DNA of 64,000 bases from positions 1,364,001 to 1,428,000 of the forward strand of contig NZ_CP038498.1 in NCBI RefSeq assembly GCF_012427845.1, given 5' to 3'. The notes under the pieces were generated by a model. The model saw only the letters and a list, made by a program, of their open reading frames with translations. It searched no databases and was not told the origin of the DNA. A program made the position numbers and the translations under genes. Of the stretch, positions 1 through 64,000 are shown piece by piece; positions within the stretch are counted from its first letter, which is position 1, and every line of letters begins with the position of its first letter. The DNA is from Pectobacterium punjabense (lineage in GTDB: Bacteria > Pseudomonadota > Gammaproteobacteria > Enterobacterales > Enterobacteriaceae).

Positions 1-2474
1 ATCAGCGTGATAGCGGCGGTCTCAATCGCGATATCACTGCCGCCGCCCATTGCAATGCCGACATCGGCCTGCGCCAGTGCGGGTGCATCGTTGATGCCAT
101 CGCCAATCATCGCCACGCGTTTGCCTTGCGCCTGTAGCTTTTTGATAGCCTCTGCTTTGCCGTCTGGCAGCACCCCAGCAATCACCTGATCGATACCGGC
201 TTCTTTAGCAATGCTCCTTGCCGTGAGTGGGTTGTCTCCTGTGAGCATAACTAATTGATAGCCCTGCTGGTGTAGACGTTGCAATGCGCTGACGCTATCC
301 GCTCGCAGTGGATCGTGAATAGAGAATACCGCAATGATGTGACCATTTGCTGCGAGCAACACCGGCGTAATGCCGCGCTGAGCCTGCTCGTTGATCAGCG
401 TTTCACCTTCGGTGATATCAATCTGATGCTGTGTGAGCAGTGCTGGATTCCCCAGCAGTAGATCGACATCCGAGATCTTGCCGCTGACGCCGAGACCACG
501 CAGCGTGCGGAACTGCTCGACTTGCGCGAGCGTAAGGTTTTCCGCACGTTCAAGAATTGCCTTCGCCAGTGGATGATGAGATCCCTGTTCCAACGACGCT
601 GCCCAGGTTAGCGCCAGTGCTTCCGTGACATCACCGACGGTATGAATCGCTACGACGCGCGGCTGCCCTTCGGTTAGCGTCCCGGTTTTGTCAAACACCA
701 ACACATCCAACTTGCTGGCCTGTTGCAAGGCATCGGCATCCCGAACCAGAACGCCAAACTCCGCTGCACGTCCAACGCCGGAAATAATCGACATCGGCGT
801 TGCCAGCCCAAGCGCACAGGGGCAAGCAATAATCAGAACCGTTGTGACGATAATGAGCGTATAGACTATCTGCGGCTGTGGCCCGACAAAGAACCAGATC
901 GCACCGCTGAGAAGCGCGATGGCAACGACGACGGGAACAAACACGGCAGAAATACGATCTGCTAGCTGGCCGATAGCGGGTTTGCTGCTTTGCGCCTGTC
1001 TGACCAGCCTGATGATTCGCGACAGGGTAGTTTGGTTGCCGATTGCGTCAGCCCGGAAGAGAACGCTGCCATCGGAAACCAATGTGCCGGCGTGAACGTT
1101 GTCGCCAGTTGTTTTAGATTGCGGGATCGGTTCCCCGGTCAGCATGGCTTCGTCGACCCACACTTCGCCTTGCAAAATCTCACCGTCGACAGGAATACGA
1201 TCGCCAGTTGTCAGGCGCAACGTCATGCCGGACTGGACTTCTGACAGCGGAATGGATTTTTCTCCTTCTGCCGTCACGACGCGGGCAGTAGGCGGTGTTA
1301 AGTCCAGCAGCCGTTCTAACGCACGTGAAGATCGCTGACGGGCGCGCTGTTCCAGCGCATGACCCAGGTTGATTAAACCAATGATCATCGCGCTTGCTTC
1401 GTAGTAAAGATGGCGCGCCGCCATCGGGAAAAGATCCGGCCACAAGTTGACGGTGATAGAGTAAAGCCATGCCGCGCCCGTTCCCAGCGCGACCAGCGTA
1501 TCCATGGTGGCGGTACCGTTTTTCAAGCTACGCCAGGCATTACGGTAAAAATGGCTACCAGCAAACACCATCACCGCCAGCGTCAGAATACCGATGACGA
1601 GCCATGGTGTGCGGCTTTCTGGCGTCAGGCTCATGCTGCCGCCCAATACGCCCCACAGCATCAGGGGGACACCAAGCAGCAAACCTAGCGCCGCCTGCCA
1701 CTGAAAACGTCGAATTGCCTGCTGAGCCGTTTGCTGTTGGCGCGCCCGGCGCGCTTCTTCGTCCTGAATAATTTCCGCGCCATAGCCTGCTTGCTCAACG
1801 GCAGCAATCAGCGCCTCAGGCTCAGCGTGACCGCTTACTAACGCGCTGCGTTCTGCCAGATTTACCCGCGCCTGCGTAACGCCGCTGACGTTTTGCAGCG
1901 CCGTCTGTACGCGGCTTACGCAGCTGGCGCAGCTCATGCCCTGAAGCAGGAGCTGTACGCTGTCGTCATCGTTGGTGGACGATGTGGTTGTTGCCGGAAG
2001 AGTTTTCTCGGCCGCTGGCAGCGCTTCCGGCGTTGTCGCTACCTGTGCCAGCGGCTCAGTTTTTGGGTGAGCGCTCTCCTGTACGCTGGCGTGATAGCCG
2101 GCTTCTTCAATCGCGCTAATCAGTACCGTGGCCTCAACGTTGCCATACACGGCGGCCTGCTCTGTAGTGACATCCGTTGCCACGACGCCGGGAATGGCTT
2201 CCAGCACTTTACGTGTCGCGGCGACGCAGTGATTGCAGCTCAGGCCGGAAAGCTGGAGAGACACATCCGGCGTGGTGGCGAGTTGCGCGTCGTAACCAAC
2301 CTTTTCGATAGTGTCGATCAGCGTTTGAGAATCAACGGCTCCGCTGACTCTGGCATACTGTTGGGTGACGTCGGTTTGTTCGACAGCAGGTAGCGCGTCC
2401 AGTGCTTTTTTAACGCGTTGAACACAGTGCCCGCAGGTCAGCCCCTGCAAGGACAACACGATGGTTTGTGACAT
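1..2474 (-). CDS. copA: Copper-exporting P1B-type ATPase CopA (3' end cut by window)
   Basis: Pumps Cu(I) from cytoplasm to periplasm using ATP. About 824 residues are visible; the C-terminus lies beyond base 1. Three N-terminal heavy-metal-associated domains carry GLTCGHC (Cys14/17), GLSCNHC (Cys80/83) and GMSCASC (Cys182/185), whereas E. coli CopA has two. Downstream are the transmembrane CPC metal site (IIACPCALG), the phosphorylation motif DKTGT, the SHHP motif of the nucleotide domain and the hinge GDGINDAPA, in the normal order. The start is the ATG at 2472-2474. The gene is divergent from cueR, with a CueR-type promoter between them, so copper-induced transcription is expected. Assignment is secure; only the far C-terminus is unseen. 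Confidence 0.96.
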
Positions 2475-2549
2475 AACAATTTTCTCCCGTGATCACAGCC
2501 GGAGGTGAAAGACGTTGACCGGCTATCTGATTTCTACTAGTTATTGAGT

Positions 2550-2580
2550 AAGGTAAACCTTCTAGCAAGGGGAGGGTCAA
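2550..2580 (-). promoter_or_regulatory. CueR-type copA promoter/operator
   Basis: On the minus strand, TTGACC (2575-2580) and TACCTT (2550-2555) are separated by 19 bp. The spacer contains the dyad CCTT-N-AAGG (CCCCTTGCTAGAAGG). This is the architecture of MerR/CueR-activated promoters and is close to the E. coli copA promoter as I remember it. The site ends only about 10 bp before the cueR start codon. Confidence 0.85.
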
Positions 2581-2590
2581 GGGGGAAATC

Positions 2591-3010
2591 ATGAATATCA
2601 GTGATGTTGCGAAAAAAACCGGTCTTAGCAGTAAAACCATTCGCTTTTATGAAGAGAAAGAACTTCTGACTACGCCGCTGCGTTCTGAAAATGGTTATCG
2701 TAGCTACGACGAGCATCATGTCGAAGAGCTAACGCTGCTGCGTCAGGCGCGCCAGGTTGGTTTTAATCTGGAGGAATGCCGGGAACTGGTTACGCTATTT
2801 AACGATCCGCTGCGGCGCAGTGCGGATGTCAAAGCGCGAACTTTGCAGAAAGTGCAGGAAATCGAGATGCATATCGAAGAGTTGAAAACAATGCGTGAAC
2901 AACTGCTGGCGTTGGCCGAACAGTGCCCTGGTGACGGAAGTGCTGAGTGTCCGATCATTAATAATCTGGCGGGCTGCTGTCAGAAAGGGGAGTCGGGCTC
3001 CCCTAAATAG
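2591..3010 (+). CDS. cueR: Cu(I)-responsive MerR-family activator CueR
   Basis: A 139-aa MerR-family regulator. It has an N-terminal winged helix-turn-helix ([22 protein letters not shown]), a dimerisation helix, and a C-terminal metal loop with the two cysteines of CPGDGSAEC plus the CC pair typical of CueR. It senses cytoplasmic Cu(I) and activates copA by twisting its 19-bp-spacer promoter. It is transcribed divergently from copA. A possible own promoter (TTGACC at 2515-2520, TAGTTA at 2538-2543, 17-bp spacer) would place the copA operator in the cueR 5' leader, so CueR could also influence its own synthesis; that is inference. A purine-rich AGGGGGA lies just before the ATG. Confidence 0.95.
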
Positions 3011-3019
3011 TGCGCTCTG

Positions 3020-3475
3020 TTAGTGCTCAATCGGCCGGACATGCAGTGTGATGCCGTCAACGGCAAACACTTCAACATGCGTGCCGGCAGGCAGTTCCTG
3101 CTCTGATTTCACGCGCCAACTGCTATCGCCGATGTTGACCCGGCCAAAGCCGTTAATCACGGGTTCGGTCAGGGTAGCGCGCAGGCCAATCAACTGTTGC
3201 CCACGTTGGTTAAGCGTTGACGGTGGGCGCGACAGCGTTCGCTTACGCAGCCAATACCACCAGAGCAACGCCGTAACGATCGTCATGATGGCGAAAATTG
3301 TCCCCTGCCATGGCCAGCCCAGCGGCATAACCCACGTGAGTAGCCCAACCAATACGGCGGATAAGCCGCTCCACAGCAGATAACCGCTGGCACCTAGCAT
3401 TTCGGCGGCTAAAAGCAGACCGCCGAGTGACAGCCAGAACCAGTGTGCATTTTCCATCACCAGTTCAATGCCCAT
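3020..3475 (-). CDS. ybbJ: NfeD-family inner membrane protein YbbJ
   Basis: A 151-aa protein of the short NfeD family. There are two to three N-terminal hydrophobic segments (residues about 10-75, including FWLSLGGLLLAAEMLG and LLTWVMPLG), then a soluble OB-fold domain with LNQRGQQLIG and the terminal GTHVEVFAVDGITLHVRP. NfeD proteins partner SPFH/stomatin proteins. Here the start codon overlaps the stop of qmcA by one base (TAATG), which indicates translational coupling. In E. coli the same pair follows cueR. The role is membrane-domain organisation or quality control; no enzymatic function can be read from the sequence. Confidence 0.92.
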   Translation of the reverse strand: MGIELVMENAHWFWLSLGGLLLAAEMLGASGYLLWSGLSAVLVGLLTWVMPLGWPWQGTIFAIMTIVTALLWWYWLRKRTLSRPPSTLNQRGQQLIGLRATLTEPVINGFGRVNIGDSSWRVKSEQELPAGTHVEVFAVDGITLHVRPIEH

Positions 3476-4389
3476 TATTGACCTCGGCTGTCTTTGCTGT
3501 CTTTAATCAGCTCGGTGATCCCGCCAATGGCTCCCATCAGGTTACTGGCTTCTAGCGGCATCATGATCACTTTGCTGTTATTGGAGGAGCCAATCTGCTG
3601 CAAGGCATCGGTATATTTCTGGGCGACAAAGTAGTTAATTGCCTGAATGTTACCCGCCGCGATGGCCTCAGAGACCATTTTAGTTGCCTGTGCTTCTGCT
3701 TCTGCCGCACGTTCACGCGCTTCCGCTTCAAGGAATGCGGACTGGCGTTGGCCTTCCGCCTTCAGAATTTGCGACTGCTTTTCCCCTTCGGCTTTCAGGA
3801 TAGCGGCCTGACGTACCCCTTCAGCCTCCAGAATATCGGCACGTTTGTTACGTTCCGCTTTCATCTGCGCGTTCATTGCCGCAATCAGTTCTGCTGGCGG
3901 ACGGACGTCGCGGATCTCAATACGCGTGATTTTAATGCCCCACGGATTGGTGGCTTCGTCAACGATGTGCAGCAGGCGAGTATTGATGCTGTCGCGCTGG
4001 GACAACATTTCGTCCAGCTCCATGGAACCCAGCACGGTACGGAAGTTGGTCATGGTGAGGTTGACGATAGCCTGTTCCAGATTACTGACTTCATAGGCCG
4101 CCCGCGCTGGATCGATTACCTGAATAAAGCAGACGGCATCAATCGCTACATTGGCGTTATCGCGTGAGATAATTTCCTGAGAGGGGATGTCTAATACCTG
4201 TTCCATCATGTTGATTTTACGACCAACACGATCCATGAAAGGCACGACCAGATTAAGCCCCGGCATCAGCGTTTTGGTGTAGCGGCCAAAACGTTCTACA
4301 GTCCATTGGTATCCCTGAGGTACGATTTTGATGCCTGACCAGACGATGATAAGTGCAACAAAGATCAAAACGGGAATGACGGTAAGCAT
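3475..4389 (-). CDS. qmcA: SPFH/stomatin-family membrane protein QmcA
   Basis: A 304-aa stomatin/prohibitin-family protein. One N-terminal membrane anchor (residues 1-20, [18 protein letters not shown]) precedes the SPFH domain (about 20-190; [30 protein letters not shown]). A long Ala/Glu/Lys-rich coiled coil follows (about 190-245), with repeats of [18 protein letters not shown]. In E. coli QmcA forms high-molecular-weight complexes with HflKC and FtsH and occurs with YbbJ. It is the first gene of a two-gene operon with ybbJ. The E. coli neighbours fetA-fetB are absent here. Confidence 0.94.
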
Positions 4390-4500
4390 AGTATTAACCT
4401 CTATTTATGACTGTTTTTTGAGTGTCCCAGAGAAAATTAGGCGAAAATGTATTGCATGACGATTCTAGCGCCATCCACGGCTAAAACCTATCTTTGACGG

Positions 4501-4529
4501 CAGCCAGCCCGAGAGAGTCGGACTGGCTG
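4501..4529 (-). terminator. Possible transcript-end hairpin after the chemoreceptor gene
   Basis: Seven-base arms CAGCCAG/CTGGCTG extend with CCGA/TCGG around a short loop, with one mismatch. The hairpin lies 28 bp past the chemoreceptor stop, between it and the qmcA start. There is no U-run on the minus strand, so it may be a transcript-stabilising stem rather than a classical intrinsic terminator. Confidence 0.4.
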
Positions 4530-4556
4530 GTTAATTGAGGGGATGCGTTGTCGAGA

Positions 4557-6167
4557 TCAGAGACGAGACGTGGCTGCTGGCAAGCCCGTCAAGAGGCGCT
4601 GTGGTGCATTGATGAACTGGGGCGTATCGATAGAATCAGTGAGAATAAAGGTGGAGACGGATGCCGATAGCTGTTGAGCCAGATCTTGCAGCGATTGTGT
4701 CGCCGCGGTGGACTGCTCGACCAACGACACATTTTGCTGTGTGGCCATATCAATTTGCCCGATGGCAATGTTTATCTGGTTGATCCCTTCGCTCTGCTCT
4801 CCGCTGGCGCGCGCAATCTCATTCATGATCTGGCCGACGGTTGACGCGTTGTCGACCAGCGCACCGATCGATGATTCTGCGGTTTCCACCATCTCCATAC
4901 CTTCATGGATTTTATCTACTGAGTTATCAATGAGCACTTTAATCTCTTTGGCGGCTAATGCGCTGCGCTGCGCCAGATTGCGTACCTCACCTGCGACAAC
5001 GGCAAATCCACGCCCTTGCTCACCCGCTCTGGCGGCTTCAACAGCGGCGTTCAGCGCCAGAATATTAGTTTGGAATGCAATGCCGTCAATCGTACCGATA
5101 ATTTCCACCATGCGGCGCGATGAATCGCGAATGTCGCGCATTTTTTCTGTTACCTGTTTCATCGTCGCTGTGCTGTCTTGCATATCCTTCGATGCTTCGG
5201 AAGCAAGGGCGTCGGCGCGATGAGTATTTTCAGCCGTGTTTTTCAGCGTGGACGTTAACTGCTCCATTGATGAGACGGTTTCTTCCAGCGAACTGGCCTG
5301 ATGTTCAGTCCGAGCCGATAGATCGCTATTTCCGGCGCTCAATTGCGATGTCGCTGTGGAGATCGCGCTGGCACCGTCGCGTACCTGACTGACAATATCT
5401 CGTAGGCTGACTGTCATATTGTTTAATTCATTAAGTAATATACCTGCTTCATCTTTCGTCGAGCCTTGCAGAGAATGTGTCAGGTTACCTTTTGCGACAT
5501 TCTGGGCTAAATGTAATGCCTGCGTTAATGGCGGAATAATGCTGCGAATGACGATGCGAGAAATGATAAAGCTAAAGACAATACCAACTACAATAATAAA
5601 CAGGAGAAATAACCTGGCTGTGTGATATTCATCATGTACCGTTTTTTCCGACTGCGTCATTCTATTATTCGATTCATCAATAAACTGCTCAGCCAGTGAT
5701 TTCAGCGTCGTGCCAAGCGGCCAGGTTACATTTAACGCCTGTTCACGTAACCCGTCTTTGTTACCTATTTTGGCTTCCTGAAGTAAGTTATCGCTCGATT
5801 GGGAAAAGGCCTGATGCGCTTTTTTTAGTTCAGCCAATTTCTCTTGAAGGCCAGGATCATTTACGACCAGTCGCTGTAGTTGATCCAGATTTTCAACCAT
5901 CTTGCTGCGATGTTTTTTAATTGCTTCAATTGTTGCCTCGTTGTCTTCCGGCTTTTCATTGATAAAAAAAGCGGATTGTTCGACGAAGACGTTATTTATT
6001 TCACTAATTAACGTATTGGCGTAAGCCGTGGTGGGATATAGCGTCTGAACTATTTTTTCTACTTGATTATTAAGGCTGGATAAATTAACCGTTGAAATAA
6101 AGCCAATAATAGCGACTATTAGCATCCCTGCACCGAATCCGGTGTTTAATCTTGTGCTTATTCTCAT
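4557..6167 (-). CDS. Methyl-accepting chemotaxis protein
   Basis: A 536-aa transmembrane chemoreceptor. TM1 (residues about 10-30) is followed by a roughly 155-residue periplasmic domain that looks like a four-helix bundle, TM2 (about 187-207, LFLLFIIVVGIVFSFII), a HAMP linker (IIPPLTQALHLAQNVAKGN) and the methylation and signalling helices. The hairpin tip contains the highly conserved FQTNILALNAAVEAARAGEQ, which binds CheA and CheW. The C-terminus lacks the NWETF-type pentapeptide, so it probably relies on other receptors for efficient adaptation. The ligand cannot be predicted. The gene stands alone; soft-rot bacteria carry many such receptors. No convincing sigma-28 promoter was found in the AT-rich 200 bp upstream. 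Confidence 0.95.
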   Translation of the reverse strand: MRISTRLNTGFGAGMLIVAIIGFISTVNLSSLNNQVEKIVQTLYPTTAYANTLISEINNVFVEQSAFFINEKPEDNEATIEAIKKHRSKMVENLDQLQRLVVNDPGLQEKLAELKKAHQAFSQSSDNLLQEAKIGNKDGLREQALNVTWPLGTTLKSLAEQFIDESNNRMTQSEKTVHDEYHTARLFLLFIIVVGIVFSFIISRIVIRSIIPPLTQALHLAQNVAKGNLTHSLQGSTKDEAGILLNELNNMTVSLRDIVSQVRDGASAISTATSQLSAGNSDLSARTEHQASSLEETVSSMEQLTSTLKNTAENTHRADALASEASKDMQDSTATMKQVTEKMRDIRDSSRRMVEIIGTIDGIAFQTNILALNAAVEAARAGEQGRGFAVVAGEVRNLAQRSALAAKEIKVLIDNSVDKIHEGMEMVETAESSIGALVDNASTVGQIMNEIARASGEQSEGINQINIAIGQIDMATQQNVSLVEQSTAATQSLQDLAQQLSASVSTFILTDSIDTPQFINAPQRLLTGLPAATSRL

Positions 6168-6366
6168 GTGATAGGTCCTTTTTTGCTATGTATAGTCAAA
6201 ATCGTAAAACAAATGTATATCGAGTTGTAATATGATGGTTATTATTTTGGCATGATGTGTCGATATTATTGACTTATTCTGAGTAAAGAAAAAATAACCA
6301 AATAAGCGAGCTTATTCAATTAAATAATCTTCAATAGCAAGAACAAAAAATATGAAAGAGATAGGG

Positions 6367-6627
6367 CTATAGATCCAGTTCGATGTCGCCTTGCGGCATA
6401 CAGCAGCAGGGGAGGATTTCATCCTGTTGGATACAGGCTAGTGGTGTTTGACGATACGCGACTCTGCCTTTTACCAGACGCAGCCGACAGGAACCGCAAT
6501 AGCCAGAGCGGCACTGGTATTCAATGCTGACGCGGTTGGATTCCAGCACATCCAGCAGGGAAGGGCCATCGTCTGAACAGGAAAACTGCGCACCTGATGT
6601 GCGCAGCGTAATAGTTGGATTGCTCAT
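6367..6627 (-). CDS. yfaE: 2Fe-2S ferredoxin YfaE (NrdB cofactor maintenance)
   Basis: An 86-aa plant-type ferredoxin. The cluster ligands are visible as CRSGYCGSC (CX4CX2C pattern) and a distal cysteine near QTPLAC. In E. coli YfaE reduces the diferric centre of NrdB so that the tyrosyl radical can be regenerated. The ATG lies three bases past the nrdB stop, so the gene is the third member of the nrdA-nrdB-yfaE unit, in the same order as E. coli. Length matches the family. Confidence 0.93.
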   Translation of the reverse strand: MSNPTITLRTSGAQFSCSDDGPSLLDVLESNRVSIEYQCRSGYCGSCRLRLVKGRVAYRQTPLACIQQDEILPCCCMPQGDIELDL

Positions 6628-6630
6628 CGA

Positions 6631-7761
6631 TTACAGTTGGAAATCGCTCAGGTCGTCGTCGCTGATTTCTGAATCGATCTGACCGACCAGATAAGAGCTG
6701 ACTTCAACTTCCTGCGGTGCAACCTGTACGTTATCGGATACCAGCCAGGCGTTAATCCACGGAATGGGGTTAGTACGCGTCTGGAATGGCAGCGGCAGAC
6801 CTACTGCCTGCATGCGGATGTTGGTGATGTATTCCACGTACTGGCACAGAATATCTTTGTTCAGGCCAATCATCGAACCGTCGCGGAACAGGTATTCAGC
6901 CCACTCTTTTTCTTGCTGAGCGGCGAGTACGAACAGGTCATAGCACTCCTGCTGACACTCTTCGGCAATCTGCGCCATTTCAGGGTCGTCATGACCAGAA
7001 CGCATCAGGTTCAGCATGTGTTGCGTGCCAGTCAGGTGCAGTGCTTCGTCACGGGCGATGAGCTTGATGATTTTGGCGTTGCCTTCCATCAGTTCACGTT
7101 CTGCAAAAGCAAACGAGCAGGCAAAGCTGACATAGAAACGAATCGCCTCCAGTGCGTTAACGCTCATCAGGCAGATATACAGCTGTTTTTTCAGCGTATG
7201 TAAATCCACGGTGATGGTTTTACCGTTAACCTGATGTGTCCCTGCGCCCAGAAGATGGTAGTAGCTGGTCATCTCGATCAGCGAATCGTAGTAGCCGGAG
7301 ATATCCTTGGCACGCTTCAGAATCTCTTCGTTCGTTACGATATCGTCAAATACCAGCGACGGATCGTTCACGATATTACGAATAATATGGGTGTAGGAAC
7401 GTGAGTGAATGGTTTCCGAGAATGCCCAGGTTTCCACCCAGGTTTCCAGCTCAGGGATAGAGATTAGCGGCAGTAACGCTACGTTTGGGCTACGTCCCTG
7501 AATCGAATCCAGCAGCGTCTGGTATTTCAGGTTGCTGATGAAGATGTGTTTTTCATGATCGGGGAGTGCCTGATAGTCGATGCGGTCGCGAGACACATCA
7601 ACTTCTTCCGGACGCCAGAAGAAGGACAGCTGTTTTTCGATTAGCTTTTCGAAAATTTCATATTTTTGCTGATCGAAACGTGCAACGTTAACAGACTGGC
7701 CGAAGAACATGGGTTCTAGCAACTGGTCATTTTTATTCTGTGAAAAAGTGGTGTAGGCCAT
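6631..7761 (-). CDS. nrdB: Ribonucleoside-diphosphate reductase class Ia beta subunit
   Basis: A 376-aa small subunit that houses the diferric-tyrosyl radical cofactor. The radical tyrosine is in [11 protein letters not shown] (residue 123 with Met, the E. coli Tyr122). Iron ligands lie in [14 protein letters not shown] and [12 protein letters not shown]. The C-terminal tail ends in [11 protein letters not shown] and provides docking to NrdA. The start at the ATG 7759-7761 (MAYTTFSQ) gives exactly the E. coli length; longer in-frame extensions run into the intergenic repeat and are unlikely. It is separated from nrdA by 109 bp containing a repeat and a hairpin. Confidence 0.97.
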
Positions 7762-7771
7762 TAATCTCTCC

Positions 7772-7830
7772 AAAAAATGCCGTGAGCATTTTTTAACGCC
7801 GCTTGCGGCTGCGGGTAAAACGCCCGCGCT
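7772..7830. repeat. Multi-hairpin intergenic repeat, copy 1 (nrdA-nrdB spacer)
   Basis: Consecutive stem-loops: AAAAAATGC-cgtga-GCATTTTTT, then GCCGC-tt-GCGGC, then GCGGG-N7-CCCGC. The block CGCCGCTTGCGGC recurs at 40.9 and 47.1 kb in the same hairpin order, and a diverged copy lies at 22.0 kb. It sits inside the nrdA-nrdB transcript. There is no coding potential. Confidence 0.7.
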
Positions 7831-7838
7831 AAAAGGAT

Positions 7839-7861
7839 AAAAGGCTGCATCGCAGCCTTTT
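7839..7861 (-). terminator. Terminator-like hairpin between nrdA and nrdB
   Basis: A ten-base stem AAAAGGCTGC/GCAGCCTTTT with a three-base loop lies nine bases past the nrdA stop. On the transcript the 3' arm ends in UUUUA, so partial termination or RNA processing between nrdA and nrdB is possible. Whether it terminates cannot be told from sequence. Confidence 0.5.
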
Positions 7862-7870
7862 ATTATTGGC

Positions 7871-10156
7871 TTAAATCTTACACGCGCCGCCTTCGCAGCC
7901 ATCGTCCTGTGGCTCTGCCAACAGATCGTCTTGTACGTCTTCAGCGCCGTCACGGGTGTTTTGGTAATACAGCGTTTTAACGCCGAATTTGTAGGCCGTG
8001 ACCAGATCTTTCAGCAACTGCTTCATCGGCACCCGACCTGACGGGAAGCGTGATGGATCGTAGTTGGTGTTGGAGGAGATCGCCTGATCGACAAATTTCT
8101 GCATCAGACCCACCAGTTGCAGGTATCCATCGTTATTTGGCATGTCCCACAGCAGTTCGTAGGCATCTTTCAGCGTTTCGTACTCTGGCACGACTTGGCG
8201 CAAAATGCCGTCTTTGGACGCTTTGACGCTGATGTGGCCGCGCGGTGGTTCAATACCGTTGGTGGCGTTAGAGATTTGAGACGACGTTTCAGACGGCATT
8301 AGCGCAGACAGCGTTGAGTTACGCAGGCCGTACGCTTTAATATCTTTACGCAACGCTTCCCAGTCGAGATGCAGCGGTTCGTTGCAAATCGCGTCCAGAT
8401 CGCGCTTGTAGGTATCGATCGGTAAAATACCCTGTGAGTAGGTGGTTTCATTGAACCATGGGCAGGCACCTTGCTCACGCGCCAGCACATTCGATGCCTT
8501 CAGGAGATAGTATTGGATCGCTTCAAACGTTTTGTGCGTCAGGCCGTTGGCGCTGCCATCGGAGTAACGTACGCCATTTTTCGCCAGATAGTAGGCAAAG
8601 TTGATGACGCCAATGCCCAACGTACGACGACCCATCGCACCACGCTCTGCTGCCTTAATCGGGTAATCCTGATAATCCAGCAGGGCATCCAGCGCGCGTA
8701 CTGCGAGCGTGGCTAAATCTTCCAAATCGTCCAGGCTGTTAATTGCGCCGAGGTTAAACGCTGACAGCGTACACAGTGCGATTTCACCGTTTTCATCATT
8801 CACATCGTTCAACGGCTTGGTCGGCAACGCGATTTCCAGACACAGGTTGGACTGACGAACCGGCGCAATCACCGGATCGAACGGACTGTGCGTATTGCAG
8901 TGGTCAACGTTCTGAATATAGATACGGCCTGTAGAAGCACGTTCCTGCATCATCAGGGAGAACAGTTCAACGGCTTTGATGCGCTGCTTGCGGATGCTGT
9001 CATCCTGCTCGTATTTCACATACAGGCGCTCGAACTCATTCTGATCGGCGAAGAACGCGTCGTATAGCCCCGGAACGTCAGATGGGCTGAACAGCGTGAT
9101 CTCTTCACCTTTTACCAAGCGCTGATACATCAGTTTGTTCAACTGTACGCCGTAATCGAGGTGACGAACGCGGTTGCCTTCTACGCCACGGTTGTTTTTC
9201 AACACCAGCAGACTTTCTACTTCCAGATGCCACAGCGGATAGAACAGCGTGGCAGCCCCGCCGCGTACGCCGCCCTGAGAGCAGGATTTCACGGCTGTCT
9301 GGAAATGCTTATAGAAAGGGATACAGCCGGTATGGAACGCTTCACCGCCACGGATTGGGCTACCGAGCGCACGGATGTGGCCCGCGTTGATGCCGATACC
9401 GGCACGCTGGGAAACATATTTCACGATAGCGCTGGACGTTGCGTTGATGGAATCCAGACTGTCACCGCATTCGATCAGCACGCAGGAACTGAACTGACGT
9501 GTCGGGGTGCGCACACCCGCCATGATTGGCGTTGGCAGAGAAATTTTGAATGTGGAAATCGCGTCATAGAAACGTTTAACGTAATCCAGACGGGTTTCAC
9601 GCGGGTAGCCGGAGAACAGGCAGGCGGCGACCAGAATGTACAGGAACTGGGCGCTTTCGTAGATATCACCGGTCACGCGGTTTTGGACCAGATATTTTCC
9701 TTCCAGCTGTTTAACCGCAGCATAGGAGAAATTCATGTCACGCCAGTGATCGATGAAAGCGTCCATCTGAGCGAATTCTTCGGGGCTATAGTCTTCCAGC
9801 AGGTGCTTGTCGTATTTACCCAGTTCTACCATGTTGGTGACGTGCGTCAGCAGCGCGGGGGGTTCAAACTGACCGTAGGCTTTCTTGCGCAGATGGAAGA
9901 TAGCCAGACGCGCGGCCAGGTATTGATAATCTGGGCTTTCGCGGGAGATAAGATCGGCAGCGGCCTTGATGATGGTCTCATGGATATCAGAGGTTTTGAT
10001 ACTGTCGTAAAACTGAATGTGGGAACGCAGTTCCACCTGAGAAACGGAGACATTGTGTAAACCTTCTGCGGCCCAGGTAATGACGCGGTGGATTTTATCC
10101 AAATTGATTTTTTCTTTACTGCCATCGCGTTTGGTAACGAGCAAGCTCTGGTTCAT
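7871..10156 (-). CDS. nrdA: Ribonucleoside-diphosphate reductase class Ia alpha subunit
   Basis: A 761-aa large subunit that makes dNDPs from NDPs. An N-terminal ATP-cone (residues about 5-95; [18 protein letters not shown]) carries the overall activity site. Active-site residues are visible: the cysteine in [12 protein letters not shown] (E. coli Cys225), Asn/Cys/Glu in [10 protein letters not shown] (Asn437, Cys439, Glu441) and the cysteine of [11 protein letters not shown] (Cys462). The redox-shuttle cysteines are in the tail GCEGGACKI. The ATG at 10154-10156 ([12 protein letters not shown]) gives exactly the E. coli length. It is the first gene of nrdAB-yfaE. Upstream DnaA and NrdR-like sites suggest replication-linked control. 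Confidence 0.97.
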
Positions 10157-10199
10157 GTTGGGATTTACCTGTTGATGAAAATAAAAAAATATCCCCCGT

Positions 10200-10281
10200 T
10201 TATTCACAGAAATTCCTCTGTGACTAACTCTGTGGATAAATACTAGATATGGATATTTTTTGATAAATGGCTACTACATGG
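10200..10281 (-). promoter_or_regulatory. nrdA control region: DnaA boxes and possible NrdR boxes
   Basis: A perfect DnaA box TTATCCACA is on the minus strand at 10231-10239, and TTATTCACA, which fits TTATNCACA, is on the plus strand at 10200-10208. Two related half-palindromes, TACTAGATATGG (10241-10252) and TACTACATGG (10272-10281), start exactly 31 bp apart, three helical turns, as expected of paired NrdR boxes. The match to the NrdR consensus is only moderate. The rest of the 10157-10505 gap is AT-rich with no other recognisable element except the ubiG terminator. Confidence 0.55.
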
Positions 10282-10451
10282 TGAGTATTCTAGTCTGGAT
10301 TCGTTTGAGTACAAGGCTTGATTTTGGTGTTAATTTCAGGTTGCTGAAGCGTTGGTTTCTCGAAATCCTGATTTTGTAAGGGCTAAGAGGATGTCAATAT
10401 TCTGTAAAAAAAATAAGTCGCGTCCATTTTGTTGGTTTTTCAGATAAACCC

Positions 10452-10480
10452 AAAAAATTGCGCGGTGAAAAACCACGCAA
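10452..10480 (-). terminator. Intrinsic terminator of ubiG
   Basis: On the minus strand, arms TTGCGTGGT/ACCGCGCAA (one mismatch) are followed directly by TTTTTT. It lies about 25 bp after the ubiG stop. Confidence 0.75.
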
Positions 10481-10505
10481 CTTTTAAGAGTATTCTTAAT
10501 GGGTT

Positions 10506-11225
10506 CTATTTATCGTGGCGGGTATGAAGCATGTAGTTCACGTCTACGTTTGGACCGAGCTTAAAGTGGTCCGTCAACGGGTTGTAATGCAGCCCGGTGA
10601 TATGCTTTTCACGCAGCGGCGTACTGTCAACCCAGTGCATCAGCTCTGCTGGGCGAATGAATTTCTTAATATCGTGCGTGCCGCGTGGCACCATTTTTAA
10701 AACATACTCAGCGCCGATAACGGCCATCATCCACGCTTTTGCATTGCGGTTGATCGTGGAGAAAAACACGTGCCCGCCTGGCTTGACCAACTTAGCGCAA
10801 GCCTGCACCACGGAGTGCGGATCGGGAACGTGTTCCAGCATCTCCATGCAGGTGACCACATCGTAAAGGCCTGGGTGAGCATGAGCATGGGCTTCTACCG
10901 TTTCCTGCACGTAATCGACAGTGATACCGCTTTCCAGCGCATGTAAACGCGCAACGTCTAACGGCTCTGCGCCCATATCCAGCCCGGTGACGTCCGCACC
11001 TTCACGCGCCATGCTCTCGGCCAAAATGCCGCCGCCGCAGCCGACATCCAACACTTTCTTGCCGAACAGGCCTTCCGCACGCCGTGAAATATAGCCCAGA
11101 CGCAGCGGATTAATGCGGTGCAAGGGTTTGAATTCACCGTCTAAATCCCACCAGCGGGAGGCAATAGCCTCAAATTTGGCAATTTCCTGATGGTCAACGT
11201 TCGGGGTTTGATTTTCTACATTCAT
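10506..11225 (-). CDS. ubiG: Ubiquinone biosynthesis O-methyltransferase UbiG
   Basis: A 239-aa SAM-dependent methyltransferase that performs both O-methylations of ubiquinone synthesis. Motif I is visible as [19 protein letters not shown] (residues about 60-78). [17 protein letters not shown] motif follows, then a post-motif [12 protein letters not shown]. The N-terminal [23 protein letters not shown] is diagnostic of UbiG. It is divergent from gyrA, as in E. coli. The start ATG at 11223-11225 gives the family length. Confidence 0.96.
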
Positions 11226-11379
11226 GTGTCATCGCTGCCTTTCATCATCTTCTACTGCCGCGAGTATACCCCTTCATGTCGCAACGTGCAGCGCTGTCGC
11301 TTTTTTCTGTGGGATAAACATTCATGAGGAAAACAGTCTGTTCAGAGCGGAAGGGAGTTTCCCCCGAAACGGCGGTTTG

Positions 11380-11388
11380 TGATATAAT
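11380..11388 (+). promoter_or_regulatory. gyrA promoter, extended -10
   Basis: TGATATAAT (11380-11388) combines a perfect TATAAT with an upstream TG. No good -35 hexamer is found 16-18 bp upstream. A weak -35 is in keeping with the supercoiling-sensitive gyrase promoters known from E. coli. Confidence 0.65.
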
Positions 11389-11389
11389 T

Positions 11390-11438
11390 TTTCACCTTTT
11401 GAACAGTTCACCTTTCTGAACGGTTCACTTTTCTGAAC
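11390..11438. repeat. Three tandem mini-palindromes in the gyrA leader
   Basis: Three units with arms (G)TTCA/TGAAC and 5-6 bp spacers lie head to tail: 11390-11404, GTTCACCTTTCTGAAC at 11406-11421 and GTTCACTTTTCTGAAC at 11423-11438. Start-to-start spacing is 16 and 17 bp. They fall directly downstream of the -10 box, in the initially transcribed region or 5' leader. Confidence 0.8.
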
Positions 11439-11458
11439 ACGGGTAGATGCCTAAATAG

Positions 11459-14113
<2,655 letters not shown>

Positions 14114-14143
14114 GCCTTTTCCTTAAACTGGAATGAGCCGAGT

Positions 14144-14171
14144 AAGCCAGCGCGATGCGCTGGCTTTTTTT
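14144..14171 (+). terminator. gyrA intrinsic terminator
   Basis: Arms AAGCCAGCGC/GCGCTGGCTT around GAT are followed by a run of Ts, 30 bp past the gyrA stop. Confidence 0.92.
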
Positions 14172-14228
14172 ATCGACACTCGGTAGTGTATCAGCCAACT
14201 GGTTCTTCCATCATTCAACGGTATTCAC

Positions 14229-17084
14229 TTGAAATATCTCGCCTCATTCCATACCACATTAAAAGTCTCCCGCTATTTGTTCCGGGTTTTGGCGATCATG
14301 CTGTGGGTGTTAGGCGCGCTAATATCCGTTTTCTATATTACTAAAGTATTGAATGAAAAAGAGTCGGAGCTGCGGCAGGAATATAATCTTAGCTTTGATC
14401 AGTCGCAGGGATACATCCGCCATGCTGCGGATATTGTGCGCGAACTTCAGTATCTGGCGGCAAATCGTTTAGTGCTGGCGAGAGAAAGGGCTGAGCCGCC
14501 AACAGAAGAGGGGCCGGGTGTTTCTGTTTATGCGCTTACGCCCGGCGCAACCTGTTCCATGCAATATGGCGGGAATGCAGCGCTGCTCTCATTGAGTCAT
14601 TTTTTCAATGGCTGGCAGGATAATTTCTCTGCCGTCTACGATCTTAATCGGGTCTTTTTTGTCGGCGGCGATCGGCGCTGTATGGTTGATTTTGGCATTC
14701 GTAATCAGTCGCTTGACCGTGATAACTTGCTTAAAAATGTGCAGGATCGGTTTCAGGATCAGAAGAAAAATCGTACCCAAACTGGGCGTGATGAAACGCT
14801 TTATTGGATTACCCCCGCATCCATCCCCGATGTCGGCTATTTATATGCACTCACGCCGATCTATGTGGATAACAAGCTGGAAGTCATCATGGGGATTGAA
14901 CAGACGATTCGTCTGGATGACTTCGTCACCGTCAGCAAATTTCCGCTCAATGCCAAGTTGTTGGATCAATATAATCAGGTCGTTTTACAGTTTTCCGATG
15001 ACAGAGGGCTCTCTGCTTCCTCGGCAGAGGGTTATCCCTCCGATCATAACTATTTTGGTTATGCGAATGGCTATGATGAACTCATTCTGAAGAAGGCGCT
15101 GCCGCCTACTTCGTTCAGTATTGTGTACTCGCTGCCGCTGAAGGTGCTGTTGTCACATATCAGTGCATTGATGATCAATATGCTCGTGCTGAATATCCTT
15201 TCGGCAATTCTATTGTTTGTGTTGGCGCTGGTGTTTGAGCGAAAAATGCTGTTGCCTGCGGAAGTGAATGCCTTTCAGTTGGAAGAGAATGAGCAATTCA
15301 ACCGCAAGATCGTGGCGTCGGCACCGGTAGGCATTTGTATTCTGCGTATTAGTGACGGTACAAATATCCTCAGTAACGAACTGGCGCACAACTACCTTAA
15401 TTTACTCACCCACGAAGACCGATTGAGAATTACCCGCATTATTTGCGAGCAGCAGTCCAAGTTTGTGGATGTGATGACCAGCCGTAACCACCACCTGCAA
15501 ATCAGCTTTGTCCATTCGCGTTACCGCAATGAAAATGTGGCGATTTGTGTGCTGCTGGACGTTAGCGCGCGCGTCAAAATGGAAGAGTCGCTACAGGAAA
15601 TGGCGAATGCCGCCGAGCAGGCAAGCCAGTCTAAATCGATGTTCCTTGCCACTGTGAGCCATGAATTGCGCACGCCGCTTTATGGCATTATTGGCAATCT
15701 TGATTTGCTGCAAACCAAGGCGCTGCCGCAGGATGCTAACCGTTTGGTCTTGGCGATGAACAACTCTTCCTCACTGCTGCTGAAGATCATCAGCGATATC
15801 CTCGATTTTTCCAAGATTGAGTCGGAGCAGTTGAAGATAGAACCCTGTGAATTTGCACCGCATGAGGTGATCAGCCACATCACCAGTAACTATCTCCCGC
15901 TGGTGGTCAAAAAACGCCTGATGCTGTACTGCTTTATCGATCCTAATGTACCGGTCAGCCTGTTTGGCGATCCTGTTCGTTTACAGCAGGTGCTGTCTAA
16001 CCTGTTGAGTAACGCGATCAAGTTTACGGATACGGGCTGCATCATTTTTGAAGTTGGCTGCCGCGATGGTTATCTGGAATTTGTGGTGCGTGATACTGGT
16101 GTGGGTATTCAACCGCGTGAGGCAGTGAAGTTGTTTGATCCATTCTTCCAAGCGGGGAGTGGTGTACAGCGCCATTTTCAGGGTACAGGACTAGGGTTGG
16201 CCATTTGTGAGAAGCTGGTCAATCTGATGGATGGCGACATTACCATCGAGTCGGAACCGGGGCTCGGCAGCCTGTTTGGCGTCAGGATTCCGTTGTATAA
16301 AGCGCACTATGCTCCCGTGGCGATCAACGCCAGCCTGCAAGGGAAAATATGCTGGTTGAGGGTGCGCAATGCCCGGCTGGAGGCATATCTACTGACGTTG
16401 TTGCAGAACCAAGGCGTGCAGGCTGTGCGTTACCAAAATCAAACTGTGTCGCCCGATGATGTGATGATTAGTGATTACAGCCCGCCAGAAGATATTACTG
16501 TTCGGGCGCATATCGTGATAAGCGGCGCACATAACGGATCGGCACAGAAAGTGAGTGAGGGCCACTGGGTGCAGGGGACATCGACACCTCAACATCTGCC
16601 TGATTTGCTGGAGAAAATTTATCGCTCAGAAAGTGAAGAAAACACTCGCGAGGAGATTTCACCGCCGCTGACGCACTATGAGCGGGTTGAGAATGGCGAC
16701 ATTATGATTCTTGTCGTTGACGATCACCCTATCAACCGTCGATTGCTGGCCGATCAGTTGGGTTCTCTGGGGTATCAGGCGATGACGGCGAATGACGGCG
16801 TAGATGGGCTGAGCGTATTGAGTAAACACCACATTGATATCGTGCTGACGGACGTCAACATGCCGAATATGGATGGTTATTTATTCACCCAGCGCATGCG
16901 GGAGCAGGGGCTACGCTTCCCGGTCATTGGCGTGACGGCGAATGCATTGGCAGAGGAAAGAGAACGCTGCCTTGGGGCGGGGATGGATCACTGTTTGTCA
17001 AAACCGGTTACGCTGGATACATTGCAGCAGGCGCTGGCGTATTACAGTAACGTGGTGCGTCAGGCGAGAACATCCGAGAAGTGA
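14229..17084 (+). CDS. rcsC: Rcs phosphorelay hybrid sensor kinase RcsC
   Basis: A 951-aa inner-membrane hybrid kinase of the envelope-stress Rcs relay. TM1 (about 20-42) and TM2 (about 310-335) flank a periplasmic domain. The kinase H-box SHELRTPLYG has the phospho-His at residue 478, and N, G1 and G2 boxes follow (LSNAIKF, DTGVGI, GTGLGLAI). An ABL linker domain and a C-terminal receiver with DDHP and the phosphoacceptor in LTDVNMPN (Asp875) complete it. The start is TTG at 14229 (encoding MKYLASF), as I recall for E. coli. It is convergent to rcsB, the standard arrangement. It passes phosphate through RcsD to RcsB. Confidence 0.96.
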   Translation: MKYLASFHTTLKVSRYLFRVLAIMLWVLGALISVFYITKVLNEKESELRQEYNLSFDQSQGYIRHAADIVRELQYLAANRLVLARERAEPPTEEGPGVSVYALTPGATCSMQYGGNAALLSLSHFFNGWQDNFSAVYDLNRVFFVGGDRRCMVDFGIRNQSLDRDNLLKNVQDRFQDQKKNRTQTGRDETLYWITPASIPDVGYLYALTPIYVDNKLEVIMGIEQTIRLDDFVTVSKFPLNAKLLDQYNQVVLQFSDDRGLSASSAEGYPSDHNYFGYANGYDELILKKALPPTSFSIVYSLPLKVLLSHISALMINMLVLNILSAILLFVLALVFERKMLLPAEVNAFQLEENEQFNRKIVASAPVGICILRISDGTNILSNELAHNYLNLLTHEDRLRITRIICEQQSKFVDVMTSRNHHLQISFVHSRYRNENVAICVLLDVSARVKMEESLQEMANAAEQASQSKSMFLATVSHELRTPLYGIIGNLDLLQTKALPQDANRLVLAMNNSSSLLLKIISDILDFSKIESEQLKIEPCEFAPHEVISHITSNYLPLVVKKRLMLYCFIDPNVPVSLFGDPVRLQQVLSNLLSNAIKFTDTGCIIFEVGCRDGYLEFVVRDTGVGIQPREAVKLFDPFFQAGSGVQRHFQGTGLGLAICEKLVNLMDGDITIESEPGLGSLFGVRIPLYKAHYAPVAINASLQGKICWLRVRNARLEAYLLTLLQNQGVQAVRYQNQTVSPDDVMISDYSPPEDITVRAHIVISGAHNGSAQKVSEGHWVQGTSTPQHLPDLLEKIYRSESEENTREEISPPLTHYERVENGDIMILVVDDHPINRRLLADQLGSLGYQAMTANDGVDGLSVLSKHHIDIVLTDVNMPNMDGYLFTQRMREQGLRFPVIGVTANALAEERERCLGAGMDHCLSKPVTLDTLQQALAYYSNVVRQARTSEK

Positions 17085-17112
17085 CCTGCATCGGCGCAAT
17101 TGCCGATGCAGG
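17085..17112. terminator. Bidirectional hairpin between rcsC and rcsB
   Basis: Eleven-base arms CCTGCATCGGC/GCCGATGCAGG start immediately after the rcsC stop and lie 9 bp from the rcsB stop. They probably end both converging transcripts. Confidence 0.75.
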
Positions 17113-17121
17113 GAGAAAAAC

Positions 17122-17772
17122 CTAGTCGACCTGTGTCGCGCCGCCGTTAACGGAGGACAGGTAGTTGAGCAGGGCGATATCGTTCTCGACGCCGAGCTTG
17201 GTCATGGCTGATTTCTTCTGGCTACTGATCGTTTTGATACTGCGATTCAGTTTTTTGGCGATTTCGGTCACTAAAAAGCCTTCTGCAAACAAACGCAGTA
17301 CTTCACTTTCTTTCGGGGACAGACGTTTATCGCCGTAGCCGCTGGCGCTGATTTTCTCCAGCACTTTGGATACGCTGTCCGGCGTGAATTTCTTTCCTTT
17401 TTGCAGGGCTGCTAGCGCTTTGGGTAAATCGGTCGGCGCGCCCTGTTTCAGTACGATGCCTTCAATGTCCAGATCCAGCACCGCACTCAGAATCGCCGGA
17501 TTATTGTTCATGGTGAGAACAATAATAGAGAGATGAGGGAAGTGACGCTTAATGTATTTAATGAGCGTTATACCATCGCCGTATTTATCGCCTGGCATGG
17601 ATAAATCGGTGATTAAAACATTAGCGTCCAGCTTAGGCAGGTTATTGATCAGCGCGGTTGAGTCTTCAAATTCGCCAACCACATTGACCCATTCAATTTG
17701 CTCAAGTGATTTTTTGATTCCAAAAAGGACAATAGGATGGTCGTCGGCAATAATTACGTTTAGGTTACTCAT
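17122..17772 (-). CDS. rcsB: Rcs response regulator RcsB
   Basis: A 216-aa NarL/FixJ-type response regulator. The receiver domain (1-120) has acidic residues in IIADDHP and the phosphoacceptor Asp56 in LITDLSMPG. The C-terminal LuxR-type helix-turn-helix (about 150-205) contains LSPKESEVLRLFAEGFLV and NRSIKTISSQK. RcsB controls capsule, motility and plant-virulence genes in soft-rot bacteria. The gene lies 8 bp after rcsD. The sequence is almost identical to E. coli RcsB, with an altered extreme C-terminus (GGATQVD). Confidence 0.98.
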   Translation of the reverse strand: MSNLNVIIADDHPIVLFGIKKSLEQIEWVNVVGEFEDSTALINNLPKLDANVLITDLSMPGDKYGDGITLIKYIKRHFPHLSIIVLTMNNNPAILSAVLDLDIEGIVLKQGAPTDLPKALAALQKGKKFTPDSVSKVLEKISASGYGDKRLSPKESEVLRLFAEGFLVTEIAKKLNRSIKTISSQKKSAMTKLGVENDIALLNYLSSVNGGATQVD

Positions 17773-17780
17773 CGTTTTGG

Positions 17781-20468
17781 TTACTCATCTTGTTGGCTAC
17801 CTTGCTGCCCTTTAGGTTCGCTTGGGGATAGTAATGCACTGACAAACCTCTCAATTTCATGAAGGTTAGCCTCAATCTGTACACTATCGTGCGCGGTAAT
17901 ATGCTGTTCAAGCTGTTCACACAACTGTTTGCCAGGGTGCAGATTCAGCATGGCAAACACGCCTTTCAGCCGGTGCGCCGTCTGCGAAAGTGACGGAAAA
18001 TCGCCTGCTTCCGCTTCAGTATACAGCCTCTTTAAATCATCCGGTACTGTCTCCACGAACAGCGAATAATAGTCGCTTGACGCCAATTGTGCGGCGTAAA
18101 ATTCGATATCGTTCTGTTCTCCTTCCTGCGTCGTATCGGGGGGTGTTTCCAGTTGCAGTTCAATCAGCTTAAGCAATGCCTCCAGCAGGAGGTGGCTGAT
18201 ATTGTAGTTCACCCGTAAACGGCGCGGGCCCAAAGGCATTAGCGTGTCATCGTCATGACTCAACAGCAGCGTATAATCTGCTTTTTTCTCCGGGTCATCA
18301 GTAATAAAAATATCGGCTTCCTGAGTAATCTGGCGTTCATCGCTGATCAGATAATTCGCTCCCCAGCCCGCCAGCATATTACCGACGATATTCTGTACTT
18401 CATCAGACGTTACATCCAGCAGAACGGTAATACCATCCAGCAGTTTTTCGTCCTCAACGGACAGCGCTTCCGGCTCTAGTTTTAACGTCAAAATATAGTG
18501 TGTACCTAGCCCGGATTTACTGTTGATGGTTAACGCGCCGCCCAGTCTATTACAGAGTTGATTGCACAAAAATAAGGTCAATCCTGAATTTTGTCCGAAA
18601 TGGTCGGAAGTTGCAGGATGCAGGAAAGGATGCCGAATATTTTCCTGCTCTTTACCTGAAATATGTGTTCCTGTATCGCTGACCTGAATAACCAGCCTGT
18701 CCGGCTCATTATTTTTTCTGTCAACCGACACCGTAATTTTTCCGTAATCCGTATTGGTCACCGAATAATTTAGCAGCAGTGCCAGCATCTTTTTCAACAG
18801 CTCGGCATCACCCACATAAGTTTGATTACTATCCAGATGATAATGATGGAATAAGGTTAACCCTTTTTGATTCAACCGTGGCAGCAGCTCAAGGAGAACA
18901 TTGTCGATAAGCGCTAGCGGTGAAAAACTGGCGTTGACTACCGTCCATTCCTGCGCCTCCAGCTTTTCATGCAGGGCGATATTTTCCAACAGCTCGATCG
19001 CGCAGCGGGTATCTGCTGTGAGTTGCTCCAGCGTCTGTGCTTCTATGACCGCCGCATCACTGTGGCGTATCGCCTGAATATGTTGTTGTAGTGAGATCAA
19101 CGGTTGTTTGAATTCGCTGAGCAGGTTTTGGAATAGGCGTTTTCTGGCATGAATATTCTTTTCATATTCACGCTGGGCTAGCAGTAATTTCCGCTGCACC
19201 AGAATCTCTTTATCCTGTTCGCGCAGTAGGAAGAGACAATAGTCTGGTGAATATTGGCTACGAAATTGGCGGATTTCATACATTTCATTATTGATAGTGA
19301 CCTGAATAACGCCCTGATGTTCGTCTGCCATATTGGTGATTTTTTGCAGGCTCAGGTGAGGAAGCAGATGCTCTGCACGCTCATTTTGTATAATGATCTT
19401 GTTGCTGCTGAAATCATAAACCAATACGCCCATCGGGATTTTTCCCGTGGTTTCGCGGTAAATATCCAGCTTATTTTCCAACTGATGGGATAAGTCTTCG
19501 TCGGGATGCGCATACGTCCGCCGGAAAAGATAAAAACCTATAACGGACAAACTCAGCAGAACCAGATTCAGCAGTAGAAACCAGATGTTATTACGCAACA
19601 CATCAATCATCAGAGCTTTCACCGGCACCTGAAAAACGATTTTTAGCGGTGCATTAACGAGTGTGGCGGAGATTTCAAGATTAGAGCCATGAAGCTGCAC
19701 GTCAGCTGCGCCTTCGCCATTATTGCTGCTGTCAATATTGCTGGCCGCTGGCGTATCTGGCTTCAGCATAAGATGCTCGCGCGGAATCGTGTCTGGGATT
19801 AAATCGTTAATTGGCAAATCGAATGCCAGAATCGTCGCCAGATGGCCCGGCTGATTGAATGTGGTGCGCAGCGTAAAATAGTAGTCGTTATAGAAGCGTA
19901 ATTTACGCAGCGGGGAAAAACTTTCGCGCTCGTCTAATACATTCGCCTGTTGTAGCATTTCTGTTCGGCGGGCTTCGGCAATGACCGTAATATAATTGCC
20001 GCGGAACTGCGAAGAGATATCTTTCAGCGTTTGCGTAGAAATCATCGTCAGGCTGTTGTCGATACCGTTCAGGTAATACATGGAATAGACGTTATTCTCT
20101 GCTCCCCAGAGAATATCGAGATAGCGTGATATCCGACGAACCGATGTCAGCGTCCCTTTATCGTGTTGCCCAAAAATCAACGCATCCGTTTTCTGACCGT
20201 TTTTTTCTACATAGAAAACATTGGGCATTAAATTAATCGCGCTAATGTTGGCGTCACTAGCGGACGGTTCACTATTCAGACTGCCGTAAATTTGATAGGT
20301 GAAAAAACGGTAAGTATCGACGCGTTTCTGTATGCCCTGAGCAATGGTCGTCAGCGAATGCTTTTTGTCCGCCAGCAAATCGTTGATGTAGCTATAGCCA
20401 AACGTTCCAGTAATAAGGAGCGATAACACCGTAAGGAGGGAAAAATAACGCAAGATCATGGCTGGCAT
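17781..20468 (-). CDS. rcsD: Rcs phosphotransfer protein RcsD
   Basis: An 895-aa inner-membrane protein. It has TM1 near the N-terminus, a periplasmic domain, TM2 (about 300-320), a degenerate kinase-like region, the ABL domain and a C-terminal HPt domain with the phospho-His in AHRLKGVFAMLN (about residue 832). It relays phosphate between the RcsC receiver and RcsB. The ATG at 20466-20468 has AGGAG nine bases upstream; a TTG one codon earlier is possible, as is a later ATG at 20459. Conservation is strongest in the C-terminal half. It precedes rcsB by 8 bp. Confidence 0.95.
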   Translation of the reverse strand: MPAMILRYFSLLTVLSLLITGTFGYSYINDLLADKKHSLTTIAQGIQKRVDTYRFFTYQIYGSLNSEPSASDANISAINLMPNVFYVEKNGQKTDALIFGQHDKGTLTSVRRISRYLDILWGAENNVYSMYYLNGIDNSLTMISTQTLKDISSQFRGNYITVIAEARRTEMLQQANVLDERESFSPLRKLRFYNDYYFTLRTTFNQPGHLATILAFDLPINDLIPDTIPREHLMLKPDTPAASNIDSSNNGEGAADVQLHGSNLEISATLVNAPLKIVFQVPVKALMIDVLRNNIWFLLLNLVLLSLSVIGFYLFRRTYAHPDEDLSHQLENKLDIYRETTGKIPMGVLVYDFSSNKIIIQNERAEHLLPHLSLQKITNMADEHQGVIQVTINNEMYEIRQFRSQYSPDYCLFLLREQDKEILVQRKLLLAQREYEKNIHARKRLFQNLLSEFKQPLISLQQHIQAIRHSDAAVIEAQTLEQLTADTRCAIELLENIALHEKLEAQEWTVVNASFSPLALIDNVLLELLPRLNQKGLTLFHHYHLDSNQTYVGDAELLKKMLALLLNYSVTNTDYGKITVSVDRKNNEPDRLVIQVSDTGTHISGKEQENIRHPFLHPATSDHFGQNSGLTLFLCNQLCNRLGGALTINSKSGLGTHYILTLKLEPEALSVEDEKLLDGITVLLDVTSDEVQNIVGNMLAGWGANYLISDERQITQEADIFITDDPEKKADYTLLLSHDDDTLMPLGPRRLRVNYNISHLLLEALLKLIELQLETPPDTTQEGEQNDIEFYAAQLASSDYYSLFVETVPDDLKRLYTEAEAGDFPSLSQTAHRLKGVFAMLNLHPGKQLCEQLEQHITAHDSVQIEANLHEIERFVSALLSPSEPKGQQGSQQDE

Positions 20469-20484
20469 CAATTAACGCTCCTGA

Positions 20485-21654
20485 TTAGCGGATGACTGCT
20501 CGTGCACTGGCGCTGACGGCCAGCAACAGCAGTGCGACGAACCCGAATGCGGTAGCCAAATTGCTGAGCTGCGCAATAAAGCCGAGAATGGTTGGGCCGA
20601 TAAGAATGCCCGCATAGCCTACTGTGGTAATGGAGGCGATGGCCAGATTGGGTGGCATGATCTTTTGGTTTCCCGCCGCGCTGAAGAGGATCGGTACTAC
20701 ATTGGATGCGCCGATACCCACCATCACGAAGCCAAGAATGGCGGTTACTGCATTATCAATACTGATCGTTAACAGCAGACCGAGTGCGGCACAGAGGCTG
20801 CCGCCAGTCAGAATCGCGTAGCGCCCAAGCGCATTAACAATGCGATCGCCATTGAGTCTGCCGAGCGTCATCGCGACGGAAAATGCCGCATAGCCCATAC
20901 CCGCCTGTGCGCCGCTCAGGTTGCGCTCAACCGTTAGAAAGAGGGCGCTCCAATCCAATATCGAACCTTCGGCCAGGAACATGATGAAGCAGAGTGAACC
21001 AATGAACATGACCCATCCGCGTGGGATCACAAACAACGGGCCGCCTTCATTTTGATTTGTGGTGCGTAGCAGATGCTTATGCGCCATTGTCATGAATAGC
21101 AGCACCAACGCAACAATAGTCAGTATCGCCATTAACGGGGACAGACCAAGCCATAGCAGGGCGCTGACGCCACCAGCGCCGACAATCCCGCCGATGCTAA
21201 AGAAACCATGAAAGCCGGACATCATCGCGCGGCCGCTGGCACGTTCTACGATGACGGCCTGAATATTCATGGCAACATCGATCATACCAATAGATGCGCC
21301 AAAAAAGAGCAGCACGACTGCCATCAACGGCAGCGTTTCTGCTTGCGTCAGGGCGGGCAATATCAGACAAAGCAGCGCGCTTGCCAGCAAAATAACGCTG
21401 CGGCATCCCCATTTACTGGTGAGGAAGCCGGTGAGCGGCATGGCCAACAGCGAACCAATGCCCAGAGAAAGTAACAACATCCCGAGAGAGGCATCACTGA
21501 TAGCCAGTCGCGCTTTAACAAAGGGCACCAGCGGTGCCCAGGAAGCCATAGCAAAACCTGCAACAAAGAAAGCGATGCGCGTGGCTGCCTGTGCTTTTTT
21601 GCCCGGCAGATTCTGATTAATGCTTAACGAGTTGGAATGCAGTGTCGTACTCAT
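20485..21654 (-). CDS. MFS transporter, YbjJ/fucose-permease-like
   Basis: A 389-aa membrane protein with about twelve hydrophobic segments, of the major facilitator superfamily (FFVAGFAMASWAPLVPFVKARL, PLTGFLTSKWGCRSVIL, DRIVNALGRYAILTGG). By eye it resembles the E. coli YbjJ group; the substrate is unknown. The ATG at 21652-21654 (MSTTLHSNSL) is preferred over longer in-frame extensions, which add an unusual N-terminal tail and enter the intergenic region. The stop lies only 16 bp before the rcsD ATG on the same strand, so read-through into rcsDB is possible. E. coli has no such gene there. Confidence 0.85.
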   Translation of the reverse strand: MSTTLHSNSLSINQNLPGKKAQAATRIAFFVAGFAMASWAPLVPFVKARLAISDASLGMLLLSLGIGSLLAMPLTGFLTSKWGCRSVILLASALLCLILPALTQAETLPLMAVVLLFFGASIGMIDVAMNIQAVIVERASGRAMMSGFHGFFSIGGIVGAGGVSALLWLGLSPLMAILTIVALVLLFMTMAHKHLLRTTNQNEGGPLFVIPRGWVMFIGSLCFIMFLAEGSILDWSALFLTVERNLSGAQAGMGYAAFSVAMTLGRLNGDRIVNALGRYAILTGGSLCAALGLLLTISIDNAVTAILGFVMVGIGASNVVPILFSAAGNQKIMPPNLAIASITTVGYAGILIGPTILGFIAQLSNLATAFGFVALLLLAVSASARAVIR

Positions 21655-21943
21655 CCTGAACGAGGCTATCCGGTATACGTGACAAGAGCCTATTTTTACC
21701 ATAATTAGCAGTCTGAATGGAAAGAATCCAAGCAGACGGCGAAAGGCGAGAGGTGAAAATATGTCTTGATGCGATGCCGCACGCAAAAAAATGCCGACTA
21801 GATAATCGGCAGAAGAAAGGGTCAATTGAAGCAATAATGATGATGAAATAAGATTTTAGTGCGATGTGTGCGTACCGTTTTGCCGTTTGATGCGATTTCA
21901 CCCCGTGCTCACCGTTGTGGTCATGCGGATACCCTTTAGGGAG

Positions 21944-22025
21944 TAAAAAATTTCCAGGAGAAATTTTTAACGTTGCGCAAGCAACGGCCTGTAAGGGTGA
22001 CGGCCAGGGATGGTACGTCATAAAA
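21944..22025. repeat. Multi-hairpin intergenic repeat, copy 2 (diverged)
   Basis: Arms AAAAAATTTC/GAAATTTTT around CAGGA, then GTTGC-gcaa-GCAAC, then a stem built from GACG/CGTC and CCA/TGG. Each stem differs in sequence from the 47.1-kb copy but is paired at equivalent positions, so the changes are compensatory. Confidence 0.65.
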
Positions 22026-22102
22026 ATGTACTGAAACGCACTCTGCTGGTGGTGGCTTTTGCGTCTTGCATAACCTCTCACCCACGACGTGTTTTTTTCC
22101 CG

Positions 22103-22108
22103 TATAAT
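22103..22108 (+). promoter_or_regulatory. menF -10 box
   Basis: A perfect TATAAT lies 26 bp before the proposed GTG start of menF. No strong -35 hexamer is visible. Transcription from here would cover the whole men operon. Confidence 0.5.
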
Positions 22109-22134
22109 CCCCTACTTTGTGTTAGGTCTCCGGG

Positions 22135-23463
22135 GTGACGGTGAAACAACTTTCCGACTTGCTGCGCCATATGCAGCAAGATTTGCGCGAGCCACAGCCT
22201 GAACGCGCAGGTTTCAGACAAATAACGCGTTCATTACGCCTCAGTGAGGCGGCTGAGTTATTGCCGTGGTTGGCGACTCAGCCTGTGTATCCCCAGTTCT
22301 ATTGGCAGCACCGTCAGGATCGTGAAGAGGTTGCCGTTTGTGGCAAGGTGTGTGGATTTCGTCATATTCAGGACGCTGAGGCATTCCTCGTTCAGCTGCA
22401 GTGCGATCCCGATGTCCGCATCTGGGGGCTGAATGCATTTAACCAGTCGAAAGAAGAGGGCGCTTCGTCGCCCGGCTACCTGTTCTTGCCCCGTGCGGAA
22501 CTGCGACGTCAGGATGATACGCTCAGCCTGAGCATTAACCTGTTCAGTGAAACGTCATTGCAACAGGATGCTGTCGAAGCTTCTGCGTTTATTAACCTGC
22601 TGCTTCCACCCGCGCCATTGCCTCTTTTGCATGCGCAAGTGCAGTCTGTTGCGCATCTGCCTGAGCGTCAGGGGTGGATTGATTTGCTTCAGCGGGCGCT
22701 GCATGACATCAAAACAGGGCTAATGGAAAAAGTCGTTTTGGCGCGGGCAACCACGCTAACCCTGACACAACCGCTACAGGCAACCACTTTTATGGCTGCC
22801 AGCCGTGCGGCGAATCATCACTGTTTCCATTTCATGCTGGCACACGATGCGCGTCATGCGTTTCTTGGTTCCAGCCCGGAGCGGCTTTATCGCCGGCGAG
22901 GGAGCGAATTGGAAACGGAAGCTTTGGCGGGAACGGTGGCAAGCGATCGCGATGCACACAAAGCCGCGGAACTGGCCGATTGGCTGATGAAAGACACTAA
23001 GAATCAGTGCGAGAACATGCTGGTGGTGGATGATATTTGTCAGCGGCTACAGCAATCTGCGCTGTCGCTGGATGTCATGCCGCCAGAAATTGTGCGTTTG
23101 CGTAAGGTGCAGCACCTGCGTCGCACCATTCATGCCACGCTGCGAACCGCGTCTGATAGTGCGTGCCTGAATACATTGCAGCCTACGGCGGCAGTAGCGG
23201 GTTTGCCGAGGCAGGAGGCACGCCGCTTTATTGCGGCTAATGAGCCGTTTGAGCGCGGTTGGTATGCGGGTTCTGCGGGTTACTTGTCGCGTCAGCAGTC
23301 TGAATTCAGCGTGGCACTGCGTTCAGCAGAAGTGCGGGATCATGTTTTGACGCTCTATGCTGGTGCCGGAATTGTGGCCGATTCTGATCCAGAACAAGAA
23401 TGGCAGGAGTTGGAAAACAAAGCTGCGGGGCTGAGATCGCTGTTAGACGGTGATATGTCATAG
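22135..23463 (+). CDS. menF: Isochorismate synthase MenF
   Basis: A 442-aa chorismate-utilising enzyme (anthranilate synthase component I fold) that makes isochorismate for menaquinone. The general-base lysine is in MEKVVLARATT. The Mg and substrate region is visible in LGSSPERLYRR, ETEALAGT, NQCENMLVVDDI, the LQPTAAVAGLPRQEA loop and FERGWYAGSAGY. The start is GTG at 22135; another GTG at 22141 is possible. It is the first gene of menFDHBCE, but a 300-bp gap holding a repeat element separates it from menD. Confidence 0.94.
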   Translation: MTVKQLSDLLRHMQQDLREPQPERAGFRQITRSLRLSEAAELLPWLATQPVYPQFYWQHRQDREEVAVCGKVCGFRHIQDAEAFLVQLQCDPDVRIWGLNAFNQSKEEGASSPGYLFLPRAELRRQDDTLSLSINLFSETSLQQDAVEASAFINLLLPPAPLPLLHAQVQSVAHLPERQGWIDLLQRALHDIKTGLMEKVVLARATTLTLTQPLQATTFMAASRAANHHCFHFMLAHDARHAFLGSSPERLYRRRGSELETEALAGTVASDRDAHKAAELADWLMKDTKNQCENMLVVDDICQRLQQSALSLDVMPPEIVRLRKVQHLRRTIHATLRTASDSACLNTLQPTAAVAGLPRQEARRFIAANEPFERGWYAGSAGYLSRQQSEFSVALRSAEVRDHVLTLYAGAGIVADSDPEQEWQELENKAAGLRSLLDGDMS

Positions 23464-23597
23464 TTTTGTTTTATGGTTGTTGTGCCAGGTACTGGTTTAT
23501 ATCAAAGTCGGCGTGGTAAAAAAAAATATAATAAGGCTGATCGCGATAGTTGTTGAAGGGCAACCAGGCCGCCAACAGTTGGATCAAGAGTATTTGC

Positions 23598-23735
23598 TAT
23601 ACCCTAAATAATTCGAGTTGCAGGACAAATTGGCTTAGCCGATTTGAACGCCGCTTGCGGCGGCCCTTCAGGGTGACGCTCAGAGATGAGCTGAGTATTG
23701 CCAACGCACATGCAGCTTGAAGTATGACGGGAATA
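23598..23735. repeat. MITE-like palindromic element between menF and menD
   Basis: This 138-bp element opens with TATACCCTAAATAATTCGAG and ends with AAGTATGACGGGAATA. The outer 21 bp on each side are an imperfect inverted repeat (CCCTAAATAATTCGAGTTGCA against the complement of TGCAGCTTGAAGTATGACGGG). The interior has hairpins CGCCGCTTGCGGCG, CCCTTCAGGG and CTCAG-agatga-CTGAG-type stems. The ends match a dispersed enterobacterial intergenic repeat I recognise from Pectobacterium, Yersinia and relatives. Elsewhere in the 23464-23763 gap only a TATAAT (23527-23532) without a -35 stands out. Confidence 0.75.
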
Positions 23736-23763
23736 ACCTGCAACCTGAGTTGTTGAGTACATC

Positions 23764-25446
23764 ATGTCAACAAGTGTATTTAATCGCCGCTGGGCTACAT
23801 TGCTGCTGGAATCGCTGACCCGTCATGGCGTCCGGCATATCTGCATCGCGCCTGGTTCTCGCTCTACCCCGCTGACGCTGTCTGCGGCAGATAATCGTGC
23901 ACTAATTTGCCACACGCATTTTGATGAGCGGGGGTTGGGGCATCTTGCGCTCGGGCTGGCAAAGGCTTCGCGTGAACCGGTTGCGATTATCGTGACGTCA
24001 GGTACTGCCGCTGCCAACCTTTATCCGGCAATTATTGAAGCAGGACTGACCGGTGAACGGCTGGTGGTTTTGACAGCCGATCGTCCACCGGAGCTGATTG
24101 ACTGCGGGGCGAATCAGGCGATTCGCCAGCATGCACTGTATGCGTCACACCCCACGCTGGCGCTGGATTTACCGCGCCCTACGCCCGATATTCCTGCTAA
24201 CTGGCTGGTTTCCTCCGTGGATAGTGCGATGGCACGGCTTACGCACGGTGCGTTGCACATTAACTGTCCCTTTGCTGAACCGCTTTACGGTGCTGATGAT
24301 GGCACGGCTTATCAAGACTGGCTGATGACGCTGGGTGACTGGTGGAACAGCCGCGAGCCTTGGCTACGTGAAATGCGCCAGAGTGCGCTGGCGGTGCAGC
24401 CGGACTGGCCGCAGTGGCGGCAGAGGCGTGGCGTTGTCCTCGCTGGGCGTGTGAGCCCCGAACAAGGAACGCGTCTTGCGGCGTGGGCGAGCGAATTGGG
24501 CTGGCCGTTGATTGGTGATGTGCTGTCGCAAAGCGGGCAACCTTTGCCTTGCGCGGATATTTGGCTGGCACACCCTGAAGCGGCAAGTCTTTTACGACAG
24601 GCAGACATCGTCTTACAGTTCGGCGGTAGCCTGACCGGTAAACGCCTGCTGCAATGGCAAGAACAGTGTCAGCCGCAAGAATTTTGGTTAATTGACGATC
24701 TGCCGGGACGACTGGACCCGGCTCACCATCGCGGGCGTCGTTTGGTTGCGGATGTTGGCGAATGGCTGTCGGCGCATCCAGCAGAAAAACAGGCGTCGTG
24801 GGCGGATTTGTTGGTGGATATTGCCGACAGAACGCAGCGGCAGATCGATACGCATCTGGCTTCCCGTTTTGGTGAAGCGCAGCTGGCGCAGCGAATACCA
24901 GCGCTGCTGCCGCCGGATGGGCAGCTGTTTGTCGGCAATAGCCTCGTGGTGCGTCTGATCGATGCACTGGCACAGCTTCCGCAGGGATATCCCGTGTATG
25001 GGAATCGAGGAGCCAGCGGCATCGATGGCCTGATTTCTACGCTGGCTGGTGTACAGCGCGCCACGGCGAAAGCGACGCTGGGCATCGTTGGCGATCTCTC
25101 TGCATTATACGATTTGAATGCGCTGGCGCTGTTGCGTCAGTCTCCCGCACCGCTGGTGCTGATCGTGGTGAACAATAACGGTGGTCAGATCTTTTCCCTG
25201 CTGCCTACGCCGGTTGACCAGCGCGAAGCGTTTTATTGCATGCCACAAAATGTGGAATTCGGACACGCTGCGGCGATGTTTGGCCTGAATTACGGGCGTG
25301 CCGAGAACTGGGAACAACTCGCGGATACGGTGTCAAATTGCTGGACGCAGGGCGGGATCACGCTGCTTGAAGTGGTGGTTGAACCGAAAGACGGCGCGGA
25401 AACGCTCAATGAGCTGGTCGCGCAGGTGGCGGCGTGGGTTCACTAG
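23764..25446 (+). CDS. menD: SEPHCHC synthase MenD
   Basis: A 560-aa thiamine-diphosphate enzyme that joins 2-oxoglutarate-derived succinic semialdehyde to isochorismate. Visible motifs are the substrate-binding APGSRSTPL near the N-terminus, the ThDP-activating Glu in [26 protein letters not shown], the ThDP/Mg motif [12 protein letters not shown] and [14 protein letters not shown]. Length matches E. coli (556). Its last 13 bases overlap the proposed menH start, indicating translational coupling. Confidence 0.97.
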
Positions 25447-26234
25447 ATTCTCAGGGGCTAGGTTGTCGAACAGTGATGCATGGCGCGGTGGCTCCCATGC
25501 AGCCGTGGCTGGTGTGCCTGCATGGTTTATTAGGCAGTGGCGAGGACTGGCTGCCTGTCCTGCCGTGTTTTCGTGACTGGCCCGTGCTGCTGGTCGATTT
25601 ACCCGGACACGGCACGTCACGAGCTAGTACTACAGCAGATTTTGCCGATATCAGCCGCCAATTAACCGCAACGCTGCTGGCGCAGGGCATCGAACGTTAT
25701 TGGCTGCTGGGCTATTCGCTCGGTGGGCGCATTGCGATGTATCACGCCTGCGACGGGCACCATGACGGCATGCTGGGGCTGCTGGTCGAAGGGGGACATC
25801 CCGGTTTGGCAACGCAAGAACTGCGTACGGAACGTATTCATCATGATGCACGCTGGGCGCAGCGTTTTCGTCAGGAGCCCTTGCCAGAGGTCTTGCAGGA
25901 TTGGTATCAGCAGGCCGTTTTTGCCGATGTGGATTCAGCGCAGCGTGAGCAACTGATAGTACGTCGCAGCGGCAATCATGGCGCGTCTGTTGCGGCGATG
26001 CTGGAAGCGACCTCGCTGGGGCGGCAGCCTTTTTTGGCGGAACGCCTGCGGCATCTGTCGATCCCTTTTGTTTACTTATGCGGTGCCCGCGATGTGAAAT
26101 TTCAGACGCTGGCGGCGCAATACGGCCTGCCGTTACTGAGCATCGCTCAGGCGGGTCATAATGCTCATCAGGCGAACCCAACGGCCTATGCCGAGCGGGT
26201 TCGCTCTTTTCTTTTGCACCCCGTTAAGGACTGA
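25434..26234 (+). CDS. menH: SHCHC synthase MenH (alpha/beta hydrolase)
   Basis: A 266-aa alpha/beta-hydrolase-fold lyase that removes pyruvate from SEPHCHC. The oxyanion region is [14 protein letters not shown] and the nucleophile elbow is GYSLGGRIA. The acid and histidine are in CGARDVKF and [10 protein letters not shown]. The start is uncertain: GTG at 25434 overlaps menD, while ATG at 25476 gives a 252-aa protein, the E. coli length. The latter may well be the true start. Confidence 0.93.
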
Positions 26235-26239
26235 TAACT

Positions 26240-27097
26240 ATGCTTTATCCGAGTGAAGAACTGCTTTACGCCCCCGTTGAATGGCACGATTGCAGCGGCG
26301 ACTTCGCCGATATTCTCTACCATAAATCTATCGATGGGATTGCCAAAATCACCATTAACCGTCCTCAGGTACGCAATGCGTTTCGTCCGCAAACGGTAAA
26401 AGAGATGATTCAGGCGCTCGATAATGCGCGTCATGACGATGGTATCGGGACGATTATCCTGACCGGTGCTGGCGATAAAGCATTCTGCTCCGGCGGCGAT
26501 CAGAAAGTACGTGGCGACTACGGCGGTTATCAGGATGACAGCGGTGTGCACCACCTGAACGTGCTGGATTTCCAGCGCCAGATCCGCACCTGCCCAAAAC
26601 CGGTTGTCGCGATGGTCGCAGGCTATTCCATCGGTGGCGGACATGTGCTGCATATGATGTGCGATCTGACGATTGCGGCAGAAAACGCCATCTTCGGTCA
26701 AACTGGCCCGCGCGTCGGCTCCTTTGACGGCGGCTGGGGCGCTTCTTACATGGCTCGCATTGTTGGTCAGAAGAAAGCACGTGAAATCTGGTTCCTGTGC
26801 CGCCAGTACGATGCGGCACAAGCGTTGGATATGGGGTTGGTGAACACCGTGGTTCCGTTGGCCGATCTGGAAAAAGAGACGGTGCGCTGGTGCCGTGAAA
26901 TGTTGCAAAACAGCCCGATGGCGTTGCGTTGCCTGAAAGCGGCACTGAACGCGGACTGTGACGGTCAGGCTGGCTTGCAGGAACTGGCGGGCAACGCCAC
27001 CATGTTGTTCTATATGACGGACGAAGGGCAGGAAGGTCGTAACGCGTTTAATGAAAAACGCCAGCCTGACTTCAGCAAATTCAAACGGAATCCGTAA
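26240..27097 (+). CDS. menB: 1,4-dihydroxy-2-naphthoyl-CoA synthase MenB
   Basis: A 285-aa crotonase-fold enzyme that closes the naphthoquinone ring of o-succinylbenzoyl-CoA. Oxyanion-hole glycines lie in [16 protein letters not shown] and SIGGGHVLH. The active-site loop is [22 protein letters not shown], which also contains the bicarbonate-binding glycine of the type I enzymes. It starts 5 bp after menH and its stop overlaps the menC ATG by one base. Length is identical to E. coli. Confidence 0.98.
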
Positions 27098-28068
27098 TGC
27101 GTCGGGTCACTCTCTATCGTTACAGCGTGCCGATGGAAGCCGGGGTGGTGCTGCGTAATCAGCGTCTGAAAACCCGCGATGGCCTTATCGTTCGCCTGCA
27201 AGACGGTGAACGGTTGGGCTGGGGCGAGATTGCGCCGTTGCCGGAGTTCAGCGTGGAAACGCTGGCAGAGGCGGAATCCGCCGCGCTTGAACAACTGCAA
27301 TCGTGGGCGACGGGGCGAGCATTTTCTGACGATCTTCCGCCGTCTGTTGCCTTTGGATTGAGCTGTGCACAGGCCGAACTGGATCAGCACCTGCCTCAGG
27401 CGGCGGACTATCGCAAAGCGCCGCTGTGTAATGGCGATCCTGATGAACTGTTCGAGATGCTTCAGGCGATGCCGGGCGAGAAAGTGGCAAAGATAAAAGT
27501 CGGTCTGTACGAAGCGGTGCGTGACGGCATGATCGTTAACGTCCTGCTGGAAGCCTTGCCGGACTTGAAGCTCCGCCTGGATGCCAACCGTAGTTGGACG
27601 CGAGCCAAAGCGGACGGCTTCGCCCGCTATGTCGCTCCGTCATTGCGTTCACGTATTGCCTTTCTCGAAGAGCCCTGCAAAACCCGTGACGAATCCCGTG
27701 AGTTTGCGCGGGAAACCGGCATCAACATTGCCTGGGACGAGAGCGTGCGCGAGGCGGATTTTCGGGTGGAAGCCGAGCCGAGCGTGAGCGCGATTGTGAT
27801 CAAGCCGACGCTGGTCGGCAGTCTGGCACGCTGTCAGCAACTGGTGCAGGAAACGCATCAGGCCGGATTAACGGCGGTGATCAGCTCCAGCATTGAATCC
27901 AGTCTGGGTCTAACGCAACTGGCGCGGGTGGCACACTGGCTAACGCCGGGCACGGTTCCAGGGCTGGATACGTTAGATCTGATGCAGGCACAGGTGATTC
28001 AACGCTGGCCGGATAGTACGTTGCCGCTTCTGGCTACCGAGCAAATGGACGTGGTATGGCAATCCTGA
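27097..28068 (+). CDS. menC: o-Succinylbenzoate synthase MenC
   Basis: A 323-aa enolase-superfamily dehydratase that converts SHCHC to o-succinylbenzoate. The catalytic lysine is in [10 protein letters not shown]. The metal ligands lie in [16 protein letters not shown] and IAWDES, and the second lysine is in [10 protein letters not shown]. The ATG overlaps the menB stop (TAATG). The gene ends 13 bp inside menE. Length matches the gammaproteobacterial family. Confidence 0.97.
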
Positions 28069-29468
28069 CTGACTGGCCTTGGCGATACTGGGCTAGCCAG
28101 ACGCCCCTGTCTGTTGCATTGATTGAAGACGAAATCCGCTGGAGCTGGCAGGCGCTCGCCCAGCGGGTGGATCGTTTGGCAGAACATCTCACACAGCAGG
28201 GTGTTACCGCTGAAAGCACGGTAGCACTACGTGGGAAAAACAGCGTACAGATGCTGTTCTGTTATTTGGCGCTGTTACAGTGCGGTGTGCGAGTACTTCC
28301 GCTGAATCCACAATTGCCTGATGCATTAACCGAGGCGCTGCTGCCCACGCTGGGTGTGGGCTATGGCCTGTGTCTGAATGATAAGCTCTGGCCGAACACC
28401 GTACGCTCGCTTTCTTTACCATCGGCTTCCTCGTCATTAGGTGATACCGAAGCAACCAACTACACGAGTCGATTATGCTGGCAGGCCGATCGGCTAGCGA
28501 CGCTGACGCTGACATCCGGTTCTAGCGGAATGCCGAAAGCGGTGGTGCACACGTTCGCTGCTCATCTCTCCAGTGCGGAAGGCGTGGTCCAAATAATGGC
28601 ATTTTCCGCCAGCGACAGTTGGCTGTTGTCACTTCCGCTCTTTCACGTATCCGGGCAAGGTATTGTCTGGCGCTGGCTTGCTACTGGGGCGACGATCGTT
28701 GTCCGTGCGCATCAACCGCTGGAAAGCGCACTGCGCGATTGTACCCATGCTTCTCTGGTGCCGACTCAACTGTGGCGACTGCTATCGGAGGAGACATTAC
28801 CTACGGCTCTGAAAGCCGTATTGCTTGGCGGTGCGACGATCCCGCAGGTGCTGACGCAGCAGGCAGAAGCACGAGGCGTAAGCTGCTGGTGTGGTTATGG
28901 TCTGACGGAACTGGCGTCCACAGTTTGCGCTAAACGTGCCGATGGTCGCTCGGGCGTCGGTATGCCGCTACAGGGACGAGAGATCCGGTTGGTGGAGGAG
29001 GAAATTCTGCTGCGTGGCAGCACGTTAGCGACTGGCTATTGGCGTGACGGAAAACTGATCCCGCTGCTTGATGATGACGGCTGGTTCCACACGCGAGATC
29101 GCGGGCGATTTGTCGAGGGTGAGTGGCACATTCTGGGGCGTTTGGATAATCAATTTTTCAGCGGTGGGGAAGGCGTTCAGCCCGAGAATATCGAAGCCGT
29201 GCTGTTGACGCATCCCGACGTTCAACAGGCATGTGTGGTGCCCGTTGAAGATGTGGAGTTTGGCCATCGCCCTGTTGCGGTAGTCGAGGTGGCGCATTCC
29301 ACGACGCTTGATGCGGTGTGCGATTGGCTACAGCCGCAGCTTGCCGGATTTCAGCGTCCGGTAGCGTATTACACGTTGCCAACTGAACTGAAAAACGGTG
29401 GAATTAAGCTTTCTCGCCAGCAGGTGAAAAGCTGGGTCAACGCCATGCGCCATCAGCTCAAACCATAG
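28056..29468 (+). CDS. menE: o-Succinylbenzoate-CoA ligase MenE
   Basis: A 470-aa acyl-adenylate-forming ligase that makes OSB-CoA. The P-loop-like AMP motif is [18 protein letters not shown], with [10 protein letters not shown] and the hinge region [10 protein letters not shown] downstream. The C-terminal lysine lies in [15 protein letters not shown]. The ATG at 28056 is inside the menC 3' end (13-bp overlap). It is the last gene of the men operon, as in E. coli. Confidence 0.96.
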
Positions 29469-29580
29469 TGCGACTTGGCTTTACACTATTTCATGCTGGA
29501 GTGAAGGCGCGTTTCGGGTAGAATCGGCAGCGATAACATCTTTACACGCGCGTTTAACGACGGTTTTAAGGATATTGAAA

Positions 29581-30120
29581 ATGAAAAGATTTGTGATTGC
29601 CTGTGCGGGAAGCCTGTTGCTTGCAAGTGCTTCTGTACATGCCATTAGCCTTTCCGGGGAAGCAGGCCGTGACTACGCAGGTGCTAGCGCGGGCTTCGGT
29701 CTGGGTATTCCAGGGCTTGCTGGTAACGTGAGCTATTCCCATGGCGACAACAACAATGATGTATACGGTTTTGGTCTGGGGTACACCATCCCTGTTGGCC
29801 CACTTAAGTTGACGCTGGGTGGTAAAGCGCTGTACCTGAATCAGGATCACGGCAATGATGGCTATGGTGTTGCTCTGGGCGGTGGCGTGCAGTGGCCGCT
29901 AAGCCGTCAGTTCTCACTGTATGGTGAAGGTTACTATGCGCCGGATTCATTCTCCAGCCATGTTGACCACTATGTTGAAGGGAAAGCGGGCGTTCGTTGG
30001 CAGGTGTTTGCACCGCTGAGCGTCGATGTCGGTTACCGCTATATCAATATGGCGCGTGAAAACGGCCCAGATAACAAGTTGGCTGATTCTGCCTATATCG
30101 GCGTTGGGCTGAACTTCTAA
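29581..30120 (+). CDS. yfaZ: YfaZ-family outer membrane protein
   Basis: A 179-aa predicted outer-membrane beta-barrel. A signal peptide (MKRFVIACAGSLLLASASVHA) ends near residue 21. Alternating amphipathic strands rich in Gly, Tyr and Asn follow (YGFGLGYTIPVGPLKLTLGGKALY), ending in AYIGVGLNF with the terminal Phe required for BAM-mediated insertion. The ATG at 29581 has TAAGGA eight bases upstream. Function is unknown; similarity is to E. coli YfaZ. In E. coli it neighbours yfaY, found here two genes away. Confidence 0.88.
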   Translation: MKRFVIACAGSLLLASASVHAISLSGEAGRDYAGASAGFGLGIPGLAGNVSYSHGDNNNDVYGFGLGYTIPVGPLKLTLGGKALYLNQDHGNDGYGVALGGGVQWPLSRQFSLYGEGYYAPDSFSSHVDHYVEGKAGVRWQVFAPLSVDVGYRYINMARENGPDNKLADSAYIGVGLNF

Positions 30121-30132
30121 TATACCGTCATA

Positions 30133-30212
30133 CATCAAGCCGCAGGTGTACTGGCTTGATGTCGTGACTGGAAAGAAAAAAGAGCGTGAATGTTGAGTTC
30201 ACGCTCTTTTTT
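30133..30212. terminator. Two hairpins between yfaZ and tyrP
   Basis: The first stem is CATCAAGCC/GGCTTGATG (30133-30161). The second (30177-30212) is AAAAAGAGCGTGAA/TTCACGCTCTTTTTT with a seven-base loop and T-runs on both strands, a good bidirectional terminator for the converging genes. Confidence 0.9.
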
Positions 30213-30236
30213 ATGGCGTGCTTCCTGCACGCGACG

Positions 30237-31445
30237 TTAATTGATTGACGGCAGCCAGCCCGCCACCATCGCTAACTGGATCAGAATAATGCCCACGCCG
30301 CTGGCGAAGATCAGCACCAAGACGGGTGCACCACCGCGGGTCGCGCGCATTTCAGGACGCCGCTTGCGTACCTGCCAGCTCAGCAAGGCGGGAATGAGTA
30401 ACGCTAGCACGGCCAGCGCAATTGCTGCATAGCCCAAGGCCATTACAAAACCTTGCGGATAAAAGAGTGCGAATACCAGTGGTGGAATAAAGGTCAGCAG
30501 GCCCGTCTGCGCGCGCCCTATGACGCTATTCTTACGCTTAAACAAGTCGGCTAAATAATCGAATAACCCTAGCGCCACGCCGAGGAAAGAGGTCGCCAGT
30601 GCCAGATCGGCAAACAGGTGGACGGCGAGTTCAACGTGCGGTGAGGCAACCAGCGTACGAATAGCCTGCATCAACCCATTCAATCCTGCCTGATCGGCCA
30701 AAATAGCATTGAATGTTGAAGAGCTGAGGCTGCCCAACATCACGAGCTGCCAGAAAATATAGGCAATCAGCGGTATCACGCTACCGATAAGAAATATTCG
30801 GCGCAGCTTACGGCTGTCGCCCCCCATGTAGTGGACAATGCTGGGGATGCTGCCGTGAAAGCCGAATGAGGTCAGAATGACGGGCAATGCCGAGAGCGTC
30901 AGACCCTGTTGCAGTGGGAGCGTTAACAGATTGACGCGTTGAATGTGTGGCACCATGACTGCGAGCATGATGACGAGCATCAGTACCTTGCCGCTAAACA
31001 GGATACGGTTAAACAAGTCGACGGAAGACGTGCCGATGCAGACGACCCCGCCGGCAACCAGCGTGAAGAGCAGAATGCCTGCGGACAATGGAAGTGAGTA
31101 GCCACTCCACTGACTAATGCTGCTAGCGAGCAGTTCGCCTGCGCCGCTGATATACGCTGCCGTGAGCGCATACATCAGAAATAGCATACTGAAACCGGTG
31201 ATCCACTGTCCCCAACGGCCGAGATAGATTTTTGCCAACGTGCCTAACCCAGTGTGCGACGGCTGATGTTGATACACTTCGACCAGCAACAAGGCGCTGT
31301 AACACATCAGCGCCCACAGACCGATTAATATCATCAAGGTAGTACCAAACCCGACGCCAGCCGTTGCCAGTGGCATCGCCAACATTCCTGCTCCAATTGT
31401 GGTACCAGCAACGATAAAAATACTGCCAAGAGTACGATTTTTCAC
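30237..31445 (-). CDS. tyrP: Tyrosine-specific transporter TyrP
   Basis: A 402-aa inner-membrane proton symporter of the hydroxy/aromatic amino acid permease family with about eleven TM segments. The N-terminus ([21 protein letters not shown]) and the segment [21 protein letters not shown] are nearly identical to E. coli TyrP. The upstream region has two TyrR boxes in the E. coli tyrP arrangement, which supports tyrosine rather than tryptophan as substrate. Confidence 0.93.
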
Positions 31446-31490
31446 CTATTCCTCTATATATAGCGTGGCTATCCAGATATTTTTGGCAGC

Positions 31491-31554
31491 AGGGTAGAGT
31501 ATTCAGTGATTTCTGTCAAAACGCCGTTACGAAGAGTGTAATTTTATATTTACA
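31491..31554 (-). promoter_or_regulatory. tyrP promoter with strong and weak TyrR boxes
   Basis: The strong box is TGTAATTTTATATTTACA (31537-31554; consensus TGTAAA-N6-TTTACA). A weak box TGTCAAAACGCCGTTACG (31514-31531) starts 23 bp away. On the minus strand a perfect -35 TTGACA (31514-31519) lies inside the weak box, 17 bp before TACCCT (31491-31496). In E. coli the weak box also overlaps the tyrP -35, giving repression with tyrosine and activation with phenylalanine. Confidence 0.85.
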
Positions 31555-31665
31555 CCAGAGGCGAGCCATCGGCAGCGGAGCATTATTGGACAGGCTGAAA
31601 GAAATATTGTGTTTGCTCATCCGAGTTTTTAAAGTGGATTCAGGATTATCATCAGGAGTAAAAAA

Positions 31666-32859
31666 ATGCTTAGGGTTGAGATGTTATGTACCGGCGATGA
31701 AGTGCTGCATGGCCAGATTATTGACACCAATGCGGCCTGGCTGGCGGATTATCTGTTTGTGCAGGGATTACCGATGACCAGCCGGATGACGGTGGGTGAC
31801 GATCTCGATGCGCTGGTGACCGCAATCACGCAGCGTAGCCAGATAGCCGATATCCTGATTGTAAACGGTGGGCTGGGGCCGACCAGCGACGATCTCAGCG
31901 CATTGGCGGCAGCTACCGCCGCTGGAGAGGGATTGGTTGAGCACGCCGAATGGCTGGCGCGTATGGAGGCTTTCTTTGCCGAACGCGGTAGAGTCATGGC
32001 TCCCAGCAACCGCAAACAGGCGCAAATCCCTGCCAGCGCGGAAATGGTGGATAACCCGGTAGGCACCGCCTGTGGCTTTGCACTGCAATTGAACAAATGC
32101 CTGATGTTCTTTACGCCGGGCGTCCCCTCTGAATTTAAGGTCATGGTCGATCAGCAAATTATGCCGCGTCTGCGCGAGCGTTTTGCTGTCGCCGATGCTC
32201 CGCTGTGCTTGCGTTTGACGACCTTTGGCCGTTCAGAAAGCGATCTGGCAAGCCAGTTAGATGGTATGGCATTACCGCCGGGCGTGGTGCTGGGCTACCG
32301 ATCTTCTATGCCGATTATTGAACTGAAGTTAACTGGCCCGGCTGCGCAGCAGGAAAAGATGGAGCAACTGTGGGAAACGGTGCGCACTGTAGCAGGCGAG
32401 AATACGATCTTTGAAGGCACAGAAGGGTTACCCGCACAGCTTGCTCGACGCCTTGCCGAACGTGATATGACGTTGGCGGTGAGTGAGCACTTCACGGCGG
32501 GGTTGCTCAACTGGCAGCTCCAGTCTGCAAGTGCTCCGCTGGCTGGCGGAGAGTTGCTGGCAAGCGTTCAAGATGCCAGCCTGTCTGGATTAGCGGGCTA
32601 CGCTCGCCATCTGGCAGAGCGTCAGGGCGCATCGTTAGCGCTGGTGGTCGGCAGCAGGGACGATGCTGAGCTTTCCTTAGCGCTGCATACGCCGGAAGGA
32701 TCTTTCGCCCAAACGATACAGTTCAACGTACAGCGCTACAGCCTGAAAACGCATCAAGAGGTTGTTGCTATGCTGGCGATGAACATGCTGCGCCGCTGGC
32801 TAAACGGCTGGTCAGTCTACGGCGGACACGGTTGGATTACGGTGCTGAAGACGCTGTAG
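31666..32859 (+). CDS. yfaY: CinA-like protein YfaY
   Basis: A 397-aa CinA-family protein. The N-terminal MoaB/CinA domain (1-170) has the family motifs CTGDEVLHGQIIDTNAAWLA and VNGGLGPTSDDLS. The C-terminal domain (about 250-397) corresponds to the NMN amidohydrolase PncC. Active PncC domains carry an AES(C/S)TGG-type motif; here the segment reads AVSEHFTAGLL, so the usual serine is a histidine and one glycine is Ala. Loss of deamidase activity is therefore likely, in keeping with reports for the E. coli orthologue. Physiological role unknown. Confidence 0.88.
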   Translation: MLRVEMLCTGDEVLHGQIIDTNAAWLADYLFVQGLPMTSRMTVGDDLDALVTAITQRSQIADILIVNGGLGPTSDDLSALAAATAAGEGLVEHAEWLARMEAFFAERGRVMAPSNRKQAQIPASAEMVDNPVGTACGFALQLNKCLMFFTPGVPSEFKVMVDQQIMPRLRERFAVADAPLCLRLTTFGRSESDLASQLDGMALPPGVVLGYRSSMPIIELKLTGPAAQQEKMEQLWETVRTVAGENTIFEGTEGLPAQLARRLAERDMTLAVSEHFTAGLLNWQLQSASAPLAGGELLASVQDASLSGLAGYARHLAERQGASLALVVGSRDDAELSLALHTPEGSFAQTIQFNVQRYSLKTHQEVVAMLAMNMLRRWLNGWSVYGGHGWITVLKTL

Positions 32860-33300
32860 TCAGCGGGGGATTGAGGGGCTCTGCCTAGCTGCATTTCTAT
32901 TCGGCTTTCGGGGGTAGTTTCGTGCGCGATGATACCGTTATTTTCATGCTACCTCGTAGCACGCGCCCGACAAGGGACGGCTCAAACGCCGCTCGCCCCT
33001 TGACCCCAGGCTTTTCGGCGGAAATTATGCCGCTAACGCGGTGCCTTCGTCGGTATCAGGCTCAACGGACCGCTTGCGACACGTTTACTCGCCCCATAAA
33101 TAATGGGGCTCACCCTTCGGGCCAGCACACGTGCTGTTCAAAAACGTCTCTGACGTTTTTGTCCGACGTGGCGCAAGCTTTCGCCGCGTCCTGCGGCTCA
33201 TCCTAAGCCTGCTATCTCCTCAGCATAATTTTTTACGCCGAGTTAGCACACCCGAAATCATCGTATCAATCCAATATAGGCGATGACGAATGTTTGAAAT
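32860..33300. repeat. Hairpin-rich intergenic region between yfaY and cnoX
   Basis: About 440 bp with no credible gene. Palindromes follow each other closely: GCCCCATAAATAATGGGGC (33091-33109), CAGCACACGTGCTG (33123-33136), CAAAAACGTC-tct-GACGTTTTTG (33139-33161), and GC-rich stems around GCGGCGAAAGC-like sequence near 33175-33200. The AAAAACG-type hairpin followed by TCCG is shared with the repeat in the upp leader (40.92 kb). It looks like a composite of the dispersed repeats. Confidence 0.6.
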
Positions 33301-33332
33301 AAGAAGGCCAGAATCAACGTTCTGGCCTTCTT
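33301..33332 (-). terminator. cnoX terminator
   Basis: A perfect 13-base stem AAGAAGGCCAGAA/TTCTGGCCTTCTT with a six-base loop lies 10 bp after the cnoX stop. It could also stop transcription coming from yfaY. Confidence 0.85.
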
Positions 33333-33342
33333 CACAAGAGAA

Positions 33343-34203
33343 TTAATACAGTAGCGAGTAGAGTTGGCGCCGGTAGCGGGCAGCGAGGGCGTCGCTGGTA
33401 CCGAGGGCGGCCATGATGTCCATCAGCGTTTTGCGTGCGCTGCCGTTAGCGGCGGCCAGATCTTTTTTCAGGAATCCCATCAGTAGTTCAAGCGCTTCTT
33501 CATTACGGCCAACCTGATGCAGTTGCAGAGATAACTGTACTGCCAGATCCGCATTTTGTGGGTCAGCGTCCAACTGCTGCTGTAAATGCTGAATTTCCGG
33601 CGTGTCTGCTGCCTGTTTCAGCAACTCAATCTGCGCAACGAGGCTGTGATAGCGCGTGTCTTGATCCTGCAAAGGAATGGTCGCCAGCACGGCTTCAGCG
33701 TCTTCACTGCGCTTAATTTGAATCTGCACTTCTGCCAGCAGCAGGCCGATGTCGCTGCGCTGTTGGCTGAGTTGCCAGGCGTCTTTCAGTAGCTGCATCG
33801 CTTCTGGCAGTTTGTCTTCTTGAATCAGCTGCTGTGCCTGCGCGACTTTCAGCTCTTCTTCTTTCGGCAGTGCGCGTTTCAGTAGTTCACGAATCGCTTC
33901 TTCCGGCTGTGGCCCTTGAAAACCGTCCAGCGGTTGCCCGTCTTTAAACAGATAAACGGTTGGGATTGAGCGCAGGCCAAACTGAGCGGCGACGCGTTGT
34001 TCGGCATCACAGTCCACCTTCGCCAGAACAAACTGCCCCGCGTATTCCTGCGCCAGTTTATCCAGCACCGGCTCCAATTCCAGACAGTGCTGGCTACGTC
34101 CCGACCAGAAGTAAAACAGGACTGGCAGTGTCGTGGAGTGTTCCAAAACCTGATGCAGGTTGGATTCGTTAACGTCAACGATAGTCGCTTGTTGTTCTAA
34201 CAT
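33343..34203 (-). CDS. cnoX: Chaperedoxin CnoX (YbbN)
   Basis: A 286-aa cytoplasmic protein. The N-terminal thioredoxin fold (1-110) has the altered active site SGRSQHC, so only one of the two thioredoxin cysteines remains, as in E. coli CnoX (SQHC). The C-terminal TPR-like region (about 115-286) has helices such as [19 protein letters not shown] and [17 protein letters not shown]. It protects substrates from over-oxidation and hands them to DnaK and GroEL. It is followed in synteny by ybbO and tesA, as in E. coli. Confidence 0.94.
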
Positions 34204-34313
34204 GAGTAGTCTCTCTTACTTCTTGAATTCACTTGACCTTTAGATGGGGCCTGTCGGTGCCACTTACAAGCCTCGTGCAGCGGTGAGTGAGCAATACGTC
34301 ACTTTCTACTGCC

Positions 34314-35084
34314 TTATCCTCGTAATACTTTATCCAGCAGACATCCCGGTAGCAGGCGACGCAGCCAGGTTAAGGCATGGGCTACCAGCGTCACGGGATA
34401 GCGTAATTTAGGCCGCGAGCTTTCCAGCGCATGATGGAGCTTCGGCAGTATCGCTTCCGGCGGCAGCGTAAAACGTTTAGCGATACCGGGGTTGGTGACC
34501 GGCTTGTCCGTCTGCGTCTGTGCCACGTTATCAGTAAAGCGAGTGCTAATCGGGCCGGGTTCGATCAGGCTGACGTGCAGCCCGCTGCCGTGTAATTCCA
34601 TACGCAATGCGTCCGACCAGGCTTCCAGTGCATATTTGCTGGCGGCATACGCGCCGCGTCCCGGTGTGGATACCAGCCCCATGACCGAACTGGTCTGGAT
34701 GATGCGGCCTTCGCCGTGTGGTAGCATCGCGGGTAATAACAACTGCGTAAGCTGGTGCGTGCCAAACAGGTTGCTGGAAAACTGCTGTTCGAGCTGCTGG
34801 CGTGAGATTGTATTCAATGGTCCATACAGGCCATATCCGGCGTTATTAAACAAGCCATACAGATGGTTATCGGTCAGTCTGATCACCTCCGCTGCGGCCT
34901 GTTCAACGCTGGCGTTGTCATCCAGATCGAGCGCTATGGTTTCCAAACCCAATGCGGTCAGACGCGCGATATCCTCTGCGCGGCGGCAGGCCGCGATCAC
35001 GCGATAGCCGCGTTTTTGCAAATCCTGTGCGGCAATCAGGCCAATGCCGCTAGAGCAACCGGTAATGAAGACCGTTTTTTGCAT
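34314..35084 (-). CDS. ybbO: Short-chain dehydrogenase YbbO
   Basis: A 256-aa SDR oxidoreductase. The Rossmann motif is FITGCSSGIGLIAA, and the NADP-type second-strand arginines are in IAACRR. NNAGYGLYG and the catalytic triad region TSSVMGLVSTPGRGAYAASKYALEAW (Ser-Tyr-Lys) follow. E. coli YbbO is reported as an aldehyde reductase. It lies 110 bp after cnoX on the same strand and 28 bp after tesA in transcription order. Confidence 0.92.
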   Translation of the reverse strand: MQKTVFITGCSSGIGLIAAQDLQKRGYRVIAACRRAEDIARLTALGLETIALDLDDNASVEQAAAEVIRLTDNHLYGLFNNAGYGLYGPLNTISRQQLEQQFSSNLFGTHQLTQLLLPAMLPHGEGRIIQTSSVMGLVSTPGRGAYAASKYALEAWSDALRMELHGSGLHVSLIEPGPISTRFTDNVAQTQTDKPVTNPGIAKRFTLPPEAILPKLHHALESSRPKLRYPVTLVAHALTWLRRLLPGCLLDKVLRG

Positions 35085-35112
35085 AACTTTACCTAATTCA
35101 AAAGCCTATTTA

Positions 35113-35796
35113 TTAAGACTCATGGTTAACTAAGGGTTCCAGCTGCTTCGCCATCCATTCTGCGATAAACGGTTGGGCATCACGGGTTGGATGGATGCCA
35201 TCTTCCATCATCCATTCGGGTTTAAGATACACCTGCTCCATAAAGAAAGGCAGCAGAGGAAGCGCAAACTGCTCCGCGAGTTTGGGGTAGATATTGCTGA
35301 ATGACTCGGTGTAGCGGCGGCCATAGTTGGTCGGCAAACGAACCTGCATGAGCAGCGGCTGGGCGTTAGCCTGTTTGACTAGCGTAATGATTTTTGCCAG
35401 ATCTTGCTCGATATTGGCTGCCGGAAACCCTCGAAGCCCGTCATTGCCGCCCAGTTCAATCAGCACCCAGCGTGGCTGGTGCTGTTTTAGCAGAGCAGGA
35501 ATACGAGCCAGCCCTTGTGCGGTGGTGTCACCGCTAATGCTGGCGTTAACCACCGCGATGCCTTTTTTCTGCGTCTGCCACTGGGTGTTCAGCAGCGTTG
35601 GCCACGCGTTAGCAGCCGGCATCTGGTAGCCCGCACTGAGGCTATCACCCAGAATTAATAATGTGTCAGCGGCGAAAGCGCGTACGCTGCATAATCCCAG
35701 AAGCAAAAGGACGAAAACATGTTTGCGAAGACCAGCCCAGCGAGTGCTACGCCAAGCAAAACTGCGCACGTAGAAAACATTCTTGAAGTTCATCAT
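35113..35796 (-). CDS. tesA: Thioesterase I / lysophospholipase L1 / protease I TesA
   Basis: A 227-aa periplasmic SGNH hydrolase. A long signal peptide of about 45 residues ends at AFA before ADTLLILGDSLSAG, the GDSL block with the nucleophile serine. The block III Asn is in GGNDGLRG, and the Asp-His pair is in DGIHPTRD. It cleaves acyl-CoA and lysophospholipids. The ATG at 35796 (MMNFKNVF) matches the E. coli N-terminus. The signal region is longer and more basic than in E. coli. Its 5' end overlaps the divergent ybbA by 78 bp. Confidence 0.93.
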   Translation of the reverse strand: MMNFKNVFYVRSFAWRSTRWAGLRKHVFVLLLLGLCSVRAFAADTLLILGDSLSAGYQMPAANAWPTLLNTQWQTQKKGIAVVNASISGDTTAQGLARIPALLKQHQPRWVLIELGGNDGLRGFPAANIEQDLAKIITLVKQANAQPLLMQVRLPTNYGRRYTESFSNIYPKLAEQFALPLLPFFMEQVYLKPEWMMEDGIHPTRDAQPFIAEWMAKQLEPLVNHES

Positions 35797-36450
35797 CTTA
35801 GTAAGCACGTTGGTCAAGGAGAGAATCGGCTTTCCATCCTTACCGGAGTTGAGCTTATTGTCAAACCTGCGCAGACAATTGCCCTGATTGGCGAATCTGG
35901 TTCGGGGAAGTCAACCTTGCTGGGGATTTTGGCTGGTCTGGATGATGGCACAGAAGGGGATGTGAGCCTGATGGGCAAATCGCTGAATGCGCTGGATGAA
36001 GAAGGCCGCGCGGCGCTACGTGCCCAGCATGTCGGTTTTGTTTTTCAGTCTTTTATGCTGGTACCGACGCTGAATGCATTGGAGAACGTACAGTTACCCG
36101 CGTTGCTGCGCGGTGAAAGCGACAGCCACAGCCGTGGGCAAGCTGAACAACTTCTGCAACAGCTTGGGCTAGGCGAGCGCTTACATCATCTTCCTGCTCA
36201 GTTGTCTGGCGGTGAACAGCAGCGTGTGGCGCTGGCGCGTGCGTTCAGCGGTCGGCCTAATGTGTTGTTTGCCGATGAACCCACCGGGAATCTGGATCGT
36301 AAAACCGGTGAACGCATCGTTGATTTGCTGTTTTCTCTCAATCGTGATTATGCCACGACGCTGATTTTGGTGACGCACGATGAGCAACTGGCGGCGCGCT
36401 GTGAGCGACGCCTGCGGTTAGTCGACGGCAAGCTGCGGGAGGATGCATGA
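35719..36450 (+). CDS. ybbA: ABC transporter ATP-binding protein YbbA
   Basis: A 243-aa LolD/MacB-type ATPase. Walker A is GESGSGKST, the Q-loop is in FVFQSFMLVPT, the signature is LSGGEQQRVALARA, Walker B is VLFADEPTGNLD and the H-loop is in LVTHDEQ. It partners the FtsX-type permease YbbP, whose ATG overlaps its stop (ATGA). The only in-frame ATG is 35719. This gives about 15 residues more than E. coli YbbA and makes its 5' end antisense to the tesA signal-peptide region. The true start could be a non-ATG codon further in. Confidence 0.93.
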   Translation: MFAKTSPASATPSKTAHVENILEVHHLSKHVGQGENRLSILTGVELIVKPAQTIALIGESGSGKSTLLGILAGLDDGTEGDVSLMGKSLNALDEEGRAALRAQHVGFVFQSFMLVPTLNALENVQLPALLRGESDSHSRGQAEQLLQQLGLGERLHHLPAQLSGGEQQRVALARAFSGRPNVLFADEPTGNLDRKTGERIVDLLFSLNRDYATTLILVTHDEQLAARCERRLRLVDGKLREDA

Positions 36451-38876
36451 TCTGGCGGTGGTTCTGGCGCGAATGGCGCTCTCCTTCCTTATTGATTGTC
36501 TGGCTGGCGTTAACGTTGGCAGTAGCCTGCGTGCTGGCGTTGGGTACGATCAGCGACCGTATGGAAAAAGGTCTTAGTCAGCAGAGCCGTGATTTTCTGG
36601 CGGGTGACCGCGTGCTGCGTGCGTCACGGCCTGTTGCGGAAACCTGGCTTCTGGACGCGCAACAGCGCGGGTTGACGCTCAGCCGCCAGATCTCTTTCAT
36701 GACCATGACGTTCGCAGGCGATACGCCGCAGCTGGCGCAGGTCAAAGCTACCGACCAGCGCTATCCGCTGTATGGCAATTTGCAGACGCGTCCTGAAGGG
36801 CTGCATGCTGAAGCGGGAACGGTGCTGGTAGCGCCGCGCCTGCTGGCGTTACTTGGGCTGAAAGTCGGTGACATGCTGGACGTTGGCGATACCTCGCTAC
36901 GTATCAGCGGTGAACTGATTCAGGAACCGGATTCCGGTTTTAATCCGTTCGAAACCGCGCCGCGTATTCTGATGAATCTGGACGATGTCGAGAAAACCGG
37001 TGCGATTCAGCCGGGGGGCCGCATTACCTGGCGCTACATGTTTTCCGGTGATGAGAAGCAAATTAGTGAATTTAGCAACTTCATCAAGCCACAGCTCAAG
37101 CCCGATCAGCGCTGGTATGGCATGGAGGATTCTGAAGGTGCGCTGAGCCAGTCGTTAAAGCGGTCACAGCAGTTCCTGTTGCTGTCGGCGCTGCTGACGC
37201 TGCTGTTGTCTATCGCTGCCGTTGCCGTGGCGATGGGGCATTACTGCCGCAGCCGTTATGACTTGGTCGCTATCCTGAAAACGCTGGGCGCAGGTAAACA
37301 AGCGCTGAGGCGCTTAATCATCGGCCAGTGGCTCTCTGTGCTCGGGCTGGCAGCGGTTTGCGGTAGCGTGCTTGGTCTGGGCTTTGAAGCGCTGTTGATG
37401 AAAATGCTGGCGCCGGTGCTACCCGCCGCACTGCCAGCATCCGGGCTATGGCCATGGGTGTGGGCGCTGGGGTCGCTAGTGCTGATTTCACTGCTGGTTG
37501 GGCTACGTCCGTATCGACTGCTGCTGGCGACACAGCCGCTGCGTGTGCTACGTCAGGATGTGGTGGCGAACGTGTGGCCGCTGCGTTACTACCTGCCGAT
37601 TGTTCTACTTATTGTCGTCGGTCTGCTTGCGGTGTTGTCCGGCGGCGGTGTGCTGCTGTGGTCGCTGCTCGGCGGTGTGGCGGTACTGTCGCTACTGTTG
37701 GGCGTTATCGGCTGGGGCGGGCTGCTACTGTTACGGCGTTTGACGGTGAAACGACTGGCGTTGCGTTTGGCTATTAATCGTCTGTTGCGTCAGCCGTGGT
37801 CGACACTCAGTCAACTGGCCGCGTTTTCGCTGTCTTTCATGCTCTTAGCGTTGCTACTGGTGATGCGCGGCGATTTACTGGATCGCTGGCAGCAGCAGTT
37901 GCCACCGGGCAGCCCGAACTATTTCCTGCTGAACATCACGGCGGAACAGGTGCCGCAGGTGAGGGACTTCCTCTCTCAGCATAACGTGATGCCAGAGCAG
38001 TTCTTCCCGATTATTCGTGCGCGGCTGACGGAAATTAATCAACAGATTGCGACGGAAGTGATCCATGAGGACGATCCGGGCGGCAACACGGTGAACCGTG
38101 AACTGAACCTAACCTGGATGAACGGGATTCCGCAGCACAACGTACTGGTGGAAGGGGAAGCACCCAAGGCGGGTGAAGTCTCGATGGAAGCGAAAGAAGC
38201 CAAAGAGATGGGGATCAAGATTGGCGATACGTTGACCTTTACTGGTGATACGCAGCCGTTTAGCGCTACGGTAACCAGTTTCCGTCAGGTGGATTGGGAA
38301 AGCTTGCGTCCGAACTTCTTCTTTATTTTCCCCGTAGGGGCGTTGGATAACCAGCCGCAATCCTGGCTGACCAGCTTCCGCTACGATGGCGATGAGAAGA
38401 TGATTACCCAACTGAATCGCCAGTTCCCGACGGTGAGCGTGCTGGATATCGGCAGTATTCTGCGTCAGGTTGGGCAGGTCTTGCAGCAGGTAAGCCGTGC
38501 GCTGGAAATTATGGTCATTCTGGTGTTGTTCTGCGGTGTATTGCTGCTGCTGGCACAAATTCAGGTCGGGATGCGTCAACGGCGTCAGGAACTGATGGTG
38601 TACAGAACGCTTGGCGCCGGATTACGCCTGCTGCGCACCACGTTGTGGTGTGAGTTTGCGGTACTGGGGCTGGTGGCAGGAACGGCGGCGGCGATTGGCG
38701 CAGAATCGGCTTTGTGGCTATTGCAGCGTAAGGTCTTTAACTTTGCCTGGGAACCGAATATCACGATGTGGATAACGCTCCCGTTAATCGCGGCGTTCCT
38801 GCTGTCGCTCTGCGGCGGCTGGCTGGGACTACGACTCTTACGCGGTAAAGCCCTGTTCCGCCAGTTCGCTGGGTAA
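36447..38876 (+). CDS. ybbP: ABC transporter permease YbbP (FtsX/MacB-like)
   Basis: An 809-aa inner-membrane permease with two FtsX domains. An N-terminal TM (VWLALTLAVACVLAL) is followed by a periplasmic domain, a central block of TMs (about 250-460), a second periplasmic domain (about 475-680) and three C-terminal TMs. It forms a predicted envelope ABC complex with YbbA. The substrate is unknown; the neighbourhood of tesA suggests lipid-related work, which is inference. Its ATG overlaps the ybbA stop. Confidence 0.92.
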   Translation: MIWRWFWREWRSPSLLIVWLALTLAVACVLALGTISDRMEKGLSQQSRDFLAGDRVLRASRPVAETWLLDAQQRGLTLSRQISFMTMTFAGDTPQLAQVKATDQRYPLYGNLQTRPEGLHAEAGTVLVAPRLLALLGLKVGDMLDVGDTSLRISGELIQEPDSGFNPFETAPRILMNLDDVEKTGAIQPGGRITWRYMFSGDEKQISEFSNFIKPQLKPDQRWYGMEDSEGALSQSLKRSQQFLLLSALLTLLLSIAAVAVAMGHYCRSRYDLVAILKTLGAGKQALRRLIIGQWLSVLGLAAVCGSVLGLGFEALLMKMLAPVLPAALPASGLWPWVWALGSLVLISLLVGLRPYRLLLATQPLRVLRQDVVANVWPLRYYLPIVLLIVVGLLAVLSGGGVLLWSLLGGVAVLSLLLGVIGWGGLLLLRRLTVKRLALRLAINRLLRQPWSTLSQLAAFSLSFMLLALLLVMRGDLLDRWQQQLPPGSPNYFLLNITAEQVPQVRDFLSQHNVMPEQFFPIIRARLTEINQQIATEVIHEDDPGGNTVNRELNLTWMNGIPQHNVLVEGEAPKAGEVSMEAKEAKEMGIKIGDTLTFTGDTQPFSATVTSFRQVDWESLRPNFFFIFPVGALDNQPQSWLTSFRYDGDEKMITQLNRQFPTVSVLDIGSILRQVGQVLQQVSRALEIMVILVLFCGVLLLLAQIQVGMRQRRQELMVYRTLGAGLRLLRTTLWCEFAVLGLVAGTAAAIGAESALWLLQRKVFNFAWEPNITMWITLPLIAAFLLSLCGGWLGLRLLRGKALFRQFAG

Positions 38877-38885
38877 CGGACGAAA

Positions 38886-38911
38886 AACAGGCCGGGGGAA
38901 CCGGCCTGTTT
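38886..38911. terminator. Bidirectional terminator between ybbP and purN
   Basis: Arms AACAGGCCGG/CCGGCCTGTT around GGGAA lie just past the ybbP stop; purN converges from the right. T-runs are present on both sides (TTT on plus, TTTTTCG on minus). Confidence 0.8.
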
Positions 38912-38961
38912 ACGTTTGGAAAAGAAAGAACAATGTTTTGCGCGCGTGATTTGGGAAAGCG

Positions 38962-39600
38962 TTACTCGGCGGCATAACCCTGTGGAGGAATACGCACGCT
39001 GTCCAACCAGGCTTCATTTTCGCGCATCACCAATCGACCGTTCAGGAACCAGTTAATGACCATCGGATAAATCGTGTGCTCATGCGTCTTCACGCGTTCG
39101 CTTAGACTTTCTTCCGTATCGTCACTAAATACTGGCACTTTCGCTTGCAGAATTAGCGGGCCGCCATCCAGTTCATCGGTGACAAAATGCACGGACGTGC
39201 CGTGTTCCCGATCGCCGTTTTCCAGCGCTTTGCGGTGCGTATGCAATCCAGGATATTTCGGCAGCAGGGACGGGTGAATATTCAGCATTTTGCCTGCGAA
39301 TTGCGCGACAAATTCCGGGCTGAGGATGCGCATATAGCCTGCTAAGACCACCAGCGCCGGTTCATATTGCTCAATTTCATTTGCCAGTGCCGCATCAAAT
39401 GCAGCGCGGTCGGCAAAATCTTCAGGGTTCAAGACGCACGTAGGAATATCCGCATTCTGTGCGCGTTCTAGCCCGTAAGCCTCCGCATTATTACTGAATA
39501 CGGCGACGATCTTTCCTTTAAGGCGCCCGTTCTTACAGGCGTCAATTAACGCCTGTAAGTTGCTTCCATGACCTGAAATCAGCACAACGATGTTTTTCAT
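38962..39600 (-). CDS. purN: Phosphoribosylglycinamide formyltransferase PurN
   Basis: A 212-aa GAR transformylase that uses 10-formyl-THF. The phosphate loop is SGHGSNLQALID. The catalytic Asn-His pair is in MLNIHPSLLPKYPG and the catalytic Asp in HFVTDELDGGPLI. The ATG overlaps the purM stop by one base, consistent with the purMN operon. Length equals E. coli PurN. Confidence 0.97.
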   Translation of the reverse strand: MKNIVVLISGHGSNLQALIDACKNGRLKGKIVAVFSNNAEAYGLERAQNADIPTCVLNPEDFADRAAFDAALANEIEQYEPALVVLAGYMRILSPEFVAQFAGKMLNIHPSLLPKYPGLHTHRKALENGDREHGTSVHFVTDELDGGPLILQAKVPVFSDDTEESLSERVKTHEHTIYPMVINWFLNGRLVMRENEAWLDSVRIPPQGYAAE

Positions 39601-40637
39601 CAGTTAATAACCACTGCGTCTCCGGCATCGGTTTGAGTAATGACGCCGATTTTCCATGCGTTTTCGCCGCTGCTGTTGAGTAATGCAACGGCCTCGTCTG
39701 CCTGTTCGGCTGGCAGTGCGATGATCATACCAACACCGCAGTTGAAAGTACGATACATTTCATGGCGGCTGACATTACCGGCCTGTTGCAGCCAGTTAAA
39801 GACAGCAGGCCATTGCCAACTGGATTCGTCGATAGTCGCCTGCATGCCTTCTGGCAACACGCGTGGGATATTTTCCCAGAAGCCGCCGCCAGTCAGGTGA
39901 GAAATCGCGTGGACATCCACTTTCTCAATCAGGGACAGGATAGATTTCACGTAGATTTTGGTCGGTGCCAACAGGTGATCGGCCAGCGGTTTGCCTTCCA
40001 GCTCGAACTGCTCTGGATTGGTCTTGCTGACTTCAAGCACTTTACGTACCAGCGAATAGCCGTTGGAATGTGGCCCGCTGGACGCGAGGGCAACCAGAAC
40101 ATCGCCATTTTTGACTTTGTTGCCGTCGATGATTTCCGATTTTTCTACGACGCCGACGCAAAAACCAGCAACATCGTAGTCTTCGCCGTGGTACATGCCC
40201 GGCATTTCGGCGGTTTCGCCACCGACCAGCGCACAGCCTGATTGCTTACAGCCTTCCGCGATACCGGTAATCACGCTGGCAGCGGTATCGACATCCAATT
40301 TGCCTGTGGCGTAATAGTCGAGGAAGAACAGTGGTTCAGCACCCTGAACCACCAGATCGTTCACGCACATCGCAACCAGATCGATACCGATGGTATCGTG
40401 GCGCTTCAGATCCATCGCCAGGCGCAGTTTGGTGCCGACTCCGTCAGTGCCGGAAACCAGAATCGGTTCGCGGTATTTTTGCGGTAAGGCGCACAAGGCA
40501 CCGAAACCACCCAATCCACCCATAACTTCCGGGCGACGGGTCTGTTTCACTACACCTTTAATACGGTCGACCAATGCATTGCCTGCATCGATATCCACGC
40601 CTGCGTCTTTATAGCTGAGAGAGGTTTTGTCGGTCAC
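39600..40637 (-). CDS. purM: Phosphoribosylformylglycinamidine cyclo-ligase PurM
   Basis: A 345-aa AIR synthetase that closes the imidazole ring using ATP. Conserved motifs are [13 protein letters not shown], the glycine-rich [11 protein letters not shown] and [16 protein letters not shown]. It is the first gene of purMN and divergent from upp, as in E. coli, with a PurR-like operator upstream. Confidence 0.97.
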
Positions 40638-40974
40638 TGCTGAGTCCCCACGAAGGTTACGGGTCGTATTCAGAAAACACGGTATTTAGAAAACATACTG
40701 TGGTAAAAATAGTGCGCGCTAATTCTAACAGTGTAGGCAATCGTTTGCGAGTGATGAGTCATCGGCTGGCTATTTTTCGTTAATGGCGACAATTTCTCTT
40801 CTCGGTTGATCTGGATCAGGCTTAATCATATGGCGCTAAGTAAAAAAGGCGGTATAATCCCGCGATTTTTTTTACGACGGGCTCTCGTGCCCGCCGCCCT
40901 GCGGGCCGCCGCAAGCGGTGTTTAAAAACGCGTTTGGCGTTTTTGTCCGTCCACTAGCCGATGGGGAGATAATG
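40638..40974. promoter_or_regulatory. Divergent purM/upp control region with PurR-like box
   Basis: AGGCAATCGTTTGCGA (40735-40750) resembles the PurR palindrome ACGCAAACGTTTGCGT. Just downstream on the minus strand TAGAAT (40722-40727) can serve as the purM -10. On the plus strand TATAAT (40853-40858) is a likely upp -10, giving a leader of about 110 nt that contains a multi-hairpin repeat. Confidence 0.65.
40866..40946. repeat. Multi-hairpin intergenic repeat, copy 3 (upp leader)
   Basis: Reverse orientation relative to the 47.1-kb copy. Stems are CGGGCTC/GTGCCCG-type, GCCGCCCTGCGGGC, GCCGC-aa-GCGG and AAAAACGC-gttt-GGCGTTTTT. It lies between the upp -10 box and the upp start codon, so it is part of the transcript. 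Confidence 0.7.
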
Positions 40975-41601
40975 ATGAAGATCGTCGAGGTGAAACACCC
41001 GCTCGTCAAACACAAACTGGGTTTGATGCGAGAGAACGATATTAGCACGAAGCGTTTTCGTGAACTGGCTTCCGAAGTGGGAAGTTTGCTGACTTACGAA
41101 GCGACGGCTGACCTGGCAACCGAAAAAGTCACCATTGATGGTTGGTGCGGTCCGGTTGAAGTCGATCAGATCAAAGGCAAGAAAATTACCGTTGTACCCA
41201 TTCTGCGTGCAGGATTGGGGATGATGGAAGGCGTGCTGGAAAATGTCCCTAGCGCGCGTATCAGCGTTGTCGGTATTTACCGTGATGAAGAGACGCTGGA
41301 GCCTGTCCCTTATTTCCAGAAGCTGGTTTCCAATATCGAAGAGCGCATGGCGCTGGTGGTTGACCCTATGCTGGCGACCGGTGGCTCGATGATCGCGACG
41401 ATCGATCTGCTGAAAAAAGCAGGCTGCCACAGCATTAAGGTGCTGGTGTTGGTCGCGGCGCCAGAAGGCATTGCCGCACTGGAGAAAGCTCACCCGGATA
41501 TCGAGCTTTATACTGCATCCATTGATAAAGGTCTCAACGAGCAGGGTTACATCATGCCAGGCCTGGGCGATGCGGGCGATAAAATATTTGGTACGAAATA
41601 A
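40975..41601 (+). CDS. upp: Uracil phosphoribosyltransferase
   Basis: A 208-aa enzyme that makes UMP from uracil and PRPP. The PRPP motif is [15 protein letters not shown], the uracil-binding C-terminus is [16 protein letters not shown], and [13 protein letters not shown] is also conserved. The ATG at 40975 (MKIVEVKHP) has GGGGAGA upstream and gives exactly the E. coli length; longer in-frame starts lie in the hairpin repeat. It is upstream of uraA, forming the uracil salvage unit. Confidence 0.98.
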
Positions 41602-41606
41602 CAGGT

Positions 41607-41633
41607 AAGCCGACTTATAGTCGGCTTTTTTTT
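41607..41633 (+). terminator. Intrinsic terminator between upp and uraA
   Basis: Arms AAGCCGAC/GTCGGCTT around TTATA are followed by eight Ts, 5 bp after the upp stop. Either uraA has its own promoter in the 41634-41816 gap or it depends on read-through; no clear promoter was identified. Confidence 0.9.
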
Positions 41634-41816
41634 GGCGTAAACCTAAGTATTGCCTATGGTGCGCCACGGCCTGTATTACGTCGCACGCGGTTCTTTTATA
41701 CATCAGCAGCCAACATGTTCCTGCTTCACTACGGTGGGGCGGGATGCGTCTGGCTGTGATAATAAGTGCGGGTCTACCTGCACACACAAATAGCAACACT
41801 ACAGAGGATATTGAAG

Positions 41817-43106
41817 ATGACTCGTCGCGCCATCGGGGTGAGTGAACGACCCCCCTTGTTACAAACCATCCCGTTGAGTTTCCAGCATCTGTTCGCGATG
41901 TTTGGCGCTACCGTTCTGGTCCCCATTCTGTTCAAGATCAACCCCGCGACCGTACTGTTATTTAACGGCGTGGGTACGCTGCTTTATTTATTCATTTGTA
42001 AGGGAAAAATCCCGGCATATTTGGGGTCGAGCTTCGCATTTATTTCTCCGGTTTTACTGCTGCTGCCGCTGGGATATGAAGTCGCACTGGGTGGTTTCAT
42101 TATGTGCGGCGTGTTGTTTTGTCTGGTGGCGCTGATTGTTAAGAAAGCGGGCACTGGCTGGCTGAATGTCCTGTTTCCGCCTGCGGCGATGGGGGCGATT
42201 GTCGCCGTCATCGGTCTTGAACTGGCGGGTGTTGCAGCAGGGATGGCTGGATTGTTGCCTGCCGATGGCACATCCGTTGATTCCACCGCGGTAACAATTT
42301 CTCTGGCGACGCTGGCGATCACCATTCTGGGATCGGTGCTGTTTCGCGGTTTTCTGGCGATCATCCCGATTCTGATCGGGGTACTGGCTGGCTATGCGCT
42401 GTCGTTCGCGCTGGGCGTGGTAGATTTAACGCCGATTCGTGAAGCGCACTGGTTCGCGATGCCGACATTCTATACGCCGCGCTTTGAGTGGTTTGCCATT
42501 CTGGCGATACTGCCTGCTGCGCTGGTGGTGATTGCGGAACACGTTGGCCACCTGGTGGTGACGGCGAATATCGTGAAGAAAGATCTGATGCGTGAGCCGG
42601 GTCTGCACCGTTCTATGTTCGCTAACGGCATTTCAACCGTGTTGTCCGGCTTCTTCGGTTCTACGCCGAATACGACCTATGGCGAAAACATCGGTGTACT
42701 GGCGATTACCAAAGTGTATAGCACCTGGGTTATCGGCGGTGCAGCGATCCTCGCGATCCTGCTTTCCTGCGTAGGTAAACTGGCGGCGGCGATTCAGGCT
42801 GTACCGGTTCCTGTCATGGGCGGCGTATCGCTGTTGCTGTACGGCGTGATCGGTGCGTCCGGTATTCGCGTGCTGATTGAATCCAAAGTGGATTACAACA
42901 AAGCGCAAAACTTGATCCTGACTTCCGTGATTCTGATCATCGGCGTCAGCGGCGCAAAAGTGCATCTGGGCTCGACCGAGCTGAAGGGCATGGCGCTGGC
43001 GACGGTTGTCGGTATTGGGATGAGCCTGGTGTTTAAGGTCATCAGCCTGTTCCGTAAAGAGGAAGAAATCCTCGATGCGCCGGAAGAGAACGACGCGCGT
43101 TCATAA
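41817..43106 (+). CDS. uraA: Uracil:proton symporter UraA
   Basis: A 429-aa NCS2-family transporter with 14 TMs. Signature segments are visible: AYLGSSFAFISPV (TM3), AAMGAIVAVIGLELAGVAAG, AEHVGHLVVTANIV (TM8, with the substrate-contacting glutamate) and FFGSTPNTTYGENIGV (TM10). The ATG at 41817 (MTRRAIGVSERP) matches the E. coli N-terminus and length. It supplies uracil for Upp. Confidence 0.97.
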   Translation: MTRRAIGVSERPPLLQTIPLSFQHLFAMFGATVLVPILFKINPATVLLFNGVGTLLYLFICKGKIPAYLGSSFAFISPVLLLLPLGYEVALGGFIMCGVLFCLVALIVKKAGTGWLNVLFPPAAMGAIVAVIGLELAGVAAGMAGLLPADGTSVDSTAVTISLATLAITILGSVLFRGFLAIIPILIGVLAGYALSFALGVVDLTPIREAHWFAMPTFYTPRFEWFAILAILPAALVVIAEHVGHLVVTANIVKKDLMREPGLHRSMFANGISTVLSGFFGSTPNTTYGENIGVLAITKVYSTWVIGGAAILAILLSCVGKLAAAIQAVPVPVMGGVSLLLYGVIGASGIRVLIESKVDYNKAQNLILTSVILIIGVSGAKVHLGSTELKGMALATVVGIGMSLVFKVISLFRKEEEILDAPEENDARS

Positions 43107-43120
43107 CGGCGTTATTCACC

Positions 43121-43155
43121 CCGTTGAGGCCGTCAATATCGCGGTCTCAACAGGG
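43121..43155 (+). terminator. Imperfect hairpin after uraA
   Basis: TTGAG/CTCAA arms extend with CCG/CGG around CAATATC. It could terminate uraA transcription, although there is no strong T-run. Confidence 0.45.
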
Positions 43156-43211
43156 ACTGGTTTCTGTGGTAAACTCGATCCGTTTTCCTGCCCGTTTTGC
43201 TTGAGGTGATT

Positions 43212-43913
43212 CTGAACACGCCGGCACAGCTTTCATTGCCACTCTACTTACCCGATGACGAAACATTTGCCAGTTTCTATCCGGGCGAAAACGCGTCTCT
43301 TCTTGCCGCCATCAATAATGCTTTGTATCAAGAGCATGGTAGCTATATCTATTTTTGGTCACGCGAAGGAGGCGGGCGCAGTCATCTGCTGCATGCTGCC
43401 TGTGCCGAACTGTCGCGTCAGGAACGCGCGGTGGGCTATGTGCCGTTAGATAAACGCGCCTACTTTGTGCCGGACGTGCTGGAAGGCATGGAACAGCTGG
43501 CGCTGGTCTGTATCGACAATATCGAATCTATCGCAGGCGATGAAGAATGGGAAATGGCGGTATTTAATCTGTATAACCGCATTCAGGAAACGGGGCGAGC
43601 CCGGCTGTTAATTACCGGAGATCGTCCGCCGCGTCAGCTAAATTTACGTCTGCCCGATCTGGCTTCTCGTCTCGACTGGGGACAAATCTACAAGCTACAA
43701 CCGTTATCGGATGACGAAAAGGGGGAGGCATTGCAGCTGCGTGCCAAACTGCGCGGGTTCGAATTGCCAGAAGACGTGAGTCGTTTTCTGCTTAAGCGTT
43801 TGGATCGAGAAATGCGCACGTTATTTATGACGCTCGATCAGCTTGACCACGCTTCCATCACTGCACAGCGCAAGCTGACCATTCCTTTTGTGAAAGAGAT
43901 CCTCGGGCTGTAG
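43212..43913 (+). CDS. hda: DnaA inactivator Hda
   Basis: A 233-aa AAA+ protein that, with the DNA-loaded sliding clamp, stimulates DnaA-ATP hydrolysis (RIDA). The N-terminal clamp-binding motif QLSLPL is present. The P-loop is the degenerate [11 protein letters not shown], and the DnaA-like [20 protein letters not shown] segment contains the Box VII arginine finger. I place the start at CTG 43212, preceded by GAGGTG, because this gives the E. coli length and E. coli hda is reported to start at CTG. A GTG at 43206 or TTG at 43197 are alternatives. Confidence 0.93.
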
Positions 43914-43951
43914 CTGGGGATCGCTAGCTGAAGATCCTCGATCTCTGACGG

Positions 43952-44323
43952 TTACAGAATTTCCAGTACCTGTTCTGGCGGGCGACCAAGACGTGCCTGA
44001 TCTTGTACCACGACGATAGGGCGCTCGATGAGCTTTGGATTATCGATCATCGCCTGAACAAGTTGCGCTTCCGTCAGCGCTGCGTCGGATAGCCCTAACT
44101 GCTGATAAGCCCCTTCTTTGGTTCTCATCAATTCGCGCGCGCTGCTAAAACCCAACTGTTGGATAAGCTGAGCCAGCGTCGCGGCATCGGGCGGTGTGTC
44201 GAGATAGAGCACGACGTTTGGGGCAATATTGTGCTCTTGCAGTAGCGCCAGCGTTTCACGGCTTTTGGAGCAGCGCGGGTTGTGGTAAATCGTCACGGAT
44301 TTTTGCTTTGAAGGCTGTGTCAT
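43952..44323 (-). CDS. yfgD: ArsC/Spx-family protein YfgD
   Basis: A 123-aa protein of the glutaredoxin-dependent arsenate reductase (ArsC) family. The active-site cysteine is in YHNPRCSKSRET. The family arginine is in ERPIVVVQDQARLGRPPE, close to the C-terminus. It follows bepA by 14 bp on the same strand, as in E. coli. A genuine arsenate-detoxifying role is unproven; no arsB or arsR is nearby. Confidence 0.9.
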   Translation of the reverse strand: MTQPSKQKSVTIYHNPRCSKSRETLALLQEHNIAPNVVLYLDTPPDAATLAQLIQQLGFSSARELMRTKEGAYQQLGLSDAALTEAQLVQAMIDNPKLIERPIVVVQDQARLGRPPEQVLEIL

Positions 44324-44337
44324 CGTTATGCTCCTTA

Positions 44338-45801
44338 TCAGGATTTCTGGTACTGGCGGAAACGCTGTTGTAACTGGCGGAACTGATCAATACGGGCATC
44401 GTAGCGCGCCTGCTCCAGACTCCCCAGTTTGACCAATGAACTCGCGTTGCTCAGTAGCCGAATAGATTGATCGAGTTGGCCGTTAAGTGCCAGACTCTCT
44501 GCACGAGCAGCCAGCTCTTCTGCACGCTGTCCTTGGGCTGCGGCGGCCTGCGCCAACAGCTCCCAGCCGTTCGGATCGTCAGGGTGCGCGTAGGTATAGC
44601 GATATAATATTTTGCCAGCGGCAGCCGGCTGCTTCCCTTCCACATAAGCATTCGCCAGATTAAGCTGAAGTACCGGGTTCGCCTGCATACCGGATACGTT
44701 TTGTAAACGGGCGATAGCTTGCGTAGCGCGGTTTTGTCCCAGATCGATATCGGTCATCATATCCAGAAACCACGGGTTTTCTGGCGCGCTGCTTAGCAGC
44801 GGTTGCAGCACATTGCGCGCGTCATCGTACTTCTTAGCCTGATACAGCTGAATGGCACGACCATACTTCGCGGCCAGCTGTTCCCGCACGTTACCTTTTT
44901 CCCATTGCACCAGCAGATCGTCGTTTAATGGGCGATCCGGCGAACCATACATGCCAAAAGTGCGTATTTTGGCGAACAAGAAATCTTGAGAAGACTGCAC
45001 GGGCGTTGAGCGCATCTGATTGGCGCGGTTACGGGCGTCTGACAGGCGGCTTTCCGGCAATGGGTGGGTCAGCAACATTTCCGGCGGTCTTGAAGCATAA
45101 CGTGATTGGTCAGCCAGCTTTTGCAGGAAATTCGGCATAGCTTGTGGATCGAAGCCCGCGCGCTGTAACACCTGAATCCCGATGCGGTCTGCCTCTTGTT
45201 CATTCGACTGCGTGAACGTGATCATGCCCTGCTGCGCACCTGCCAGCGTGCCGCTGAGCGCTGCCATTCCCAACTGTGGATTGGCCATTGCCAGCAGAAT
45301 AGAACCGAGCGCGCCAACCCAGGTGAGCGGGGCGCTACGCTGCTGTGATTCCATGCTGCGCGCCAGATGGCGCTGGGTAACGTGAGAGATTTCATGCGCC
45401 AACACCGAGGCCAGTTCGCTTTCGCTATCGGCATAGCGAAACAGCGCAGAATGCAGTACTACGTTGCCGCCGAAGAAGGCGAAGGCGTTGATGTCGTCAT
45501 TACGGATTAGATAAAAATGGAACGGCGTACGTACCGAATCAGCCTGCTTGACCAATCTGTTACCGAGCTGGTTAATGTAATTGGACAGCAGCGGATCGTT
45601 GATAAGCGGCGCACCAGCCCGCAGTTGACGGACGTAAAAATCGCCCATCGCCAGTTCCTGATTGATACTGAGCGTACCACCTGCGGTCGTGCCAATATCC
45701 GGCAGTCGATCCTGCGTGTCAGCCTGAACAGGAAGCAGGTTGCCAGCCAGTAGTGTCCCAAACAGGACGGACATGAGCGTTTTTCTTAACCGAATAGACA
45801 T
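44338..45801 (-). CDS. bepA: Periplasmic metalloprotease/chaperone BepA
   Basis: A 487-aa M48-family zinc metalloprotease that assists LptD assembly and degrades misassembled outer-membrane proteins. The signal peptide ends at QA-D near residue 28. The zinc motif HEISH is in [14 protein letters not shown], with the third ligand in NEQEADRIG. The C-terminal half (about 310-487) is TPR. The start ATG at 45799-45801 gives the exact E. coli length. It precedes yfgD in one operon. Confidence 0.96.
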
Positions 45802-45921
45802 AACGGAAGATAACCTTATCAACAGCTAACGTGAAAGCATTCTGCCGACTATCTTAGCCAGCGATGGAAGACAAAGAAATGCCCGAGCGGGAAAAACGTG
45901 GTGAAGAGAGATAAAGGCAGG

Positions 45922-45949
45922 AAAAACCGGCACGTATGACGGTGCCGGT
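45922..45949 (-). terminator. bcp terminator
   Basis: On the minus strand, arms CCGGCAC/GTGCCGG around eight bases are followed by TTTTTCC, 22 bp past the bcp stop. Confidence 0.85.
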
Positions 45950-45970
45950 GGGCGATTTGAAAACCGCGAA

Positions 45971-46438
45971 TTAGGCGTTTTTCAGATAATCGAGAACGAT
46001 GTCGTGGTGGTTGCTGGTTTTGAAGTCGTCAAACACCTTCTCTACCTTGCCATTTTCATCGATCAGAAAACTGATGCGATGAATACCGTCATAGGTTTTC
46101 CCCATGAAGGTTTTTTCTCCCCAAACGCCAAACCCTTCTGAAACCTGATGATCCTCATCAGAAAGCAGCGTGAAATTTAAGACCTCTTTCTCGACAAAAC
46201 GGGACAGTTTTTCTGATTTGTCCGTACTAATACCGAGAACTTCAACGCCATGTTTTTTCAAATCGTCCATGTTATCGCGCAGGCCGCAAGCCTGAACGGT
46301 GCATCCTGGCGTCATTGCTTTAGGGTAGAAATACACCAACACTTTCTGTCCCTGGAAGTCGGTTAAATTTACTTGTTCGCCATCTTGGTCGGGCAAGCTA
46401 AATTTCGGTGCAATATCACCGGCTTTCAGTGTGTTCAT
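45971..46438 (-). CDS. bcp: Thioredoxin-dependent peroxiredoxin Bcp
   Basis: A 155-aa BCP/PrxQ peroxiredoxin that reduces peroxides. The peroxidatic and resolving cysteines are in MTPGCTVQACGLRD (spaced by four residues, the typical PrxQ arrangement). Conserved YFYPKAMTPG and FGVWGEKTFMGKTYDGIHR follow. The ATG at 46438 is preferred to the adjacent GTG one codon earlier. It lies 52 bp after gcvR on the same strand, as in E. coli. Confidence 0.96.
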   Translation of the reverse strand: MNTLKAGDIAPKFSLPDQDGEQVNLTDFQGQKVLVYFYPKAMTPGCTVQACGLRDNMDDLKKHGVEVLGISTDKSEKLSRFVEKEVLNFTLLSDEDHQVSEGFGVWGEKTFMGKTYDGIHRISFLIDENGKVEKVFDDFKTSNHHDIVLDYLKNA

Positions 46439-46490
46439 CACGACTCTCCGTCTTGTGTCTCTTCATGCTGTGGATATACCCATAATTATA

Positions 46491-47042
46491 CTATTGGGCA
46501 TAGTTAACGACGCTAATACTGCCTTGTGCGTTCAATTCTGTACATAGCTGATGAAAGGCTGGCTCAATAATTAAGCTATCAAGCGTTGCAGAACTGTGTG
46601 CGGCAATCTGAATATACAGCTGCGGTGGTTTTCCACCCTCTGCGGGCTGCGTTTTTGAAACCAACTCAGCAATGTTTAACTGGTGAGAATCGAACAAATC
46701 AGTGAAACGCTCAATAATGTGAGGCGAATCGGCGACGTCAACCTTCACCCAAACGGTGGACGGTGTTGGCTGGCTGGCCTGTGACTCTGTCCGCTTCATC
46801 ACGATCAATAAATCCATCTCCGCACCTTTCAGCGGCAGGGTAGATTCAATCAGCGTTATGGCGTTCCAACTGCCGGACAGCAGCATAATAAACGTGAACT
46901 CTTTGCCCAGCATAGCAAGACGGCTATCTTCGATATTGCAGCCACAGCTACTGACGTGGCGGGTAATCGCATTGACAATACCGGGGCGATCGACTCCCAG
47001 CGCGGTAATAACCAGATAGTGTTCTTGTGAGCTTGGCAACAT
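46491..47042 (-). CDS. gcvR: Glycine cleavage system transcriptional repressor GcvR
   Basis: A 183-aa protein with two ACT domains (about 10-85, YLVITALGVDRPGIVNAITRH; about 97-175, VWVKVDVADSPHIIERFTDLF). In E. coli GcvR binds GcvA and glycine and prevents activation of gcvTHP. The ATG at 47042 is chosen because AGGA is seven bases upstream and the N-terminus then matches E. coli; the ATG directly before it (47045) is also possible. Divergent from dapA. Confidence 0.94.
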   Translation of the reverse strand: MLPSSQEHYLVITALGVDRPGIVNAITRHVSSCGCNIEDSRLAMLGKEFTFIMLLSGSWNAITLIESTLPLKGAEMDLLIVMKRTESQASQPTPSTVWVKVDVADSPHIIERFTDLFDSHQLNIAELVSKTQPAEGGKPPQLYIQIAAHSSATLDSLIIEPAFHQLCTELNAQGSISVVNYAQ

Positions 47043-47344
47043 CATGCTTCCTGTCTTTTTTCCCATTAATACATGGTAAACATAAAAAATTGCCTGGAGC
47101 AATTTTTAACGCCGCTTGCGGCGGCCCGAAGGGCGGCGGGCAGGGATAGCCCGCCGTAAAAAACCTGGAGCCATTTTTAGCTCGATTTACGCGGTCTATT
47201 TTCCCAAAACGTCAGAAGCATTTTTAATTTCGTTTACTGCGTCATAAAAAAACCTGCGTCAGGCACCTACAACGCCCTTGTCCGCTTGCTTTTGCATAGA
47301 GGTCAAAAGTACCATGAAGCACTTGTTTGTGGAGGGGATGGCCA
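47043..47344. other. Divergent gcvR/dapA intergenic region
   Basis: A 302-bp spacer. The gcvR side holds the most complete multi-hairpin repeat plus two further half-copies. The dapA side (47185-47344) has no promoter I can call with confidence. The ribosome-binding sequence GGAGGGG precedes the dapA ATG. Confidence 0.5.
47084..47180. repeat. Multi-hairpin intergenic repeat, copy 4 (most complete)
   Basis: Stems in order: AAAAATTGC-ctgga-GCAATTTTT, GCCGC-tt-GCGGC, GCCC-gaa-GGGC, GCGGGC-agggata-GCCCGC. They are followed by a degenerate restart of the first hairpin (AAAAAACCTGGAGCCATTTTTA, 47158-47179) and a third weaker one near 47203-47226. Confidence 0.75.
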
Positions 47345-48223
47345 ATGTTTACGGGAAGTATTGTTGCGCTGGTTACGCCGATGGACGCCAAAGGCGCTGT
47401 CGATCGGGCGAGCTTGAAGAAACTGATTGATTATCATGTCGCTAGCGGTACATCGGCGATTGTCTCTGTCGGCACGACGGGCGAATCCGCTACGTTGAGC
47501 CATGACGAACATGGCGATGTTGTATTGTTGACGCTGGAACTGAGCGACGGGCGTATTCCCGTTATCGCTGGAACCGGTGCGAATGCTACCGCCGAAGGTG
47601 TTTCACTGACGAAACGCTTTCACGGCACGGGCGTTGTTGGCTGCCTGACGGTGACACCGTACTATAATAAACCGACGCAGGAAGGGCTGTTCCAGCACTT
47701 CAAAGCGATCGCCGAACATACCGATTTGCCACAAATCCTGTATAACGTACCTTCTCGTACCGGTTGCGATATGCTGCCGGAAACGGTTGCCCGTTTGTCT
47801 GAAGTGAAAAATATTGTCGCAATTAAAGAAGCGACGGGGAACTTAAGTCGGGTAAGCCAGATCCAAGAGCTGGTTAGTGAAGACTTCATTTTGCTGAGCG
47901 GCGATGACGCTAGCGGGTTAGACTTTATGCAACTCGGCGGTAAAGGGGTGATTTCCGTAACGGCGAACATTGCTGCGCGTGAAATGGCGGAACTTTGCAA
48001 GCTGGCGGCGCAGGGCAATTTTGTCGAAGCGCGCCGTTTAAATCAGCGCCTGATGCCACTGCATCAGAAGTTATTTGTTGAACCCAATCCTATTCCGGTG
48101 AAGTGGGCCTGTAAGGAATTGGGACTCATAGCGACCGATACGCTGCGCTTGCCGATGACACCGTTGACCGATTCTGGCCGCACGGTGATGGGGCAAGCAC
48201 TTAAGCAAGCGGGTTTGCTGTAA
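47345..48223 (+). CDS. dapA: 4-Hydroxy-tetrahydrodipicolinate synthase DapA
   Basis: A 292-aa TIM-barrel aldolase-family enzyme that condenses pyruvate with aspartate semialdehyde in lysine and peptidoglycan precursor synthesis. The Schiff-base lysine is in [14 protein letters not shown] and the catalytic Tyr in [11 protein letters not shown], with GTTGESATL near the N-terminus. The ATG at 47345 ([12 protein letters not shown]) gives exactly the E. coli length. bamC follows 16 bp later. Confidence 0.98.
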
Positions 48224-48239
48224 TCGTTAGGGAGATTTA

Positions 48240-49277
48240 ATGAGTTATTCATTACAAAAGTCGATGGTGGCAAAAGTCGTTGGCTTATCACTCGTGATGT
48301 TGCTTGCGGCTTGTTCCAGCGATCAGCGCTATAAGCGTCAGGTCAGTGGCGATGAATCCTATTTGAAAGCGCCTGAGCATCACGCGCTGAATACGCCTGC
48401 CGGGATGATTTTACCCTTGCAGAACGGGGATTATGACATACCACCGGTTACCCTGAATGGTGCGGTCGGCAAGGCACTGGATATTCGTCCTCCTGTGCAG
48501 CCATTGGCTTTGTTGAATGGTTCCCGTACCCAGGTTTCGGGGGATACGGCAACGCTGTTTTTAGAAAACAGCGCGCAAAATAGCCAGCTCTGGTCTCAGG
48601 TTATCCGCGTGTTGCAAGACAAAGCGTTCACCATTGCTAGCCGTCAGGATGCCAGCCAAACGCTGACCACTGACTGGATCTCATGGCCGCGTGAAGATGA
48701 AGACGTACCGTATCAGGGGCGTTATCAGGTTTCCGTACAGCAGCAGGGCTATCAGGTTGCTTTGGTCGTAAAATTGCTGGGATTGCAGTTGAACGGCCAG
48801 CCAGTGACAGCGGGCGATCAGACTCAGCGTTACACCGGGTTGATGCTGAATGCGCTTAGCAATGGTCTGGATTCTCAGGCAACGGCACGCGAAAATGCGC
48901 TGGCAAATCGCACTATTGGTTCGCTGGATGTACAGAGTGGAGCGGATGATACAGGCCTGCCACTTCTGATTGTGCGCGGTCCGTACACGGTGGTATGGGA
49001 TCGTCTGCCTGCGGCGCTGGACAAGATCGGTATGAAGGTGAACGATCGTAGCCGTCCGCAAGGCTCTGTCTCCGTCACGTATCGTGCACCAAGCGGCGGA
49101 ACCTGGGATGATCTGGGCGCGAAAAACCCTGAACTGCCTAACGGCGATTACAAATTGCAGGTTGGTGATTTAGATAACCGCAGCAGTTTGCAATTTATCG
49201 ATTCCAAAGGGCATACGCTAACCCAGTCTCAGAATGATGCGCTGGTGGCCGTATTCCAGGCGGCGTTCGGTAAATAA
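48240..49277 (+). CDS. bamC: BAM complex lipoprotein BamC
   Basis: A 345-aa outer-membrane lipoprotein of the beta-barrel assembly machinery. The lipobox LLAAC places the lipidated cysteine at residue 25. It is followed by the unstructured stretch that wraps BamD ([17 protein letters not shown]) and two helix-grip domains. GGAG precedes the ATG. The arrangement dapA-bamC is as in E. coli. Confidence 0.96.
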
Positions 49278-49287
49278 CGCATAAATC

Positions 49288-49313
49288 AAGGGTCGGATTA
49301 TCCGGCCCTTCTT
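49288..49313 (+). terminator. Hairpin between bamC and purC
   Basis: AAGGGTCGGA-tta-TCCGGCCCTTCTT forms a ten-base stem with one G-U pair, 11 bp after the bamC stop. Confidence 0.7.
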
Positions 49314-49348
49314 CATTCAACCTCTCTACCCGAATTGGCGGGCGCTGT

Positions 49349-49364
49349 TGGCAACCGTTCGGGA
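49349..49364 (+). promoter_or_regulatory. Possible PurR box upstream of purC
   Basis: TGGCAACCGTTCGGGA keeps the central GCAA-N-CGTT of the PurR palindrome but has several mismatches. It lies 55 bp before the purC ATG. E. coli purC is PurR-repressed. Confidence 0.35.
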
Positions 49365-49418
49365 AAGCGTTAAATATACGGGTCGTATTTTTGACCCTCA
49401 CTGTGTGGAGTAATAAAG

Positions 49419-50132
49419 ATGCAAAAGCTAGCTGAGCTGTATCGTGGAAAGGCGAAAACTGTCTACACCACCGAAGATCCCGATCTACTGGTGCTGGAGT
49501 TCCGCAATGATACATCAGCAGGAGACGGTGCGCGCATTGAGCAGTTTGACCGGAAAGGAATGGTAAATAACAAGTTCAACCATTTCATCATGAGCAAACT
49601 GGAAGAAGCTGGAATCCCAACGCAAATGGTGAGCCTGCTTTCTGACAATGAAGTGCTGGTGAAAAAACTGGAGATGGTGCCGGTCGAGTGCGTCGTGCGC
49701 AACCGTGCGGCGGGATCGCTGGTAAAACGTCTGGGGATCGAAGAAGGTATCGAGCTGAATCCGCCGTTGTTCGATTTGTTCCTGAAAAATGATGCGATGC
49801 ATGATCCAATGGTGAACGAATCTTACTGCAAGACGTTCGGCTGGGTGAACGAAGAGAATCTGGCTCGCATGAAAGCGCTGAGCTACAAGGCGAATGAAGT
49901 GCTGAGCAAACTGTTTGGCGACGCTGGGCTGATTCTGGTCGATTTCAAGCTGGAGTTTGGTCTGTTCAAGGGCGAAGTCGTGCTGGGTGATGAATTCTCA
50001 CCAGACGGTAGCCGCCTGTGGGACAAAGAAACGCTGAACAAAATGGATAAAGACCGTTTCCGTCAGAGCCTCGGTGGTTTGATTGAAGCGTATGAAGAAG
50101 TTGCGCACCGTATCGGCGTAAAATTAGACTAA
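49419..50132 (+). CDS. purC: SAICAR synthase PurC
   Basis: A 237-aa ligase that adds aspartate to CAIR. Signature motifs are [33 protein letters not shown] and [10 protein letters not shown]. Length is identical to E. coli PurC. It stands alone between terminators. Confidence 0.98.
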
Positions 50133-50151
50133 CTGCGCAATCGTTTACGTT

Positions 50152-50190
50152 CAGGTCGCCAATCTGCAATACCCAGGCGACCTGAATGTT
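50152..50190 (+). terminator. purC terminator hairpin
   Basis: A perfect nine-base stem CAGGTCGCC/GGCGACCTG with a 15-base loop, then AATGTTTT. The T-run is short. Confidence 0.6.
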
Positions 50191-50331
50191 TTAATGATTT
50201 TTCTCTCGAAAAGCCGCCTTTCTCTTCTCGTCTTTGCTGAATGATTTGCTGACCTGTCCCTCACTCCGATTAATGCTATCATCGCGGTTTGCTTAACGCG
50301 CAACCTGACTACTTTCGACAGACTCGCATCC

Positions 50332-50784
50332 ATGGCTTACTTCGATCCAACATTGTTAATTCTGCTCGTTCTGGCGGGGCTGGGTATTATCAGCCACAAC
50401 ATGACCGTCACGCTGGCAATTCTGGTTCTGCTGGCAATACGTATCACCCCTTTAAATAACTATTTTCCGTGGGTGGAAAAATATGGGCTGAGTATCGGTA
50501 TTGTGGTGCTGACGATTGGCGTAATGGCACCGATTGCCAGCGGAAAAATTACCGCCAGTGAAGTGATGCACTCCTTTCTGCACTGGAAATCCCTGCTGGC
50601 GATCCTCATTGGCGTTGTTGTGTCCTGGCTTGGTGGACGCGGCGTGTCGCTGATGAGCAGCCAACCCTCCGTGGTGGCGGGATTGCTGGTGGGAACGGTC
50701 ATGGGCGTGGCGCTGTTTCGCGGCGTTCCGGTCGGACCGCTGATCGCCGCAGGGTTACTTTCTCTGCTGATCGGCAAGACCTGA
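50332..50784 (+). CDS. yeaL: DUF441/UPF0756 membrane protein YeaL
   Basis: A 150-aa inner-membrane protein of the UPF0756 (DUF441) family with four predicted TM segments (about 8-35, 48-68, 83-103, 112-145). Conserved blocks include [35 protein letters not shown] and [21 protein letters not shown]. Function is unknown. It ends 17 bp before tmcA, with which it may be cotranscribed; in E. coli yeaL is elsewhere. Confidence 0.9.
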
Positions 50785-50801
50785 TTCATCCGGCGCGTGT
50801 G

Positions 50802-52907
50802 ATGATGCTGCGTGATTTTCTCCACAGCCAACACCGGCAGCAACGCTATGGCGTCCGGCGACTGTTGGTGCTGAGCGGTGAAGCTAACTGGTGTGAAGAA
50901 CAGGCGCTGGCGCTCAGTTGTCAGTCAATTGGCGACTGGCTGTGGATTAGCGAAGATGCGCCGGATTCCGTCGCTTCACTCTCTGCCAGTCGGGTTCGCA
51001 TGCTGCTGGGGCGAGAGTTTCTCCACGCGGTGTTTGATGCGCGTAAAGGCGTGGATGTCGAGGCGTTGGCGATGCTGTCAGGCACGCTACAGGCCGGTAG
51101 CTGGCTGATTATGCTGGTGCCGTCGTGGCAGTCATGGCCGACCTTACCCGATGAAGACAGCCTGCGCTGGAGCGAACAGCAACAGCCGATTGCCACCCCG
51201 CACTTTATTCAGCATTTCCAGCGCCAGCTGTTGGCCGATGAAGATGTCGTTCTCTGGCAACAGGGGCAGGAATTAGCGGTTCGGCCTTTGGCTGAGCGGG
51301 GCGACTGGCAGCCTGTAAACGGTGAACCGACCGCGCCACAGCAGCAGATTCTGCATGAACTGAGCGCCGCCGAGTCTGGCATATTTGTGATTACCGCGCC
51401 GCGTGGTCGGGGGAAATCGACGCTGGCGGGTATGCTAACGCAGCGTAGTCGCGGAACCTGCTGGCTCACCGCACCTTCTCGCGTAGCGACGGATATCCTG
51501 CATCAGCATGCGCGTGCTGATGCGCAATTCTGGGCACCGGATGCGTTGTTGGCGCACTGTCGCCTTCATGGCTCGCCCGATATCGAGTGGTTATTAATTG
51601 ATGAGGCGGCGGCGATTCCGTCTTCCGTCCTCTCAGCGCTGTTGCCCTATTTTCCCCGTATTCTGATGACCACGACGGTGCAAGGGTATGAAGGCACGGG
51701 GCGGGGGTTTCTGTTGAAGTTTTGCGCGGCATTGCCGCAGTGTCGCGTATTTTCTCTGGACGATCCGCTGCGCTGGGCCGTTAACGATCCGCTAGAGCGC
51801 GTGTTGGATCAGACACTGCTGTTCAACGAGCCTACCTCGCTTCATTCTCCGCTGAATCCCGTTGCTGATTCGCTGGTTTCGCCCTCTGCCGAACTGGATA
51901 TTCGAACCGAACGTGCCGCCGACTGGCTGACACATCCCGAACGCCTGACGTGGTGCTACGCGCTATTGTGCAGTGCGCATTATCGTACCTCGCCGTTGGA
52001 TTTGCGCCGTCTGATGGATGCGCCAGGTATGCACATCGCCAGCGCACAGGTAGCGGGCGAGGTGTGTGGCGTACTGTGGCTGGTGGAGGAAGGCGGGCTG
52101 TCTGCTTCATTGGCTCATGAGGTGTGGGCAGGACGGCGACGCCCACGTGGTAATCTGGTCGCCCAATCGCTGGCGGCGCACGCTGGCTTGTGGAATGCGC
52201 CGATGCTACGTGCTCGTCGCATAAGCCGGATCGCGGTGGCATCGTCGTCTCGCCGACAGGGAGTAGGACGAGCGTTAATCGCCGAGCAGATGCACGAAGC
52301 ACAAAAACAGGCGCTGGATTACCTGTCAGTCAGTTTCGGCTATCAGCCAGCGCTGTGGGCGTTCTGGCAATCGTGTGGGTTTCAACTGGTGCGCATTGGT
52401 AGCCACCTTGAGGCCAGCAGCGGCTGTTACAGCGCGATGGCGGTATTGCCGCTAAGTGAGGCGGGGCATGAACTGGCACAGCAGGGGAGCCAGCAATTGG
52501 CGCGTGACTGGTATTGGTTACAGCGCATGATTCCGCTGAACCTCGCGCTGCCGCAGACAGAAAGTACGGCGTTGGATGTCGAGAGTACGGAACTGAATGA
52601 TGACGACTGGCGTGAGCTGGCGGGATTTGCCTTTGCGCATCGGCCGATGGAAGCCAGCTTCGCTGCGCTTTGCCGCCTGCTTATTCACACTACATTGCCG
52701 CTGCCTGCACTACGTTTGTTGACGGAAAAATCGGATGAAGGCGAACAGGCTGCCGCTACGTTGGGGCTAACGGGCAAGAAAGCGCTTCTGAAACGCTGGC
52801 GAGAAGAAACTGCCAGTGCGCTAATCGATCTCGATGCGCAACGCGGTGAGCTTTGGCGACAATGGGGACTTTCCACCCATTCGACGGGTGATGCGCCTCA
52901 TCCCTGA
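50802..52907 (+). CDS. tmcA: tRNA(Met) cytidine acetyltransferase TmcA
   Basis: A roughly 701-aa enzyme that makes N4-acetylcytidine at the wobble base of elongator tRNA-Met. It has an N-terminal DUF1726 domain, an RNA helicase-like module with Walker A APRGRGKST and Walker B LLIDEAAAIP, then a GNAT acetyltransferase domain with the acetyl-CoA motif SSSRRQGVGRALI (about residue 485-497) and a C-terminal tRNA-binding part. Three start codons (GTG 50799, ATG 50802, ATG 50805) are adjacent and the Shine-Dalgarno is poor, so the start is uncertain by a codon. Confidence 0.94.
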   Translation: MMLRDFLHSQHRQQRYGVRRLLVLSGEANWCEEQALALSCQSIGDWLWISEDAPDSVASLSASRVRMLLGREFLHAVFDARKGVDVEALAMLSGTLQAGSWLIMLVPSWQSWPTLPDEDSLRWSEQQQPIATPHFIQHFQRQLLADEDVVLWQQGQELAVRPLAERGDWQPVNGEPTAPQQQILHELSAAESGIFVITAPRGRGKSTLAGMLTQRSRGTCWLTAPSRVATDILHQHARADAQFWAPDALLAHCRLHGSPDIEWLLIDEAAAIPSSVLSALLPYFPRILMTTTVQGYEGTGRGFLLKFCAALPQCRVFSLDDPLRWAVNDPLERVLDQTLLFNEPTSLHSPLNPVADSLVSPSAELDIRTERAADWLTHPERLTWCYALLCSAHYRTSPLDLRRLMDAPGMHIASAQVAGEVCGVLWLVEEGGLSASLAHEVWAGRRRPRGNLVAQSLAAHAGLWNAPMLRARRISRIAVASSSRRQGVGRALIAEQMHEAQKQALDYLSVSFGYQPALWAFWQSCGFQLVRIGSHLEASSGCYSAMAVLPLSEAGHELAQQGSQQLARDWYWLQRMIPLNLALPQTESTALDVESTELNDDDWRELAGFAFAHRPMEASFAALCRLLIHTTLPLPALRLLTEKSDEGEQAAATLGLTGKKALLKRWREETASALIDLDAQRGELWRQWGLSTHSTGDAPHP

Positions 52908-52939
52908 AACGCATCGTTATCGAAACGCAGGTTGTGGCA

Positions 52940-54205
52940 TCAGTCCAACTGCGATTTGAAGGCGGGGGCGTGACGAAGCAATTCCCACAGCGTTGCCTGT
53001 AAGAGGATTTTCTGATTTTCGATCAGCTCAGGATAACGCTGATGAAATGCCGCTTCTTTAGCGGAAAACACCGGATTTTCCTGAAGCCACTGCTCACGTA
53101 ATTGGGTGATTTGTTCACGCGTTAGCTGCTTATTGGGCATGGCATCTTCCTGTTTCTCAAACCAGCGTTCGCGTTTGGCGGGCGTTGCGCGTTCTTCGGC
53201 ACTCCAGCCATCTTGAATTTGCAGTATCTGCGACAGCGTAAAGCCAAGCTGTACAGAGATACCTCGCCAGCTCTCCGCATCCGAGGGCGCAGGGGGCGGG
53301 GAAAGGCGGGACAATAGCGACGCCAGATTTTTTTCCAGCCCCTGCTCGCTGGTGGCCGCTTCTGTCAAATTAACGGTCTGCTGGTGCAATTCGGTCCAGG
53401 CGCTTTCGGCCACGCTTTCGCCAGCCAACAGCGGTGCAACGAGCTGTAACCACTGCTGGCGTAAGTCATTTAGCGTGCGGTCAGCCAGCCACTCGCTCCA
53501 TGGGTTCCCGTCGTTAGTTAACCAGTGGTGTAGCCATTGTAGGGCGATGCCGTCTACGGCTTTTCCTGGGGGAATCGCAGCAAAGAGTGCATCCACCTGC
53601 GCTGGCGTGGTGCAGGGAAGTTTTTCCAGCAGCAGGCCAAGGGCCGAGGGAAACCCGGTTAAACGTTCAAAGATGCGAATATCCGCGCTGTGCGCCAGCA
53701 CGGCGGAGATTGTGCCTTTATTCTCTTCCCAGTAAGGGGAATAGGCTTGTTGAATGTCGCCATTGACCGCGTGTTGGCGCAGGCGCTGGTGTAAAAAGTC
53801 GCGCAGCGACGGGTCGCCGTAAAACGTTCCCCACGCTACGTGGGCATCTGCCAAGGGCTGTGTCGTTTTTTGTATCGCAACCTGATGTGATTCCAGCCAG
53901 CCGCGTAGCTGCGCCAGCGTTTTTACGCCGATCTGTCGTGAGACTTCCTGCCCATTTTTAAACAACAGGAGAGTAGGAATGCCGCGCACGCCAAAGCGTC
54001 GCATGAACGCAGGGTATTGCTCCACATCCAGCTTGGCCACGGTCAAATTGTCTGGCGTGTTATCGGCGAGGGTATCCAGCAGAGGAGCCAGCGTTTTACA
54101 GGGCTGGCACCACGGGGCCCACAGATCAAGCAATACGGGCTTGTCGCTAGTCGCGAGTAGCGTATCCAGCGATGTGTCGCTGGTGGTAATAATGGCGTCG
54201 GACAT
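52940..54205 (-). CDS. Thioredoxin-domain protein with unrecognised C-terminal region
   Basis: A 421-aa protein without signal peptide. Residues 1-110 are a full thioredoxin fold with active site WCQPCK (Cys33, Cys36) and cis-proline GIPT near residue 77. The remaining 310 residues are mostly helical and I do not recognise them. They include DPSLRDFLHQRLRQH, several Trp-rich helices and a final segment LTREQITQLREQWL. Unlike CnoX the redox cysteines are intact and no TPR pattern is evident. The ATG has GGAG upstream. It is the third gene of the tldE-tldD operon, 48 bp after the TldD homologue. The last part may be a separate domain. Oxidoreductase or holdase activity on the proteases or their substrate is conjecture. 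Confidence 0.75.
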   Translation of the reverse strand: MSDAIITTSDTSLDTLLATSDKPVLLDLWAPWCQPCKTLAPLLDTLADNTPDNLTVAKLDVEQYPAFMRRFGVRGIPTLLLFKNGQEVSRQIGVKTLAQLRGWLESHQVAIQKTTQPLADAHVAWGTFYGDPSLRDFLHQRLRQHAVNGDIQQAYSPYWEENKGTISAVLAHSADIRIFERLTGFPSALGLLLEKLPCTTPAQVDALFAAIPPGKAVDGIALQWLHHWLTNDGNPWSEWLADRTLNDLRQQWLQLVAPLLAGESVAESAWTELHQQTVNLTEAATSEQGLEKNLASLLSRLSPPPAPSDAESWRGISVQLGFTLSQILQIQDGWSAEERATPAKRERWFEKQEDAMPNKQLTREQITQLREQWLQENPVFSAKEAAFHQRYPELIENQKILLQATLWELLRHAPAFKSQLD

Positions 54206-54253
54206 AGTGTCTCCATTAAAAAGAGTTAAAAATCAATAGAATTCAGACGAGGC

Positions 54254-55699
54254 TTACTGCGAACCCCCTACGGTCATATTGTCGATGCGCAGCGTTGGCT
54301 GGCCGACGCTGACGGGCAAGGTTTGTCCTTCTTTACTGCATACGATATTGCCGTCATCCAACGCCAGATCGTTGCCCACCATCGCGACGTGCAGCAGCGC
54401 TTCTGGCCCGTGACCAATCAGCGTCGCGCCTTTAACGGGACGGGTCACTTTGCCGTTCTCAATCAGGTAGGCCTCGGTCGTAGAAAAAACATATTTCCCA
54501 CTGCTGATATCAACCTGCCCGCCACCGAAGCCGACGGCATAGAGGCCATTTTTAACGGAGGCGATCACTTCTTCTGCGGGATATTGTCCTGCCAGCATGT
54601 AGGTGTTGGTCATTCGTGGCAGAGGTAGCGCGGAGTAGGAGGAACGGCGGGCGTTGCCCGTTAATGCGGTATTCATTAGTTTGGCGTTAAGACTGTCCTG
54701 TAAATAGCCGCGTAGTATGCCGTCCTCAATGAGCGTCGTGCATTGCGATGGCGTGCCTTCATCATCCACATGCAGCGAGCCCCGGAGAGTGGCGAGTGTG
54801 CCGTCATCGACGACGGTAATCCCCGGTGCGGCGACCCGTTCCCCTAACAAGTTGGAAAAGGCGGAACTGCCTTTGCGGTTAAAGTCGCCTTCCAACCCGT
54901 GTCCGATGGCTTCATGCAGCAGAATACCGGGTGAGCCTGCGCCGAGTACCACGCTGTACGTTCCTGCTGGCACTGGGCTCGCATCCAGATTATTCAATGC
55001 CTGATCGACTGCTCGGTTCACCCAGTGCGTGATCGCTTCGTCATCAAAGAAACCGTAGTCGAGACGTCTTCCTCCGCCGCTGCTTCCATTTTCTCTGCGG
55101 CCCTGCTGTTCCACGACGACGCTGATAAACAGATTAACCAACGGGCGAACGTCCGTCGCGAGCTTGCCGTCGTGGCGGGCGATGAGAATGGTTTCATGCG
55201 AAGCATTCAGGTAGGCCGTTACCTGTGTTACGCGCGGGTCGCGCGCGCGCGCCTGACGATCGATCGAAAACAGTAATTGCCGTTTATGCTCTTCAGTCAC
55301 GGCAAGCAGCGGGTTATTTGATGGATAGAGTGTGGTCGCGCCGTGCGGTAAAGAGGCGGGGAGCGCGACGCTAGCCGTTTGCCCCTGTCGGCTGATTTCC
55401 CTTACGGTGCTGGCGGCTTGCAGAATCGCCTGTGGGCTCAAGTCGTTGGTGTAGGAGAACGCGGTTTTCTCACCGCTGACGGCACGAACGCCAACCCCTT
55501 GATCGCGGCTGAATCCTGTCGGGCGCACGATACCGTTTTCGAGCTGCCAGCCTTCCTGCTGACGGCGCTGAAAATAGAGATCGGCATAGTCCACCTGACG
55601 CTGCATGATGTGATTCAGCGCGTGCGTTATCTCCGGTGTGCCCAGCGAGAATGCCGACAGTGCAGATGAGACTGACGTCCCAGTGGCATGTATGGTCAT
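54254..55699 (-). CDS. TldD-type metalloprotease subunit (paralogue)
   Basis: A 481-aa member of the TldD/PmbA family (peptidase U62). The zinc motif HEAIGHGLEGDF is at about residue 262, and the third ligand cysteine is in IVCSKEGQTLPV, as in E. coli TldD. LAADVRPL-like and PRMTNTYML segments are conserved. TldD with TldE forms a cytoplasmic heterodimer that cleaves unfolded peptides and matures or degrades RiPPs such as microcin B17 and CcdA. The gene is clearly diverged from housekeeping tldD, sits in a different context, and is paired with a TldE homologue 36 bp upstream. The ATG at 55699 is preferred (AGGA upstream); a TTG at 55726 would add nine residues. Confidence 0.88.
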   Translation of the reverse strand: MTIHATGTSVSSALSAFSLGTPEITHALNHIMQRQVDYADLYFQRRQQEGWQLENGIVRPTGFSRDQGVGVRAVSGEKTAFSYTNDLSPQAILQAASTVREISRQGQTASVALPASLPHGATTLYPSNNPLLAVTEEHKRQLLFSIDRQARARDPRVTQVTAYLNASHETILIARHDGKLATDVRPLVNLFISVVVEQQGRRENGSSGGGRRLDYGFFDDEAITHWVNRAVDQALNNLDASPVPAGTYSVVLGAGSPGILLHEAIGHGLEGDFNRKGSSAFSNLLGERVAAPGITVVDDGTLATLRGSLHVDDEGTPSQCTTLIEDGILRGYLQDSLNAKLMNTALTGNARRSSYSALPLPRMTNTYMLAGQYPAEEVIASVKNGLYAVGFGGGQVDISSGKYVFSTTEAYLIENGKVTRPVKGATLIGHGPEALLHVAMVGNDLALDDGNIVCSKEGQTLPVSVGQPTLRIDNMTVGGSQ

Positions 55700-55734
55700 G
55701 ATGGTGATCCTGTTTCTGTGACGCAATAGGGGAA

Positions 55735-57099
55735 TTACTGCCCGGCGATCTGCATCTCTTCAATCAATAAGGAGCCGCAGGAGAGGTTGCCCTGCGTGTG
55801 GATATCCGCACCGAGCGCGACGCATTGTTTAAGCAGCGTTTTTAGGTTGCCCGCAATGGTGATCTCGTCGACCGGGTACTGTATTTCGCCGTTTTCGACC
55901 CAAAAACCGGCAACGCCCTGAGAGTAGTCACCCGTCATTGGATTTAGCCCATGCCCCAGCAACGTGGTGACCAATAGCCCTGTCTGCATAGTGCGCAGTA
56001 GTGTCGGCAAGTCATCGTTAGCGTGACTTTGGCTGCTGCTGACAATCAGGTTATAGGCTCCGCCAGCGTGTCCAGTTGTCGTGAGCCCCAAGCGTCGAGC
56101 GCTGTAGCTGGAAAGAAAATAGCCTTGTGCAATGCCGTCGTGGATAACGTGACGTGGCGCGGCGGCGACACCTTCGGTATCAAAGCAGGCGCTGGCTAGT
56201 GCGCCGGGAATAAACGGATTTTCATACAGGCTCAGGTGTGGTGCGGTGATGGCCTCACCGAGGCATTGCCCCAGAAAGGACGTGGAACGATAAAGCGCCG
56301 CGCCACTGAGCGCATTGACCAGATGATGAATCAGGCTATGCGCGACGGGCGCTTCAAACAGTACCGGGCAGCGTCGAGTTGAGAGTTTACGAGCCTTTAA
56401 TTGTGCGATGGCACGTTGTGCGGCGGTGTGCCCGACCGTTTCCGGCGCTGCCAGGAATGCTGGCGATCGTCCCGTGGTGTGCCAGAATCCTTTCTGACGC
56501 GCCGTATTGTCACGGGCGATGGCCTGGCTCCACAGCGTGTGTAGCGAGGTGGGGTAGCCCGCGTAAAAACCAGCAGAGTTTGCCAGAATAAAGTCCCCCT
56601 GCTGTGAGGTAATCTCCGTACTCTCGCTATAGCTGTATTCGTGTGCGGCATTGGCGGCCTGTTCGGCACGTAATGCCAGCGACAGCGCTTGTCCGACGGT
56701 TAGCGCGTCGTTGTGGTGCAGCTTCAGATCGTAAATGTCTCGGGCGAAATACTGGGCTTCTGGCAGGCCGCTACACGCATCTTCATCTGCATATTTAGCC
56801 AGCGTACTGGCAGCGTCAACGGCGTCCTGCAAGGCTTCCTGACTAAACAAGGTGGATGACACGGTGCCTGAACGCTGACCAAAGTAAACCGTAACGGACA
56901 GAAACTGGCTCTGATTTTGCGTCAGCGTATCCATATCACCCTTTCTGACGCGCAGCGTGCGTCGGTTTCCCTGAGAAACGTTAACGACTGCCTGACTTGC
57001 GCCTTTTGCGGCAGCGAGATCCAGCACGTTTCCGGCCAGTGATTGGAGCGTGCCAGACTGCGGCGTAGCAAGAGTGAGAGATTCTTCAAGAGAAGGCAT
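55735..57099 (-). CDS. TldE/PmbA-type protease subunit (paralogue)
   Basis: A 454-aa homologue of TldE (PmbA), the non-catalytic partner of TldD. Strongly conserved C-terminal blocks are LSSYSARRLGLTTTGHAGG, GHGLNPMTGDYSQG, AGFWVENGEIQYPV and EITIAGNLK; the protein ends EEMQIAGQ like E. coli PmbA. It is the first gene of tldE-tldD-thioredoxin. A FecI-type promoter-like sequence lies 33-84 bp upstream. The Shine-Dalgarno of the ATG at 57099 is weak. Confidence 0.88.
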   Translation of the reverse strand: MPSLEESLTLATPQSGTLQSLAGNVLDLAAAKGASQAVVNVSQGNRRTLRVRKGDMDTLTQNQSQFLSVTVYFGQRSGTVSSTLFSQEALQDAVDAASTLAKYADEDACSGLPEAQYFARDIYDLKLHHNDALTVGQALSLALRAEQAANAAHEYSYSESTEITSQQGDFILANSAGFYAGYPTSLHTLWSQAIARDNTARQKGFWHTTGRSPAFLAAPETVGHTAAQRAIAQLKARKLSTRRCPVLFEAPVAHSLIHHLVNALSGAALYRSTSFLGQCLGEAITAPHLSLYENPFIPGALASACFDTEGVAAAPRHVIHDGIAQGYFLSSYSARRLGLTTTGHAGGAYNLIVSSSQSHANDDLPTLLRTMQTGLLVTTLLGHGLNPMTGDYSQGVAGFWVENGEIQYPVDEITIAGNLKTLLKQCVALGADIHTQGNLSCGSLLIEEMQIAGQ

Positions 57100-57131
57100 A
57101 TTGGGTATCCATGCGTAGCAGTGTTCTACTC

Positions 57132-57183
57132 ATGATGTGCAACGAAGACAGAAAAGCGTCAGTGCGAGGTGAGACTTTTTTAC
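57132..57183 (-). promoter_or_regulatory. FecI-type promoter candidate for the tldE operon
   Basis: On the minus strand: GTAAAAAAGTC, then TGACGCTTTTCT, then TCGTTGCACATCAT. It matches the copy in front of tonB at 36 of 52 positions without gaps, including 14 identical bases at the downstream end and 8 at the upstream end. Order and spacing recall the E. coli fecA promoter. Confidence 0.65.
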
Positions 57184-57212
57184 AAGGTGCTAAGAGGCAA
57201 GGGGGATGTTGT

Positions 57213-57248
57213 CCGCAGAAGCTGACGGCAGGTCGTCAGCTTCTGCGG
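57213..57248 (-). terminator. Stable hairpin after exbD
   Basis: A perfect 14-base stem CCGCAGAAGCTGAC/GTCAGCTTCTGCGG lies 12 bp past the exbD stop. No T-run follows on the minus strand, so it may protect the 3' end or reduce read-through into tldE rather than act as a standard terminator. Confidence 0.6.
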
Positions 57249-57259
57249 GGAAGGGAAAA

Positions 57260-57682
57260 TCAGGGGGCTTTGACCGGTTGCAGGACGAAATCGATTTTGC
57301 TCAGGCCACGCTGCTGAGCGCTGGTCATGACATAGGCCACTCGACCATACTCGACGGCCTGATCGGCAAACAGCCGTATATTCGGGTGTGTTCCTTCGGC
57401 TGAGGCCGCATCAAGTTTGGCAATCAGTTGCGCATCATCAACCGCTTCTTTATTCCAGTTAATTTGTCCGGTCGCGGTAATCGCGATATCCACGGCTTGC
57501 GGATCTTTCGTGATTTTCTCGACGCTGGCGCGCGGCAGTTCCACTTTGACGGCGTGATTAATGACCGGCAGGGTAATCATAAAGACGATCAGCAGCACCA
57601 GCATGACATCAATAAATGGCGTCATGTTGATATCGTTGAGCAGGGCGTCGTCCTGACTTTCAAACGGGGATGACATACTCAT
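57260..57682 (-). CDS. exbD: ExbD-family proton-channel protein
   Basis: A 140-aa TonB-complex component. A short cytoplasmic N-terminus is followed by one TM helix (about 22-42) with the proton-path aspartate in MTPFIDVMLVLLIVFMIT. The periplasmic domain ends VEYGRVAYVMTSAQQRGLSKIDFVL. GGAGG precedes the ATG at 57682. It follows exbB by 14 bp. This is a dedicated copy; such operons usually coexist with a housekeeping exb system elsewhere. Confidence 0.93.
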   Translation of the reverse strand: MSMSSPFESQDDALLNDINMTPFIDVMLVLLIVFMITLPVINHAVKVELPRASVEKITKDPQAVDIAITATGQINWNKEAVDDAQLIAKLDAASAEGTHPNIRLFADQAVEYGRVAYVMTSAQQRGLSKIDFVLQPVKAP

Positions 57683-57696
57683 GGCAGTGTTCCTCC

Positions 57697-58437
57697 TCAG
57701 GCTGAGCGTTCAACGGGATGAGATGATTGATGCGGGATCGCCGTGTTCAGATCGGCGAGACTGGTTTCAACACGTGCGCCAGTCAGCAGGTAAGCGTGCA
57801 GATCGTGGGCAAAGCGATTCATGGCATGCAGAACGACGCGGTTACGGCGGTTGATCGCGTTGAACCCTAATACGGCAGGGATTGCGACGAACAGGCCGAA
57901 CGCCGTCATGATCAAGGCTTCGCCAACAGGGCCAGCAACCTGTGCCAGATCGGGCTGGCCGATAGTGCTGATGGTTTGCAGCGCGTGGAAAATACCCCAG
58001 ACGGTGCCAAGCAGGCCGATAAACGGTGCGGTGCTGCCAATAGACGCCAGTGTTCCGAGGCCGGATTGCAGTTTTCCTGCGTTGGTGTCCAGCGTGTTGC
58101 TCAGGCCGCGTACCAGCCAGTCGCTGAGATCGACATGTCCGCCTAGCGTGGAGGAGAATTTATGCGGGTGTTTCAACAGTGCATGGCCTTCAACCACTAA
58201 ATCACGGAATGGGTTAAAATGCTGTTTACCAAACTGGCCGAGGCTATCTTGCAGGTTTGTGGCCTGCCAAAATGCCTGTCGGCTGTGCTGAACGCTCTTA
58301 TTCAGCGTCAATAACTGCCGCGCTTTGACCAAAATAACGGTCCATGACAACAGCGACATGATCAGCAAAATAATCGCTACCGAGTGGGTAACTGCATCGC
58401 CCTGCTGCCAGAAATGTTGAATATCTAACGTGTTCAT
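57697..58437 (-). CDS. exbB: ExbB-family proton-channel protein
   Basis: A 246-aa MotA/TolQ/ExbB-family inner-membrane protein. TM1 is near residue 20-40 (HSVAIILLIMSLLSWTVILVKA). TM2 and TM3 contain LASIGSTAPFIGLLGTVWGI and GEALIMTAFGLFVAIPAVLGFN, with the family Pro and Thr residues. It forms the proton channel that energises TonB. The ATG at 58437 follows GAGG. Middle gene of tonB-exbB-exbD. Confidence 0.93.
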   Translation of the reverse strand: MNTLDIQHFWQQGDAVTHSVAIILLIMSLLSWTVILVKARQLLTLNKSVQHSRQAFWQATNLQDSLGQFGKQHFNPFRDLVVEGHALLKHPHKFSSTLGGHVDLSDWLVRGLSNTLDTNAGKLQSGLGTLASIGSTAPFIGLLGTVWGIFHALQTISTIGQPDLAQVAGPVGEALIMTAFGLFVAIPAVLGFNAINRRNRVVLHAMNRFAHDLHAYLLTGARVETSLADLNTAIPHQSSHPVERSA

Positions 58438-58514
58438 GTGTGACCTCTTGTGCAATAGACTGATTCGGGCGTCAGTGAAACGGCGTGTGAGGCCATTTCG
58501 ACGCGAGTTCTGTG

Positions 58515-59390
58515 TTAACGAGCCAATCGGAAGTTGACGGGCTGAACGGTCATGACGGTGATAGCCTGTCCGTTTTCGCGGTAAGGTGTACAGCGTGCTT
58601 GCGCCACAGCACTCATGGCCGCCTCATCTAAGGCTTCAACTCCGCTGCTGCGGGCAATATCGTGCCGGATTAAGCGACCTTCCGGGCTGATGACCAGACG
58701 CACTAGCACATCCCCCTCTTGCTGGAGACGTTTAGCGCGGCGGGGGTAATCCGGCTGTGGCACGATGCAACCAACGGACGCCACCTGTTTGGGCTGCGCA
58801 CCGGGATGGTTCTGCATCATATTGCCTTTGCTGGTGCTGGTGAGCGCCCCTGCGGTGGCATCAGGTACGGCTGGCACGCTTTCTGGCGCTGGGGGCGCGG
58901 CAGGCTGACGCTCGGCCGTGGTTTTGGGGCGGACGGGCTGCGGTTTAACCACGGGTTTCACCGGCGGTTTCGGAACCTCTTTCTTAACGGGAGGCGGCGG
59001 GGTTTCTTGCCGTTCTACGATCGTTTTTTCCACGACGGGCGCGATTTCACGCTCGGCTTGTTCCGATGTGAGTACCGGCGGTTCCGGCGACAGTACGGGA
59101 ACGGGTTCCGGTTCTGGGGCTTCAACCATCGTGGCCTGAATGCTCACGCTGGCAGCCGGATTAAGCAGGTTGATCGGCTTATATTCGGTAGTGCGAGTGA
59201 TGAGCAAGGCTGCAACGCCAGCATGGATCAATGCCACCGCCAGAAAGCTGATTGCGATCCTTCTGGTTTCTCCCTGAGTAGATGCCCCGACGCTTAGCGA
59301 TGACAGCGTGGTGACGTTTTCATACCGTGCTGCGGGAGTCGCCTCAGCGCGCGCGTTTAACGATAGGTGTTGCACGGATGCCTGTTGCAC
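58515..59390 (-). CDS. tonB: TonB-family energy transducer
   Basis: A 291-aa TonB protein starting at GTG 59390 (AGGGG upstream). It has an unusually long cytoplasmic N-terminus of about 44 residues, a TM helix (about 45-64, IAISFLAVALIHAGVAALLI), a Pro/Glu- then Pro/Lys-rich periplasmic spacer (about 92-170) and a C-terminal TonB domain with PDYPRRAKRLQQEGDVLVRLVISP-type motif. Two cysteines in that domain (208 and 267, VGCIVP and QARCTPY) probably form a disulphide, as in some non-E. coli TonBs; E. coli TonB lacks them. First gene of tonB-exbB-exbD. Confidence 0.92.
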   Translation of the reverse strand: MQQASVQHLSLNARAEATPAARYENVTTLSSLSVGASTQGETRRIAISFLAVALIHAGVAALLITRTTEYKPINLLNPAASVSIQATMVEAPEPEPVPVLSPEPPVLTSEQAEREIAPVVEKTIVERQETPPPPVKKEVPKPPVKPVVKPQPVRPKTTAERQPAAPPAPESVPAVPDATAGALTSTSKGNMMQNHPGAQPKQVASVGCIVPQPDYPRRAKRLQQEGDVLVRLVISPEGRLIRHDIARSSGVEALDEAAMSAVAQARCTPYRENGQAITVMTVQPVNFRLAR

Positions 59391-59459
59391 GTTTTCCCCT
59401 ACTGCTCTTAGCTTACTGTGTTGGTGACGTCAGCCGACCAATCGTCATACTCTTTATTA

Positions 59460-59511
59460 ATGATGTGCAACGAGGTAGAAAAAGTGTCACCACATAACGT
59501 GAATTTTTTAC
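59460..59511 (-). promoter_or_regulatory. FecI-type promoter candidate for the tonB operon
   Basis: Minus strand: GTAAAAAATTC overlapping the fecR-like stop codon, then GTGACACTTTTT (59479-59490), then CTCGTTGCACATCAT (59460-59474). This lies 70-120 bp before the tonB GTG. It is 36/52 identical to the copy in front of the tldE operon. Confidence 0.65.
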
Positions 59512-60476
59512 CCGTGTCTGATAGCACGGATGTGAATCCAGTAATCTGTGGTGTGCACGATAGCGATAGGCATGGTTTGCGCGAGCGAATCCAGCGTGTA
59601 GTTAATGTCATTGAGGGGGAAATTTCCGCTGACGCGTAAATCAGCGATGGCAGGGTCGAGCCTGATGATGCCTGGCGTGTAGTCGCGTAGCGAATTAATC
59701 ACCGAAGCGAGTGAACGATCGCGGACTTCAAGTCGACCTTTCAGCCAGGCCATTTCTGATTCTGGCGTAATAGCGACCTGATAGAGCGTTGCGTCATCGA
59801 ACCATACGCCTTGACCCGCATTAAGGCGCAGGCTTTGCCCGGCTCGGTTGGTAATTTTGGCGATGTTATCCAGTACGCCGACGTGTACGCCGCCGCTTTC
59901 ATAGCGCACGTTCACATTGGCCTGGAGGGCGACAATATCACCCATTTGGGTCGCGATAACGAAGGGACGTTGGGTATCGGATCTGATTTCCGCGAAAATG
60001 CCCCCGGTGTGCAGGGAGACCTGACGTGCATGGCTCTCGGGTTGTACATTAACGTCGACGGCGGTACGCGCATTGAGCATGATCGCACTGCCGTCGCTGA
60101 GTGACACTTGCTGGCGCTGTGCTGTCGCGGTTTTCATATCAGACAGTAGTGGCGACAGCGGGTAGTGCTGATTGAGCAATAGACTGCTCAACGAGGCGAT
60201 AGCGACCATGCCTAATCCGTATTGCAACACTTTTCGCCGCCCCGACGGCGCTAACAACGCCTGACGAATCGGGTCGTTGGGTAACGCGGCGAGAAGCGGT
60301 TGAAATTGCCCCAACGTTTGCTCGATGCGCTGGCAGGCGCGCTCATGCAGGACGTTTTCATCTCGCCAATGGCGGTAATCGTCATAGTCGGTCTGCGTTG
60401 CTTCACCGGACCGCAGCAATACCATCCATTCAATTGCCTGCTCGGCAATTGGGTCATCCATGTGTCTTCTGGCCAT
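59508..60476 (-). CDS. FecR-type sigma regulator
   Basis: A 322-aa cell-surface-signalling regulator. The N-terminal cytoplasmic DUF4880 domain (PIAEQAIEWMVLLRSGE, DYRHWRDENVLHERACQRIEQ) contacts the sigma factor. One TM helix (about 83-101, GLGMVAIASLSSLLLN) precedes the periplasmic FecR domain (TAVDVNVQPESHARQVSLHTGGIF). The C-terminal part resembles the E. coli FecR segment that binds the receptor (LRVSGNFPLNDINYTLDSLAQTMPI). ATG 60476 has AGGTG upstream; GTG 60485 is possible. It starts 9 bp after the sigma gene. Confidence 0.9.
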   Translation of the reverse strand: MARRHMDDPIAEQAIEWMVLLRSGEATQTDYDDYRHWRDENVLHERACQRIEQTLGQFQPLLAALPNDPIRQALLAPSGRRKVLQYGLGMVAIASLSSLLLNQHYPLSPLLSDMKTATAQRQQVSLSDGSAIMLNARTAVDVNVQPESHARQVSLHTGGIFAEIRSDTQRPFVIATQMGDIVALQANVNVRYESGGVHVGVLDNIAKITNRAGQSLRLNAGQGVWFDDATLYQVAITPESEMAWLKGRLEVRDRSLASVINSLRDYTPGIIRLDPAIADLRVSGNFPLNDINYTLDSLAQTMPIAIVHTTDYWIHIRAIRHG

Positions 60477-60485
60477 GCGGTTCAC

Positions 60486-61007
60486 CTATAAATCACTGCT
60501 GTCTTGTGTTGCCAGGTAGCAGTTGGTGAGTGCTTTGGCGATATATTTTCTTACCATGCTGACGGAAACATCAAGCTTTTCGGCAATGTCGGCGTAGGTC
60601 ATCCCATCAAGCTGGCTGTACAAAAAAGCCCGCCGTGCATTGGTAGACAGTCCGTCCAAGGCTTGATCGATAGTCAACAGTGCTTCTATTAACAGTTGCT
60701 GATCTTCCGGCGAGGGATGGTGAAATTCTGGCTTACTTGCCAGTGCCGTGAGATAGGCTTTTTCCAGATCGCGCCGACGCCAGTTTTCGTACAACACACG
60801 TTTAGCCAGCGTGGTCAGCATCGCTCGTGGCTCCTGCACGCTGGCGAGATCGGGTAGCGAGGCTAAACGTAAAAATGCTTCTGAGGCAACGTCTTCCGCT
60901 TCACAGCCGTAAGCAATACGGCGGCGTAATCGGTCCGTTAACCAGCGATAATCGCTGCGAAAAATAAGCGACAGTAAGTCGGTTTTTTTAACAGACTCGG
61001 TATACAT
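60486..61007 (-). CDS. FecI-type ECF sigma factor
   Basis: A 173-aa sigma-70-family extracytoplasmic-function factor. Region 2 (about 10-80: LTDRLRRRIAYGCEAEDVASEAFLRLA, RAMLTTLAKRVLYENWRRR) and region 4 (about 112-165: ALDGLSTNARRAFLYSQLDGMTYADIAEKLDVSVSMVRKYIAKAL) are present, with the FecI-type S-VRKYIAKA recognition helix. AGGA precedes the ATG. It is the first gene of the sigma-antisigma pair and is divergent from the TonB-dependent receptor. Expected targets are the three similar promoter sequences in this region. Confidence 0.93.
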   Translation of the reverse strand: MYTESVKKTDLLSLIFRSDYRWLTDRLRRRIAYGCEAEDVASEAFLRLASLPDLASVQEPRAMLTTLAKRVLYENWRRRDLEKAYLTALASKPEFHHPSPEDQQLLIEALLTIDQALDGLSTNARRAFLYSQLDGMTYADIAEKLDVSVSMVRKYIAKALTNCYLATQDSSDL

Positions 61008-61493
61008 GGGGAATCCTCAGCAACATAAACCACAACCTAAACAGACAATCTTTGAACCGGGATACCCCGAGGCCGCCAATACAGGGAAATTCGTTATTTC
61101 CGAATAAGAGCATTCTGTCTTGCGTTTTTAAGACAAAACACGGAAGAGTCAAACAACGATTTTCTTATATGTTTATTTAAAATTGTTATGTTGCTAAGAA
61201 ATTTGTAAAAAAAGCCAGTTGGGGAGCGTGGAAGAGCAGAGTGAAGGAGAGAAATCGAGGTTCCAGACAGATTTATCCTTGTCTGACAGGCGATTATTCT
61301 TCTTCCCGAATCAGGATGAATAGGTTGGTTTTAGTAGAAAAAGGTATCCGGCGTTTTTTCAATCAGGCTGATTATTGTTAGATGAAATTTTATTCATAAA
61401 AAAAAATTATTGCTGTCACTTTTTCATCGTCATTGCACAACTCATACGAAGACCAATAAAAACTGATTTGTTGAAGCAATTGACGAGGGAAAT
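61008..61493. promoter_or_regulatory. Divergent sigma/receptor control region with third FecI-type promoter
   Basis: In this 486-bp region TGTCACTTTTTC (61414-61425) and TCATTGCACAACTCAT (61429-61444) match the -10 and downstream blocks of the tonB and tldE copies, preceded by an A-tract (61398-61406). They lie about 50-80 bp before the receptor ATG. No convincing Fur box was seen. On the minus strand TTGACT near 61152 might be a -35 for the sigma gene, without a good -10. Nothing else is recognisable. Confidence 0.6.
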
Positions 61494-63872
61494 ATGAAAA
61501 AACGAGATGGTATCTCTCCCGCTCTGGGGCTGGGTTTTAAGCAACGCCTGCTTCTCACCAAAATGTTGACGATCAATACCGCTCTATTTGTCGGTGCGGC
61601 GACCTTACCGATTGCCGCCTATGCGGCGGGTGAGAATGACACGATTGCCTTTTCTATTCCGGCCGGTGACCTGCAAAAAGGATTGCTGGCAATCGCCAAC
61701 CAAAGTCAGCAGACCCTCTCATTTAATCCTGCCTTGGTGGCGAATTATCAAAGCGCCGCGCTGAAGGGCAATTATTCGACGCGTCAGGCTATTTTGCGCT
61801 TATTACAGGGGACGCCGTTATTATTGACGACCACCGATAACGGTACGCTGACCATTATTTCTTCCCGCGCCAACGATGCGGAAGTGGCGCAGGCCAGCGA
61901 TAACGCGCTGCCAGCGATTACTGTCAACGCCGGCAGCGAAGATGAAACGGTATTGAACCCTGGCACTTCGTCGTCAGCCTTACGTACCAGCACCTCGTTA
62001 CAGCAAACGGCGCAGTCGGTTCAGGTCATCAGTAACAAACTGATTACGGAACGTCAGGCGACGTCACTGGAGGATGTACTGAAAAACTCGGGTAGCGTTG
62101 TCGCCGTTAAGTCAAACCGTGGTGAACCGACCTACTGGATACGCGGCTATGCGGTTACCTCTGGGGCAACGGATGGGCTATCCGGGTCCAGCAATGCAGG
62201 GATTGGCCGTGGCACTGAGATCGAGGGGGTTGAACGCGTCGAAGTGCTGAAAGGGCCACAGTCCGTGCTGGCGGGCAGCAGCTCGGCGGCGGGGACGATC
62301 AACGTGGTGCGTAAAAAACCGGTGACGGAACCGCTACGTCGAGTGAAAGTGGAAACGGCAAGCTACGGCGAGATAAAAACGTCGTTCGATTTAGGCGATG
62401 CCATTACCGAGGACAAGTCCTGGAGCTATCGCCTCAATGCATCCAGCATGAAGTCACGCAATGCCTTTCCTGACTTTAATGGCAATCACAGTGACTATTT
62501 AGCACCTGCGTTTACGTGGAAAAATGACAACACCACGCTGACGTTTGGGGCGGAAACCAGCCAGAACCGGCGTTCTGGCCCCGCGGGCACCGTGTATCTC
62601 AACGGCGCTATCCAGCAGTTGCCTAAATACCGTCTTGGTGACAAAGACGATCATAATAAAACCAAGACCACCAATACGTATTATGAGCTGGAGCAAAAGC
62701 TCGTTAACGATTGGACATTCAACAGCAAAGCGGGCTTTCAGAGTACCGCGTCTCAGATGAAGCTGAATGAAACGCTGGCCATCGCACCTAATGGAGCTAA
62801 AGTCAGCCACCCGCTGGCCTATAAATCTACCAATCAGACATTTAGCCTGCAAAATGATATTCGGGGGAAAATTGAGACGGGGCCTGTCACCCAGACCGTA
62901 TTGTTCGGCCATGACTATAAGCATGAACGTTATGCCAGCTACGATAATGATTTTATTCTGTTGAATAATGGGAATATCTATAACTCGGATTCTCTCTCTT
63001 TCCCTGGCATCGGTGAACCAAGCTATCGCTCTTACACAACGAAATTAATCCAGAGCGGTTTCCTGTTTCAGGATCAGATCGATGTGTTTGATCGCCTGCA
63101 TTTCCAGCTCTCGGTTAAACGCTCGACGTGGAATAACACGTATCTGGTCGGCGCAATGCCATCGGCCTTTACCACCAGCAAATGGATACCTAACTATGGC
63201 GTCAGCTTCGATATCACGCCAGATGTGACAATTTATGCCAATTTGCTGAACAGTTTTAGCGGTAATGCCGCGGTTACGCGTACCGGCATCCAACTGCCAC
63301 CGACCACCGGGCAATCGAAGGAAGCGGGGCTGAAATTTAGCCTGCTGGAAGACGATCTGACGCTAACAACGGCGGTATTCAATATTGAGCAAAATAACCT
63401 GAGGGTGACGGATGCTAACGGCTTTCCGATCGCCTCCACCGGGAGAAAAAGCGAAGGGTTTGATGTCGATTTGAATGGTACGCTTTTGCCGGGATGGGAT
63501 GTTTCAGCCAGTTATACCTACTCCACCAGCAAAGACCCAGGTACGGTGACATATCGGACCAACACGCCGCGCCATACCGCCAATATTTGGACGTCTTATG
63601 AGGTTCAGTCCGGTCGCTATCAGGGCTTTGGTGCCTCTGCCGGGATTAGCGGAACATCAAAAACCGAGAACGGGGATACGCGTCAAACCTTCACCATTGG
63701 AAGCCAGGCCTCCACGGACGTCACCGTCTTTTATCGTCAGCCAATCTGGTCAGTCACCTTTGGTGCCAATAACGTCTTCGATCGCGATATCTACTACACC
63801 AGCACGACACCGTTGTATATCGGTATGAAAGAAGGGCGGACATGGCGTCTCACCGGAACGTACTCGTTCTGA
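61494..63872 (+). CDS. TonB-dependent transducer/receptor with STN signalling domain
   Basis: A 792-aa outer-membrane receptor. A long signal peptide ends near AYA-A (residue 44). The STN signalling domain (about 49-125; IAFSIPAGDLQKGLLAIANQSQQTLSF) is followed by a TonB-box-like ALPAITVNA (139-147), the plug (RGEPTYWIRGY, GVERVEVLKGPQSVLAGSSSAAGTINVV) and a 22-strand barrel ending in TWRLTGTYSF with terminal Phe. Layout is that of ferric-siderophore transducers (FecA/FpvA group). GAGGG precedes the ATG. It signals through the adjacent FecR/FecI-type pair. The ligand is unknown; no periplasmic binding protein or ABC permease is adjacent. Confidence 0.93.
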   Translation: MKKRDGISPALGLGFKQRLLLTKMLTINTALFVGAATLPIAAYAAGENDTIAFSIPAGDLQKGLLAIANQSQQTLSFNPALVANYQSAALKGNYSTRQAILRLLQGTPLLLTTTDNGTLTIISSRANDAEVAQASDNALPAITVNAGSEDETVLNPGTSSSALRTSTSLQQTAQSVQVISNKLITERQATSLEDVLKNSGSVVAVKSNRGEPTYWIRGYAVTSGATDGLSGSSNAGIGRGTEIEGVERVEVLKGPQSVLAGSSSAAGTINVVRKKPVTEPLRRVKVETASYGEIKTSFDLGDAITEDKSWSYRLNASSMKSRNAFPDFNGNHSDYLAPAFTWKNDNTTLTFGAETSQNRRSGPAGTVYLNGAIQQLPKYRLGDKDDHNKTKTTNTYYELEQKLVNDWTFNSKAGFQSTASQMKLNETLAIAPNGAKVSHPLAYKSTNQTFSLQNDIRGKIETGPVTQTVLFGHDYKHERYASYDNDFILLNNGNIYNSDSLSFPGIGEPSYRSYTTKLIQSGFLFQDQIDVFDRLHFQLSVKRSTWNNTYLVGAMPSAFTTSKWIPNYGVSFDITPDVTIYANLLNSFSGNAAVTRTGIQLPPTTGQSKEAGLKFSLLEDDLTLTTAVFNIEQNNLRVTDANGFPIASTGRKSEGFDVDLNGTLLPGWDVSASYTYSTSKDPGTVTYRTNTPRHTANIWTSYEVQSGRYQGFGASAGISGTSKTENGDTRQTFTIGSQASTDVTVFYRQPIWSVTFGANNVFDRDIYYTSTTPLYIGMKEGRTWRLTGTYSF

Positions 63873-64000
63873 TAACCCGTCTAGCGGATGGCCTGCATGG
63901 TCATCCAGACGAATTCGCAGGTAGAAACGGCGCATGAGCGTGAAAGAAGCGAGTACGACAAGACCGAGCATCGGCCAGATTCTGGTGCCCTATTGGCTGA
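63873..64000. other. Right-edge sequence, unassigned
   Basis: Minus-strand frames contain a hydrophobic stretch (MLGLVVLASFTLMRRFYLRIR, 63909-63971) that could be the end of a membrane protein coming from the right, but a stop codon lies at the window edge in that frame and the frame runs into the receptor gene. It may be frameshifted or non-coding. I assign no gene. Confidence 0.3.

Follow-up and report, generated by a model that had tools for sequence, protein, structure and literature searches.

A FecI/FecR-type surface-signalling regulon of Pectobacterium punjabense with a proposed role in polypeptide import and cytoplasmic digestion

Comparison with described systems

The Fus system (FusA-FusB-FusC-FusD), by which Pectobacterium takes up ferredoxin, is described in PMC5095587 as a TonB-dependent receptor, a TonB-like protein, a peptidase and a YddA-related fused ABC transporter in one cluster, and in E. 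coli YddA (ABC transporter), YddB (receptor) and PqqL (peptidase) share one operon (PMC5095587, PMC6793856). The main text of PMC6793856 mentions neither TldD nor thioredoxin nor FecI. The E. coli TldD/E peptidase accepts only unfolded chains, N terminus first, according to PMC5810440. Surface signalling of the FecI/FecR, FoxI/FoxR and PupI/PupR kind employs an ECF sigma factor, a FecR-type regulator and a receptor with an STN domain. Astexin-type lasso-peptide isopeptidase loci combine a TonB receptor with FecI/FecR, and we know of no TldD/E, thioredoxin fusion or sigma pair in the YddA-YddB-PqqL system.

The cluster described here lies in the window, i.e. the whole stretch of 64,000 nucleotides of the plant-associated P. 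punjabense that was analysed. Like Fus, it possesses a TonB-dependent receptor, a dedicated TonB energiser, a peptidase and, next to the receptor, a fused ABC transporter of the YddA/FusD type. A functional parallel to Fus with a different protease family had been claimed in an earlier note on this DNA; the parallel is in fact closer than first stated, because the transporter is related to FusD and YddA. However, FusC is described as a periplasmic M16 protease, whereas in the stretch examined the cluster of the window encodes TldD/E but no M16 peptidase, and it differs further in its thioredoxin fusion, ExbBD, FecI/FecR control and siderophore-type receptor. The same genome also bears a Fus-like locus (L191, assigned by gene order and Pfam), whose FusC candidate starts with what looks like a leader. 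The grouping of ABC transporter, receptor and peptidase is shared with YddA-YddB-PqqL, although PqqL is again a periplasmic M16 peptidase.

The signalling components resemble those of FecI/FecR, FoxI/FoxR and PupI/PupR, from which this regulon differs by its peptidases, its thioredoxin fusion and an ABC transporter of the peptide type. As in the astexin-type loci, a sigma-regulated receptor adjoins a peptidase for a putative peptide ligand, and the S9 peptidase of one related locus (L033) matches the Atxe2 family weakly, at 34.5 bits versus a cut-off of 400; however, the peptidases here are TldD/E or M16, and no annotated cluster gene is a lasso precursor or cyclase. With the E. coli TldD/E (PmbA) of microcin B17 and CcdA processing the cluster shares both subunits, the HExxxH motif and the distal Cys (PMC5810440), but here the pair is a second copy behind a receptor-linked promoter, and it is proposed to break down a peptide taken up by the cell instead of maturing one. 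A search of open-licence papers retrieved no description of this gene system. On our best reading, it would work in the manner of the protease-associated import of Fus and PqqL, from which it would differ by interchangeable cytoplasmic peptidases and a siderophore-type receptor.

Gene content and common promoter

All nine consecutive genes listed in the earlier note were recovered with Pfam and NCBIfam at the same positions and in the same families. Eight are on the reverse strand: trxC (52940-54205; thioredoxin domain plus C-terminal domain), tldD2 (54254-55726, first ATG at 55699; NCBIfam TldD with 595 bits, cut-off 513), tldE2 (55735-57099; the TldE/PmbA partner, with three PmbA_TldD Pfam domains), exbD (57260-57682; Pfam ExbD), exbB of the TolQ/ExbB family (57697-58455; Pfam MotA_ExbB), tonB (58515-59390; Pfam TonB_C), a fecR-type anti-sigma regulator gene (59508-60485; Pfam FecR and DUF4880) and a fecI-type ECF sigma factor gene (60486-61007; Pfam and NCBIfam). 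The TonB-dependent receptor gene follows on the forward strand (61494-63872); its product carries an STN signalling domain besides Plug and barrel (Pfam), which completes the FecI/FecR signalling set of the cluster, and is of the siderophore-receptor type, scoring over the TIGR01783 cut-off. At a related locus (L028) FecR and the STN match are absent together.

Two more cluster members are cut off by the window edge. The gene of the SbmA/BacA/YddA-type ABC transporter (ORF and Pfam) starts 61 bases after the receptor gene on the forward strand and runs out of the window after its first bases (63934-64000; L005:934-2712), and a subtilase autotransporter gene, a regulon member in relatives, sits 2 kb past it on the reverse strand, outside the window (L005:4663-7692).

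The earlier observation that related promoter-like sequences precede all three transcription units proved well founded: the 26-base motif TGWCRCWTTT-N8-RTTGCACA, a sigma-type promoter, matches exactly upstream of the receptor unit (61414-61439, forward), of tonB-exbB-exbD (59489-59464, reverse) and of tldE2-tldD2-trxC (57161-57136, reverse). The whole genome holds no exact copies beyond these three, and 0.002 exact matches are expected by chance from base composition. Three further sites are listed in this genome with two mismatches each, a level at which the reversed control pattern gives four; one of the three precedes the subtilase autotransporter gene. The motif is found at 0-2 mismatches before 14 of the 14 full-length Pectobacterium copies of the autotransporter gene, with two mismatches in P. 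punjabense and none or one in most relatives, and in one Pectobacterium genome (G151) the autotransporter is gone while the remaining members are kept. The tldE-tldD-trx unit bears the common motif in Pectobacterium, the receptor and tonB are preceded by it in 5/5 Enterobacterales loci of other genera, and in Dactylopiibacterium it precedes an S9 peptidase whose first residues resemble a leader. No copy was found in the M16-type clusters of Pantoea, Marinomonas and Klebsiella. Judged by its common promoter, the cluster probably constitutes a surface-signalling regulon, with putative activation of the sigma-dependent promoter by ligand.

Conservation of the gene set and its peptidases

The gene set recurs in five other Enterobacterales genera, in Pseudomonas and in Rhodocyclaceae, at about 30-70% identity and in rearranged order. 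FecI, FecR, TonB, ExbB, ExbD, YddA, TrxC, TldE, TldD and the receptor are jointly present in 5/5 other-genus Enterobacterales loci, and P. rhizoryzae has the same full ten-member set. P. syringae GR12-2, where the cluster lies in an ICE-like setting, has every member except FecR, and two Rhodocyclaceae have every member that their stretches can cover (L032 ends inside exbB, L033 behind fecR). Across a family sample of 295 genomes, the thioredoxin fusion and this second TldE occur in the identical 8 genomes, each time inside the TonB/sigma cluster, so that the TldE/TldD-Trx genes are not usually found apart from the TonB and sigma genes, as the link proposed in the earlier note demanded.

Within Pectobacterium, TrxC is present in 16/25 genomes, of which 12 possess an intact tldE2, one a broken tldE2, two an M16 peptidase without tldE2, and one a remnant. 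The two M16 genomes have lost tldE-tldD and carry a leaderless M16 peptidase gene after yddA (leader absent by inspection; hydropathy numbers separate weakly), and a tree of receptor, YddA and FecI nests them among the TldD/E genomes. Within the stretches examined, 22 of 27 non-remnant clusters have TldD/E only and five M16 only, none having both or neither; one M16-type cluster is plasmid-borne. The job shared by TldD/E and M16 is the cutting of polypeptide, and both appear leaderless. This natural swap of TldD/E for an unrelated M16 peptidase in the same gene set suggests that destroying the imported peptide is the real job, and, taking place within one genus, it comes close to a genetic experiment.

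There are four PmbA_TldD_1st matches in the P. punjabense genome. The two outside the cluster are a TldD with HEAVGH and a TldE; tldD2 and tldE2 are thus second copies beside a canonical pair. In the motif alignment TldD2 retains HEAIGH and the distal Cys, whereas HExxxH was looked for in its partner TldE2 and is absent; TldE2 scores 400 bits, below the NCBIfam PmbA cut-off of 438. The two proteins are a putative heterodimer active on unfolded peptides. In a tree, a branch with support 99/97 separates the 13 cluster TldEs from 30 other TldEs. TldD2 shares 54% identity with its canonical counterpart in the same genome and 48-52% with cluster TldDs outside Pectobacterium, and is therefore not distinguished by sequence alone.

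TrxC consists of a thioredoxin domain with CQPC, i.e. a Trx fold with CxxC, fused to an all-helical C-terminal domain of about 300 amino acids, and has no leader by inspection. Its AF2 model reaches a pLDDT of 88.6 as a whole and 92.9 in the C-terminal domain, which has no Pfam or NCBIfam match and for which 0/167 Foldseek matches lie at E<=0.001. Reduction is not the sole role of the TrxC family, because both Rhodocyclaceae carry a second Trx copy without CxxC, and Pfam finds no Trx domain in a paralogue from P. syringae.

The ABC transporter (592 aa) combines an SbmA-like membrane domain with an attached nucleotide-binding domain (Pfam ABC_membrane_2, SbmA_BacA and ABC_tran). Its nearest solved structure is 6tqe, which we take to be Rv1819c, and the comparison with the FusD candidate of the same genome gives 31%. 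BclA peptide transporters fall within the YddA clade in PMC13316013, and E. coli YddA is reported as a putative drug exporter in PMC9728188; import is the putative direction for the protein described here.

Proposed function and alternative explanations

We propose, with a probability of roughly two in three, that the regulon brings a polypeptide ligand through the outer and inner membranes and breaks it down in the cytoplasm. Binding of the ligand to the STN-bearing receptor would make FecR release FecI, which would then transcribe the motif-bearing units, among whose products the subtilase autotransporter may trim a protein outside the cell. The receptor, energised by its own TonB-ExbB-ExbD, would move the peptide into the periplasm, and the transporter, to judge by its family, would take it into the cytoplasm. 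There the thioredoxin fusion may reduce disulfides so that the peptide can unfold, and TldD/E, or in some relatives the leaderless M16 peptidase that has replaced it, would degrade it. A peptide-like ligand, as previously suggested, is supported by the SbmA/BacA/YddA-type transporter, the M16 replacement of TldD/E and the exported peptidases behind the motif. Weighing against the proposal are the receptor's kinship with siderophore receptors, the two mismatches before the autotransporter gene of this genome and the loss of that gene in G151, the M16-type clusters without the motif, the TrxC-family members without CxxC or Trx domain, the export operon described below, the report of YddA as a putative drug exporter, and TldD2 itself, which is no nearer to cluster TldDs outside Pectobacterium than to its canonical counterpart. 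More tentatively, and at somewhat less than even odds, a single sigma factor may run protein piracy: the surface subtilase would cut a disulfide-rich protein of a host or competitor, the siderophore-type receptor and SbmA-type transporter would import the piece whole, the thioredoxin fusion would unfold it, and the interchangeable TldD/E or M16 would digest it in the cytoplasm.

The main rival, in our view unlikely, is uptake of a peptidic metallophore, in which a siderophore or metal chelator, foreign or own, would enter the cytoplasm, TldD/E or M16 would cut its peptide part to release the metal or recycle amino acids, and the thioredoxin protein would aid reduction. The receptor fits this explanation, not only by its TIGR01783 membership: its nearest solved structures are FoxA, CntO, FhuA and FpvA (PDB sequence search), FusA being absent, in this sequence-level comparison, from its 30 PDB matches at E<=0.001, and the closest matches for the receptor in the M16-type cluster of Pantoea are the pyochelin and pyoverdine receptors. 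In two genomes of other genera the motif precedes a MacA-MacB-NodT export operon, which is arranged like the pyoverdine pump PvdRT-OpmQ and is unexplained by a pure import model. Receptor-linked sigma circuits are, moreover, described for iron carriers (PMC11637429). On the other hand, a siderophore-type ABC transporter or binding protein is absent among the genes common to the clusters, and the subtilase autotransporter and S9 peptidase behind the motif speak against a chelator. A scan for Fur-like boxes, a weak test with a single consensus, found none that beat shuffles in any of the 15 stretches preceding the sigma gene; even in the best case, a fraction of 0.125 of the shuffles scored equally well.

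It is improbable, to our mind, that the regulon serves defence or counter-sensing, whereby an antimicrobial peptide or a peptide antibiotic made by a competitor or host would be sensed, imported and destroyed or re-exported. SbmA/BacA-type transporters do import antimicrobial peptides (PMC13316013), the thiopeptide thiostrepton enters via FpvA and FpvB (PMC10128021), and unfolded peptides are degraded by E. coli TldD/E (PMC5810440); the MacAB-type exporter, the patchy distribution within the genus, and the ICE-like and plasmid settings would also be in keeping with defence. However, bringing in a toxin through energised transporters dedicated to it is expensive for a cell, the genome already has its canonical TldD/E, and secreted peptidases fit feeding at least equally. 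That housekeeping-type TldD/E-Trx genes merely lie beside a siderophore system by chance, as the identity values of TldD2 might allow, deserves hardly any credence given the joint occurrence in 8/295 genomes, the common promoter motif, a set kept through reordering in Enterobacterales, Pseudomonas and Rhodocyclaceae, and the split of cluster TldEs from the 30 others in the tree.

Polypeptide import with cytoplasmic digestion is the reading we prefer. TldD/E is widespread and known mainly from peptide maturation, and the link of one copy to a sigma factor and an importer suggests that it helps to consume peptides taken up by the cell. The C-terminal domain of TrxC, without recognised relative in the libraries searched, offers a marker for such systems, and for orphan siderophore-type receptors it may be worth seeking peptide ligands, not chelators only. 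If protein piracy is true, TldD/E would acquire a catabolic role, and protease-associated import would gain a second class, represented by this regulon, with digestion located in the cytoplasm.

The second TldD/E pair and its shared promoter motif

All nine genes for which an earlier note on this DNA had claimed positions and families were borne out when coordinates and domain families were checked. The Trx fusion protein shares 98% identity with one from Pectobacterium punjabense. The tldD and tldE genes of the window (C1:1364001-1428000, in a genome of 4.79 Mb) are a second copy, another TldD and another TldE being encoded elsewhere in the same genome. TldD2 keeps HEAIGH and a distal cysteine, the same HExxxH and Cys residues that are described as metal ligands in E. 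coli TldD (PMC5810440), and TldE2 lacks HExxxH, as expected for TldD's partner. The set extends past the window edge: yddA, a 592-codon gene for an ABC transporter, begins at window position 63934 (L005:934-2712, + strand), 61 bases behind the receptor gene. Its product carries ABC_membrane_2, SbmA_BacA and ABC_tran domains, and its closest solved relative is 6tqe, which we take to be the Rv1819c transporter. BclA peptide transporters belong to the YddA clade, from which SbmA is also thought to derive (PMC13316013).

The related promoter-like sequences that had been noticed before the three transcription units are real: each unit is preceded by an exact match to a common 26-base motif, TGWCRCWTTT-N8-RTTGCACA, at 61414 (+), 59489 (-) and 57161 (-). 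Base composition predicts 0.002 exact matches, and the genome holds no others; three more sites have two mismatches, and the reversed pattern, used as a control, gives four sites at up to two mismatches. A slightly looser pattern, used to survey other loci, finds the motif ahead of receptor and tonB in all five Enterobacterales loci from other genera and ahead of the receptor in both Pseudomonas loci; in P. syringae GR12-2 it also precedes tonB and yddA, and none was found ahead of tonB at locus L029. In both Rhodocyclaceae loci an RTTTCACA variant lies ahead of the receptor, and the Dactylopiibacterium locus L033 has an additional copy behind fecR. With the same looser pattern, no motif was found in the M16-type clusters L030, L031 and L175, which carry M16 peptidases and, in the examined stretches, no TldD/E.

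Other genes behind the motif

About 2 kb beyond yddA, and convergent with it, lies the gene of a 1009-residue subtilase autotransporter (L005:4663-7692, - strand, outside the window) with a Peptidase_S8 domain and an autotransporter barrel; by inspection its start is lipobox-like. Between the two genes (L005:2818-4392, - strand) are encoded two 123-residue proteins and an AAA ATPase with a weak PtuA-like match. The autotransporter is full-length or nearly so in 14 of the 15 non-remnant Pectobacterium clusters, and all 14 copies have the motif upstream (exact in six, one mismatch in five, two in three, namely our own genome, G681 and G665), whereas the runner-up site in the same stretches has five or six mismatches. 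The pattern had been fixed before this gene was examined. Genome G151 has lost the gene and kept the promoter with one mismatch; in G684, where only trxC and scraps of the cluster are left, the autotransporter is partial and no motif lies upstream of that part. Autotransporter-type promoters without the gene were seen at L142:8646 (-) and L201:6201 (-), in G114 and G151.

The motif site at 2175 of the Dactylopiibacterium locus is directly followed by the gene of an S9/DPPIV-like peptidase (L033:2175-4515) whose start resembles a leader; this peptidase shows a weak, below-cut-off match to the lasso-peptide isopeptidase Atxe2. In two other Enterobacterales genera the motif also stands, outside the cluster, before a MacA-MacB-NodT export operon (L143:7276-11896 and L144:2163-7037), with an exact match in G087 and a single mismatch in G112; the families of the G087 operon were assigned with NCBIfam and PDB. 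A pure import model leaves this operon unexplained. Our own genome also holds a second FecI/FecR-receptor-YddA-type locus (L190:8252-14945); it contains no peptidase and adjoins the gene of a protein with an F5/8 type C domain.

Conservation and the exchange of TldD/E for M16

The earlier note had tied TldE/TldD and the thioredoxin protein to the TonB and sigma genes, and gene neighbourhoods sustain that link. The Trx fusion (E<=1e-30) and the cluster-type TldE (E<=1e-165) each occur in 8 of 295 genomes of the family sample, the identical eight, although the TldE profile was made from cluster members and strongly diverged stray copies could escape it. The five of these that belong to other genera all have receptor-yddA-trxC-tldE-tldD running one way and fecI-fecR-tonB-exbB-exbD the opposite way. 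In a TldE tree, one branch (support 99/97) parts 13 cluster TldEs from 30 others.

A Trx-fusion scan of named genomes kept 80 loci, of which 68 aligned little beyond the thioredoxin domain and 12 over most of the fusion protein (six Pectobacterium, two M16-type, two Pseudomonas, two Rhodocyclaceae). P. rhizoryzae has 10 of 10 members (FecI, FecR, TonB, ExbB, ExbD, YddA, TrxC, TldE, TldD and receptor); P. syringae GR12-2 (L028:4295-16598) lacks both FecR and an STN match in its receptor, a paired loss, and RAQPRD and DUF2976 genes behind this cluster suggest an integrative conjugative element. The Rhodocyclaceae loci L032 and L033 show all members that the examined stretches could show, these ending inside exbB and just behind fecR, respectively; the L033 receptor is in two overlapping frames. 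Pseudomonas and Rhodocyclaceae members are about 30 to 69% identical to the window proteins, in changed gene order. Trx-fusion paralogues at L028:6473-7507, L032:7277-8545 and L033:12358-13620 keep the C-terminal domain and have lost the CxxC or the entire Trx domain, and more partial copies lie between in L033.

Within Pectobacterium, 16 of 25 genomes carry the Trx fusion, with tldE2 intact in 12 and broken in one. G673 and G665, nested among the TldD/E genomes in a tree of receptor, YddA and FecI, have no tldE2-tldD2 between exbD and trxC; instead, an M16 peptidase (904 residues, HxxEH) starts 33 bases behind yddA, a gene found there in none of the examined stretches of the 13 TldD/E genomes. 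Their receptor (81-84%), YddA (84-85%) and TrxC (76%) remain close to those of the window. In the clusters of Pantoea coffeiphila, Marinomonas spartinae and a Klebsiella plasmid, the Trx fusion is accompanied by receptor, FecI, ExbB and ExbD and by M16 peptidases and YddA-type transporters, two of each, with no TldD/E in the examined stretch; TonB was identified in those of Pantoea and the plasmid. The latter cluster (L175, NZ_CP055068.1, Klebsiella pneumoniae) sits amid insertion sequences, near sul1. Among 27 non-remnant clusters, 22 have TldD/E only, five M16 only, and none both or neither in the examined stretches; each genome counts once (the named loci L022-L027 and L107-L108 were judged to repeat genomes already included), and members of a single genus are not independent of one another. 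By inspection no obvious leader is seen at the N terminus of the cluster M16 proteins, in contrast to our own genome's FusC candidate, and both peptidase types thus appear cytoplasmic. Since TldD/E and M16 share little except the cutting of polypeptides, their exchange is the strongest evidence that the ligand is a peptide.

The ligand and its relation to known uptake systems

A simple siderophore-type role would agree with the receptor, which is of siderophore-receptor type. However, exported peptidases belong to the regulon, the genes common to the clusters include no siderophore-type ABC or binding protein, and, as a weaker point, no Fur-like box scored better than shuffles. FpvA and FpvB are reported to carry the thiopeptide thiostrepton (PMC10128021), so the receptor type is compatible with a peptide ligand. 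E. coli TldD/E is described as taking unfolded chains only, N terminus first (PMC5810440); a disulfide-bonded peptide would therefore have to be reduced before entry, a step to which the co-regulated thioredoxin would be suited.

The Fus ferredoxin uptake system of Pectobacterium and YddA-YddB-PqqL are described as joining a receptor to a YddA-type ABC transporter and to an M16 protease of the periplasm (PMC5095587; PMC6793856). Other proteases are noted beside FusA homologues in PMC6793856, from whose main text the words TldD, thioredoxin and FecI are absent; the searched text of a 2024 review of TonB-dependent uptake mentions neither TldD, SbmA nor YddA (PMC11658791). Membership in Fus was tested on receptor and on peptidase, and the system is not classed with Fus, because neither places it there. 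In the Fus model as presented in PMC13253070, the iron-sulphur cluster crosses the inner membrane and the peptide does not; in the window system, by contrast, peptidases in the cytoplasm would require the peptide itself to pass that membrane. The system would probably work like a protease-associated import system.
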